The notes beneath the pieces were generated by a model, which ran no database searches, was not told where the DNA came from, and saw nothing but the letters and a program-made list of their open reading frames with translations. A program made the translations under genes and the position numbers. Shown in pieces: positions 1 to 42,422 of a stretch of DNA of 42,422 bases; position 1 is the stretch's first letter, and each line of letters begins with the position of its first letter. The stretch is from assembly GCA_903879915.1 (NCBI GenBank), contig CAIRNJ010000033.1:1-42422 (forward strand), read 5' to 3'. The DNA is from an uncultured Elusimicrobia bacterium (GTDB lineage Bacteria; Elusimicrobiota; Elusimicrobia; Elusimicrobiales; UBA9959).

Positions 1-97
1 CTTCCGCAAACACGGGGTCGGCCACACCGTGGCCGCCCCTCATCACTCGGGCTCGGCGCTTACGCAAGCCGAGCCCTCCGCGAAGGTTTGCGGAAGC
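1..97. repeat. Branched inverted-repeat structure upstream of lpxI
   Basis: An 11-base outer arm (CTTCCGCAAAC, 1-11) is perfectly complementary to 86-96 (GTTTGCGGAAG). Two hairpins sit inside it. One pairs 14-25 with 29-39 with a single bulged T at 18. The other pairs 49-57 (GGGCTCGGC) with 68-76 (GCCGAGCCC). Folded, this is a three-way junction ending about 40 bases before the lpxI start. The three reading frames through it look non-coding. It could be a structured RNA, a terminator of the gene to the left, or a REP-like element. It touches the window edge, so it may be longer. Confidence 0.6.
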
Positions 98-138
98 AGA
101 CCCAGGGCAGGCCTGACAGTTTTCAGTCTTAGGAGAAA

Positions 139-996
139 ATGTCGAATCCGGAACGAATAGGGCTTATTGCGGGAGCGGGAAGTTTTCCGCTGCTGTTCGC
201 CGCCGAGGCGAAGAAGGCCGGCCATGAGGTTATCGTGGCGGGGCTTAAAGGTATTACTCCGGCGGAAATAGAGCCTTTGGCGGCGAAGATAAGCTATTTC
301 AGGCTGGGCCAGCTCACCGACCCCATCAATTTCTTCAAAGAGAACGGCGTAAAAAAAGTGCTGATGGCGGGTTCGGTGCCGCACATCGCTATTTTCGGCG
401 GCATCCTGCCCGACCTGCGCGCCGCCAAGCTGATCTTCCGGCTCAAGGATAAAAAGGCCAACGCCATACTGGGCGCCATAGCGGACGAGCTGGCGGCCGA
501 CGGGCTGGAGCTGGTGAATTCGGCCACCATGCTGGAACATCTGCTGGTAAAGCCGGGCCTGATGGCCGGCAAGAAGCTTTCAAACGACGCGCTGAAATGC
601 GCCGCCTTCGGCTGGAAAGCGGCCAAAAGCCTGGCCGCGCTCGACATCGGCCTTACCGTGGTGTTGCGCGACCGCGTGGTGCTGGCGGCCGAAGCGCAGG
701 AGGGCACCGACGCCTGCATAACGCGCGCCGGAGAGATACTCCGCCGCCTGCGCGAAAGCGGCCAGAAAGGCCACGCCATGATGGTGGTGAAAGTGGCCCG
801 CCCGGGGCAGGACATGCGCTTCGACCTGCCGGTGGCCGGCGCGCCCACGCTGCGCACCATGCACGCCGCGGGCGCCGACACCCTGGTGCTGGAAGCCGGC
901 CGCACGCTGATACTCGGCATGGAAGACTTCCTGGCCGCCGCCAAAGAGACCGGCATAACCGTTTTCGGCGCCGGGAGCGAAGAGTCCTTTAAATAG
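139..996 (+). CDS. lpxI: UDP-2,3-diacylglucosamine pyrophosphatase, LpxI type
   Basis: This 285-residue protein matches the LpxI (DUF1009) family, which hydrolyses UDP-2,3-diacylglucosamine to lipid X and UMP in the Raetz lipid A pathway at the cytoplasmic face of the inner membrane. The N-terminus has the family opening IGLIAGAGSFPLLFA. The second domain carries the signature EGTDACITRAGE and ends with the typical AGRTLILG segment. The start is supported by AGGAG at 131-135. The length is usual for the family. It ends 4 bases before the convergent thioredoxin/TPR gene. In other genomes LpxI often follows lpxA; the gene to the left lies outside the window. LpxI replaces LpxH or LpxG, so this indicates an LPS-bearing diderm. 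Confidence 0.93.
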   Translation: MSNPERIGLIAGAGSFPLLFAAEAKKAGHEVIVAGLKGITPAEIEPLAAKISYFRLGQLTDPINFFKENGVKKVLMAGSVPHIAIFGGILPDLRAAKLIFRLKDKKANAILGAIADELAADGLELVNSATMLEHLLVKPGLMAGKKLSNDALKCAAFGWKAAKSLAALDIGLTVVLRDRVVLAAEAQEGTDACITRAGEILRRLRESGQKGHAMMVVKVARPGQDMRFDLPVAGAPTLRTMHAAGADTLVLEAGRTLILGMEDFLAAAKETGITVFGAGSEESFK

Positions 997-1000
997 CCGC

Positions 1001-2644
1001 TCAGTCGGCCGCCTCCACCTCTTTAAGATAATCCTTTAAACCCTGGTAAGCCCCGTGCGTGGGAAGTTCGCTGTCGCCCGGCAGGTCGGCGCCGGCCATG
1101 GCGTCCCGCAGCGTTCTTACGGCCGCCGCCTTATCGTTCTGCGCCATCTCTATGCGCGCCTTCGTAAGCAGTACGTTCAGCTTTATGTCGCCGTATGACA
1201 GGTTCGCCGCCAGCGTAGCTTCCTTAAGGGCCTCGGGATATTTTTTAAGTTTTAACAGCGCGTTGGCGTACGAGCGGTGGAACGGGTATTCCCCGGGGAA
1301 ACTTTCCGCCAGGGCAGCGTAAACGGCGGCGGCGTCCTCGTAGCGCCCGGCGCCCATCAGGCTCTTCGCCTGGGACATGCGGAAACCCTTCGCCAGCCCG
1401 GCGCTGCCGGCTTTACCCGCAAGGGCCGCGTAAGCGTCGGCGGAGCGGCCGGCGTAGGCCGCGGCCTGTTCGTGCAGGCCGGCGTCGTCCAGCACGCCCG
1501 ATAACTGGCTGAAAACATCAGCCGCGATGTATCCTTCCTTTATGGCGTCGCCGGACTTTTCAATGCGCCCCGCCAGTACGTCCAGCCCTTCGATATAAGG
1601 CTTGGCGGCCGCGGGCTCAAGCTTGTACAGGTCGCCTATCCAATCCATAACGCCGCTCTCGGCGTTCTGGCCGTCGCGCCCGTCGAACCGTTCGATATAT
1701 TCCTTATACATGGCCGGCAGGCCGGCCGCCGCCGAAGATTCGGCTATCCGCAGCTGCGCTGACGCGTCCAGGTACGCCGCGTAACGGGTCTTTAACCCTT
1801 CAAGGGCCGCGCGCGCCTCGCTCCAGTTCTTGGCGTCCAGATAATATTTGGCCACCCGCAGTTTCCCCGCCGCGTCCAGCTTGGCCGCGGCATTCTTGGC
1901 TTCAGCTATCGGCTGGTTCTTCCAGGTTTCCTGCTCTTTTACCCAGAGCGAAAAAGCTTCGAGGCTGCCGCTGCCCATCCACCGGCCTATCTCATGCAGC
2001 CCGGCGTCCGCCACCAGGAAGGTAGGATAGCCGGAGACGCGGAACTTGGACACCCACTCGCGCGCGAGCGCCCTGTCAACGTCCAGGCTTACGCGCACCA
2101 TCCCCCGGCTGGCGGCCAGGAACTCCGGCCGGTTAAGCACGCTCTCTTCCATTACGCGGCAGGGCGGACACCATTCGCCGAAGAAGTCTATGAACAGGAG
2201 TTTTTTTTCGCGCCGGGCCTGCTTCAGCGCCTGCGCGGGAACGTTCAGCAGAAAGCCTTCCATCGGCGATTTTTCCTGTGCCTGCGCCGCCGCGGCGGCA
2301 GCGGCCGGAGCCGCGGCCCTGCCCGCCACCATTATCGTGAATTCTTCCGTCATGCAGGAAGTGTTCTTGTCGTCGCAGATATTAAGGACCACGGCCTGCC
2401 CGCCTCCGGAGGTGAACTGGCATTTGAGGCCGCCGGCGGACACGTCGAAGGCCGGCCGCGCGCCGCATACCTGCGGGGCGCTGGCGTTAAAATGGTAGCC
2501 GCCGATAACCCCGAACTTCACCACCTCGTTGAGCCTGGCCGTTTTCGGCGGCGCTTCGGCGAGCAGCGTGGCCGCCCGCGCCGCGGCCGGGCAAAGGCAT
2601 GCGGTGAAAAAGGTCAGCGCCGCGGCAAGTATCCTGTAGTTCAT
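1001..2644 (-). CDS. Exported DsbD-N-like/thioredoxin/TPR protein
   Basis: A 547-residue protein with a signal peptide (about 1-24, cleaved near AAARA). Residues 30-105 resemble the N-terminal domain of DsbD-type thiol:disulfide interchange proteins, with cysteines at 60, 75, 90 and 97. A thioredoxin fold follows, with the active site CPPC at 159-162 (GEWCPPCRVMEESV), as in the thioredoxin_7/DsbDgamma group. The remaining ~300 residues are helical TPR-like repeats. It probably acts in the periplasm as a thiol reductase or protein-folding factor; the partner is unknown. The ribosome site GGGAGC precedes the ATG. A separate -10 box lies about 48 bases upstream, so it may be transcribed independently of the exported-protein operon whose last gene ends at 2756. 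Confidence 0.85.
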   Translation of the reverse strand: MNYRILAAALTFFTACLCPAAARAATLLAEAPPKTARLNEVVKFGVIGGYHFNASAPQVCGARPAFDVSAGGLKCQFTSGGGQAVVLNICDDKNTSCMTEEFTIMVAGRAAAPAAAAAAAQAQEKSPMEGFLLNVPAQALKQARREKKLLFIDFFGEWCPPCRVMEESVLNRPEFLAASRGMVRVSLDVDRALAREWVSKFRVSGYPTFLVADAGLHEIGRWMGSGSLEAFSLWVKEQETWKNQPIAEAKNAAAKLDAAGKLRVAKYYLDAKNWSEARAALEGLKTRYAAYLDASAQLRIAESSAAAGLPAMYKEYIERFDGRDGQNAESGVMDWIGDLYKLEPAAAKPYIEGLDVLAGRIEKSGDAIKEGYIAADVFSQLSGVLDDAGLHEQAAAYAGRSADAYAALAGKAGSAGLAKGFRMSQAKSLMGAGRYEDAAAVYAALAESFPGEYPFHRSYANALLKLKKYPEALKEATLAANLSYGDIKLNVLLTKARIEMAQNDKAAAVRTLRDAMAGADLPGDSELPTHGAYQGLKDYLKEVEAAD

Positions 2645-2692
2645 GTTTGCTCCCTGAAGGCATGGCGTCGGAAAAAGTTATCCGCCTTTTGT

Positions 2693-2698
2693 ATTATA
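2693..2698 (-). promoter_or_regulatory. Probable -10 box for the thioredoxin/TPR gene
   Basis: TATAAT on the minus strand. TTGCGC lies 18 bases upstream as a poor -35 box. The predicted leader is about 42 bases long and contains the GGGAGC ribosome site. Confidence 0.45.
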
Positions 2699-2728
2699 AC
2701 GGTAAAGGAATACGCCGCGCAAATTTCC

Positions 2729-2748
2729 GGGACAGGTGTCCCCTTTTT
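2729..2748. repeat. Small palindrome GGGACAGGTGTCCC followed by a T-run
   Basis: GGGAC-AGGT-GTCCC (2729-2742) is followed by CTTTTT on the plus strand, where no gene ends. On the minus strand, where transcription runs, there is no T-tract, so it is not an obvious terminator. Its shape resembles REP-type palindromes mobilised by RAYT (TnpA_REP) enzymes, but no such gene is present here. Confidence 0.35.
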
Positions 2749-2755
2749 CCAGCCT

Positions 2756-3790
2756 TTATGCCTTACCGAACGGGAAGATCAGCTGCGGGCACGGGATATA
2801 AGGCAGGTTCTCGTTGAACGGGTCGGGCTGCTGCATCGGGCGTTCGATGACGCTGCCGTCCCCGCATTTATAGACGCAGGTGTCTTTCTGCATATCGGTC
2901 AGGCGGCAGGCTTTTATTTTCACTTCGCCGCTTTTGCCGGGCTCCGGCGTGAAATACACCACCATGTACGTGTACGAGCCGTCGTCCTTCGTTACCTGGC
3001 CCTCTATCACGGCGTTCTTTGCTTCGCCCAGGCTTAGTTTTTTCGCGGCCAGGGCGGCTTCGGCCTCGCTTTTTGCGGCGTACCTGCCGCTCACCAGCTT
3101 ATGCGTCTGGCCGAAGCCGGCGAACCTTACCACGAAGCTCCAGCCGCTCACGATATCGTATTCCAGCACCTCCACCCCGACGGCCCGGAGGCTGGCTATG
3201 CAGGCCTGCAGGTCGGCGGCGGCCTGCGAGGACCAGGTATGGCTCACGCCCTGGTAGCCTATAACAGGCAGTTCCGCATGCGCGTCCGCCGCCGGCTTCC
3301 TTATATAGCTAACGCTGAAAGCGGGAAGTTTTCCCTGCTCCTGGGTTACCGCCGCTTCCAGCACTACCGCCCCGGTCCGGCGGAGACTCTCAGCCGTCCT
3401 GTCCATGGCCGCCTCGGCGTCGCTGCGGAACTGGTAGGGCCAGCCCTGATATCTGGAGAACCCCGTTGCCGCGCCGCTGAACACCACCGTAAAGCGGCAG
3501 CGCCCGTCAGCGCCGCGGTCTATAAAGGAGGAGTTCACTATATATCCGGCCGCAGTAACGGCTTCCAGGCAGACTACCCTGGCCGCGGCCGCGTCTTCGA
3601 AGGCCAGGTACGGCTCGCTGACGAAGGTCTGCTGCGCGCCCGGCACGGGCGCGGACACCGGCGCCACCGCCGCCTGTGCAACCTGGCCGGGGGCGAGCCC
3701 CCCTGTCCACGAGGCGCTTATATCTCCGGCCAGGACCGGCCGCGCCGCTAACAGCACCGCCACGAGCAATATATTTTTGATTTTATTCAT
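2756..3790 (-). CDS. Exported protein of unknown function with four alpha/beta repeats
   Basis: I do not recognise this 344-residue protein. It starts with a signal peptide (1-21, LLAARPVLA). The body contains four degenerate repeats. Each has an A-rich helix (for example SDAEAAMDRTAESLRR and SEAEAALAAKKLSL), then a G-x-V-x-E strand and a second strand of the type FxVxY/F (FTVVFSG, FSVSYI, FVVRFAG, YMVVYFT). The repeats are spaced roughly 50-70 residues. A short C-terminal segment has three closely spaced cysteines (KACRLTDMQKDTCVYKC), probably disulfide-bonded, and is rich in proline. It is the fifth gene of the exported-protein run, 32 bases after the clostripain-like gene, with AGGAG before its ATG. 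Its neighbours suggest a periplasmic or surface role tied to the two proteases, but no activity can be assigned. Confidence 0.8.
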   Translation of the reverse strand: MNKIKNILLVAVLLAARPVLAGDISASWTGGLAPGQVAQAAVAPVSAPVPGAQQTFVSEPYLAFEDAAAARVVCLEAVTAAGYIVNSSFIDRGADGRCRFTVVFSGAATGFSRYQGWPYQFRSDAEAAMDRTAESLRRTGAVVLEAAVTQEQGKLPAFSVSYIRKPAADAHAELPVIGYQGVSHTWSSQAAADLQACIASLRAVGVEVLEYDIVSGWSFVVRFAGFGQTHKLVSGRYAAKSEAEAALAAKKLSLGEAKNAVIEGQVTKDDGSYTYMVVYFTPEPGKSGEVKIKACRLTDMQKDTCVYKCGDGSVIERPMQQPDPFNENLPYIPCPQLIFPFGKA

Positions 3791-3822
3791 AGTCTCCTCG
3801 TAAGTTGCCGATAATTTTCACT

Positions 3823-5007
3823 TCAGCGGATAGCCTGCGCCCATCTGGCGAATGAAACCCAGCCGGAAACCTTGCCCCAGACAAGACTGTCATAGTCGTT
3901 GTCAAAGAATGACCCTTCCGGCATATAGACCGTCAGCCCGCGCGTGGCCAGCCCCACCCCTCCGACGCGGCCCATCGCCAGCACCAGTTCGCCGGCGATG
4001 AAGTCGGAGAGCGCACGGCCCTGCTGCCGCACCTCGGCGTTCTGAGCGCCTTCGCTGGCCAGCTGGACAAAATGGGACATATCCTTGTTGTCGGCGTTGG
4101 TGTAGCGCTGCGCGTTATTTTTCGCGGTCTTCACGGCGGCCGACTCGCCCGCTGTCCGCACGGCCGCCGTCCAGGCGGCGGTCAGTTCCGCCAGCTCCGG
4201 CAGCTTGTCGGTCCGGAGCAGGGACATGGAAGCGCCGAACTCATGTATGGAGTTATAATATTCCACGAACGCGCTCACCGTGCCGCGGCCCAGTTCCTCC
4301 GCCGTCATCCCGGGGTTAGCGGTCAGCGGCGCCAGCACTTTGTCGTAGGGGTAGCCGTCACCGGGCGTAGTCTGCTCGGAACCTATTATGTAATCCGTAT
4401 ACGGCATTATCTCGTACGCCACCTCGGCCATCTGCATCAGGCAGGCGTCGAAGCCCAGCACGTCCACCTTTCCTATGTCTTTAAGCGCCATGGCCAGCTC
4501 CGGCGTAGTAATGTGGTGCCGGGTCTCGTCGTCGTAGGAAACGCCCCTGGCGGCGCCGGGGCCTTTGGCCACCCAGCCGGTGCCGTGGTTCCAGACCACC
4601 AGCATGTAATGCTTGGCCGGGTAATTGGCTTTGGCCCAGCGCCCGAACTCCGCCAGGTGTTTGTAATCGCCCATGTCCGCCTTGCCCAGCGGCATCACCG
4701 CCGGGGAAGTTATATTCGCCGGATCGGAATCTTTATTCACCAGGTAGCGGCTGTTGCCCGACTTCCGCCCGAGCTCGGCCACTATGTTGACCTTGTCGGT
4801 GGAGCCGGCGGCCTCCATTTCATTCACGTCCTTAAGGCCGAATTTATCCAGGTTGTTCTTGGCGTTGACGTACACCATCACCGTCCATTCTTTCTCCGCG
4901 CGCGCGCCGGCCGGGGAAGGCGCGGGCGCCGCGGCGCCGGGCTCCACGCAGGGCCGTCCGCCGGTGCCGGCCAGCAGGGCGCAGGCCGTAAGTAATGTTT
5001 TTATCAT
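3823..5007 (-). CDS. Clostripain-like (C11) cysteine peptidase, exported
   Basis: A 394-residue protein of the C11 clostripain family (clan CD). The N-terminus is a short hydrophobic export signal followed by a proline/alanine linker to about 38. The catalytic domain begins EWTVMVYVNAKNNLD (40-54). The catalytic histidine lies in VVWNHGTGW (H141) and the cysteine in GFDACLMQM (C189). Family members cleave after basic residues and usually mature by self-cleavage. The length is typical for bacterial C11 enzymes. AAGGAG precedes the ATG by 8 bases. The gene follows the subtilisin-like gene by 21 bases, so two unrelated secreted proteases are probably co-expressed. A cysteine near residue 9 or 20 could allow lipidation, but the lipobox is poor. 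Confidence 0.9.
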   Translation of the reverse strand: MIKTLLTACALLAGTGGRPCVEPGAAAPAPSPAGARAEKEWTVMVYVNAKNNLDKFGLKDVNEMEAAGSTDKVNIVAELGRKSGNSRYLVNKDSDPANITSPAVMPLGKADMGDYKHLAEFGRWAKANYPAKHYMLVVWNHGTGWVAKGPGAARGVSYDDETRHHITTPELAMALKDIGKVDVLGFDACLMQMAEVAYEIMPYTDYIIGSEQTTPGDGYPYDKVLAPLTANPGMTAEELGRGTVSAFVEYYNSIHEFGASMSLLRTDKLPELAELTAAWTAAVRTAGESAAVKTAKNNAQRYTNADNKDMSHFVQLASEGAQNAEVRQQGRALSDFIAGELVLAMGRVGGVGLATRGLTVYMPEGSFFDNDYDSLVWGKVSGWVSFARWAQAIR

Positions 5008-5028
5008 GATATTTCTCCTTATAGATCG

Positions 5029-6018
5029 TTAATTCGCCGGCACAGGCCCGGCCTTCAGCAGCTCCAGCGCTTTTTTAAGGTCCACGCGGCCTTCGCCGAA
5101 AGCCTCGTCCCGGCCCGGCGTCCCCAGGTCCAGCGCGGAGCGCAGCAGCACCGCCTTCAGCTCGCCCGCCGTAAGGTCGGGCCGGGCCGAAAGTATCAGC
5201 GCGGCCGCGCCTGAAACCACGGCCGTGGCCAGCGAAGCGCCGCGGCTTACGGCGTATTTGCCGCCGGCGTCGGTGGTGTACATGTTCGAACCGGGCGCTG
5301 TTATGTCCACGTACGGCCCGGTGTTGGACCACGGCGATTTCCAGTCCAGCGCGTCGGTGCCGCCCACCGCCAGCATGTAAGGATAGTCCGGCAGGTCCAG
5401 CCGCTCCCCGGCGTTGCCGGCCGAGATCAGCAGCAGGCCGCCTTTCTCGTAAAGGTATTTGGCGGCGGCCTGCATGTCGGGATTGTCCAGCGCCCCGCCA
5501 TAGCTGAGGTTCACCACCCGTATGCCCTGGTCGGCGCCCCAGCGCACGCATTTGGCCGTGTCGGTATGCACGGCCTCGCCGCTGGCCGCGTTGGAGATCT
5601 TGCCCGGCACCACGGTAACCTCGTAGTTAAGGCCGAAGGCCCCGGCGCCGTCGTGCCCGCCGCGCGCGCCTATCAGGCCGGCCACGCGGGTGCCGTGCCC
5701 GTTGCCGGTGGGCGCGGTATTGTCGGTGCCGTCCACAAAATTCTTCCCGGGCCCCACGTTCCCCCGCAGATCTGGATGGCTCGCTTCCACGCCGGTGTCG
5801 CACACCAGCACCTTCACCGCGCGGCTGCCGCGGCTCAGCGTCCAGAAAGCCGGGGCGCCCACTTTGTCGAAGAACCAGCGTTTGTCGGCGGCGGAGGGCT
5901 CTTCCGCGCGGGTCCGCGCGCCGTCGGGTTCGGGCAGGAATACTTCGGCCGCCGCCCGCCGCAGCGGCAGGGCCAGCACCGCGGTGATCAGCAACAGCTT
6001 CGCTTTATTAGTTTTCAT
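5029..6018 (-). CDS. Subtilisin-like (S8) serine protease, exported
   Basis: A 329-residue subtilase. A signal peptide covers about 1-24. The catalytic triad is visible: D74 in VLVCDTGVEASHPDL, H108 in GNGHGTRVAG, and S262 in RGASLATAVVSG. The oxyanion-hole asparagine is N202 in ISAGNAGE. The serine motif GASLATA departs from the usual GTSMA(A/T)P: the T before the serine is A and the final P is missing, but the nucleophile is kept. A short 25-60 segment may be a reduced propeptide. AAGGAG precedes the start. It sits between the HEAT-repeat gene (19 bases upstream) and the C11 protease (21 bases downstream). It is a compact subtilase without accessory C-terminal domains, probably periplasmic or secreted. 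Confidence 0.92.
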   Translation of the reverse strand: MKTNKAKLLLITAVLALPLRRAAAEVFLPEPDGARTRAEEPSAADKRWFFDKVGAPAFWTLSRGSRAVKVLVCDTGVEASHPDLRGNVGPGKNFVDGTDNTAPTGNGHGTRVAGLIGARGGHDGAGAFGLNYEVTVVPGKISNAASGEAVHTDTAKCVRWGADQGIRVVNLSYGGALDNPDMQAAAKYLYEKGGLLLISAGNAGERLDLPDYPYMLAVGGTDALDWKSPWSNTGPYVDITAPGSNMYTTDAGGKYAVSRGASLATAVVSGAAALILSARPDLTAGELKAVLLRSALDLGTPGRDEAFGEGRVDLKKALELLKAGPVPAN

Positions 6019-6037
6019 GTATCTCCTTAAGCCCGCC

Positions 6038-6817
6038 TTATTTTTTAGGCTCGCCCGGGCAGGCCGGGTCCGCAGCCAGCGCCCATTGCAGGGCGACGCC
6101 GTTGCCGACGCTGCTGAACGGGCACTCGCATTTGCCGCAGATATGCGCCTCGGCTATCATCATCCTGTCACGGGAGTCGTTGTTGGTCTCATAAACGTTC
6201 ATTCCTTCACGCAGCGCCGGTACCGCCGGCACAGCCGCGCAGCCCAGCTGCTCCAGCGCAACCGCGGCGTTGCACCGGGAGTAAGGCGCGTTACTGTAAA
6301 GCACCATGTGCTCCAGCGTTCTTACCGCCAGCGCCATCTCTTCGGCCGACGGCGCCGCGTCAATCTGCTTCACCGCCAGCCGCGCCCGGGAACGTACTTC
6401 GTAATAGGGATCGTCGGCGCCCGCGAACAGCAGGGCCGGAACGGCCGAAACCGCCGCTGCGCGCATTCCGCCCAGAACCTCGGCGGCATTGCCGCGCTCT
6501 TCGGTGCTGCGGCCTTTCAGCAGCACCTCTATCCAGCCGCGGACCTCTTTGGGCATGTCCGGAACGCCGCAGGGAACGCCGGAACATACCGGGACACCCG
6601 CCGTGATCGGCGGGATCGGCCTGTCGGGAGGCGCCTGAGGAATGGGCCTCGGCACGTGCGGCGGCACCGGCGGCCAGCCGTTCTGCCGGCAATATTCCGC
6701 CGAGCCGTGACACCACAGCGGCAGCACTATTTCTTCGGCTGCCGCTGAAATGCTCAGGCAGGCCGCTATCGCTATCAGCGCGAGAACTATCTTCAAGCTG
6801 ATTTTATCTCTGGTCAT
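6038..6817 (-). CDS. Exported HEAT-repeat protein
   Basis: A 259-residue protein. The signal peptide is about 1-27 (ALIAIAACLSISAAA). A proline-rich, cysteine-containing spacer (about 35-85, with CHGSAEYC and CSGVPC) comes next. Residues 90-215 hold about three HEAT-like helical repeats, for example STEERGNAAEVLGGM, YYEVRSRARLAVKQI and RCNAAVALEQLG, each followed by AVPAL. The C-terminus has a CGKCEC cluster. HEAT repeats bind proteins, so this could be a scaffold or inhibitor for the downstream secreted proteases; this is inference from position only. AGGAG lies 10 bases before the ATG. The gap to the upstream DUF2141 gene is 51 bases. Confidence 0.8.
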   Translation of the reverse strand: MTRDKISLKIVLALIAIAACLSISAAAEEIVLPLWCHGSAEYCRQNGWPPVPPHVPRPIPQAPPDRPIPPITAGVPVCSGVPCGVPDMPKEVRGWIEVLLKGRSTEERGNAAEVLGGMRAAAVSAVPALLFAGADDPYYEVRSRARLAVKQIDAAPSAEEMALAVRTLEHMVLYSNAPYSRCNAAVALEQLGCAAVPAVPALREGMNVYETNNDSRDRMMIAEAHICGKCECPFSSVGNGVALQWALAADPACPGEPKK

Positions 6818-6868
6818 ATTTATTCATCTCCTATAAATGCCAAGGCGGTCTGCGCCGCCCGGCCGCGA

Positions 6869-7450
6869 TCAAAGTCCGAATTTGCGGATCAGGTGGAAAG
6901 TGACCTCCACCGGGGCCGCGCCGACAGTGAATTTGACCGAGTTCCACGATGGATTGCTGCTCAGCTTGTCGGTATCGAGCTTCGAAAAGCCGGCCGGCTC
7001 CTGCGGTATGCCGAACATCCCGCGGTCCATCACCCCGTTCTTGTTCAGGTCGTTGTAGCCGCTAAGGGAATATTCGCCAGGCTTAAGCCCGCTTATTTTA
7101 TATTTCCTTACTGCGGCGGAAGTCGCTATCAGCTCAGCGCCGATGGTTTTATACCCCTTATCCTGAAGGTCGTGGCATTTTTCGCTGCCGCAGACGGCGA
7201 AGATCACCGGCGCGTCGCTGGGCGCGGCGAAGCGGTCCACGGTTATCACAACGTCGCCGGTGTTCTTAAGCTCCGCCGCCTTCTTTCCTGCAAACTCAGA
7301 TACTCTGACAGGGCCGGAAACATTCACCGGGACCGCCGCGGCTATTCCAGCCACCTGCGAAGCACGGACCCGCTGAAGAGCGGAAATATCCGCCGCACCG
7401 CCCGCCGAGCACATCCCCAGCATTACCACCGCCGTTATTAGACATTTCAT
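6869..7450 (-). CDS. Exported DUF2141 family protein
   Basis: A 193-residue protein with a signal peptide (1-20). Residues 58-193 match DUF2141: GEYSLSGYNDLNKNGVMDRGMFGIPQEPAGFS is close to the family pattern Y-x-D-x-N-x-NG-x-(L/M)D, then GIP-x-EP-x-GFS. The fold is expected to be an immunoglobulin-like beta sandwich in the periplasm. The biochemical role of the family is not established. The N-terminal 20-57 segment is additional. It is the first gene of the leftward exported-protein run. AAGGAG precedes the start at an extended spacing of about 10 bases, and the start faces the regulator gene at 7660 across a 209-base gap. Confidence 0.85.
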   Translation of the reverse strand: MKCLITAVVMLGMCSAGGAADISALQRVRASQVAGIAAAVPVNVSGPVRVSEFAGKKAAELKNTGDVVITVDRFAAPSDAPVIFAVCGSEKCHDLQDKGYKTIGAELIATSAAVRKYKISGLKPGEYSLSGYNDLNKNGVMDRGMFGIPQEPAGFSKLDTDKLSSNPSWNSVKFTVGAAPVEVTFHLIRKFGL

Positions 7451-7623
7451 AGCGTTCTTATCTCCTTATGCTCTGTTCCTTCAGTGTTGTTGCTTGCCGT
7501 GCTGCCCCCGGGACCTCTTATTACAAGTTTACTTCGTTCTTTAACGGCTTCCCTGAGGCCGAAGAACCAGCGCAGCCCGGTTTTTTGATTCAGGAGCGGC
7601 GGTTAATAAAACTGCCCTTTCAC

Positions 7624-7653
7624 TTAACCTGCGGTTAAACGATATGGTAAAAT
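7624..7653 (+). promoter_or_regulatory. Operator-like palindrome and -10 box for the regulator gene
   Basis: TTAACC-TGC-GGTTAA (7624-7638) is a perfect inverted repeat. A second GCGGTTAA half site lies at 7597-7604. TAAAAT (7648-7653) follows, and the ATG of the regulator begins 6 bases after it, so the transcript would start at or next to the ATG. The palindrome sits where a -35 box would be, which suggests autorepression, possibly also affecting the divergent exported-protein operon. Confidence 0.5.
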
Positions 7654-7659
7654 TCAGGC

Positions 7660-8520
7660 ATGAATAAAGCGAAAACCTTCGGCAGCGTACTGTCCCGGAT
7701 CAGGAAAGAACGCGGCTTCTCCGGAGCGTATAAATTTTTCACGGGCGTGGGCGGCAGCAAAAGCCTGGGGTTCTCTTTCGTGAGCTACTGGGACCTTGAG
7801 CGCGGCAAGAAACTGCCCAAAGGCTGGCGCCTCAAGGAAATAATGAACTGTCTGGGCGTCAAGCTCCAGTCCGCCGAGGGCCAGGAACTTATCCGCGCCT
7901 ATTTCAACGCGCTGTCCGGCTCCGAGGAACTGCTGCAGGCCCTGTCGGCCCCGGCACAGCCCGGCGCGGACCTGCCCAGCCGGGAGCTGGCGGAAACGGC
8001 CACGCACAGGGCGCTGGCACAGCTCAGCGTAAGTCTTACGCTGGAACAATGGAAATTGCGCACCAGGGACGCGGTAACGAATATCTGCCAGAGCTACCTG
8101 GCCGAAACGGCGGGCTGGGTGACGATCCAGGAATTAGCGGAGGCCACCAAGGTCAAGCCGGAAGCGTTAAGGAAGGCGCTCAAGGCCCTGGCCGCCGGCG
8201 GGCTGGCGGAGTTCGCCAAGGACAAGGCGCGCGGCAAGTTCACGGGCAAGGTGATACAGCTGCTGCCCATGACGCGTGAAACGAGGCCTATCAGGGAGGC
8301 GCTGCGCCGGTACTGGGACGAGCTGGTGGCGGATTCGGAGCGCGTAGCGCTGAAAAGGACGACCGTGCGCATGAGCAGGGCCAACCTGGAAATATTCCGC
8401 CAGCACCTCGAAAGAGCCGTCAATCTGGCCGCCATCTACGGCAATGCCGCGGAGAACAGGCAGGACTCGGCCCTCTATTGCGTGGACGCTGAAATTTTCA
8501 AGCTCTTCCCGAAGGACTGA
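7660..8520 (+). CDS. Putative XRE-type/winged-helix transcriptional regulator
   Basis: A 286-residue cytoplasmic protein. The N-terminal ~70 residues (FGSVLSRIRKERG, then SYWDLERGKKLPKGWRLKEIMNCLGV) look like an XRE/Cro helix-turn-helix. Residues ~140-190 (VTIQELAEATKVKPEALRKALKALAAGGLAEF) form a clear winged-helix motif. The C-terminal part is helical (RMSRANLEIFRQHLERAVNLA), recalling the TIGR02147/DUF4423 group of regulators, but I cannot confirm membership. No ribosome site is present, and a -10 box lies 6 bases upstream of the ATG, so it is probably leaderless. The divergent exported-protein operon and the shared palindromic region suggest it controls them. This is inference. Confidence 0.75.
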   Translation: MNKAKTFGSVLSRIRKERGFSGAYKFFTGVGGSKSLGFSFVSYWDLERGKKLPKGWRLKEIMNCLGVKLQSAEGQELIRAYFNALSGSEELLQALSAPAQPGADLPSRELAETATHRALAQLSVSLTLEQWKLRTRDAVTNICQSYLAETAGWVTIQELAEATKVKPEALRKALKALAAGGLAEFAKDKARGKFTGKVIQLLPMTRETRPIREALRRYWDELVADSERVALKRTTVRMSRANLEIFRQHLERAVNLAAIYGNAAENRQDSALYCVDAEIFKLFPKD

Positions 8521-8566
8521 ACAGTATCCGCGCGGGAGCTGGACGGCCGCGGTGCCGCCTGTGTAA

Positions 8567-8583
8567 AAAAAGCCCCGCTTTTT
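8567..8583 (+). terminator. Short hairpin with T-run after the regulator gene
   Basis: AAAAAGC-CCC-GCTTTTT is a 7-bp stem with a 3-base loop, 46 bases after the regulator stop. It is A/T-flanked, so it could act as a weak terminator. It runs directly into the -10 box of the next gene. Confidence 0.5.
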
Positions 8584-8584
8584 G

Positions 8585-8590
8585 TATTAT
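8585..8590 (+). promoter_or_regulatory. -10 box for the acyltransferase gene
   Basis: TTTG precedes TATTAT, which lies 17 bases before the ATG at 8608. The leader would be about 10 bases and contains only a weak purine stretch (GGCAAGG). Confidence 0.5.
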
Positions 8591-8607
8591 TACGGCAAGG
8601 CCTGACA

Positions 8608-9240
8608 ATGAACGAACTGTTTTACAAGAACTCACTGCCGCATCTGGTGCTTTCCGCGCTGGCCTGGCTGTACGTCTATTTCATCGCGCTCACCTCGAAG
8701 ATCTCGGTCAAAGGCGGCGGCACGCTGCCCGGCATCTACACCATCTGGCACCGGCAGGAAGTGCTGATGCTCTACCTGCAGCGCAACCGCAACCTGGTGG
8801 GCCTGGTCAGCAAGAGCAAGGACGGCGAGTACATGGCCCGCATAATGCGGCGCTTCGGCTTTTCCTTCGTGCGCGGCTCCACCACTTCCGGCGGCTTCCT
8901 TTCCCTGCGCTCCCTTATCAAAGCGGCGCGGAGCGGTTATTCCCTGGCCATCACGCCCGACGGCCCGCGCGGCCCCGTCTTCAAGGTGCAGCCCGGCGCC
9001 ATTTACCTGGCGCAGAAGGCAGGCATCCCCGTCATTCCCTGCGCCTGCGCCCTTTCAAAGAAAAAGGTGCTGCGCAGCTGGGACAGGTACCAGTTCCCGC
9101 TGCCCTTCGGCCGCATTCAGACCGTTTACGGCGCGCCGTTCTACGTGGCCGAAGCCGACGACATCCACGCCAAGGCCATAGAGCTGGAAGGCGTGCTCAA
9201 CGCCCTCACCGAAGAAGCTGAACGCCTGCTGGCGGAATAA
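8608..9240 (+). CDS. DUF374 lysophospholipid acyltransferase family protein
   Basis: A 210-residue protein of the DUF374 branch of the LPLAT superfamily, related to lipid A/phospholipid acyltransferases. An N-terminal hydrophobic helix (about 10-28) suggests inner-membrane attachment. The variant catalytic motif is WHRQE (W47-H48), replacing the HX4D of PlsC. The substrate-binding signature TPDGPRGP lies at 116-123, and VIPCACA marks the third block. Family enzymes are thought to transfer fatty acyl groups to lipid A precursors, lysophospholipids or other envelope lipids; the substrate here is unknown. Length is typical for the family. It is a single-gene unit between the regulator and the convergent TPR membrane protein. 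Confidence 0.88.
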   Translation: MNELFYKNSLPHLVLSALAWLYVYFIALTSKISVKGGGTLPGIYTIWHRQEVLMLYLQRNRNLVGLVSKSKDGEYMARIMRRFGFSFVRGSTTSGGFLSLRSLIKAARSGYSLAITPDGPRGPVFKVQPGAIYLAQKAGIPVIPCACALSKKKVLRSWDRYQFPLPFGRIQTVYGAPFYVAEADDIHAKAIELEGVLNALTEEAERLLAE

Positions 9241-9273
9241 ATTATAAGGGAAATTTAAATACCGCGGGGCGGC

Positions 9274-11424
9274 TTATCGCGCGCCGCCGAGGCCAAGAGC
9301 TGTTTGCAGCGCCCGGCTTTGGGCCTGCGCGCTTTCGGCCAGACCTTTAAGGCGCGGATCGCCGCTGGCGGCCTCGGCGGCGGCCAGGCATAAACCGAGC
9401 GCCTTTTCTTTTTTATTCTCCCGGGCCGCGATGACGCACAGGTCCAGCAGGGCTTCCGGGTTTTTCGGGTCTACCTCCAAAGCTTCCCGCAATATTTTTT
9501 CCGCGGCCTTAAAGTCGCCGGCCAGCATTTTCTCCGCCGCCAGGTCGGACAATTTCTTAGACTCCCCCGCGTCCTCCGCCCAGAGCTGCCGCTGCCCGGG
9601 ATAAAGCGGGCCCGACAGAGGCACCTTCGGCCCCGCCAGCCCGGTAACACGCAGTTCCCTGAGCAGGCGCCCGGAGTTCTCTCCGGGGCGCGTGCCGCCG
9701 GTCAGCGCCGCCAGCTGCCTCAACTTAGCCGTAAGCTTGAGCTCGCGGCCCAGGGCTGAAAGTATTACATGCATCCGCTCCGGCGGCCAGAGCAGCAGCG
9801 TTTCATAAACGTACCTGTCCCAGAACCTGTCCTGGTCGCGGCCTATAACCTCCGCCAGTTCCCTGTCTTTGGCGTAGGGCGCTCCGCGCAGCATATTGTC
9901 ATGCTTCTCGTACGCGGCCTGGGCCCGCGCGAAGGCAGCCAGGGCCGCGGCCCGGTGGCCCAGCTCGAACTCGCGCAGCATAAGGGCGGGCGGGCAGCCG
10001 TGCCCGGCGGGAATTTCCACACCGGCCGGCGCGGCCGAGGCCATCACGGACAGCGCGTAGCCGATGAATTTATCGTCGAATTTCGCGCTGTACCCGGCCA
10101 GGCAGCCGTAGAAGCCGGCATCGTCACCCTTCAGGAGCCGGTCCTTGCAGCTCAGAAGGCTGAACACCTTGTCTTCGGGGAAACGAGCCAGCGCGGCCGA
10201 AAAAGCGGCGGGGGAACTGTTGCGTGCGGCCCTGTACGGATAAGCGGCTACCAGCGCCTCTACCGCCAGCACCAGCAGGAAGACCGCAACGAACGCCAAG
10301 CCCGCGGCTTTTCCCGCCGGCAGTTCACGCCTTTCCCCGCCGCCGCGCGCGGGCCAGAGACTCCCGATTATCAGCGGCGGCAGCAGGTAGGCCAGCGGAT
10401 AAAAATACCGTTCCTCTATAGAAAGCAGGGAGTGTATCAGGATGAAATAGACCGGCAGGCAGAACAGCCGCGCCCTGTCGCGCCCCGCCGCAATGGCAAC
10501 GATGAACAGCCCGAACAGCAGCGGCTGGAACAGGAAAATATGCCAAAGCCTTCTTGCGGCGGCCAGCGCGGCGGCCAGCGGGGCTTTCGCGGTTTCGCGC
10601 ACATAGAAAGCAAAAGCGCTGTCGTCTTTCCCCAGCCCGGCCGCGCGGCGGCAGTCTCCCTCCATAGTGTAGACGCTGCCCTTAGCTGCGGTCACCAGGT
10701 TGCAGGCCGCCCGGTTGTCGTCGAAAAGAAAGAACTTCCCGGACAGGGAACGGTTCAGGAGCCCCCAGGGCAGAAGCAGCACATAGGCCGCGGCCAGAAA
10801 AACCAGGAAATTACGGATAAAATGGGCCGGGCGGGCGCCGCTGAAAAGACCGCGGCAGAGCAGCAGCGCCGGCGGGAACAGGAACAGCGGGGTGCGCACC
10901 AGCAGGGAGCTGCCTATAGACAGCCCCGACAGAACGCCGTACTTCAGGCTGCCGCTCCTGCGGTCCAGCAGCGTGAACAGCAGGACCATCATAAGGATGG
11001 CGGAGTAAAACACCTGTTCGTTGTCGTGATTGCCGAAGACGGAAAAAACAGCGGCCGCCGCCAGTGAAACGATACCGGCCCGATAGCCGCGCAGCAGGTA
11101 CCCGGCGCAGAACACCAGCAGGTAGAGACCGAAACGCAGGGCCAGGTAGAACAGGAACTGACTTACGCCCAGGTTTAATAACAGCGACGACACTATGCCC
11201 GTCAGCGGCATATACCAGTTCACGCTGGCGCCGGGCAGGCCCGCCACGAGAAAGCTTCCCAGCCCGAGCTGGGCAAGGTCGGCGCCGGCCCAGGCGGTCA
11301 CCTGCGAAAACCGCCAGGCGGCCAGGCAGCAGCCGGCGGCCAGCAGCGCCGGCAGGGCGGCTTTCAGCCATTTTTTCGCGGTCGGATCTTTTAACACCGG
11401 CGGGCGATAGTTCGGGAGGGTCAT
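9274..11424 (-). CDS. Polytopic membrane glycosyltransferase-like protein with C-terminal TPRs
   Basis: A 716-residue protein. About ten transmembrane helices occupy residues 20-400, in the arrangement of GT-C/PMT-like glycosyltransferases or O-antigen-ligase-like proteins. They are followed by a large soluble region. The last ~90 residues are TPRs (LAAEKMLAGDFKAAEKILREALEVDPKNPEALLDLCVIAA). I see no decisive catalytic motif, so the enzymatic call rests on topology. It lies 50 bases after coaD in the same direction and is probably co-transcribed. No clear ribosome site precedes its ATG. A second TPR-tailed membrane protein lies at 31589-33682. Confidence 0.72.
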   Translation of the reverse strand: MTLPNYRPPVLKDPTAKKWLKAALPALLAAGCCLAAWRFSQVTAWAGADLAQLGLGSFLVAGLPGASVNWYMPLTGIVSSLLLNLGVSQFLFYLALRFGLYLLVFCAGYLLRGYRAGIVSLAAAAVFSVFGNHDNEQVFYSAILMMVLLFTLLDRRSGSLKYGVLSGLSIGSSLLVRTPLFLFPPALLLCRGLFSGARPAHFIRNFLVFLAAAYVLLLPWGLLNRSLSGKFFLFDDNRAACNLVTAAKGSVYTMEGDCRRAAGLGKDDSAFAFYVRETAKAPLAAALAAARRLWHIFLFQPLLFGLFIVAIAAGRDRARLFCLPVYFILIHSLLSIEERYFYPLAYLLPPLIIGSLWPARGGGERRELPAGKAAGLAFVAVFLLVLAVEALVAAYPYRAARNSSPAAFSAALARFPEDKVFSLLSCKDRLLKGDDAGFYGCLAGYSAKFDDKFIGYALSVMASAAPAGVEIPAGHGCPPALMLREFELGHRAAALAAFARAQAAYEKHDNMLRGAPYAKDRELAEVIGRDQDRFWDRYVYETLLLWPPERMHVILSALGRELKLTAKLRQLAALTGGTRPGENSGRLLRELRVTGLAGPKVPLSGPLYPGQRQLWAEDAGESKKLSDLAAEKMLAGDFKAAEKILREALEVDPKNPEALLDLCVIAARENKKEKALGLCLAAAEAASGDPRLKGLAESAQAQSRALQTALGLGGAR

Positions 11425-11474
11425 CTTTTTACGGACCGGGCGCCGCTTCCCGGCGAAGGGAGCGCCGGGCGGAG

Positions 11475-11957
11475 CTATTTTCCCAGGCCGGCTATAGCCT
11501 TCACCACGTGGGACGGCACCAGTTTCGACACGTCGCCTTTGAAATGCGCTATGTCGCGCACCACGCTGGAGGAAAGATAGGTGTAGCGCTGGCGCGGCAT
11601 CAGGAACACGGTCTCGATGCCGGGCGACAGCGTGCGGTTCACCGCCGCTATCTGGAATTCGTAGTCCAGGTCGGAGATAGCGCGCAGACCCCTTATGATG
11701 ATGCCGGTCTTTTTCTTTTTGGCGTAATCCACTAACAGGCCCTCGAAAGATTCCACCGAAATATTTTTCCGCCCCTTCAGCACGGTCTTAAGCATGGCCA
11801 CGCGGGCTTCCACGGAAAACAGGTGTTTTTTGGCGCTGTTAACAATGACGCTGACCACCAGGTGGTCGAAGATGCGGCTGGCCCGGTCTATGATATCGAG
11901 ATGGCCGAAAGTGACGGGGTCGAAGCTGCCGGGATAAATAGCGGTTCTTATTTTCAT
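11475..11957 (-). CDS. coaD: Phosphopantetheine adenylyltransferase
   Basis: A 160-residue CoaD, which transfers AMP from ATP to 4'-phosphopantetheine to give dephospho-CoA, the penultimate step of coenzyme A synthesis. The nucleotidyltransferase signature AIYPGSFDPVTFGHLDII (T/HxGH) lies at 5-22. RGLRAISDLDYEFQIA and the C-terminal YTYLSSSVVRDIAHFKGDVS block are diagnostic. The open frame extends 55 codons further upstream, but MKIRTAIYPGSFDP is the family start. TATAAT lies 10 bases before this ATG with no ribosome site, so the message is probably near-leaderless. The TPR membrane gene follows 50 bases downstream. Confidence 0.96.
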   Translation of the reverse strand: MKIRTAIYPGSFDPVTFGHLDIIDRASRIFDHLVVSVIVNSAKKHLFSVEARVAMLKTVLKGRKNISVESFEGLLVDYAKKKKTGIIIRGLRAISDLDYEFQIAAVNRTLSPGIETVFLMPRQRYTYLSSSVVRDIAHFKGDVSKLVPSHVVKAIAGLGK

Positions 11958-11967
11958 ATTTAAGGGA

Positions 11968-12026
11968 ATTATACAAATTTCCCCGGAAAACGGCGGCGGC
12001 GTACGGCGCCCTGAAAATTGTATTAT
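11968..12026. promoter_or_regulatory. Divergent -10 boxes of coaD and the WG-repeat gene
   Basis: On the minus strand TTTG-TATAAT (11968-11973) lies 10 bases before the coaD ATG. On the plus strand ATTG-TATTAT (12021-12026) lies 10 bases before the ATG at 12037. The GC-rich spacer has no TTGACA-like -35 for either. It contains TTTCC-CC-GGAAA (about 11978-11989), a small inverted repeat that could bind a regulator. Confidence 0.55.
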
Positions 12027-12036
12027 TTCCTTACCT

Positions 12037-13023
12037 ATGAAACGTCTTATTGTTATTTTACTGCTCGCCTGCTGCGCCGCCGCGCGCGCCCAGGAACTGG
12101 TCCCGTACCGCGCCGGGGACAAATGGGGCTACGCCGAAGCCGGCGGGAAGCCGGCAATAACGCCGCGCTACGATTACGCGGAGCCTTTCAGCGCCGGGCT
12201 GGCGCTCGTACGCTCCGGCGCGTATTACAGCTTCATAGACAAAGCCGGCAATAAAGCCTGGTCCGCCCGCTACCGTTCCGCCGGCGCTTTCAGCGAAGGC
12301 TGCGCGCCGGTGAAACTGCGCGGCAGCTGGGGCTGCGTGGACAAGGACGGCAAGACCATAGTCCCTTTCGAATACGAAGAGCTGCTCCGGTTCGCCGGCG
12401 GGGCCGCGCCGGCGAAGAAGGACGGGCGCTGGGGCCTGCTGCTCAGGGCCGGCCAGGAATTCCGCCCTACCGCTTATGACGAGATCTACCCGCCCACGGA
12501 AGGCCTGGCCCGCGTAAGGGCCAACGGCCGGTACGGCTACATCGACCTGTCCGGCAAGGAAGCCCTGCCCGCCGTCTACGAGGAGGCCTTCCCCTTCAAT
12601 GGAGGGTTCGCCACGGCCCGCCTGGGCGGAAAATACGGCTTCATTAACAGGGAAACGCTTATCTTCAAAGAGAAGCCCTATATCGGAATAGGCCCGTACA
12701 GCGAGGGGCTGGCGCCGGCGCAGGCCCTGGCGGCGGAAGGCCGCTGCGGCTACATAGACAGCGAAGGCGACGAGGCGATACCATTTACCTTCACCATGTG
12801 CGCGTCGTTCGACGAGGGACTGGCGCCGGTACTGAAGGACCTGCGCGGCGGCTGGGGCTACATAGACAAGACCGGCCGCGAAATGGTGGATTTTAAATAT
12901 ACGCAGGCCGGCAATTTCAGCGGCGGCCTGGCGAAAGTTGCGGTCAAGGACCGGACCTTCTACATCGACGGCACCGGCAGGGAGTACGCCGACGCTCCGG
13001 CCGCGAAAAAGGGCCGCAAATAA
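12037..13023 (+). CDS. Exported WG-repeat (KWG) protein
   Basis: A 328-residue protein with a signal peptide (1-18, ending AARAQ). The rest is a series of about eight WG/KWG repeats of 35-40 residues. Each has the form W/Y-G-(Y/F/C)-(I/V)-D-x-x-G-(K/R), then P-x-x-(Y/F) and F-S-E-G-L-A-x-V/A; examples are GSWGCVDKDGKTIVPFEYEE, GRYGYIDLSGKEALPAVYEE and GGWGYIDKTGREMVDFKYTQ. WG repeats are predicted to form a beta-propeller or solenoid and are common in cell-surface or periplasmic proteins; no enzymatic role is known. The C-terminus is lysine-rich. It is transcribed alone, divergently from coaD, probably from a near-leaderless message. Confidence 0.88.
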   Translation: MKRLIVILLLACCAAARAQELVPYRAGDKWGYAEAGGKPAITPRYDYAEPFSAGLALVRSGAYYSFIDKAGNKAWSARYRSAGAFSEGCAPVKLRGSWGCVDKDGKTIVPFEYEELLRFAGGAAPAKKDGRWGLLLRAGQEFRPTAYDEIYPPTEGLARVRANGRYGYIDLSGKEALPAVYEEAFPFNGGFATARLGGKYGFINRETLIFKEKPYIGIGPYSEGLAPAQALAAEGRCGYIDSEGDEAIPFTFTMCASFDEGLAPVLKDLRGGWGYIDKTGREMVDFKYTQAGNFSGGLAKVAVKDRTFYIDGTGREYADAPAAKKGRK

Positions 13024-13062
13024 GGGTCCGCGGACACCCGTTTATAAGGGGCCGCGGACGCC
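13022..13062. repeat. Two-unit imperfect direct repeat after the WG-repeat gene
   Basis: AAGGGTCCGCGGACACC (13022-13038) and AAGGGGCCGCGGACGCC (13046-13062) repeat with a 24-base period. Each unit contains a CCGCGG palindrome. The first unit overlaps the WG-repeat stop codon. Confidence 0.55.
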
Positions 13063-13068
13063 ACCGAT

Positions 13069-13096
13069 AGTATAGCAGAGCCCGTTCCCTTGTCAA
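13069..13096 (-). promoter_or_regulatory. Near-consensus sigma70 promoter pointing into the WG-repeat gene
   Basis: On the minus strand TTGACA (13091-13096) is followed after 16 bases by TATACT (13069-13074). The bases TGC immediately before it also give an extended -10. Transcription would start near 13062 and run antisense to the end of the WG-repeat gene. No leftward open frame fits, so the product could be a short antisense RNA, or the promoter may be a chance match. Confidence 0.45.
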
Positions 13097-13102
13097 GGCC
13101 AT

Positions 13103-13186
13103 GGGGACGTATTTGACTATTTGACTTATTATTAACAAACGACTCCGTAATAGTCGATAAATAATCAAATAGTCAAATACGTCCCC
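13103..13186. repeat. Hairpin element copy 1 (84 bp inverted repeat)
   Basis: Left arm begins GGGGACGTATTTGACT and right arm ends AGTCAAATACGTCCCC. The outer 22 bases are perfectly complementary, with an inner CGACT/AGTCG stem (13140-13144 and 13152-13156). Its first 37 bases are identical to copy 2 at 17710. It is AT-rich against a GC-rich background. It ends 4 bases before the ATG of the spermidine-synthase-like gene. It looks like a non-autonomous MITE/REP-type element. Confidence 0.85.
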
Positions 13187-13190
13187 TTAT

Positions 13191-15218
13191 ATGATCTACC
13201 ATATCGTGGCTTTTCTGGGCTCCTTCCTGCTTTTTGAGTCGGAGCTTCTGATAGCCAAGATCCTGCTCCCGTATTTCGGCGGCAGCGCCCGGGTCTGGAC
13301 CACCTGCATGATGTTCTTCCAGGGCGTGCTGCTGGCGGGCTATCTTTACGCCCGTCTTACCACGGTCCGCCTGCCCGTCCGCAAACAGGCGCTGCTGCAT
13401 CTCGCCGTGCTCGCGGCCGCGGCTTTCTCGCTGCCTTTCCGGACGGCGCCCGTCCAGACGGCCCATCCCGTAGCCGCGCTGCTGGCCGCCCTGGCATTTT
13501 CCATCGGGCTGCCTTTTTTCGCCCTGTCGGCCACCGTGCCGGTGATCCAGCGCTGGCTCTCGGCTTCCGCGCGCCCGGAACGCAGCGCCCCGTACACGCT
13601 CTACGCGGCCTCCAACGCCGGGGCGCTGGCGGCGCTGCTCGCCTATCCTTTCGTTATCGAGCCGCTGCTGCCGCTGGACGCGCAGGTGCGGCTCTGGCAG
13701 TTCTGCTACGCGCTGTTCGCCGCGGGGCATCTGCTGTGTTTCCCCCCGGCGGACGCCTCCAAAGAACGCCCCGCAGCCGCGCGCCGGTGCCCGCCGCTCC
13801 CCCCTGCCAGGCTACTGGCCTGGGCGGCGCTCAGCGCCGGGCCCTGCGCCGCCATGCTGGCGGCCACCCAGTTCCTGACATCGGAAATGGCCGCGGTGCC
13901 GCTGCTGTGGATAGCGCCGCTGGGGATCTACCTCGGCACTTTCATACTGAATTTCCGGGAGCGCGGCAGCGCGGTTTTTCCGCGCTGGGCGTTGTTCCTG
14001 ACAGCCGCGCCGGCGGCCGGCCTGGCGGCAATGGCCTTCATGGGCCGGAACGCGTTCACGCGCGACGCCGCCATAGGCTTCTCCGGATTTTTCCTGAACA
14101 TAGCGGCCCTTTTCGTGATCGCCATGATCTGCCATCGTTCGCTGGCGGAGGACAAACCGGCCGAACCGGAGGCCGCCTCGGCTTATTACCTGGCGGTCTC
14201 CGCGGGCGGTTTCCTGGCCGGCCTCCTGATGGGGATAATACTGCCTTACTTCGGGCGCGGCATCGGCTGGACGGGGCTGGACTGGTGCGTCGCCGGCGCG
14301 CTTTCGCTGGCCGCCCTGGTGATCCGTGACCGGGAGCTCTGGCGCGCGAAGAACATTTCCCGGACGGCGCTGCTCCTGGGCGCGAGCGTGCCGGTCTGCG
14401 CGGTGCTGCTGCTGGCGCACGGCGGGCGGGCCGCCGGTCTCACGCTGCGCAACTTCTATGGCATCTCGAGGGTAGAGGACAAGGACGGCATGCGCCTGCT
14501 GCTGCACGGCAACACGCTGCACGGGACACAATACCTGGCCCCGGACAGGGCTGCGGAGCCCACGCTTTATTACAGCAGAAGTTCCCCTCTCGGGGATGTT
14601 TTCCGGCTCTTCGGGCCGGAGATAAAGGACGCGGGCGTTCTGGGGCTGGGCGCCGGCACTATCGCGGCCTACGGAACGAAGGGCATGAAGCTGACTTTCT
14701 ACGAGCTCGACCCCGACGTGGCGGCCATCGCGCGCGGCCGCTTTACTTTCCTGTCCGGTTCGCCGGCCCTTATCAGGGTAATAACGGGCGACGCGCGGCT
14801 TTCGCTCGAAAAGGCGGAAGGGACCGCGCACGACCTGCTCATTCTCGACGCGTACAACAGCGGGGCGATCCCGGCGCATCTCCTGACCCGCGAGGCCTTC
14901 GAGCTTTATTTCAGGCGCCTCGCTCCGGGCGGGCTGATCCTGTGCCATATCTCGAACAGGTACCTGGACCTGAAACCGCTGATGGCCGCCGCGGCACGGG
15001 ACCTGCGTATTCCCGGGGCGGTGAGTGCGGAGAGCACGGCGGCCGGCGGCAGGGCCGGGGCGCAGAAGGCGCAATGGGCGGCTTTCAGCAGGGACGGCGG
15101 AAAGATACGCCGGCTGGAGACCGCGGCCGCGTGGCAGGACGCCGCGGTCTTCGATTCCCGCTTCGTCAGGCCCTGGACCGACCGCTACGCCAGCCTGCTG
15201 CCGCTCATCCGGTTCTAG
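13191..15218 (+). CDS. Membrane-anchored spermidine-synthase-like protein
   Basis: A 675-residue protein. The N-terminal ~420 residues hold about ten transmembrane helices; it opens MIYHIVAFLGSFLLFESELLIAKILLP, the typical start of fused membrane/spermidine-synthase proteins. The C-terminal domain is an aminopropyltransferase/methyltransferase fold: VLGLGAGTIAAYG is the nucleotide-binding loop, FYELDPDVAAIA carries the acidic residue, VITGDARLSL and LLILDAYNSGAIPAHLLT follow. Without the clear polyamine-site residues, polyamine synthesis is not certain; many such fusions are uncharacterised. No ribosome site is visible: the start codon is 4 bases downstream of hairpin element copy 1, so expression may depend on that element or a different start. 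A 158-base gap separates it from icd. Confidence 0.8.
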   Translation: MIYHIVAFLGSFLLFESELLIAKILLPYFGGSARVWTTCMMFFQGVLLAGYLYARLTTVRLPVRKQALLHLAVLAAAAFSLPFRTAPVQTAHPVAALLAALAFSIGLPFFALSATVPVIQRWLSASARPERSAPYTLYAASNAGALAALLAYPFVIEPLLPLDAQVRLWQFCYALFAAGHLLCFPPADASKERPAAARRCPPLPPARLLAWAALSAGPCAAMLAATQFLTSEMAAVPLLWIAPLGIYLGTFILNFRERGSAVFPRWALFLTAAPAAGLAAMAFMGRNAFTRDAAIGFSGFFLNIAALFVIAMICHRSLAEDKPAEPEAASAYYLAVSAGGFLAGLLMGIILPYFGRGIGWTGLDWCVAGALSLAALVIRDRELWRAKNISRTALLLGASVPVCAVLLLAHGGRAAGLTLRNFYGISRVEDKDGMRLLLHGNTLHGTQYLAPDRAAEPTLYYSRSSPLGDVFRLFGPEIKDAGVLGLGAGTIAAYGTKGMKLTFYELDPDVAAIARGRFTFLSGSPALIRVITGDARLSLEKAEGTAHDLLILDAYNSGAIPAHLLTREAFELYFRRLAPGGLILCHISNRYLDLKPLMAAAARDLRIPGAVSAESTAAGGRAGAQKAQWAAFSRDGGKIRRLETAAAWQDAAVFDSRFVRPWTDRYASLLPLIRF

Positions 15219-15234
15219 GGCGGCTGATTATTCC

Positions 15235-15264
15235 TTGACAATGCTGGCTCTTTTTCAATACTCT
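15235..15264 (+). promoter_or_regulatory. Probable icd promoter
   Basis: TTGACA (15235-15240) is followed 18 bases later by TACTCT (15259-15264). The predicted leader is about 105 bases. It contains the hairpin GGGGGC-GCAG-GCCCCC (15329-15344) and a strong AAGGAG at 15365-15370, 6 bases before the ATG. Confidence 0.5.
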
Positions 15265-15367
15265 ACCTATAGATTCCAGGTCCGGTCGTTCTGTTAAAAA
15301 CAAATAAACCATAACGTTGTGCCGATAGGGGGGCGCAGGCCCCCGCAGCATAAATAACGCATCCTAA

Positions 15368-17650
<2,283 letters not shown>

Positions 17651-17669
17651 ACAGGTACGGCCGCACAAT

Positions 17670-17701
17670 AAAAGCCCCCGTCCTTTGACGGGGGCTTTTT
17701 T
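17670..17701 (+). terminator. Intrinsic terminator of icd
   Basis: AAAAGCCCCCGTC-CTTT-GACGGGGGCTTTTTT is a 13-bp stem followed by a T-run, 20 bases after the icd stop. The symmetrical A-run means it could also serve the convergent metH transcript. Confidence 0.92.
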
Positions 17702-17709
17702 GGGCTTTG

Positions 17710-17792
17710 GGGGACGTATTTGACTATTTGACTTATTATTAACAAATCGCTTCTGCCGGTTGATAAATAGTCAAATAGTCAAATACGTCCCC
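17710..17792. repeat. Hairpin element copy 2 (83 bp inverted repeat)
   Basis: Its first 37 bases are the same as in copy 1 at 13103. The outer 24 bases of each arm are perfectly complementary. The internal ~25 bases differ in sequence from copy 1, so the arms, not the loop, are conserved. It lies between the icd terminator and the metH stop codon (6 bases away). Confidence 0.85.
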
Positions 17793-17798
17793 TACCGG

Positions 17799-20700
17799 TC
17801 ATGCGGCGCTGAAATGCACGGCTTTGGGGTTATGGAAGACTATGGCGGAGACGGAGGCTTCCGGTTCCATCATGAAGCCGTCCGTCAGTCGCAGGCCGGC
17901 GTCGGCCTCGGGCTTCAGCAGGTCGAACAGGATCTTCTGGTTGGCCAGGTCCGGGCAGGCGGCGTAGCCGAAAGAATAGCGCTTCCCCAGGTATTTGCCG
18001 CGCAGCAGCGGCCGCGCGGGCTTCGCCTCGGCTATGCCCCACTCTTTCCGTATGCGGTAATGCAGCACCTCCGCGAAAGCCTCGGCCAGCGTAAGGGCCA
18101 GCGCCTCCACCAGGTAGGACCTCAGATAATTCCCGGCCTTGCGCTCGCGCTCCGCGAAAGCCAGGATGCCCTCGCCGCAGGTGACCGCGAACAGCGCGGC
18201 GCTGTCTTTTTTGCCGCCGGCGGCCGGCGCGGCGAAATCGGCCAGGCACAGCCGCGTTCCTTCGGCCCTGCGGGGAAAAGCGAAAGCGGCGGCCTGCGCC
18301 CCGCCTGGCCCATAAACGAGCAGGCTGTTGCCCGAGCTGTTCACCGGGAAGAACCGGTAGACGCCGCGGGCTTTTATTATGCGCTCTTTTATTATTTCTT
18401 TCCGCACGTCGGCCAGCAGCTTCAGCGCCTCCTCGGCTTTCTTGGGCTGCGCTTTGTTCACCTTCAGGAACCGCAGCGTGAACAGGTTCTCGTCGATATT
18501 GTCGAACAGCTCCTGCAGCGGCTGGTCCGCGATCAGATGCCGCTCCAGGTCCGGCGGCGCGGGAAGCTTTTCCGGGTAATACGCGGCCAGGGGCTGTACG
18601 CCGGCGGCGTCCGGGCTGGCGGGAACGCACGCCGGCTTCAGGTCCACCTCCTCCACCAGCTCCGCCTCCCCGTCCTCAGCGAGAGGATTGCCCGCCCTGA
18701 AGTTCAGCGCGTAATTCAGCCCTTCCATGGCGTCCGCGGCGTAGAACACCGGGCCAGAATAATTAGGCGCTATATTGCAGACCGTGAATTTTTCTGTCAG
18801 CGCCGCGCCGCCCACCAGCAGCGGCGCCTTTACGCCGGCGCGGGCCAGCTCGCGCGCGGTAATGGTCATCTGCTCGGTCGACCGCACCAGCAGGCCGGAC
18901 AGGCCGATGAAGTCGGGCTTCGACTTCGCGGCCGCGGCGGCTATGTCCTCCGGCGGCACCTTCACGCCCAGGTCCTCCACCTCGAAACCGTTGCTTTCGA
19001 AAATGATATTGACCAGGTTCTTGCCTATGTCGTGCACGTCGCCTTTCACGGTGGCCAGGAGCAGGCGCCCGCGCCTGGGGGCTTTCTGGGCTTTCAGGGC
19101 CGGCTCCAGCGCTTTCACGGCGGCCCGGGCGGCCTCGGCGCTCTGCAGCACCTCGGTCACTATCAGGTCGCCGGCGGAGAACTGCCTGCCTACCTCGGCC
19201 ATGGCCTGCATCACCGGGCCGTTGACGATCTCCAGCGGCGAACTTTTCAGCAGCAGCGCCGCCACGGCCTCCTCTATGCCGGCCCGGGTGCCGTTGAGCA
19301 CGGCGGCTTTCAGCTTCTCCGCCGGCGGCGCGCCGGCGGCGGCCGGCGCGGCGGCGGCCTTCTTCGCGTCGCGGTAGCGCGCGGCGAAAGCCTGCGCGGC
19401 GCCCGGTTTGCGGGCGAAGATCAGGTCTTCGGCCAGTTCGCGCTCTTCGGGGGTTATGGAGACGTAGCGCTTCAGTTTCTCGATATTGACTATGGCCACG
19501 TCCAGCCCGGCCTTCACCGCGTGGTGCAGGAAAACGGAATTGAGCACTTCGCGCGAAGCGGGCGGCAGGCCGAAGGAAACGTTGCTGACGCCCAGCACGG
19601 TCTTGACGCCGGGGAATTCTTTCTTTATCTCCGCTATGGCCTTTATGGTCTCGTGCGCGGTCTTCGTATGCTCGCCGCCCACGGCCACGGGGAACACCAG
19701 CGTGTCGAAAATAATATCTTCCGCTTTAAGCCCGCACTCGCCGGTAAGGAAAGCGTAGGCCCGGCGGGCTATGGCCACCTTGCGCGCCGCGTCCAGCGGC
19801 AGTCCGTGCACCTTGTCCTCGTCGATGCAGCCGAACACCAGCTTGGCGCCGTAGGTCTTCACCAGTTCCGCGGCAGCGCGCGGCTTGTCCGGGCCGAACT
19901 CGAAGTTAACGGAGTTCAGCAGGGCCTTGCCCGGCACGGTCTTGAGCACCTCTTCCATCACGGCCAGGTCGGTGGTGTCGGTCATAACCGGCAGGCGCAC
20001 CGCGCGCGCGAGCTTCGGCATGAAAGTCTTGACGTCGGCCAGTTCGTTGCGCTCGGGGTTGGCCAGGCAGACGTCCAGGATATGCGCGCCGGCGGCGGCC
20101 TGCGCTTTCGCCAGCAGCAAAGCCCCGTCCCAATCGTTGACGGCCACCATGTCGCGGAATTTCTTGGAGCCGATGGAATTATTCCGCTCGCCGGCCATTA
20201 CCGGCGGCTCTATCTCGTCGTAGAAAAGCGCTTCCACTCCGGACACCACCCAGGGCGCGGCGGCGCGCGCAGCGCGCGGCTTCAGGCCTTTCATGCTTTC
20301 GGCCAGCGCTTTTATATGGGCGGGGCTGGTGCCGCAGCAGCCGCCTACCGCGTTGAGCAGCCCTTTGCGCGCGTACTCGGCCATCACTTTCGAGAACAGT
20401 TCGGGGCTCTGCAGGTAGCGGCCGTTCTCGTCGGGCAGGCCGGCGTTGGGCATGGCGAACACCGGGTACTGCGCGCGGGCGGCCAGGCGCTCGAGGCGCA
20501 GGCCCAGGCCCTCGGGCCCGGTGGAGCAGTTGAAGCCTATGGCGGCCAGCGGGAAATGTTCCACGGCGGCGTAGAAGGCCTCGGTGTCGTGGCCGGACAG
20601 CAGTTTATTGCGCGCGTCCATGGTGGCCGACACTATTACGGGGAGCTCCCTGCCGGCCTTCTTAAAAGCCAGCCTTACGGCGGCCAGCCCGGCCTTGAGG

Positions 20701-21203
20701 TTAAGAACGTCGTGCGCGGTCTCCAGCAGCAGCAGGTCCACGCCGCCGTCCATAAGGGCGGACAGCTGTTCGAGGTAGATGTCGCGCAGCTCGTCGAAGC
20801 TGAGGCCGCCGGTAACGAACATGGCTTTATTGGTAGGACCCACCGAGGCGGCCACGTAGCGGAGCCGGCCGCCGGAGGAGAATTTCTGCGCCGCGGCCTT
20901 GGCCAGCCGCGCGGAGGCCAGGTTGAACTCGCGCACGCGCGCGGCCAGGCCGTATTCGGCCAGCACGGCCGCGTTGGCGCCGAAAGTATTGGTCTCTATG
21001 AAGTCGGCTCCGGCGGCCAGGTAGTCCTCGTGCACCTTGGTCACCACGTCGGGCCTGGACAGAGAGAGCATCTCGTTAAGGCCTTCGTGGCCGGCGTAGT
21101 CGGCGTCTTTCAGGCCGAAGCCCTGCAGGTAAGTGCCCATGGCGCCGTCAAAGACCGGGATCCTCCCGGCCAGCAGTTTTTTTATTTCATCGTTCGAGGC
21201 CAT
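17799..21203 (-). CDS. metH: Cobalamin-dependent methionine synthase
   Basis: A 1134-residue MetH that methylates homocysteine using methyltetrahydrofolate through enzyme-bound cobalamin. Four modules are present. The homocysteine domain (1-300) has zinc ligands C226 (GFNCSTGPEG) and C289/C290 (GGCCGTSP). The pterin-binding TIM barrel covers about 320-590. The cap/B12-binding domain (about 625-850) has the cobalt-ligand histidine H724 in GDVHDIGKN. The C-terminal reactivation (AdoMet-binding) domain (about 880-1134) has YSFGYAACPDL and the closing MMEPEASVSAIVFHNP. It is full length; an A/P-rich linker lies at 615-628. AGGA precedes the ATG. It is the last gene after the transglutaminase-like and TatD genes, 19 bases downstream of the latter. 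I see no cobalamin riboswitch in front of it. Confidence 0.97.
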   Translation of the reverse strand: MASNDEIKKLLAGRIPVFDGAMGTYLQGFGLKDADYAGHEGLNEMLSLSRPDVVTKVHEDYLAAGADFIETNTFGANAAVLAEYGLAARVREFNLASARLAKAAAQKFSSGGRLRYVAASVGPTNKAMFVTGGLSFDELRDIYLEQLSALMDGGVDLLLLETAHDVLNLKAGLAAVRLAFKKAGRELPVIVSATMDARNKLLSGHDTEAFYAAVEHFPLAAIGFNCSTGPEGLGLRLERLAARAQYPVFAMPNAGLPDENGRYLQSPELFSKVMAEYARKGLLNAVGGCCGTSPAHIKALAESMKGLKPRAARAAAPWVVSGVEALFYDEIEPPVMAGERNNSIGSKKFRDMVAVNDWDGALLLAKAQAAAGAHILDVCLANPERNELADVKTFMPKLARAVRLPVMTDTTDLAVMEEVLKTVPGKALLNSVNFEFGPDKPRAAAELVKTYGAKLVFGCIDEDKVHGLPLDAARKVAIARRAYAFLTGECGLKAEDIIFDTLVFPVAVGGEHTKTAHETIKAIAEIKKEFPGVKTVLGVSNVSFGLPPASREVLNSVFLHHAVKAGLDVAIVNIEKLKRYVSITPEERELAEDLIFARKPGAAQAFAARYRDAKKAAAAPAAAGAPPAEKLKAAVLNGTRAGIEEAVAALLLKSSPLEIVNGPVMQAMAEVGRQFSAGDLIVTEVLQSAEAARAAVKALEPALKAQKAPRRGRLLLATVKGDVHDIGKNLVNIIFESNGFEVEDLGVKVPPEDIAAAAAKSKPDFIGLSGLLVRSTEQMTITARELARAGVKAPLLVGGAALTEKFTVCNIAPNYSGPVFYAADAMEGLNYALNFRAGNPLAEDGEAELVEEVDLKPACVPASPDAAGVQPLAAYYPEKLPAPPDLERHLIADQPLQELFDNIDENLFTLRFLKVNKAQPKKAEEALKLLADVRKEIIKERIIKARGVYRFFPVNSSGNSLLVYGPGGAQAAAFAFPRRAEGTRLCLADFAAPAAGGKKDSAALFAVTCGEGILAFAERERKAGNYLRSYLVEALALTLAEAFAEVLHYRIRKEWGIAEAKPARPLLRGKYLGKRYSFGYAACPDLANQKILFDLLKPEADAGLRLTDGFMMEPEASVSAIVFHNPKAVHFSAA

Positions 21204-21222
21204 AATTTATCCTAAGCCGTTT

Positions 21223-22035
21223 CTAAAATTCGCCGAAAAGTTCGAAAGCGTTGGCGGTGGTCCTTTCCGCCGTCTGCCCTGTGCTGACGCCGAGGTGGGC
21301 GGCCAACATGGCGGCTATTTCCGGGATGAAGGAAGGGTCGTTGCGCTGGCCGCGGGCGCTCTGCGGCGGCAGGTACGGGCAGTCCGTTTCCAGCACGATG
21401 TTCTCCAGCCCGGCTTTTTTCACGGTGAACCGCAGGTCGTCGTTCTTTTTATACGTGAAGGTGCCGTTCACCCCCAGCAGCAGGCCCAGGTCCAGGCCCG
21501 CCCGGGCGTCGGCCCAGCCGCCGGAAAAGCAATGCAGCACGCCGCGGAATTTCCGGGCGGGCCGGTAGCTCCAGTTGCGCTTAAGAGCCTCCAGCAGGTC
21601 GGCGTAGGCGTTCTGCCCGGACTGACGGCCGTTGCGCGCGTGAAAGACGGCCGGCTTCGAGAATCTGGCGCACAGCGGCAGCTGGGTTTCCAGCAAAGCC
21701 AGCTGTTCCTCTTTGGTGCCCACGTCCCACCAGTAATCCACGCCCACCTCGCCCAGGGCCGCGGCGCAGGGCTTGGCCATGAAAGCTTCGAGCCGGCACA
21801 ACAGGTCCGGCGGCAGCGTTCTGGTGTATTCGGGATGCGCCCCGAAAGCGCAGACTATTTTCCCGGGATAAGCGGCGGCCAGCTGCTCCCCCTGCGCCCA
21901 CTCGCCTGGCGCGCAGGCTATCTCCACCACTTTCCCAACTCCGGCCTTAAAGGTCTTCTCGACAACGGCGGCCCTGTCCGCCTTGAAAGCGTCGTCGTTA
22001 AGATGCGAATGCGTTTCCACGAAATCCATCTGCAT
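21223..22035 (-). CDS. tatD: TatD family metal-dependent hydrolase
   Basis: A 270-residue TatD-like nuclease of the amidohydrolase superfamily; members are metal-dependent 3'-5' DNases or RNases. The metal ligands are present: HSH in FVETHSHLNDDAF, E in LGEVGVDYWW, H in AVFHARNG, H in GVLHCFSGG, and D in LETDCPYLPP. The open frame extends further upstream, but ATG 22035 (one base after the previous stop) or the in-frame ATG 22029 fits the family start, and the layout suggests translational coupling. The symbol is given at family level: tatD, ycfH and yjjV paralogues cannot be separated here. Confidence 0.9.
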   Translation of the reverse strand: MQMDFVETHSHLNDDAFKADRAAVVEKTFKAGVGKVVEIACAPGEWAQGEQLAAAYPGKIVCAFGAHPEYTRTLPPDLLCRLEAFMAKPCAAALGEVGVDYWWDVGTKEEQLALLETQLPLCARFSKPAVFHARNGRQSGQNAYADLLEALKRNWSYRPARKFRGVLHCFSGGWADARAGLDLGLLLGVNGTFTYKKNDDLRFTVKKAGLENIVLETDCPYLPPQSARGQRNDPSFIPEIAAMLAAHLGVSTGQTAERTTANAFELFGEF

Positions 22036-22036
22036 A

Positions 22037-22756
22037 TTAAACCATTTCCCGTCCGCGCCGCGCGGTCTTAAAACTTGAATACGGCGGCGGGTGACGCCGG
22101 GTAAGCGGCACTTTTCCGGCGCCCAGGACCTCGGCCTCGTAAAGCAGCGCGTCGGCACGGGCCAGTTCCTTTTCCGGGTATTTCCCGAGTATCCTGTAGT
22201 GCCTGGCCGCGTCCAGGCGCCGGCTGACGAAAAAAACGTTCTTCCGGGAATACAGCCAGTCCGGCCTGAGCGCGGCGGTATCCAGCGGAACCGAATATTG
22301 GCGCAGCGTCTTCTCGCCGCGGCCGTTATAATAGAACTCGAAGTAGCTGCGCGCCAGTTCGGCGTAGGTACGGTAGACCGGCTCGCGGTAGCGCAGGCCG
22401 CAGAAATGCGATTTGGCCACCGCGCCCCAGCGCCCGTTCTCCAGGAAAGGCGCTATTACATGATCGTCGTCGCGGCTGTTGGCCCGCAGGTCCAGCAGCA
22501 GGGAGCGCCGGCCGTGGAAGCGAAAAGCCGCCGCGGCGAGCATCGCGCCCTCCAGGCAATGCGCTTTGCGCAGCCGCAGCACTTCTAAAGGGGACAGGCA
22601 GGTGCCGGGCTCCTCGTCGTTAAAGGCAAGCCCGCGGTCAAGGAAAGCCTGTACCTTTCGCGGCGTGTCCAGGCGCCGCAGCGCCGCGGCATCCGTTTTC
22701 GGAAATACCGAAAAGTCTCCGGCCGGATTATTTTTTATTTTCCCCGCTTTATTCAT
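22037..22756 (-). CDS. Transglutaminase-like superfamily protein, uncharacterised
   Basis: A 239-residue cytoplasmic protein. The central region resembles the transglutaminase/papain-like fold: the cysteine in RKAHCLEGAMLAAAAF, then LLLDLRANSRDDDHVIAPF with a candidate histidine, and WGAVAKSHFCGLRYREPVYRTYAELARSYFEFY. Similar uncharacterised proteins occur widely in bacteria, but their substrate is unknown. It has no signal peptide. TATAAT lies 11 bases before this ATG (a second, out-of-frame ATG is at 22760). It heads an operon with tatD and metH. Whether it relates to methionine metabolism cannot be told. Confidence 0.7.
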   Translation of the reverse strand: MNKAGKIKNNPAGDFSVFPKTDAAALRRLDTPRKVQAFLDRGLAFNDEEPGTCLSPLEVLRLRKAHCLEGAMLAAAAFRFHGRRSLLLDLRANSRDDDHVIAPFLENGRWGAVAKSHFCGLRYREPVYRTYAELARSYFEFYYNGRGEKTLRQYSVPLDTAALRPDWLYSRKNVFFVSRRLDAARHYRILGKYPEKELARADALLYEAEVLGAGKVPLTRRHPPPYSSFKTARRGREMV

Positions 22757-22767
22757 ACATTCAGATA

Positions 22768-22773
22768 ATTATA
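22768..22773 (-). promoter_or_regulatory. -10 box for the transglutaminase-like/tatD/metH operon
   Basis: TATAAT lies 11 bases before the ATG at 22756. No -35 box and no ribosome site are evident, which suggests a near-leaderless message. Confidence 0.5.
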
Positions 22774-22877
22774 AAACATTCCTTTGTCGCTGCGCTGTCG
22801 GTGCGGCATTCGCGCTTAGGTCTTTTGTCATCCCGGCCATAGGGCAAAGGCCCCTGGAGAGTACCGGCCCCGGATGC

Positions 22878-22883
22878 TAAACT
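22878..22883 (+). promoter_or_regulatory. Extended -10 box for the glycosidase-like gene
   Basis: TGC-TAAACT lies exactly 6 bases before the ATG at 22890. A transcript starting about 7 bases after the box would be leaderless. Confidence 0.45.
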
Positions 22884-22889
22884 TTGAAC

Positions 22890-24473
22890 ATGGCCCAACC
22901 TGTTTTCGCGGCGTTCCTGCCGCTCACAGCAGATAAGTTGACCCGCAGAATTTCCCTCGCCGCGCTTGGCTGCCTTGTAGCATGCCAGCTCTCGGCGCCG
23001 GCCGCTGGGGCGGGTTCTTCCCCGACCCTCGAAGCCCTGGAACTCTACATGCAGGGTCCGGACATGGCCGGCCCCGTATTCGACGGCTCGGCCCGGTACT
23101 CCGCCGCAGGGCTGGTCCCGGCCGCCCCAGTTGTCCCTTTCTCCGGGCAGGGCCCGGCAGGCGGCCCCGCCGCCGGCGCGCCCGGCGCCATACCCCCGGC
23201 GTCCGCCCCACTCTTATCCGAAGTTCCGGCGCCCGCTGCGGCGCAGCCCGAACAAATAGCCCCGGCCACTCTTCAAGCCAGGGAACTCGCCTTCGCCGCC
23301 ATAAGGAAAGACACTTTTTCAGTCGAAGTGCCGGGACAGTCCGCCCCCAGGGAGGTGGTAACGGCAGGGAGCGACCATTTCAAGACCTTGTGGACGCGTG
23401 ACGCCTGCTTCAGCATGTACGGCCTGGTAGGCGACGAGCGCGGGCGCAAGATAATGAAGGACACCCTGCAGACTTTCTTTGACCGCGCCAGCAGGGAAGG
23501 GCAGCTCCCGCGCCGCATGGGCGACCATACGAACATAGAACTTGTGGCCTATTCTGTTTTCGGGCTCAAAACCCCCGATCTGAAGGAACTGGCGCCCGTC
23601 GAGTACGACAACGAGCTAAAGGTGGCGCAGCTGGACTGCACAGCTCTCCCCGTAATACAGGCGTACGAGTATTATAAAGCCACCGGTGACATCGAATTCA
23701 TCCGGAAGAATTATTACACCCTCCGCCGGGCCGCGGCCTGGCTGGCCCGCAGAACGGACGGGGGACTGATAGACCAGCCCGGCAGCGCGGACTGGAAGGA
23801 CGTCATGCGCAGGAGCGGGAAAGTGGCGTACACGAACATGCTGCTCTACAAGGCTTTCGATTCCATGGCCCTCCTCGCCGAAGCCATGAACGACAGTTCG
23901 GCGGCGGCGGAGTGCAGGGGCCTGGCGGAAACCACCAGGACCGCGATAAACAAAGAGATCTGGAACGACAAGACCGGCTATTACAGGGACAGCAACGAGG
24001 CCCCCGAGGCTTTTTCGGCCGACGGCAATATCCTGGCCGTGATCTTCGGCGTGGCGGACAAGGCCAAGACCGACAGTATAATGGCGAAGTTCGAATATTT
24101 CCTGAAAGCGGACCCGCTCCCTTTCCCGGCGCTGGAAGGCGATTATCCGGACAACAAGGTCCCTTTCTGGATGGGGCTGGCCGGCGTACGGCACTACCAC
24201 GACCGTTTCGTCTGGCCCTGGCAGGGCAACGTTTTCGCCGTGGCCGCCGTCAGGGCGGGCAGGACCGACCTGGCCGTTAAAGCCCTGAACAAAGTGGCCG
24301 CGCAGGCGGTGAAGGACGGGACTTTTTACGAGATATACAAATTAAAAAAAGGCGAGATGCGGCCTGTCCGCACGTTCATTTATAAGTCGGAGCCGGATTT
24401 CCTCTGGAGCTCCGGCACCTATCTCTGGGCCTACCGCGAGGTGACCCGGGCCCGGAGTTCTGCCGGGCAGTGA
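22890..24473 (+). CDS. Exported six-hairpin (alpha/alpha) glycosidase-like protein
   Basis: A 527-residue protein. A signal peptide lies at about 17-41 after a short charged lead. A low-complexity A/P/G-rich spacer extends to ~125. The rest looks like an (alpha/alpha)6 barrel glycoside hydrolase of the amylo-1,6-glucosidase/MGH1-like type: LWTRDACFSMYGL (168-180), ATGDIEFIRKNYYTLRRAAAWL, SADWKDVMRRSGKVAYTNMLLYKAFDSMALLAEAM, NKEIWNDKTGYYRD and FLWSSGTYLWAYREV. Candidate acid residues are D171 and the acidic positions of DWKD, but the exact family and substrate cannot be fixed. A TTG at 22884 is a possible alternative start. ATG 22890 is preferred because a -10 box lies 6 bases before it. No ribosome site is visible. 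Confidence 0.75.
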   Translation: MAQPVFAAFLPLTADKLTRRISLAALGCLVACQLSAPAAGAGSSPTLEALELYMQGPDMAGPVFDGSARYSAAGLVPAAPVVPFSGQGPAGGPAAGAPGAIPPASAPLLSEVPAPAAAQPEQIAPATLQARELAFAAIRKDTFSVEVPGQSAPREVVTAGSDHFKTLWTRDACFSMYGLVGDERGRKIMKDTLQTFFDRASREGQLPRRMGDHTNIELVAYSVFGLKTPDLKELAPVEYDNELKVAQLDCTALPVIQAYEYYKATGDIEFIRKNYYTLRRAAAWLARRTDGGLIDQPGSADWKDVMRRSGKVAYTNMLLYKAFDSMALLAEAMNDSSAAAECRGLAETTRTAINKEIWNDKTGYYRDSNEAPEAFSADGNILAVIFGVADKAKTDSIMAKFEYFLKADPLPFPALEGDYPDNKVPFWMGLAGVRHYHDRFVWPWQGNVFAVAAVRAGRTDLAVKALNKVAAQAVKDGTFYEIYKLKKGEMRPVRTFIYKSEPDFLWSSGTYLWAYREVTRARSSAGQ

Positions 24474-24503
24474 CCGGCATCTGATCAGCCCCCCTCTAAG
24501 ACA

Positions 24504-24523
24504 CGCCCGGAGACAGCCGGGCG
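24504..24523. terminator. GC-rich hairpin between convergent genes
   Basis: CGCCCGG-AGACAG-CCGGGCG lies in the 54-base gap between two converging stop codons. It lacks a T-run on either strand, so it would be a weak or Rho-assisted terminator. Confidence 0.5.
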
Positions 24524-24527
24524 CCGG

Positions 24528-25448
24528 TCAGCGCCCTTCCCCAGCGGCAGCGCGTCTATTCACCAACTGCTCGTGCAGCTGGCAGGAGTTCTTATCGTTC
24601 AGCTCGCAGGCCGCGCCCAGCAGCCGCTCCGCCTCGGCGGGGTCACGCGGCACGCCCCGGCCTTCGGAATAGAGCATCCCCAGTACGGAGCAGGCCACCG
24701 CCACTTTAGCGCCGCAGGCCTTGCGGAAGAGCCCGACAGCGCGGAGAGGGTCGGCCGGCGCGGCCCTGCCTTCCAGGTATACGCTTCCCAGCAGGGAGCA
24801 GCCGAACATGTCTCCGGCGCTGCAGGCCTTTTCGTACAGCGCTATGCCGGCGGGCACGTCCTGCGCGGTGCCGTGGCCGAGCGTCTGCATGAAGCCCTGC
24901 GTGGTACAGGCCTCCGCCACCCCGCCGGCGCAGGCTTTGTTTATCAGGGAGAAGGCGCGCTCGTCGTCCTTCGCCACGCCGTGGCCCGCGTAATACCGCC
25001 CCCCCAGCCGCAGGCATTTGAACATGTCGCCGGCTTTGCAGCCCGCCCTGTCCTCGGCGGTTTCTTTGGCCAGCGCGGCGAGCTGATAGGTTTCGGCCGG
25101 CTTCTCCAGCAGCGCGCCCGGATCGAACGGGCGCAGGGGCACCAGCAGCCCGGCGGCCGGCGGCGCGAAGTTCTCCTCCGGGGGAACGCCCCGGGGCGGG
25201 GTAAGGCTTTCCGCCTGCACTCCGCCCGCGGCCAGCGGGGCCGTCCGTTCAGGCGCGCCGGGCGCGCCCTGGCCGGCGGGCCGGGCATCTTCCCGCGGCG
25301 GCGGCAGACCAGCCGGCAGGAATAAATAGAGGGCGAGCGCGCCCAGCAGCAGGCCCGCCGCCAGGCGCAGCCCCGGCGCGGCGCCCCGCGGCTCCTTCAG
25401 GCTGCCGCCGGCCGGCGGCGGCGCTCCGTATTGCGGATCGTTCTGCAT
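24528..25448 (-). CDS. Membrane-anchored Sel1-repeat protein (AAA+ operon, gene 6)
   Basis: A 306-residue protein. A short cytoplasmic N-terminus is followed by one transmembrane helix (about 27-46), a proline/alanine linker to ~115, then Sel1-like repeats to ~295. The repeats include KCLRLGGRYYAGHGVAKDDERAFSLINKAC, ACSVLGMLYSEGRGVPRDPAEAERLL and SCSLLGSVYLEGRAAPADPLRAVGLFRKAC-type units, with paired cysteines. Sel1 repeats bind proteins. The predicted topology puts them in the periplasm, where the cysteines could form disulfides. It is the last gene of the six-gene AAA+ operon, 43 bases after the soluble ATPase. A convergent gene ends 54 bases beyond it. Confidence 0.85.
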   Translation of the reverse strand: MQNDPQYGAPPPAGGSLKEPRGAAPGLRLAAGLLLGALALYLFLPAGLPPPREDARPAGQGAPGAPERTAPLAAGGVQAESLTPPRGVPPEENFAPPAAGLLVPLRPFDPGALLEKPAETYQLAALAKETAEDRAGCKAGDMFKCLRLGGRYYAGHGVAKDDERAFSLINKACAGGVAEACTTQGFMQTLGHGTAQDVPAGIALYEKACSAGDMFGCSLLGSVYLEGRAAPADPLRAVGLFRKACGAKVAVACSVLGMLYSEGRGVPRDPAEAERLLGAACELNDKNSCQLHEQLVNRRAAAGEGR

Positions 25449-25491
25449 AATTTTCGGCCGGCCGCGGCGCGCGGCGCGGCGGAGGCGGGCC

Positions 25492-26514
25492 TTAGCTGCC
25501 GGCCTGGGCCTGCTCCGGCTTTTCCGCGGGATAGCAGACTATCTTGCCGTCAGGGCCCAGGCGGAACGAGACGGCCTTCACTTTCCTGTCGCGCATCGCC
25601 ACCAGCTGCTCGGCGAAGAAATCGAAAAGTATGCGCTCCAGCTCGCGGATGCCGAAGCGGCTCACCTTCAGGTTAGCCTCCAGCGCCTTCAGCAGCAGCT
25701 CCGGCGCCACGAATTCCACGGTCATCCCGTAATCCTTGCCCAGCGCGGCTATCTTGAGCAGCGCTATCTCCGCCACTATCATCCCGGAGAGCGGCTTGAA
25801 CAGGTAAACCTTGTCGATGCGGCCCATGATCTCCGCCCGGAAGACGCCGGACTCGGAAAGCAGGGTCTTGATGGCGTTGAGGATCTCGCGGTAATCGGTC
25901 ATCCCCTCCGTGGCCTTGCCCACTTCGTCGGCCAGGGCGTTGCTGGTCAGCACCACGATGCTCTGCGTGAAATCCGCGGTGCGGCCGGTGCTCTGCTCGG
26001 TCAGGCGCCCGTCGCCCATCAGCTGCAGCAGCAGGTCGAACACCAGCGGGTGCGCCTTCTCTATCTCGTCGAAAAGGATCAGCCGGCGCGGGTTGGCCAT
26101 GATCGGGCGCGTCAGCTGGCCGCCGGATTCGGAGTCCTTGTAGCCCGAAGAGGAACCGGTCAGGCGGCTCTTGGCCATGTCCGGGTTGCTCAGTTCGGAG
26201 CAGTCGAAGCGGAGCATGTCCTTCGCGTCGCCGTAAAGGTATTCGGCCAGCACCTTGGCCAGCTCCGTCTTGCCGGTGCCGGTGGGGCCCAGCAGCAGCA
26301 GGCTGCAGATGGGGCGCGTGCGCTGCTGCTTCTCCCAGCTGAGCCGTATCACCCGGGCGACGTCGGAGATTATCTCGTCCTGGCCCTTGATGCGCGCCTG
26401 CAGGAATTCCAGCAGCAGCTTCTCGTCGACGGTGCGGCTCTTGCTCTCCAGCTTGGAGTCGCTGACCAGCGCGCGCAGCTTCTCCCAGTCCGTCATTTTG
26501 TTGAGGTCGCTCAT
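25492..26514 (-). CDS. Soluble ClpB-D2-like AAA+ ATPase (AAA+ operon, gene 5)
   Basis: A 340-residue single-ring AAA+ protein resembling the second ATPase domain of ClpA/ClpB. Walker A GPTGTGKT is at 76-83 and Walker B LILFDE at 145-150. Sensor 1 is VVLTSN (187-192), the arginine finger is R232 in FRAEIMGRIDKVYLF, and sensor 2 is R290 in FGIRELER. The pore-loop region SSSGYKDSESGGQLT keeps an aromatic residue (Y125), so protein threading is possible. The N-terminal domain and ClpP-binding loop of Clp unfoldases are absent. Upstream in-frame codons are arginine/glycine-rich shadow sequence; MSDLNKMTDW is the supported start, 11 bases after the beta-helix gene. All ATPase motifs look intact. 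It probably assembles with its membrane paralogue encoded at 27764-28870. Confidence 0.88.
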   Translation of the reverse strand: MSDLNKMTDWEKLRALVSDSKLESKSRTVDEKLLLEFLQARIKGQDEIISDVARVIRLSWEKQQRTRPICSLLLLGPTGTGKTELAKVLAEYLYGDAKDMLRFDCSELSNPDMAKSRLTGSSSGYKDSESGGQLTRPIMANPRRLILFDEIEKAHPLVFDLLLQLMGDGRLTEQSTGRTADFTQSIVVLTSNALADEVGKATEGMTDYREILNAIKTLLSESGVFRAEIMGRIDKVYLFKPLSGMIVAEIALLKIAALGKDYGMTVEFVAPELLLKALEANLKVSRFGIRELERILFDFFAEQLVAMRDRKVKAVSFRLGPDGKIVCYPAEKPEQAQAGS

Positions 26515-26525
26515 AATGTTCCCTT

Positions 26526-27767
26526 TTATTCCCCGGCTCCCGCGTCCTCTTCGTCCGCGGCCGCCGCGGCGGCGCGCTTTTTCGCGGCCGGGCGCTTTTC
26601 GCCGGGCACCAGCAGCCCGGAGTTGCCGTAACCGGTTATCAGGGCCTTGTCGCCCTCCAGCGGGCTCACCGCCACCGCGCCCAGCGTATTGTCGGCGAAC
26701 TTGCTGCCGCGCGCCTCCAGGGAGCCCGCGCCGGCGAAGCCTACGCCGCATTTATTGCGCGTCAAAGTTACTTTTTCCAGCACCAGCTTGCCGTTCTCCT
26801 CGATGTAAACGCCGCATTCGCCGTTGCCCGTCAGCTGCGACTTGGACACGCGGACCTCCGCGCCGGAACCTACCATTATGCCGGCGTAGCGGTTGCCGGA
26901 GATGGTGGTGCCGTTGACCCGGGCCCAGGCGCCGTCCGAAACCCTGAGGCCGGCGCCGCCGCCGCCGGAGATGTGACAGCCGTCCAGCTGCAGGTCGGCC
27001 AGGGAGTCCTGCACGCTGACGCCCAGCACGCTGCCGGTCATGGAAACCCCGGTGAGCTTCGCCTTGGATTTGCCGGCCACGGACAGCGCGGCGCCGGCCT
27101 CGAACTCGCAGTCAGACGCCTCCAGGTCGGCGTCCTGCACTTTCACGCCCTTGCCCGAGGATTTAACATTGACGTTGCGCAGCACCAGCGCGGCCCGCGT
27201 CACGGACAGCGCCCAGTAGTCCACCTGGCTGGCGTTGGCGATGGTGAGGTTCTCCATCACCATGCGGCCGCCGTCGATGGCGAACGTAGGATTCAAAGAA
27301 TTGGTCAGCTGCACCTCTTCCGGCGAGCTGCCGCCGCCGGTGATGGTCAGCGGCTTGGAGGTGAGCACGCTTACCTCGTAGGTACCGGGGCGCAGCACTA
27401 TGGTGTCGCCCTCGGCCGCGCGGGAGACCGCTTCGCCCAGCGACGTGCAGTTCACGCCGGGGCCGCCGTCGCCGCCCACCACCCAGCGGCCCGGCGCCGC
27501 GGGCGCGGCCGGCTTTCCGGCGGGAACTTCCTGCGCCCGCGCCGCGGCGGCCGCCTCCTGCGCCAGCTCCGGCAGGGCTTCCGCTAGCGGCGTCCCGCGG
27601 GCCTGCGCGGGCGCGGCGGCGGCAGGCAGCGCCGGCGCCGCCTGCGGCAGGGCCTGGACCGGACGCAGCATATAATGCAGCGAGAAGATGCCGGAAATTA
27701 TAAGCAGCAGGGCGAAGACCTGTATCCAGACGTCTTCCAGCACCAGCTGTTTGGGATCGGCGCTCAT
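26526..27767 (-). CDS. Membrane-anchored parallel beta-helix protein (AAA+ operon, gene 4)
   Basis: A 413-residue protein. A 13-residue N-terminus precedes one transmembrane helix (14-33). A proline/alanine/glutamine-rich linker runs to ~92. Residues 95-390 form a right-handed parallel beta-helix of the pectate-lyase/DUF1565 type. GEAVSRAAEGDTIVLRPGTYEVSVLTSKPLTITGGG is the typical entry, followed by many short V-x-V/L-x-x-(S/C)-x-(I/L)-(S/T)-G-N rungs such as VNGTTISGNRYAGIMVGSGAEVRVSKSQLTGN. There are no clear lyase residues, so a structural or ligand-binding role is likely. The tail is lysine/alanine/acid-rich. Its start overlaps the previous stop as ATGA, indicating translational coupling to the membrane ATPase. 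Confidence 0.87.
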   Translation of the reverse strand: MSADPKQLVLEDVWIQVFALLLIISGIFSLHYMLRPVQALPQAAPALPAAAAPAQARGTPLAEALPELAQEAAAAARAQEVPAGKPAAPAAPGRWVVGGDGGPGVNCTSLGEAVSRAAEGDTIVLRPGTYEVSVLTSKPLTITGGGSSPEEVQLTNSLNPTFAIDGGRMVMENLTIANASQVDYWALSVTRAALVLRNVNVKSSGKGVKVQDADLEASDCEFEAGAALSVAGKSKAKLTGVSMTGSVLGVSVQDSLADLQLDGCHISGGGGAGLRVSDGAWARVNGTTISGNRYAGIMVGSGAEVRVSKSQLTGNGECGVYIEENGKLVLEKVTLTRNKCGVGFAGAGSLEARGSKFADNTLGAVAVSPLEGDKALITGYGNSGLLVPGEKRPAAKKRAAAAAADEEDAGAGE

Positions 27768-28870
27768 ACGCTCACCGTCACTTCGCCGGTCTTCTGGTCC
27801 AGCTCCAGCCGCACCCGGGTGGCGCCGGTCCGGCGGGCTTCCTCTATCGAAGGGGTGGTTATTTCCCGTATCAGGCCGGCCAGCTGCCGCACGCCGTAGT
27901 CCTGGAACTCCACGTTGCGCCTGATGGCCTCCACCAGCACCTCGGGGGAAGTGTATTCTACTTCAATGCCGTACTGGCGCCAGTGCTTGGCTATCTGCAG
28001 GCAGGCCACCTCGGCTATCTCCACCGGCTTAAGCTGGTCCATCAGCAGGATATCCGTGAACCGTGCCAGCAGCGGCCGCTCGAAACCCTCGCGGGCCATA
28101 GCCTCGCGGGCGCGCCCGCTGCGCAGGGCGGGATCGGACGTCCCGCTCCAGATCGTGCGCAGGGCGTCCACCCCGCAGTTGCAGGTGGCGAAGAAAACGC
28201 AGGCGCCGAAATGCACTTTCTTGCCGGAACTTTTCTCATAGCACTGCCCGCAGTCCAGGATGTCGTAGAAGCAGTGCTGCACGTCCAGGTGCGCCTTTTC
28301 GAATTCGTCCAGGATCACGACCCTGTACGGGTTCTCCAGCACCGGGCGCGTCAGCGAGCCGCCTATCTCGTAGCCCTGGTAGCCCGGCGGCGGGCCGATC
28401 AGGGTGAACACGTCCTGCGCCGCCTTGTACTGGCTCATGGCCAGCAGCAGCGGCTCGCTGTCCTTGTACAGCGCCTTGGCCACCATCTCGGCCAGGAAGG
28501 TCTTGCCGGTGCCTGTGGGCCCGGGCAGCAGGAAAGCCCCCAGCACCTGGCCCGGCGCGGCCACGGCCAGTCCCTGCTGTATATGGTTCACGATATGGTC
28601 CGTAACGGCGTCATGGCCGCGCACGTTCTCCTTGATCCAGCCGGCATAGGGGGTGAACTGTTTGGCGCGCAGCAGCGCGAAGTCGATGGCGGCCGCGGCG
28701 TCGGTCTGTTTCTTTTTTTCCTGCAGGACCTGGTTGAGCCGTATGAAGAAGCCGGCAAGGCTGCCCACGAAAATTATCGGCATGCTGACCGGGAAAATGC
28801 CGTAGACGGAATACATGCCGGTAACTATGCCCAGCACTACCATCAGCATGAATAGCGGGTTCATTTTCAT
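27764..28870 (-). CDS. Membrane-anchored ClpB-D2-like AAA+ ATPase (AAA+ operon, gene 3)
   Basis: A 368-residue protein with two N-terminal transmembrane helices (about 5-22 and 25-42) followed by a cytoplasmic AAA+ module. Walker A GPTGTGKT is at 117-124, Walker B VVILDE at 184-189, sensor 1 FFATCN at 226-231, the arginine finger is near R265/R270 (FERPLLARFTDILL), and sensor 2 is R328 (YGVRQL). The pore-loop segment IGPPPGYQGYEIGGSLT (158-174) is close to ClpB D2 and keeps the threading tyrosine. A cysteine-rich insertion lies around 200-232. A ClpB-type ring tethered to the inner membrane is unusual; FtsH and the AAA proteases have a different AAA subclass and a protease domain, which is missing here. 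The start is 1 base after the previous stop. Confidence 0.88.
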   Translation of the reverse strand: MKMNPLFMLMVVLGIVTGMYSVYGIFPVSMPIIFVGSLAGFFIRLNQVLQEKKKQTDAAAAIDFALLRAKQFTPYAGWIKENVRGHDAVTDHIVNHIQQGLAVAAPGQVLGAFLLPGPTGTGKTFLAEMVAKALYKDSEPLLLAMSQYKAAQDVFTLIGPPPGYQGYEIGGSLTRPVLENPYRVVILDEFEKAHLDVQHCFYDILDCGQCYEKSSGKKVHFGACVFFATCNCGVDALRTIWSGTSDPALRSGRAREAMAREGFERPLLARFTDILLMDQLKPVEIAEVACLQIAKHWRQYGIEVEYTSPEVLVEAIRRNVEFQDYGVRQLAGLIREITTPSIEEARRTGATRVRLELDQKTGEVTVSV

Positions 28871-28871
28871 C

Positions 28872-29192
28872 TTAGTTCCCGGCCTGCGGCCCGGGCGCGG
28901 CGGGAGCTTCCGCGGCCGCCGGCTGAGCTGCCGGCGCGGCGGCGCGCTCGCGCATAAAAAGCGTTCCGGCCGCCGCGGCCAGCGCCAGCAATAAAGCGGC
29001 CAGCGCGTATACCCAGCGCGGGCGGGCGGGGCGGGAGAGGTCAGGCAGCGGCGTATAGGGCTCGCCCGGGCCCGACGGCCCCGGCCCCTTCCGCTCCTGC
29101 TTCCCGCCGAAGAACGGCGCGGGCGCCGGCGCCGGGGCGGCGGAGGTTTCGTTCTTCGGGGCGGCGGTCTCTTTTTCCGGTTCGGCGCTCAT
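28872..29192 (-). CDS. Small single-pass membrane protein (AAA+ operon, gene 2)
   Basis: A 106-residue protein I do not recognise. Residues 1-58 are proline-, glutamate- and glycine-rich and probably disordered in the cytoplasm. One transmembrane helix lies at 61-79. The C-terminal 25 residues are alanine/proline-rich. It starts one base after the previous stop and ends one base before the membrane AAA+ gene, so it is certainly part of the operon. It may link the ATPases to the membrane, but nothing shows this directly. Confidence 0.75.
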   Translation of the reverse strand: MSAEPEKETAAPKNETSAAPAPAPAPFFGGKQERKGPGPSGPGEPYTPLPDLSRPARPRWVYALAALLLALAAAAGTLFMRERAAAPAAQPAAAEAPAAPGPQAGN

Positions 29193-29193
29193 A

Positions 29194-30102
29194 TCAGTTC
29201 ATCACTTCGCTCAACCTGTAGGTTTCGAAAGTGCCGCTGTTGAACTCGGTGGAACTTTTAAGGCTCGTCTTCTCGCCCGGCCTCAGCGTGAAGGTCCAGG
29301 TTTCGCCGCCGCTGGTGACCACTTTCATCCCTATCGTTTTATTGGAGGTAAGGTTCGTATAGTCGTAGACGTACTTCCCCTCGCAGACGCCCGCGTATAC
29401 CGTGGAGATCTCGTGCTGCATCTTTCCCTCGCCGCCCTGAAGCGTGGCGCGCGTCCTGGCGCCCGTAACGGCGCCTTTATCGCAGGCGGTGCACGGCTGC
29501 CCGGCGGCCGCCGCCGCGGCAAGCCCGCGCGGAATGCCGGCAAACCCGCGCGCAACTCCGGCCTGGCCGCCCGCCGCCGGCTGCAGGCGCGGGGTAAGCC
29601 GGTCGGCGGCCGGCAGCACGGTACGGGCGGCAGCGGTCCGCTGAGCGGGTTCCGGGGCCCGGGCCGGCTGCAGGGGCTGCAGAGCGGAGACCTTCGGAAC
29701 GGCCGCGGAGTCGCCGGAGCTAAAAAAGGGCAGCGGGCTGGAAAAACTGTCGGGCGCGGGTTTAACCGTTTCCGCGGGCAGGCTTCCCGGCAGCACGAAC
29801 GAAGCCGGCTCGGGCGGCGCTTTGGCCAGTGGCCCCGGAACTACGACCTGCACCGCCGCCGGAGGCTCCGGCGCGGCCTGCTGCGCCGCCTGCTGCGCCT
29901 GGCGCGGTTCCCCCTTAAAGACCAGGGCTGCCGCCAGCCCGGCCGTCAGGATAGCCGCCGCGGCCGCCAGGCCTATGCGGCTGCCGCTCTTTTCACCGGC
30001 CGGGCGCCGGCCGCTGCCCGGCCCGGCAGGCATGGGGGCGCGTTCGCCGGGGGACGGCGCAGGCATCGGCTGCATCTCTGGTCTTTCGCTCTCGGGTTCC
30101 AT
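29194..30102 (-). CDS. Membrane-anchored protein with unrecognised C-terminal domain (AAA+ operon, gene 1)
   Basis: A 302-residue protein. The cytoplasmic N-terminus (1-42) is proline-rich. One transmembrane helix lies at 43-62. A long proline/alanine linker (63-200) follows. The only ordered part is the C-terminal ~95 residues, beginning GQPCTACDKG (C204, C207) and containing C240 in YAGVCEGKYVYDYTN. It then has strand-like stretches (TIGMKVVTSGGETWTFTLRPGEKTSLKS), suggesting a small beta domain in the periplasm. I do not recognise the family. It is the first gene of the six-gene operon, with TATAAT 10 bases before the ATG and no ribosome site. Confidence 0.75.
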   Translation of the reverse strand: MEPESERPEMQPMPAPSPGERAPMPAGPGSGRRPAGEKSGSRIGLAAAAAILTAGLAAALVFKGEPRQAQQAAQQAAPEPPAAVQVVVPGPLAKAPPEPASFVLPGSLPAETVKPAPDSFSSPLPFFSSGDSAAVPKVSALQPLQPARAPEPAQRTAAARTVLPAADRLTPRLQPAAGGQAGVARGFAGIPRGLAAAAAAGQPCTACDKGAVTGARTRATLQGGEGKMQHEISTVYAGVCEGKYVYDYTNLTSNKTIGMKVVTSGGETWTFTLRPGEKTSLKSSTEFNSGTFETYRLSEVMN

Positions 30103-30112
30103 TTGTCTGTTT

Positions 30113-30118
30113 ATTATA
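30113..30118 (-). promoter_or_regulatory. -10 box of the AAA+ membrane operon
   Basis: GTTTG-TATAAT lies 10 bases before the ATG at 30102, within the 50-base gap after the amylase gene. The bases upstream are GC-rich with no -35 box. A near-leaderless message is likely, and it separates this operon from prfB/amylase. Confidence 0.55.
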
Positions 30119-30152
30119 CAAACTCTTAAGTACGGCGCCGGCCGGCCGCGGG

Positions 30153-31592
30153 TCAGGCAAGAACGGCGAAGGAGCGGGGCGGCAGCGACGCCGCAAGTTT
30201 GCCGCCGCCCGCGGTTATTTTCACCCCGCCGTTCACCGCTATGCGCGGTTTTTTTCCGAACAGCGCCGGGTCGAGCGCAAGTTCTTTTTGTTCGCCGCTG
30301 TTGTTCAGCAGGCAGACCAGCTGCCGGCCGCCGGGCAGCGCCCGCCGGAACGCCAGCGTCCGGCCGTCGCAGTATTTTTTCAGGAAAGAGAATTTACCTG
30401 TCTTTATCACCGGACCATCCCGGCGCAGCGCGGCCAGTTTTTTATAAAGCCCGAGCAGGTCCGTGTCCCATAACTTTTTATTATTCCAGGGCATGCCGCG
30501 TCTCGTGCCGTGGTCCAGCGTGCCGGAAAGGCCGAGCTCCTCGCCGTAGTACAGATTGACGGCGCCCGGGAACAGGAAGCTGAACACCACGGCCAGCTTC
30601 ACGCGCCGCTTATCCCCGCCGTAAGTATCCGCCATGCGGTCCGTATCGTGGCTGGACAGCATGTTCATCTGCGCCAGCGTGGTCTCCCACTTATACTGGC
30701 CGAGAAGTTTCTCTATGGTCTTCACAAAAGTTTTCTGGTCCATGGGGGCCAGCCTGCGGCCCGCGTAAGGCTGGGAAAGCTTCAGTTTCTCCCCGCCGAA
30801 ATAAGAAATGCAGGCGGCGCTTAGCTGGTAATTCATCACCGCGTCGAACTGGTCGCCCTTGAGCCAGCGCCGGGCCTCGCCCCAGATCTCGCCGGTTATA
30901 TAGCAGCCCGGGTTTATTTTTTTGCATACCCGCCGGAATTCCCGCCAGAAAGCGTCGTCGTTTATTTCATAGGGCACGTCCAGCCGCCAGCCGTCTATGC
31001 CGCGCTCCAGCCAGAAGGCGGCCACTTCAAGTATGAATTTACGCACTTCCGGATTCCTGGTGTTGAACTTGGGCAGGGCGGGCAGGTCCCACCAGCAGTG
31101 GTAGTTGGGTTTTTCACCGGCCTGATTATACGCGTTCACCGGGTAAGCGTTCACGCGCCACCAGTTCCTGTACGGCGACGCCTTGCCGTTCTCCAGCAGA
31201 TGGTTGAACTGGAAGAAGCCGCGGCTGGCGTGGTTGAACACGCCGTCGAGGATGACCTTCATCCCGCGTTCATGCGCCGCGGCCAGCAGCGAGTCGAAAG
31301 CCTTGTTGCCGCCCAGCAGGGGGTCCACCGTGAAATAATCGTGCGTGTGGTAGCGGTGGTTGGCCGCCGACGTGAAGACAGGGTTGAAATAAAGGACGTT
31401 CACGCCCAGGCCGCGCAGGTAGTCCAGTTTTTCCTCCACCCCTTTCAGGTTCCCGCCCTTGAAGCCGTGCTGCGTTTCCGGAGCGTCCCATTTTTCGAAC
31501 ACCCCGCCGGTCCCGGCGGCGTCCGACTTCGCGAAGCTGTCCGGGTAGATCTGGTAGATCACGGCGCCTTTTATCCAGTCGATGTTCTTCAT
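30153..31592 (-). CDS. GH13 alpha-amylase family glycosidase, cytoplasmic
   Basis: A 479-residue GH13 enzyme without a signal peptide. The first region holds WIKGAVIYQIYPDSF. The (beta/alpha)8 motifs are DGVFNH (116-121), GWRLDVPYE with nucleophile D205, TGEIWG with acid/base E235, and LSSHDTDR (H315, D316). GVNVLYFNPVF and YHTHDYFTVDP resemble the cyclomaltodextrinase/neopullulanase/maltogenic amylase group. The characteristic N-terminal domain of that group is absent. It probably degrades maltodextrins or glycogen fragments inside the cell. Its ATG overlaps the stop of the upstream TPR membrane gene (ATGA), so it is translationally coupled. Confidence 0.92.
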   Translation of the reverse strand: MKNIDWIKGAVIYQIYPDSFAKSDAAGTGGVFEKWDAPETQHGFKGGNLKGVEEKLDYLRGLGVNVLYFNPVFTSAANHRYHTHDYFTVDPLLGGNKAFDSLLAAAHERGMKVILDGVFNHASRGFFQFNHLLENGKASPYRNWWRVNAYPVNAYNQAGEKPNYHCWWDLPALPKFNTRNPEVRKFILEVAAFWLERGIDGWRLDVPYEINDDAFWREFRRVCKKINPGCYITGEIWGEARRWLKGDQFDAVMNYQLSAACISYFGGEKLKLSQPYAGRRLAPMDQKTFVKTIEKLLGQYKWETTLAQMNMLSSHDTDRMADTYGGDKRRVKLAVVFSFLFPGAVNLYYGEELGLSGTLDHGTRRGMPWNNKKLWDTDLLGLYKKLAALRRDGPVIKTGKFSFLKKYCDGRTLAFRRALPGGRQLVCLLNNSGEQKELALDPALFGKKPRIAVNGGVKITAGGGKLAASLPPRSFAVLA

Positions 31593-33682
31593 GGGGTCTT
31601 TCCTTTAAGTTTAAGCGCCGAGGCCAGGCCGCGGCCGGCCATGGCCATGTCCGGCTTCAGCTCCAGCGCGCGCCTGAAATACGGCACCGCTTCGGCGGCC
31701 CTGCCCTGCCTGACCAGGACGGCGCCGATATTGTTGTAGGTTTCCGGGCGGGACGCGTCCAGGCCCAGCGCCGTGCCGTACTCGGCCGCGGCCTCCGCGT
31801 ACCGGTTCAGGTCCTGCAGCAGATTCCCGTAATTGTCGTGCGCGATGGCCAGCCCCGGCGCCAGGCGGATGGCCTCGAGATACCAATGCTCGGACTGTTC
31901 CAGTTTCCGCTGCTTATAAAGCGTCAGCGCCAGGTTGGCGGCGGCCGCGGCACGGCGCGGGTTCAGCCGCAGGGCTTGCTCGTATTCCGCCTGCGCCTCC
32001 GGCAGGCGCTCCTTATAAAGGAAAGCGTCGCCCAGCCAGTAATGGAAGTCGGCGTTGGCGGGCTCGAGCCGGATGGCCTCGCGGTACTCGGCCTCCGCCT
32101 CGGCGTAGCGGCCCAGGTCGGAGAGCAGGTTGCCCAGGCCGCCGTGCGCCGCGGGGAAAGCCGGCATGATGCGCAGCGTATGCCGGTACTGGCGCTCGGC
32201 CTGCTCCCATTTTTTCTGGCCGGCCAGCGTGCTGGCCAGGTTATAGGAGATGAACGCGTAATCCGGCCTGAGCGCCAGCGCCTTGCTGTAGGCGGCCTCT
32301 GACTCCGTGAACCGCTTAGCCTTGAAATACACGTCGCCCAGGTTATTCAGCGCCAGCGCCGACTCCGGGGCCAGCGGCACCACGTAAGTCCAGAGCGCGG
32401 CCGAACTTTCCCAGCGCTGCGCCTGCTGCCAGGTAAGCCGGGCGAACACCGCTATCAGCAGTACCGCCGCCGGCGCCGCCAGGGCCCGCGCGCTCCGGCC
32501 GCCGCTCATGGCCCGGATCAGCGCCCAGCCGGCCAGCACCGCCCAGCCGCCGCAGGCCAGGTACGAATACCGGTCGGCGGCGAAATGCGAGCCCATCTTC
32601 ACGAAGCCCAGCACGGGCGCGAGGAAAGCCAGGTAAACCACGGCGGCGGTCAGCAGGCCCGGCCAGCGGCTGCGGAATTTATAGACCAAGACGGCCGCGG
32701 CCAGCACCGCCGCCCCGCAGAGCAGGAAAGGCCAGGCCGCGGGGTCGAAGGACGCCGGCACCTCGTAGATAGGCAGCAGCCGCGCGGGGACGAGCGTCTT
32801 CCAGACGTAAAACACCAGGCCGTAGGCCGCCTGCGCCGTACGCCGGGCCAGGCCGAACTGCTCCAGCCCCAGCACCACGGCCGAGCTCTGCTGGCCGAAA
32901 AGCCCGACGAGCCCGGCCGCCAGGCCCAGCCCGAGGAAAGGCAGTTTTTCGGCGAGCACGGGCCGGGCCTCCGGCGAGAACCAGGTTTTCGGCGAAAGCT
33001 GCAGCCGCCTGAGCGGGTAGATATCCAGCGCCAGCAGCACGAACGCCAGGCCCACCCCGATGGCTTTGGACAGCAGGGCCGCGCAGTAAAGCGCCAGGGC
33101 CGGCCCCAGGCGCGCGCGCGGCGCGGGTCCTTTAACGCCTACCGCCCGGAGATAAGAAAGCACGGCCGAAAGGTAGAAAGCGCCGGAAAGCACGTCGCGC
33201 CGCTCGGTGATCCAGGCCACGGATTCCACGCGCAGCGGATGCACCGCGAAGCTCAGCGCCGCGAACACCGCGCCCCGTTTAAGCAGGCTCTCTTCCGCGT
33301 CCTGCGGCAGGGCAAGGCGCAGCAGCCGCAGGGCCAGCGCGTAAAAAAGCCCGGCGTTGACGGCGTGCAGCAGCAGGCTGGTAAGGTGATAGCGGGCGGG
33401 GTCCATGCCCCACAGCGTATAGTCCAGGCCGAAGCTCAGCCAGGTGAGCGGCTGGTACGGCCCGCCCAGGAAAGTGGTGAACATCCAGCGCAGCTGCACC
33501 GGGCCCAGCCCGCGGTAGTCAAAGTTGTTAAGGAAATTCCAGTCGTCGTCCCAGGTTACGAAGCCGCCGCGCAGGGCGGGCAGGAAAGCGAGCAAAGTAA
33601 CGCCGACCACGAGCAGCAGCGGCAGCCGGCCGGCCCAGGTCCCGGGCCCCGCGGCGCGCGGCTTAAGTTCAGTCTTCCTCAT
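31589..33682 (-). CDS. TMTC-like polytopic membrane protein with C-terminal TPRs
   Basis: A 697-residue protein. About eleven transmembrane helices (residues 20-420) are followed by about eight TPRs (residues ~425-690, for example [42 protein letters not shown]). The N-terminal half has the TMTC/DUF1736-like blocks [34 protein letters not shown], and [27 protein letters not shown]. In eukaryotes, TMTC proteins are GT-C O-mannosyltransferases; the acidic WDDD near the N-terminus is the expected first-loop motif. The bacterial substrate is unknown. Its start lies inside prfB (14-base overlap), and its stop overlaps the amylase start. Confidence 0.85.
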
Positions 33683-34823
33683 CCGGCCCGTCCGCCACCA
33701 CTTTTTTCCTGCCGGAGGCGGCCCAGGTAAGGAAAGAGTGCATGAACGCGTCCAGGTCGCCGTCCATCACGGCCTGGATCTGCGACGTTTCCTGGCCGGT
33801 GCGCAGGTCTTTTACCAGCTGGTAAGGCATGAAAACGTAGGAGCGGATCTGGTGGCCCCAGCCTATGGCGCCCTTGGCGTCGTAGCGGCGCTCCATCTCG
33901 GAGCGCTTCTTGTCCATCTCCACTTCGTAGAGGCGGGCCTTGAGCATCTTCATGGCGGTCTCGCGGTTCTGGTGCTGGCTGCGCTCTATCTGGCAGGCCA
34001 CCACTATGCCCGACGGGATATGCGTCAGGCGCACCGCGGTCTCCACCTTGTTGACGTTCTGCCCGCCCGCGCCGCCGGAGCGGAACGTGTCGAGCTTGAT
34101 GTCCTTGTCCTCCACCTTTATCTCTATCTCGTCGTCGATGTCGGCCAGCACGTCGATGGAGGCGAAGGAGGTGTGCCGGCGCTTGTTGGAATCGAAAGGC
34201 GAGATGCGCACCAGACGGTGCACGCCGATCTCGCTGCGGAGGTAGCCGTAGGCGTACTTGCCTTTTATGAAGGCCGTCACGCCGCGCACGCCGGCCTCTT
34301 CGCCCTGCAGCATGTCGGTTATGGAAAAAGTGAAACCTTTGGACTGCGCCCAGCGGGTGTACATGCGCAGCAGCATCTGCGCCCAGTCGCAGGCCTCGGT
34401 GCCGCCGGCGCCGGCGTGGATGCTTATGATGGCGTCGCACTTGTCCAGCTCTCCGGAAAGCTTGAGCTCGAAATCCAGAACGGTCAGCTTTTTAGACACG
34501 TCCTCCAGGCCCGCCATTATCAGCGGCAGCTCGGAGTCGTCCCCGGCGTCGCGGGCCAGCTCGAAATGCACCTTGAAATCCTCCAGCTCGGAAGCCACGG
34601 AATCCAGCATTTCCACGCTTTTCTTCAGGTCGTTGAGGTCCTTCAGATGCGTCTGCGCTTTCTGCGTATCCTCCCAGAAACCGTCGGCGCCGGACAGCGC
34701 CTCCTTTTCCCGGAGCGAGGCGCGCTTGGCTTCAAGGCCGAACAGCCGGGCCGAGTCGGAGAAAAAAGTCTCCAGCTCCGCGAGTTTGTTGGCTACGTCC
34801 TTAAGTTCCAGTGTTCCGGCCAT
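33669..34823 (-). CDS. prfB: Peptide chain release factor 2
   Basis: A 384-residue RF2 that terminates translation at UGA and UAA. The stop-codon recognition tripeptide SPF is at 208-210 and the peptidyl-transferase GGQ motif is at 253-255 ([23 protein letters not shown]). The N-terminal domain 1 is intact in one frame, so the programmed +1 frameshift known from many prfB genes, which uses an in-frame UGA near codon 26, is absent. A TAAAAT box lies 6 bases before the ATG, so it is probably leaderless. The TMTC-like gene overlaps its end by 14 bases. Confidence 0.97.
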
Positions 34824-34829
34824 ACCGTT

Positions 34830-34835
34830 ATTTTA
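34830..34835 (-). promoter_or_regulatory. -10 box of prfB
   Basis: ATTG-TAAAAT lies 6 bases before the prfB ATG, the spacing at which transcription would begin at the start codon. No -35 box or ribosome site is seen. Confidence 0.55.
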
Positions 34836-34937
34836 CAATACTTGCGCGGGCGCCGTAAGGAGCTGTGCCCACCGGCCGGACCTGCAGGGGAGGCCGGCCA
34901 ACCGAAATAAAGCCGCCGGGAGAACGCTGAAATTGTG

Positions 34938-35010
34938 TAAAATTCCGGTATCCGCGGCATAACCGCGGACCACGGCGCATCCTCCTTTGCCTGTCTCCCG
35001 CGTTATGCCG
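34938..35010 (+). promoter_or_regulatory. Promoter and structured leader of the TPR lipoprotein gene
   Basis: TAAAAT (34938-34943) gives a start near 34950 and a leader of about 147 bases. Its first bases form TCCGCGG-CATAA-CCGCGGA (34951-34969). An alternative 9-bp stem pairs CGGCATAAC (34955-34963) with GTTATGCCG (35002-35010), which would break the first hairpin. CTCCTT at 34982-34987 is complementary to the ribosome site AAGGAG at 35082-35087. This resembles a cis-regulatory RNA switch. I match it to no known class. Confidence 0.45.
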
Positions 35011-35096
35011 TTCTCCGCGTTCAGGCTCTTTGGCCCTGCCTGCGGACAGAACCCGGTTCTCGAAGCCGGCCCGGCCGGCGTAAGGAGAAAAAAGCC

Positions 35097-35675
35097 ATGA
35101 CAGCCGATCCTAAATTCTTAAAACTCGCCGCCAGCGCCGGCGCCGCCGCCGCGCTGTGCGCGCTGTGCGCCTGTTCCGGGCTGAAGCCGACGATACTGCC
35201 CGATTCGCCCGAAGATACTCCGGCGCGCGCCGTAAGCCTGGGCAACGCCGCGCTGGAAAAAGGCGACCCCGAAGAAGCCATGCGCTATTTCCAGCGCTCC
35301 ATAGGCCTGGACCCCCAATACCAGTCCGGCTACCTGGGGCTGGCGCTCGCCCGCTCCGCCCGGGGAGATTACAAGACCGCCGAAGCCGACATCGAGAAAG
35401 CCATACAGTTCGACGACTTCAACCCGGAGTGCTACGTTACCAGCGGGCGCTTATACCTGGCGCAGGGCGACTACGGCACGGCCCTTTACAAGTTCAACAT
35501 CGCCCTGGACAAGGACGCCGGCTACGCGCCGGCCTATTACTGGAAAGGCCGCGCCTTCGAGCTGGGGAAGGACGAGCGGTCCGCCGCTGAAATGTACCGC
35601 AAGGCGCTCGAGACCGACAGCCGGTTCCTCCAGGCCGCGGAGGCCCTGAAAAAGCTCGGGGGGGCGGGCAACTGA
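35097..35675 (+). CDS. TPR lipoprotein
   Basis: A 192-residue protein. The signal sequence ends in a lipobox-like ALCAC (cysteine about 26), so it is probably lipid-anchored. Four TPRs fill residues 43-188: ARAVSLGNAALEKGDPEEAMRYFQRSIGLDPQYQSGYLGLALARSARGDYKTAEADIEKAI and further units. TPR lipoproteins serve in outer-membrane assembly and type IV pilus biogenesis, among other roles. None can be chosen here. AAGGAG precedes the ATG by 9 bases. It is followed by a GC-rich terminator and then the aromatic operon, so it is probably a separate unit with a regulated leader. Confidence 0.85.
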   Translation: MTADPKFLKLAASAGAAAALCALCACSGLKPTILPDSPEDTPARAVSLGNAALEKGDPEEAMRYFQRSIGLDPQYQSGYLGLALARSARGDYKTAEADIEKAIQFDDFNPECYVTSGRLYLAQGDYGTALYKFNIALDKDAGYAPAYYWKGRAFELGKDERSAAEMYRKALETDSRFLQAAEALKKLGGAGN

Positions 35676-35686
35676 CGGGGGAGCCG

Positions 35687-35709
35687 CCGCCCGCCGGCGG
35701 GCGGGTTTT
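35687..35709 (+). terminator. Terminator of the TPR lipoprotein gene
   Basis: CCGCCCGCCGGCGGGCGG (35687-35704) is a self-complementary stem followed by GTTTT. It lies 12 bases after the stop codon and just before the aromatic operon promoter. Confidence 0.75.
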
Positions 35710-35724
35710 ATTCCCTCCCGTATT

Positions 35725-35742
35725 TTAATAGAATTCTATTAA
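35725..35742. promoter_or_regulatory. Perfect 18-bp palindrome at the start of the aromatic operon
   Basis: TTAATAGAATTCTATTAA is a perfect palindrome whose last A is the first base of the chorismate mutase ATG. It includes TAGAAT (35729-35734), a possible -10 box 7 bases before the ATG. A protein bound here would block transcription start, so it is a good operator candidate for end-product control. No ribosome site is present. Confidence 0.55.
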
Positions 35743-36002
35743 TGAAGGCTTCCACGCTGGCGGGAATACGCAAAAAGATAGACGCGCTGGACAGGCGCGT
35801 GGCGGGCCTGCTGGCGCGGCGTTTCGCGCTGGCGCTCGTCATCACCCGCAACGGCCTCAAGAAAAAATTCACGGACCCCGCCCGGGAAAAGCGCGTGCTC
35901 GGCAACGCGGCCGCCGCCGCAGGCTCGCCCGAGTTCGGCCGGGCCGCGCGGGCTATTTTCGCCGAAGTCATCCGCCAGACGAAAAAAATACAAAAATGCT
36001 GA
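35742..36002 (+). CDS. Chorismate mutase, AroQ class
   Basis: An 86-residue, all-helical AroQ-type chorismate mutase converting chorismate to prephenate, the branch toward phenylalanine and tyrosine. The family pattern is visible: IRKKIDALDRRVAGLLARRFALALVI, then a lysine-containing loop, FTDPAREKRVL (D and R-E) and the C-terminal helix ARAIFAEVIRQTKK. It is small but complete for a monofunctional AroQ domain. It overlaps the DAHP synthase gene by 7 bases (ATGCTGA). In several bacteria these two domains are fused. Here they are separate but coupled, suggesting a complex in which the mutase could sense end product. It is the first gene of the aromatic operon. Confidence 0.85.
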   Translation: MKASTLAGIRKKIDALDRRVAGLLARRFALALVITRNGLKKKFTDPAREKRVLGNAAAAAGSPEFGRAARAIFAEVIRQTKKIQKC

Positions 36003-36985
36003 TACGCTTCGAAGGCTCCGTCTCCCGCGAGTGGAAAGCCGCGCTGAACAAGCGGCTGGCCGGCCTGCTGCCCGGCGCGAAAGCCCGGCCCTCCGCCGGC
36101 GGGCTGCTGCTTTCCGGCTTCGCCCCGGCGCTGGCGGCGGACGCGGTGCCGCTGCTGGAGAACATGCCCGGCGTGCTCGAGGTGAAACTGGCACTGGAAG
36201 AACTGTGCCCGCTGGCCTGCGCCGCCGGGACCAGGCACCCCCCTGCCCGGCCGCTGGATTTCCGGCGCGGTTTTATTTTTATCGCCGGCCCCTGCGCCGT
36301 GGAGGAGGAAGCCTCCTACCTGGCCTCCGCGCTGGCCCTGAAGGCCGCCGGCGCGCACGCGCTGCGCGCGGCCCTGTTCAAGCCCCGCTCTTCCCCTTAC
36401 GCCTTCCAGGGCGTCGGCTTCGCCGGGCTGAAGATAATAGCCAAAGCGAAAAAGCTCACCGGCCTGCCGCTGGTGACCGAAGCCACCGACACCCGGCAGA
36501 TAGAGCGCCTGGCCTCCGTCTGCGACGTACTGCAGATGGGCGCGCGCAACATGCGCAACTACGAGCTGCTGAAGGAGGCCGCGCGCTCCGGCCGCGCGGT
36601 GCTGCTGAAGCGGGCCATGCGCGCCACGCTCAAAGAATGGCTGCTGTCGGCGGAATACCTGCTCATGCACGGCGCGAAGAACCTGATGCTCTGCGAGCGC
36701 GGCGACGCCGTTTTCTCTTCGGACAGCCCGGGCCTGGATTTCGCCATGCTGCGCGAGGCGAAAAGAACGACCGGCCTGCCGGTGCTGGCCGACCCCAGCC
36801 ACTCCACCCGCGACCGCGCGCTGGCCTGCGCCATGGCGCTCAAAGCGGCGCGCGCCGGCGCGGACGGCCTGCTGATAGAGGCCAGCGCCGAACCGCAGAC
36901 CGCCAGGGTGGACGGCAGACAGACGCTGACCGTGGAATCTTTTTCCGGACTCACCGGCGCCATCCTGTGCAAAAAGAAACGCTGA
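35996..36985 (+). CDS. aroF: 3-deoxy-D-arabino-heptulosonate 7-phosphate synthase
   Basis: A 329-residue class I-beta DAHP synthase (the KDO8P-synthase-related type found in Thermotoga and Bacillus). It condenses phosphoenolpyruvate and erythrose 4-phosphate, the first step of the shikimate pathway. Residues 1-75 form a ferredoxin-like regulatory domain. The barrel begins FIFIAGPCAVEEEA with metal ligand C100. LRAALFKPRSSPYAFQG carries the PEP-binding KPRSSP. VTEATD, QMGARNMRNYELL, LLKRAM, SAEYLL, LADPSHST (ligand His), LLIEAS (ligand Glu) and VDGRQTL (ligand Asp) follow. The usual RGG before KPR is RAA here. The start overlaps the mutase stop, and the 3' end overlaps aroE. Confidence 0.93.
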   Translation: MLIRFEGSVSREWKAALNKRLAGLLPGAKARPSAGGLLLSGFAPALAADAVPLLENMPGVLEVKLALEELCPLACAAGTRHPPARPLDFRRGFIFIAGPCAVEEEASYLASALALKAAGAHALRAALFKPRSSPYAFQGVGFAGLKIIAKAKKLTGLPLVTEATDTRQIERLASVCDVLQMGARNMRNYELLKEAARSGRAVLLKRAMRATLKEWLLSAEYLLMHGAKNLMLCERGDAVFSSDSPGLDFAMLREAKRTTGLPVLADPSHSTRDRALACAMALKAARAGADGLLIEASAEPQTARVDGRQTLTVESFSGLTGAILCKKKR

Positions 36986-37806
36986 GAGCCGGCCTTTTCG
37001 GCCGCCCCCTGTCCCGCTCCCTCTCGCCGGAGGTCTTCGGCATCTTCGCGCGCCTTACCGGCGCGGCTATAAGCTACGAACTGCGGGAGACCGAGGCTTC
37101 CGGCCTGGCCGCCGCGATAGAGGCGGCGCAGGCGGAAGGCTGGCGCGGCTTCAACGTTACCATCCCCCATAAACGCGCCGTGCTGGACCTGCTGAACCTG
37201 GCCGATCCCGCGGCGCGCGCGGCGGGCGCCGTTAACGCGGTGCGCTTCGGCAGGGCCGGCCTGGAAGGGCTGAACACCGACGCCCGCGCGCTGCTGCAGG
37301 CTTTCGAGGCGCACGGCGTTGCGGTGCAGGGGAAGACCGCTGCCGTTTTCGGCGCAGGCGGCGCGGCCGGGGCCGCCGGCTGGGCGCTGGGCAGGAGCAG
37401 GGCGGCAACGGTCGCCATCCTGGCGCGGGACAGCGCGCGGGCCGCGGCCCTCGCGGCGCGCCTGGCCGAATGCTTCCCTGGAACAGTTTTTTCGGCCGGG
37501 CCGTTCGAGGCCCCGGCGGACAAGCCTGACATAGCGGTCAACGCCACGCCCATAGGCATGTACGCGGCCGGCGCGCCGCCCTTCGCGCCGGGGCCGGAAT
37601 GCGTGCGCGCGGATTTCGCCTACTCCCCGGGCGGCACCGATTTTATCCGCGCGGCCGGACCGGTCAGCATCGACGGGCTGGAGCTGCTGGTGGCGCAGGC
37701 GGCGCTGGCGCTTAAATTCTGGGCCGGCCTGCCGCCGGGAGATATTGTAAAATTTAGCGGGGAGGCGCTGGGCCTCCTGCGCGCCAGGCTGGCAAAGGGG
37801 CAATAA
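36967..37806 (+). CDS. aroE: Shikimate dehydrogenase
   Basis: A 279-residue AroE that reduces 3-dehydroshikimate to shikimate with NADPH. Shikimate-binding serines lie in LFGRPLSRSLSPEVF; the catalytic lysine is in FNVTIPHKRAV; GLNTDARAL has the catalytic aspartate. The NADP loop is VFGAGGAAGAA, and NATPIGMY and DFAYSPGGTDF follow. The same frame is open far upstream through the aroF region, but that part is a shadow. GTG at 36967 gives a family-like N-terminus (VQKETLRAGLFG) and overlaps aroF by 19 bases. CTG at 36982 is a less likely start. Confidence 0.92.
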   Translation: MQKETLRAGLFGRPLSRSLSPEVFGIFARLTGAAISYELRETEASGLAAAIEAAQAEGWRGFNVTIPHKRAVLDLLNLADPAARAAGAVNAVRFGRAGLEGLNTDARALLQAFEAHGVAVQGKTAAVFGAGGAAGAAGWALGRSRAATVAILARDSARAAALAARLAECFPGTVFSAGPFEAPADKPDIAVNATPIGMYAAGAPPFAPGPECVRADFAYSPGGTDFIRAAGPVSIDGLELLVAQAALALKFWAGLPPGDIVKFSGEALGLLRARLAKGQ

Positions 37807-37809
37807 CAT

Positions 37810-38832
37810 ATGCTGCGCTATTTAACCGCCGGTGAATCCCACGGCGAAACCATCACCGGCATCCTCGACGGCTTTCCGGCCGGAGTGCCGGTTCCGCTGG
37901 CCTGCATAGCCGCCCAGCTGGAACGCCGGCGGCTGGCTCCCGGCCGCGGCCCGCGCCAGGCCCGAGAAACCGATTCCTTTCAGATCACCTCCGGGATGAG
38001 CGGCGGGCTTACCACCGGCGCGCCCATCGCCGTGGCCATAGCCAATTCCCCCTCCGGCAAACAGGCTTTTTCTTCCGTTCCCAGGCCCGGCCACGCCGAC
38101 CTGGCGGGCATGCTCAAATACGGCACGCTCAACGCCGCGGTTATCCGCGAGCGCGCGAGCGCCCGGGAGACCGCCGTGCGGGTGGCGCTGGGCTCTTTCG
38201 CCCTGCGCCTGCACGGCCTGCTCGGCATCCGCTTCAGCTCGCGCGTGGTAAGCCTCGGCGCCGACGCCGCGCCCACGGTTAAAAGCGCCATGGCGGCGCT
38301 GGCGGCCGCGCGCGCGGCCGGCGACACCCTGGGCGGAGTTTTCGAACTCAGGGTGGACGGCCTGCCCGCCGGGCTGGGCGGCTGCTCTCAGGGCACGGCC
38401 AGGCTGGGCTCGCGGCTGGCCGCGGCCATGTTCGCTATAAATTCCATAAAAGGCTTCGAGGTGGGCGGCGGGTTCAGGCTGGCCGCCTGCGGCGGCATAG
38501 ACGCCGCCAGGGAGCCTCAGCTTTCGGGCGGGCTGGACGGCGGAATCACCAACGGCTCCCCCCTTCTCCTGCGCTGCGCGGTGAAGCCGGTGCCCGGGCT
38601 GGCCGCCGGCGCCGACTCCGTGAACCTTAAAACTTTCAAAAAGGCCAGGGTGGTCTCGAAGACCTCCGACACTACCGCGGTGTTCGCCGCCGCCGTGATA
38701 GCCGAGCACGCGGCCGCGCTGGAGCTGGCCGGCGCCCTGCTGGAAAAATTCGGCGGCGACTCGCTGGCCGAAATAAAGCCCCGGGTGCTCGAATGGCGCA
38801 AAAGGACAGGGAAGGTGCTGGCCCGGCTGTGA
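37810..38832 (+). CDS. aroC: Chorismate synthase
   Basis: A 340-residue AroC converting 5-enolpyruvylshikimate 3-phosphate to chorismate with reduced FMN. Family signatures: LTAGESHGETITGILDGFPAGVP at the N-terminus; RRLAPGRGPRQARETDSFQITSGM; RPGHADLAGMLKYG; RERASARETAVRVALGSFA. INSIKGFEVGGGF and SGGLDGGITNGSPLLLRCAVKPVP follow near the C-terminus. It starts 3 bases after aroE with an AAAGGGG ribosome site. Its stop overlaps the aroK start (GTGA). Confidence 0.97.
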   Translation: MLRYLTAGESHGETITGILDGFPAGVPVPLACIAAQLERRRLAPGRGPRQARETDSFQITSGMSGGLTTGAPIAVAIANSPSGKQAFSSVPRPGHADLAGMLKYGTLNAAVIRERASARETAVRVALGSFALRLHGLLGIRFSSRVVSLGADAAPTVKSAMAALAAARAAGDTLGGVFELRVDGLPAGLGGCSQGTARLGSRLAAAMFAINSIKGFEVGGGFRLAACGGIDAAREPQLSGGLDGGITNGSPLLLRCAVKPVPGLAAGADSVNLKTFKKARVVSKTSDTTAVFAAAVIAEHAAALELAGALLEKFGGDSLAEIKPRVLEWRKRTGKVLARL

Positions 38833-39329
38833 AGAACATTTACCTGGTAGGCTTCATGTGCGCGGGCAAAACCCTTACGGGGCGCGCGCTGGCGGCGCTG
38901 CTGAAGCGCCCGTTCCGCGATTCCGACCTAGCCGTGGAAAAAGCCTGCGGCGCGAAAATAGCGGTCCTGGTAGAAAAAAAAGGGCTGGGCGCTTTCAGGA
39001 AAGCCGAAGCGGCGGCCGTAGAACAGCTCACGGCGCGCACCGGCGGCGTGGCGGCGCTCGGCGGCGGCGTCTATCCTTCGCGCAGGTGGAAAGGCCGGCT
39101 GCGGGCTTCAGGCGTAACGGTTTACCTGCACTGCCCCTGGCCCGAACTGAAAAAAAGGCTTGGGTCCGCGCGCGCCGGCCGGCCGCTGCTGAACGGCACC
39201 TGGGCGCGGACGGAAAAACTTTACAGGCGGCGCCTTGGCTTCTACAGGCAGGCGGAGTTGGAACTGAACACCGCCGGGCTTACGCCGGAAGCGGCCGCGC
39301 GGGAACTAAAGAAAAAGCTAGCTTTATGA
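38829..39329 (+). CDS. aroK: Shikimate kinase
   Basis: A 166-residue shikimate kinase phosphorylating the 3-hydroxyl of shikimate with ATP. The P-loop is GFMCAGKT. Shikimate-binding DSD lies in FRDSDLAVEKACG, the arginine in GAFRKAEAAA, the GGG in VAALGGGV, and the lid arginine in SARAGRPLL. GTG at 38829 overlaps the aroC stop as GTGA and removes a non-family extension that would begin at ATG 38793. Its stop overlaps the aroB start as ATGA. Confidence 0.92.
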   Translation: MKNIYLVGFMCAGKTLTGRALAALLKRPFRDSDLAVEKACGAKIAVLVEKKGLGAFRKAEAAAVEQLTARTGGVAALGGGVYPSRRWKGRLRASGVTVYLHCPWPELKKRLGSARAGRPLLNGTWARTEKLYRRRLGFYRQAELELNTAGLTPEAAARELKKKLAL

Positions 39330-40417
39330 AAACGTTAACTTTCACGATGAAGAGCAGCAGGGCGGTCACGGCGGCCGTGGGCCGGAACATGTCCGGCATC
39401 CCGGCGCTGTTCCCCGCGCTGTTCGCCGCCGCCGACAAGATCTGCCTGGTCACCGACGGCGGGGCGCCCAAAAGCCTGAAGGCGCGGGCGCTCGCGCTTT
39501 TTCCCCCGGGCAGGACCGGCCATTATTTCTACGAACTGCCGCCTTCCGAGAAAGCCAAGACCCTCGAGCAGGCGGGCAAACTCTGCGCCTTCCTTTTTAC
39601 GAAAGGCTTCTCCCGTAATTCGCTGCTGATAGCGGCGGGCGGCGGGGCGGCCACCGATCTCACCGGCTTCGCGGCTTCCATCTACATGCGCGGCATCCGC
39701 TGGATAAGCGTGCCCACCACTTTCCTGGCCCAGATCGACGCGGGCCTGGGCGGCAAGACAGCCGTTAACCTGAGCGGCGCGAAGAACATAGCCGGCACCT
39801 TCCACCAGCCGGCGCTCGTGGTCTGCGACACCGCTTTCCTGGACTCGCTGCCGCACGCCGAACTGCGCGCCGGCGCCGGGGAGCTCGCGAAATACGCCAT
39901 GATAGGCCCGGGCCGGCTCCGGCGCACCATAGAGCGCGACCTGGCGAAAACCCTCGCCGGGGACAGGGCCGCGCTGACGGCCTGCGTTACCGCGTGCGCC
40001 GCTTTCAAGCTGCGCACGACGGCCCGCGACGAGCGGGACGAGACCGGCTTAAGAGAAGCGCTGAATTTCGGGCACACCGCCGGCCACGCCTTCGAGGCCA
40101 TGGCCGCGGGGAGGCTCGCGCACGGCGCGGCCGTGGCGCGCGGCCTGCGTTTCGCGCTGCTGGTTTCCGCCCGGACGGGCCGCCTGGCCGCGGGCGCGTT
40201 CGATAAACTTAATGCTTTGATAACCGCGCTGCGCCTGCCCCCGCCGCCGGCCATACGCTGGAATTTCGGGAAATTCATGGCGCTGGTGTCCAAAGATAAA
40301 AAAGCGCGCGGCGCGGAGAACCGCTTCATCCTTATAACCGCCCCCGGCCGCCTGGCCGCCGCCGAGAACATAAAGCCTGCCGTACTTAAACAGGCCTTTC
40401 ACGGAGCCCTCAAATGA
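39326..40417 (+). CDS. aroB: 3-dehydroquinate synthase
   Basis: A 363-residue AroB, which cyclises DAHP to 3-dehydroquinate using NAD and a divalent metal. The NAD-binding glycines are in LLIAAGGGAATDLTGFAA, followed by MRGIRWISVPTTFLAQIDAGLGGKTAVNL and AKNIAGTFHQP. Metal ligands are E in GAGELAKYAMI and the histidines of LNFGHTAGHAFE and AHGAAVARG. Length is typical. It starts ATGA on the aroK stop and ends ATGA on the aroQ start. The coding frame is open upstream through aroK, but MKTLTFTMK is the supported start. Confidence 0.95.
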   Translation: MKTLTFTMKSSRAVTAAVGRNMSGIPALFPALFAAADKICLVTDGGAPKSLKARALALFPPGRTGHYFYELPPSEKAKTLEQAGKLCAFLFTKGFSRNSLLIAAGGGAATDLTGFAASIYMRGIRWISVPTTFLAQIDAGLGGKTAVNLSGAKNIAGTFHQPALVVCDTAFLDSLPHAELRAGAGELAKYAMIGPGRLRRTIERDLAKTLAGDRAALTACVTACAAFKLRTTARDERDETGLREALNFGHTAGHAFEAMAAGRLAHGAAVARGLRFALLVSARTGRLAAGAFDKLNALITALRLPPPPAIRWNFGKFMALVSKDKKARGAENRFILITAPGRLAAAENIKPAVLKQAFHGALK

Positions 40418-40857
40418 ACATTCTCGTCATACACGGCCCCAACCTGCACCTGCTGGGAAAACGGGAACCGGCACTTTACGGCCGCACTACCCTTAAACAA
40501 CTGGACGCCATGCTGAAAGCCCGCGCCAAAGCGCTGGGCGCAGGCCTGCGCTGTTTCCAGAGCAACTGCGAGGGCCGGATAATCGACCTGCTTACCGCCA
40601 ACGCCGGCTGGGCGCAGGCGCTGGTGATAAACCCGGCCGCTTACACGCATTACAGCTACGCCATCCGCGACGCCATAAAAGCGCTGGGCCTGCCGGCGGT
40701 GGAAGTGCACCTCACGGATATTTCGAAGCGCGAACCGTTCCGGAAGATCTCGGTGATCAGGCCGGTCTGCGCAGCCAGGTTCAAAGGCGAGGGCCCCGGG
40801 TCCTACCTGAAAGCGCTGGACTACTGCGTAAAGAACTTAAAGCTCGTCAGGAAGTGA
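40414..40857 (+). CDS. aroQ: 3-dehydroquinate dehydratase, type II
   Basis: A 147-residue type II (AroQ/QutE) dehydroquinase that removes water from 3-dehydroquinate to give 3-dehydroshikimate. Motifs: ILVIHGPNLHLLGKREPALYG with the catalytic tyrosine; FQSNCEGRIIDLL; LVINPAAYTHYSYAIRDAI with the asparagine; VEVHLTDISKREPFR with the histidine. SVIRPVCAARFKGEGPGSYLKAL follows. It is the last gene of the aromatic operon, overlapping aroB by 4 bases. It is unrelated to the AroQ-class chorismate mutase at the operon's head despite the shared name. Confidence 0.96.
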   Translation: MNILVIHGPNLHLLGKREPALYGRTTLKQLDAMLKARAKALGAGLRCFQSNCEGRIIDLLTANAGWAQALVINPAAYTHYSYAIRDAIKALGLPAVEVHLTDISKREPFRKISVIRPVCAARFKGEGPGSYLKALDYCVKNLKLVRK

Positions 40858-40917
40858 GCTCTGAGCCGGGCCAAGTAGGATCCGGCGGCACGACACTTTA
40901 TACAGGCAGCCGGATAT

Positions 40918-40985
40918 CGCCAAATTCCTTTCTTTTTTTCCGCTCACTATTTCTTCGGGATTTGGCGAAGCCGCGAATATATAAT
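40918..40985 (+). promoter_or_regulatory. Hairpin and -10 box before the CsgG-like gene
   Basis: CGCCAAATTCC (40918-40928) pairs with GGGATTTGGCG (40957-40967) with one G-T pair, around a pyrimidine-rich loop of about 28 bases. It may end the aromatic operon transcript or bind a regulator. TATAAT (40980-40985) follows, giving a short leader with GAGGGG before ATG 41010. Confidence 0.5.
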
Positions 40986-41009
40986 ATCTTAGCCGAGAGA
41001 GAGGGGATC

Positions 41010-42212
41010 ATGGAAATAAGGCCATATTTAAAAGCCGTTCTTGTTTTTCTATGCGCCGCCTCCTGCGCCGGTGGCGCAAGCGCGAACGAACTGGATTTCA
41101 AACTTGAAAAAACCGCGCGGAAGATAGCTGAAGCCGCCGTCGCCCGGGACCTGAGCACTTCCACGCTGGCGGTTTTTCCTTTCCAGGCCGACGAAAGACT
41201 TTCAAAAGAACGGGTCAATTTCGCCATAGGCGAGATACTGACCAAAGAGCTACTGAAGCAGGGCACTTTCAGGTTTACGGAACGTTCTCAGCTGGAAGAG
41301 GTGTTGAAAGAGCAGAAACTCGCGCTCTCGGGCGCTGTAGATTCAAAAACCGCCGCCGGCATAGGCAAACTGGCGGGAGCCAGGCTTCTAGTCCTGGGCA
41401 ACGTTATAAGGCTGGGTAACTCGTATCAGATAACGGCAAAGCTGGCGGATTCCGAGACCGGCGAACTTATCACTTCCGAAATAATGGAAGTGCCCGTAAA
41501 AACTTTCGAGGAGGATGCCGGGAATTACCTGACGCTGGTCCCGGAAACCCAGACCATAGGCGTGTTCGTCGCCATGAAATACGGCGTTGCGAAAGCGCAT
41601 AGTTCTCCGGCGTTCGATTGCGGGACACTGTGTCTTGAGCCGAAAAACCCCAGCGGCCCGGCCGTCGGACTGCCTGGAATAGGCTTAAGGTACTGGATAT
41701 CGCGCAACTATATGCTTGAGCTATCGTTCGTCAAACTGCATATGCGAAGCTCGATGGAAATTTTTGATGGCCAGACCGCGCTCGTTAACCTTAACAACGA
41801 TTCCGGCCTGCCGCATGTTGAAATGAACGGCGAAGTCCTTGACATGATCATCAACCGCACGGTTAAACTCACGGACAATTTAAAAGGCTATGGCGGGATC
41901 GGATTTTCCAGGATAAATCTCGGCAGCAATGCCAGTTCGTCCAACTGGGGCAGCGCGGGAGGAGGAGCGAATTTCGGCATTTCTTTCTTGTCATCAAAGA
42001 ACACCCTGCTCACTCCGCTTATCCGGGCCGGCGCGGAATGGCGCCCGCAGCAACGGCTCGGCTTTGGGATATTCTCCGGCTATAATATTGTGAACAAGCG
42101 CATAACACAAAAAGCTTATTTGCAGTGTTCCGGAGCAACCACGCAAAGAAAGATGTGGCAAGCGGACCTCCCGCGATATTTCCTCGAAAGCACTCTTTCC
42201 ATGTATTTTTAA
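41010..42212 (+). CDS. CsgG/FlgO-like protein with C-terminal beta-barrel-like domain
   Basis: A 400-residue exported protein. The signal region ends near residue 26; a cysteine at 19 (CAASC) could alternatively be lipidated. Residues 50-190 match the CsgG/FlgO-like fold: STLAVFPFQADERLSKERVNFAIGEILTKELLKQGTFRFTERSQLEEVLKEQKLALSGAVDSKTAAGIGKLAGARLLVLGNVIRLGNSYQITAKLADSETGELI in overlapping short motifs. Residues ~195-400 have alternating strands with aromatic girdles and end in a terminal phenylalanine (TLSMYF), the signature of outer-membrane barrels. The fusion suggests an outer-membrane protein with a periplasmic CsgG-like domain. GTG/ATG codons further upstream extend the frame, but 41010 follows GAGGGG and a TATAAT box. 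It is less GC-rich than its neighbours by eye. Confidence 0.8.
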   Translation: MEIRPYLKAVLVFLCAASCAGGASANELDFKLEKTARKIAEAAVARDLSTSTLAVFPFQADERLSKERVNFAIGEILTKELLKQGTFRFTERSQLEEVLKEQKLALSGAVDSKTAAGIGKLAGARLLVLGNVIRLGNSYQITAKLADSETGELITSEIMEVPVKTFEEDAGNYLTLVPETQTIGVFVAMKYGVAKAHSSPAFDCGTLCLEPKNPSGPAVGLPGIGLRYWISRNYMLELSFVKLHMRSSMEIFDGQTALVNLNNDSGLPHVEMNGEVLDMIINRTVKLTDNLKGYGGIGFSRINLGSNASSSNWGSAGGGANFGISFLSSKNTLLTPLIRAGAEWRPQQRLGFGIFSGYNIVNKRITQKAYLQCSGATTQRKMWQADLPRYFLESTLSMYF

Positions 42213-42276
42213 TGGTTTCGCGCGCAGACAGACGGGCGGCATGCCGCCGAATCCAGAATAGCCCGACTGTAAAAAC

Positions 42277-42312
42277 AAAAGGCCCCGCGGTTCGCGCCGC
42301 GGGGCCTTTTTT
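42277..42312. terminator. Bidirectional intrinsic terminator
   Basis: AAAAGGCCCCGCGG-TTCGCG-CCGCGGGGCCTTTT is a 14-bp stem with T-runs on both strands, between convergent genes. Confidence 0.93.
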
Positions 42313-42330
42313 ATTTACACCTGACTTCGC

Positions 42331-42422
42331 TTATCTCAGCAGGTCGCCGCACGGGGTCATATTGCGCACGGCGCCCAGCGCGTAGTTCTTCGCGTCCTGC
42401 GTATTGTAGTTCAGGCCGCTGC
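42331..42422 (-). CDS. 3' end of a convergent gene, product unknown
   Basis: The minus-strand frame reads ...SGLNYNTQDAKNYALGAVRN, then MTPCGDLLR and a TAA at 42331-42333. Only about 29 codons are inside the window. The terminator 19 bases beyond the stop supports a real gene end. No function can be assigned. Confidence 0.55.
   Translation of the reverse strand, partial: SGLNYNTQDAKNYALGAVRNMTPCGDLLR

Follow-up and report, generated by a model that had tools for sequence, protein, structure and literature searches.

A conserved pair of Clp-D2-type AAA+ ATPases with a tethered beta-helix protein and replaceable single-pass modules in Elusimicrobiota: a possible trans-inner-membrane machine

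The locus described here lies on the minus strand of an Elusimicrobiota MAG, within a 42,422-nucleotide stretch of DNA that was analysed as a whole (the window). Between positions 30102 and 24528, ORF calls yield six tightly packed ORFs, termed g1 to g6 in order of transcription (Table 1). Their successive junctions measure +1, +1, -4 (ATGA), +11, and +43 nt, in keeping with the initial annotation, which had described six genes whose first four junctions are ATGA overlaps or gaps of 1-11 bases. The true start of g5 is position 26514 (MSDLNKMTDW), as opposed to 26751 in the ORF list. Pfam searches identified AAA_2 in both g3 (E = 8e-29) and g5 (8e-38), Beta_helix in g4 (1e-17), and Sel1 in g6 (4e-21), while g1 and g2 returned zero Pfam matches. 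A single TM helix is predicted for each of g1, g2, g4, and g6, two are predicted for g3, and none for g5, which agrees with the membrane and periplasmic topology first proposed for the six proteins. It had also been suggested that four of the proteins share a common plan consisting of a cytoplasmic stub, one helix, a linker, and a periplasmic module. This holds for three, not four, of them, since g2 has no periplasmic module.

Table 1. Coordinates of the cassette genes and the upstream element within the window
Feature	Position	Strand	Length (aa)	Description
Promoter-like element	30111..30129	-		TTAAGAGTTTGTATAATAA; TATAAT ends 10 nt before g1 start; near-leaderless
g1	29194..30102	-	302	Single-pass; TM 43-61
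g2	28872..29192	-	106	One TM, 61-79
g3	27764..28870	-	368	Membrane-anchored AAA+; AAA_2 (Pfam)
g4	26526..27767	-	413	Single-pass parallel beta-helix; TM 13-31 (Pfam and topology prediction)
g5	25492..26514	-	340	Soluble single AAA_2 ATPase
g6	24528..25448	-	306	Single-pass; cysteine-rich Sel1 repeats

The two ATPases are built around the same type of module. In g3, two N-terminal TM helices are predicted to precede a single AAA_2 module of Clp-D2 type on the cytosolic side, and g5 carries a conserved N-terminal M-T-D-W-x-K-L segment. The Walker A lysine, Walker B DE, sensor 1 asparagine, Arg finger, and sensor 2 arginine are invariant in 25/25 g5 sequences, and the same residues are invariant among the 25 g3 sequences wherever the site is present (24/24 for the Arg finger, which is likewise found in 25/25 g5). 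Both ATPases keep complete catalytic sites. The initial annotation had credited both with a pore-loop tyrosine as well, and this part of the claim applies to the window but not to the family at large: the pore-loop aromatic (Y/F) occurs in 25/25 g5 versus 10/25 g3, being present in the window copy of g3 and its closest relatives and missing from the other 15. As most g3 proteins lack the threading aromatic, the two ATPases are not equivalent. The ClpP-loop tripeptide [LIV]-G-[FLY] is absent between sensor 1 and the Arg finger of both g3 and g5, and each protein comprises a single AAA_2 module, confirming the earlier view that they are devoid of a Clp N-domain, a ClpP loop, and a protease domain. 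In the tree, g3 and g5 group in a single clade that excludes ClpB/ClpC/TssH (support 0.998), and their divergence matches closely (r = 0.92 for 10 representatives, with 0/10,000 permutations as high). Matching trees are expected of any co-inherited pair, however, and co-inheritance is not proof of a complex.

The remaining proteins combine short cytosolic tails with predicted periplasmic parts. In g4, an invariant D-x-W precedes the TM helix and the beta-helix spans residues ~93-390. In g1, a cytosolic tail with a P-M-P motif is followed by a long Pro/Ala linker, a C204xxC207 pair together with C240, and an Ig-like beta-sandwich predicted at residues ~230-302 (model pLDDT about 87-94 over residues 231-290). 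Among 11 homologues, C204, C207, C240, G266, E267, and P275 are invariant and P23 and P25 nearly so. Structure comparison of g1 gave a generic Ig-like arrangement (best Z 7.0) with no specific family. The cytosolic tail of g2 bears an invariant PGE-YTP[LM]P motif and its TM helix is followed only by a short Pro/Ala periplasmic tail. In the family f15, g2 is replaced by a fusion of Y[TVI]PLP, a TM helix, and a beta-sandwich, and the cysteine protein g1 is either absent or gives way to a beta-sandwich devoid of Cys. Pfam, NCBIfam, and PADLOC assigned g1, g2, and the f15 fusion protein to no family, and Foldseek returned no match below 1e-3 for the g1 and f15 fusion models. The g6 protein has a cytosolic Y-x-x-P-P motif and 10 Cys arranged as five C-x7-C pairs with a 36-residue period (137/145, 173/181, 209/217, 245/253, and 281/289), all of which are invariant in 5 orthologues. 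Its structure-database matches (1ouv, E = 3e-31; 1klx, E = 2e-12) and its cysteines paired eight apart in each Sel1 repeat are features shared with Helicobacter HcpB/HcpC. The TM and charge pattern, along with the ten invariant paired g6 cysteines resembling those of secreted Hcp proteins, put the modules on the periplasmic side.

Near the membrane, proline-rich motifs of the form Y-x-x-[LMP]-P or x-P-[LMV]-P recur in the tails of four protein families, although this motif was found post hoc, some members do not have it, and single-tail shuffles gave p of about 0.01-0.06. We also considered YTPLP as a general tag, and rejected this idea because the genome of the window contains 10 matches genome-wide compared to 10 in a reversed control.

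The pairing of a periplasmic beta-helix with ATPases and a cysteine protein calls to mind NosDFY-like maturation, in which ATP hydrolysis in the cytosol would drive movements of the tethered beta-helix that hand over or insert a periplasmic metal, cofactor, or glycan, and the CxxC...C of g1 would be the metal or redox site. The resemblance of g4 to NosD (Pfam 3e-8, NCBIfam 4e-10) and the three invariant cysteines of g1 fit this idea, as does the dependence of NosZ assembly upon both the ATPase pair NosFY and NosD (PMC7558416). However, g4 scores just 38.8 bits against the NosD equivalog model, which has a cut-off of 300, and this amounts to general beta-helix similarity only. The system also differs from NosDFY in employing two AAA+ ATPases instead of an ABC transporter, the cassette includes no client enzyme, and the cysteines are dispensed with in f15. 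We therefore consider such a role improbable.

When examining 341 Elusimicrobiota genomes, g3, g4, and g5 were found in identical sets of 25 genomes, spanning 4 families and 9 genera, and the order 3-4-5 is constant in every complete cassette. The whole gene order is repeated in eight sister genomes and the g3-g4-g5 core extends across the class, so the arrangement is not due to chance. The three genes constitute an invariant core inherited as a unit, whereas g1, g2, and g6 are replaceable single-pass modules that are dispensable in other lineages. Thus, the joint conservation initially expected of all six genes is true of the core, and the notion of six genes forming one fixed machine must be abandoned, given that g1, g2, and g6 are swapped or lost elsewhere. 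Within the proteins, conservation is highest in the AAA+ parts, at about 90% within the genus, and the linkers and modules diverge. So far, the cassette is known only from some Elusimicrobiota. When plasmids and phages were searched by tblastn and viral contigs by profile, the sole matches were of ClpB/ClpC/TssH type or weak, partial AAA hits. Three Clp-like candidates for further cassette relatives (L082-L084) proved to be ClpC-type genes or fragments and were discarded.

Upstream of g1 lies a promoter-like element. The sequence TTTGTATAATA is present in 8/9 cassettes with otherwise unrelated upstream flanks, and the element marks the upstream boundary of the cassette. This conserved element also bears upon the simplest explanation, namely that g3 and g5 are ordinary ClpB/ClpV-type chaperone genes that neighbour envelope genes by chance. 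Both are certainly recognizable Clp D2 modules, but the strict co-occurrence and order over four families, the separate clade, the cassette's own promoter element, and the single AAA+ module of 340-368 aa leave this explanation scarcely credible.

Sister species carry the cassette at different loci, and one copy has passed from one family to another. Several f15 copies share one stable locus beside hemL-type and Bax-inhibitor-type genes. The slot after g5 is variable and may hold the Sel1 protein, a UvrD/NERD-like helicase ORF, a caspase lipoprotein, or a Ca-binding-like protein. Patchy distribution, movement, and a changing gene after g5 could all be expected of a conflict or anti-phage system in which a mobile ATPase core carries an effector slot whose occupant can be exchanged, and AbiE or DUF1016 genes do occur near two copies. 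Those are the only two such sites, the inspected flanks otherwise being mostly housekeeping genes, and for this reason a defence island was rejected. PADLOC produced only generic AAA matches for g3 and g5 (PDC-M37B, DolB) and nothing for g1, g2, g4, or g6, and the PDC-M37B matches (70-93 bits) are weaker than those to ClpB itself. Taken with the stable f15 locus, these observations make a conflict function quite unlikely.

Literature searches did not find a description of the cassette and the ATPases belong to no known family, in line with the initial impression that its composition corresponds to no described system; the three-gene core matches no described machine. The closest PDB sequence relatives of g3 and g5 are the D2 modules of ClpB and ClpC, and they share with ClpB/Hsp104 and ClpC D2 the AAA_2 fold, Walker A/B, sensor 1, Arg finger, and sensor 2. 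Unlike ClpB/Hsp100, they have one AAA+ module with no N-domain, D1, or middle domain, and matches to ClpB models span the D2 part only. Further distinctions from ClpB/ClpC are the two TM helices of g3, the accompanying periplasmic proteins, and the separate clade. Among NCBIfam models, g3 scores slightly best to TssH/ClpV (TIGR03345, 141 bits against a cut-off of 885), an AAA+ protein serving a trans-envelope machine, as g3 would, but g3 lacks its N-domain and D1, and no tss genes were recognized in the cassettes or flanks examined. In Pex1/Pex6, two different AAA+ proteins cooperate at a membrane via a single-pass anchor. These are eukaryotic type II double-module proteins anchored from outside, whereas g3 uses its own TM helices. 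Torsins with LAP1/LULL1 are similarly Clp-related, membrane-associated, and served by membrane-spanning partners, and like most g3 they have no aromatic pore loop; their Arg finger is also absent and supplied by a cofactor (PMC5425593). In contrast, g3 and g5 retain the Arg finger and are predicted to be cytosolic, whereas Torsins are lumenal.

Based upon these features, a mechanism can be envisaged. The g3 protein is an AAA+ ring subunit that a helical hairpin fixes in the membrane, and g4 is the single-pass carrier of the periplasmic beta-helix. On the cytosolic face, g3 and g5 may assemble into stacked or mixed hexameric rings, in which g5, with its conserved pore-loop aromatic, would pull or thread, and g3, having mostly lost it, would anchor, couple, or regulate. 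ATP cycles would then work upon the short tails that g1, g2, g6, and their replacements expose to the cytosol, thereby moving, assembling, or extracting these single-pass partners and relaying force to the beta-helix, the Ig-like Cys domain, and the disulfide-type Sel1 repeats. The interchangeable modules would presumably set the binding target of the machine outside the membrane. Accordingly worded, the cassette could well be a trans-inner-membrane AAA+ machine that combines a poorly threading fixed ring with a threading ring and couples interchangeable periplasmic modules through conserved proline-rich tails, our preferred reading, which we regard as evenly poised. More tentatively, and with the balance leaning somewhat against it, the cassette might represent an undescribed machine class, in which a split Hsp100-type pair (a fixed, largely non-threading g3 and a soluble, threading g5) drives a tethered beta-helix and which spreads between Elusimicrobiota families as a self-contained unit while swapping modules via the common tail motif. 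Paired rings and physical coupling to the periplasmic modules are the parts we infer in both.

Another possibility is an envelope quality-control unfoldase, in which the two AAA+ rings, working without a protease, would pull out or refold single-pass membrane proteins at large, with the periplasmic proteins serving as receptors for substrates and not as parts that are moved. The Hsp100-type ATPases without a ClpP loop or protease, the pore aromatic retained in g5, the mostly single-pass partners with flexible cytosolic tails, and the secreted ClpP-like protease beside a related unit would all suit such a function. Even so, a patchy presence in 25/341 genomes speaks against general housekeeping, and substrate-type proteins would need no operon linkage, so we view this account as unlikely.

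To our knowledge, only a few bacterial AAA+ machines relay force across the inner membrane to parts in the periplasm, and these are well catalogued. Each single fold in the cassette is already known; the novelty lies in the gene system, with two Clp-D2-type ATPases of differing pore loops, split from a protease or D1 ring and strictly co-inherited with a beta-helix protein. If the trans-inner-membrane machine outlined above is correct, it would provide a natural two-gene system separating threading from anchoring in Hsp100 rings, as well as a new means of linking ATP in the cytosol to the periplasm, in a phylum most of which is uncultured. Even with another mechanism, a core whose three genes share one identical set of 25 genomes offers a well-defined experimental target. 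The sole additional second copy, L069, consists of g3-g4 without g5, which suggests that g5 is perhaps dispensable at times. A gene for a secreted ClpP-like protease adjoins this unit.

Profile searches of 341 Elusimicrobiota genomes with the membrane-anchored AAA+ ATPase (g3), the single-pass beta-helix protein (g4) and the soluble AAA+ ATPase (g5) each recovered the identical 25 genomes, which represent nine genera and four families of one class. This count includes G181, whose g3 piece sits at a contig end, and the few extra g4 matches were weak and to very long frames. The g3-g4-g5 order is kept in every complete cassette, with a single-pass protein ahead of g3 in most. Tested for loss of linkage, as the initial annotation proposed, this core holds together but the full set of six does not: g6 was found only in the window's genus, and in family f15 one protein replaces g1 and g2, joining a g2-type Y-[TVI]-P-L-P tail and TM helix to a different beta-sandwich. 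The sole departure from the core is L069, a second copy in genome G207 with g3-g4 and no g5; 265 bp upstream of this copy is a secreted ClpP-like protease (L069:2967-4439, plus strand) with a signal peptide and a Pfam CLP_protease match of 3e-20. Among eight sister genomes, g1 to g5 occur in unchanged order, and g6 as well in most; one contig stops short of g6 and another has a partial match only (L011:11440-11613), so short that this Sel1 gene may have diverged strongly or be in decay. Beyond Elusimicrobiota, sampling was confined to plasmid, phage and viral collections plus a pattern scan able to pick up close relatives. A search confined to open-licence papers found nothing on this cassette.

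Genes of the window cassette in transcription order (TM helices by hydropathy)
Gene	Coordinates	Strand	Type	Pfam	TM helices	Gap to next gene (nt)
g1	30102-29194	minus	ORF	no match	1	1
g2	29192-28872	minus	ORF	no match	1	1
g3	28870-27764	minus	ORF	AAA_2	2, N-terminal	-4 (ATGA)
g4	27767-26526	minus	ORF	Beta_helix	1	11
g5	26514-25492	minus	ORF	AAA_2	0	43
g6	25448-24528	minus	ORF	Sel1	1	

ORFs, spacing, Pfam domains and hydropathy all bear out the six-gene run first described on this contig, which comes from an Elusimicrobiota MAG. Basic residues just after the second g3 helix indicate that its AAA+ module should be cytosolic. The plan of stub, helix, linker and periplasmic module once ascribed to four proteins fails for g2, which has no periplasmic module. 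Adjoining the cassette is a glucoamylase/GH15-like ORF (window 22884-24473, plus strand), present in 1 of 32 genomes from the genus, namely that of the window, and absent even from the near-identical sister contig JAPLKJ010000291.

Alignment of 25 g3, 25 g5 and 30 Clp/TssH modules revealed no variation in g5 at the Walker A lysine, Walker B DE, sensor 1 Asn, Arg finger or sensor 2 Arg, nor in any g3 sequence that retains the site, suggesting that both ATPases can hydrolyze ATP and form rings. The pore-loop tyrosine initially assigned to both is another matter: an aromatic Y/F occupies this position in 25/25 g5 and 30/30 Clp sequences, whereas g3 has Y in only 10/25 and otherwise Q, H, V, A or a deletion. 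The classical threading residue is thus kept throughout only by g5. Torsins are likewise Clp-related, membrane-associated and without aromatic pore loops, but the Arg finger kept by g3 is missing from them (PMC5425593). In a tree rooted with Clp/TssH sequences, a single clade (support 0.998) unites g3 with g5, and each of the two is monophyletic (1.0 and 0.957, respectively). Their divergences match (r 0.92, 10 representatives; 0/10,000 permutations as high), which shows co-inheritance, not contact. Neither reaches any Clp equivalog cut-off, and neither carries a ClpP-loop tripeptide, just as the initial annotation had stated. That the cassette is a membrane unfoldase without a protease seems unlikely to us.

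Our preferred reading, held at even odds, is that the cassette is a trans-inner-membrane AAA+ machine: g3 would anchor and couple, g5 would pull, and interchangeable single-pass proteins would relay their action to modules in the periplasm. Gene content, residue conservation and topology aside, we infer every step. In g1, C204xxC207 and C240 are invariant among 11 homologues, and the confidently modeled C-terminal domain (pLDDT about 87-94, residues 231-290) is all-beta with an Ig-like arrangement by structure comparison, matching no specific PDB family. The g6 protein resembles Helicobacter HcpC and HcpB (1ouv, E 3e-31; 1klx), and its ten invariant cysteines, five pairs spaced eight, are what would be expected of an oxidizing compartment. 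The g4 beta-helix, with an invariant D-x-W ahead of the TM helix, has general NosD similarity scoring well under the NosD cut-off; we regard a NosDFY-like maturation machine (PMC7558416) as improbable. Within the genus, identity is about 90% for the AAA+ parts, about 80% for the beta-helix, 55-75% for the Sel1 and Ig-like parts and 27-66% for linkers. Three successive g1-type single-pass proteins in genome G230 (L065:11115-13541), two divergently oriented from the cassette, suggest duplication of the periplasmic module. Another single-pass family recurs near several cassettes (L068:8540-9985, L070:6381-7769, L073:9450-10613, L074:6591-7745, L080:3698-5014); it has no Pfam match, and its C-terminal domain, rich in Asp/Gly turns, looks calcium-binding-like by eye.

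The cytosolic tails share a motif, mostly 9-14 residues N-terminal to the TM helix and further away in some g6: invariant Y-T-P-[LM]-P in g2, Y-[TVI]-P-L-P in the f15 fusion, Y-x-x-P-P in g6, Y-T-[SA]-P-P in an accessory family adjoining some f15 copies, and nearly invariant P-[MLV]-P in g1. About 1-6% of shuffles match per tail, and the motif is suggestive only, because it was found after the fact; the AAA+ pair would use it for docking or as a handle. A genome-wide motif scan rejected it as a genome-wide tag.

The cassette is self-contained and moving. Of nine related cassettes, eight conserve TTTGTATAATA ahead of g1 (10 nt from its start codon in the window); farther upstream the sequences are unrelated, and so are the flanking genes. 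In G008, TPR-amylase and tatD, the window's neighbors, are close to each other but separated by a different gene; that genome's own cassette is located elsewhere. The G230 cassette, from f15, is nearer those of f1 and f14 (g3 70-74%, g5 80%) than other f15 copies (g3 46-48%, g5 58-66%; exception, the L069 copy, g3 54%), an indication of transfer between families. IS630-type transposase pieces occur near two cassettes (L068:10063-10982, L072:7177-7506). A variable slot after g5 and nearby AbiE, DUF1016 and caspase genes could speak for a conflict system, but the flanks are mostly housekeeping and we regard this as improbable, marginally less so than a NosDFY-like role. In genome G151, a UvrD/NERD-like helicase ORF (L010:11368-13017, plus strand) starts 20 bp past g5, in the place of g6, with an AbiEi/AbiEii pair (L010:1768-3202, plus strand) some 3.5 kb ahead of g1. 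In genome G209, the gene immediately after g5, in the same orientation, encodes a protein that has a caspase domain (Peptidase_C14) and a lipoprotein-like signal (L075:13562-14962, plus strand).
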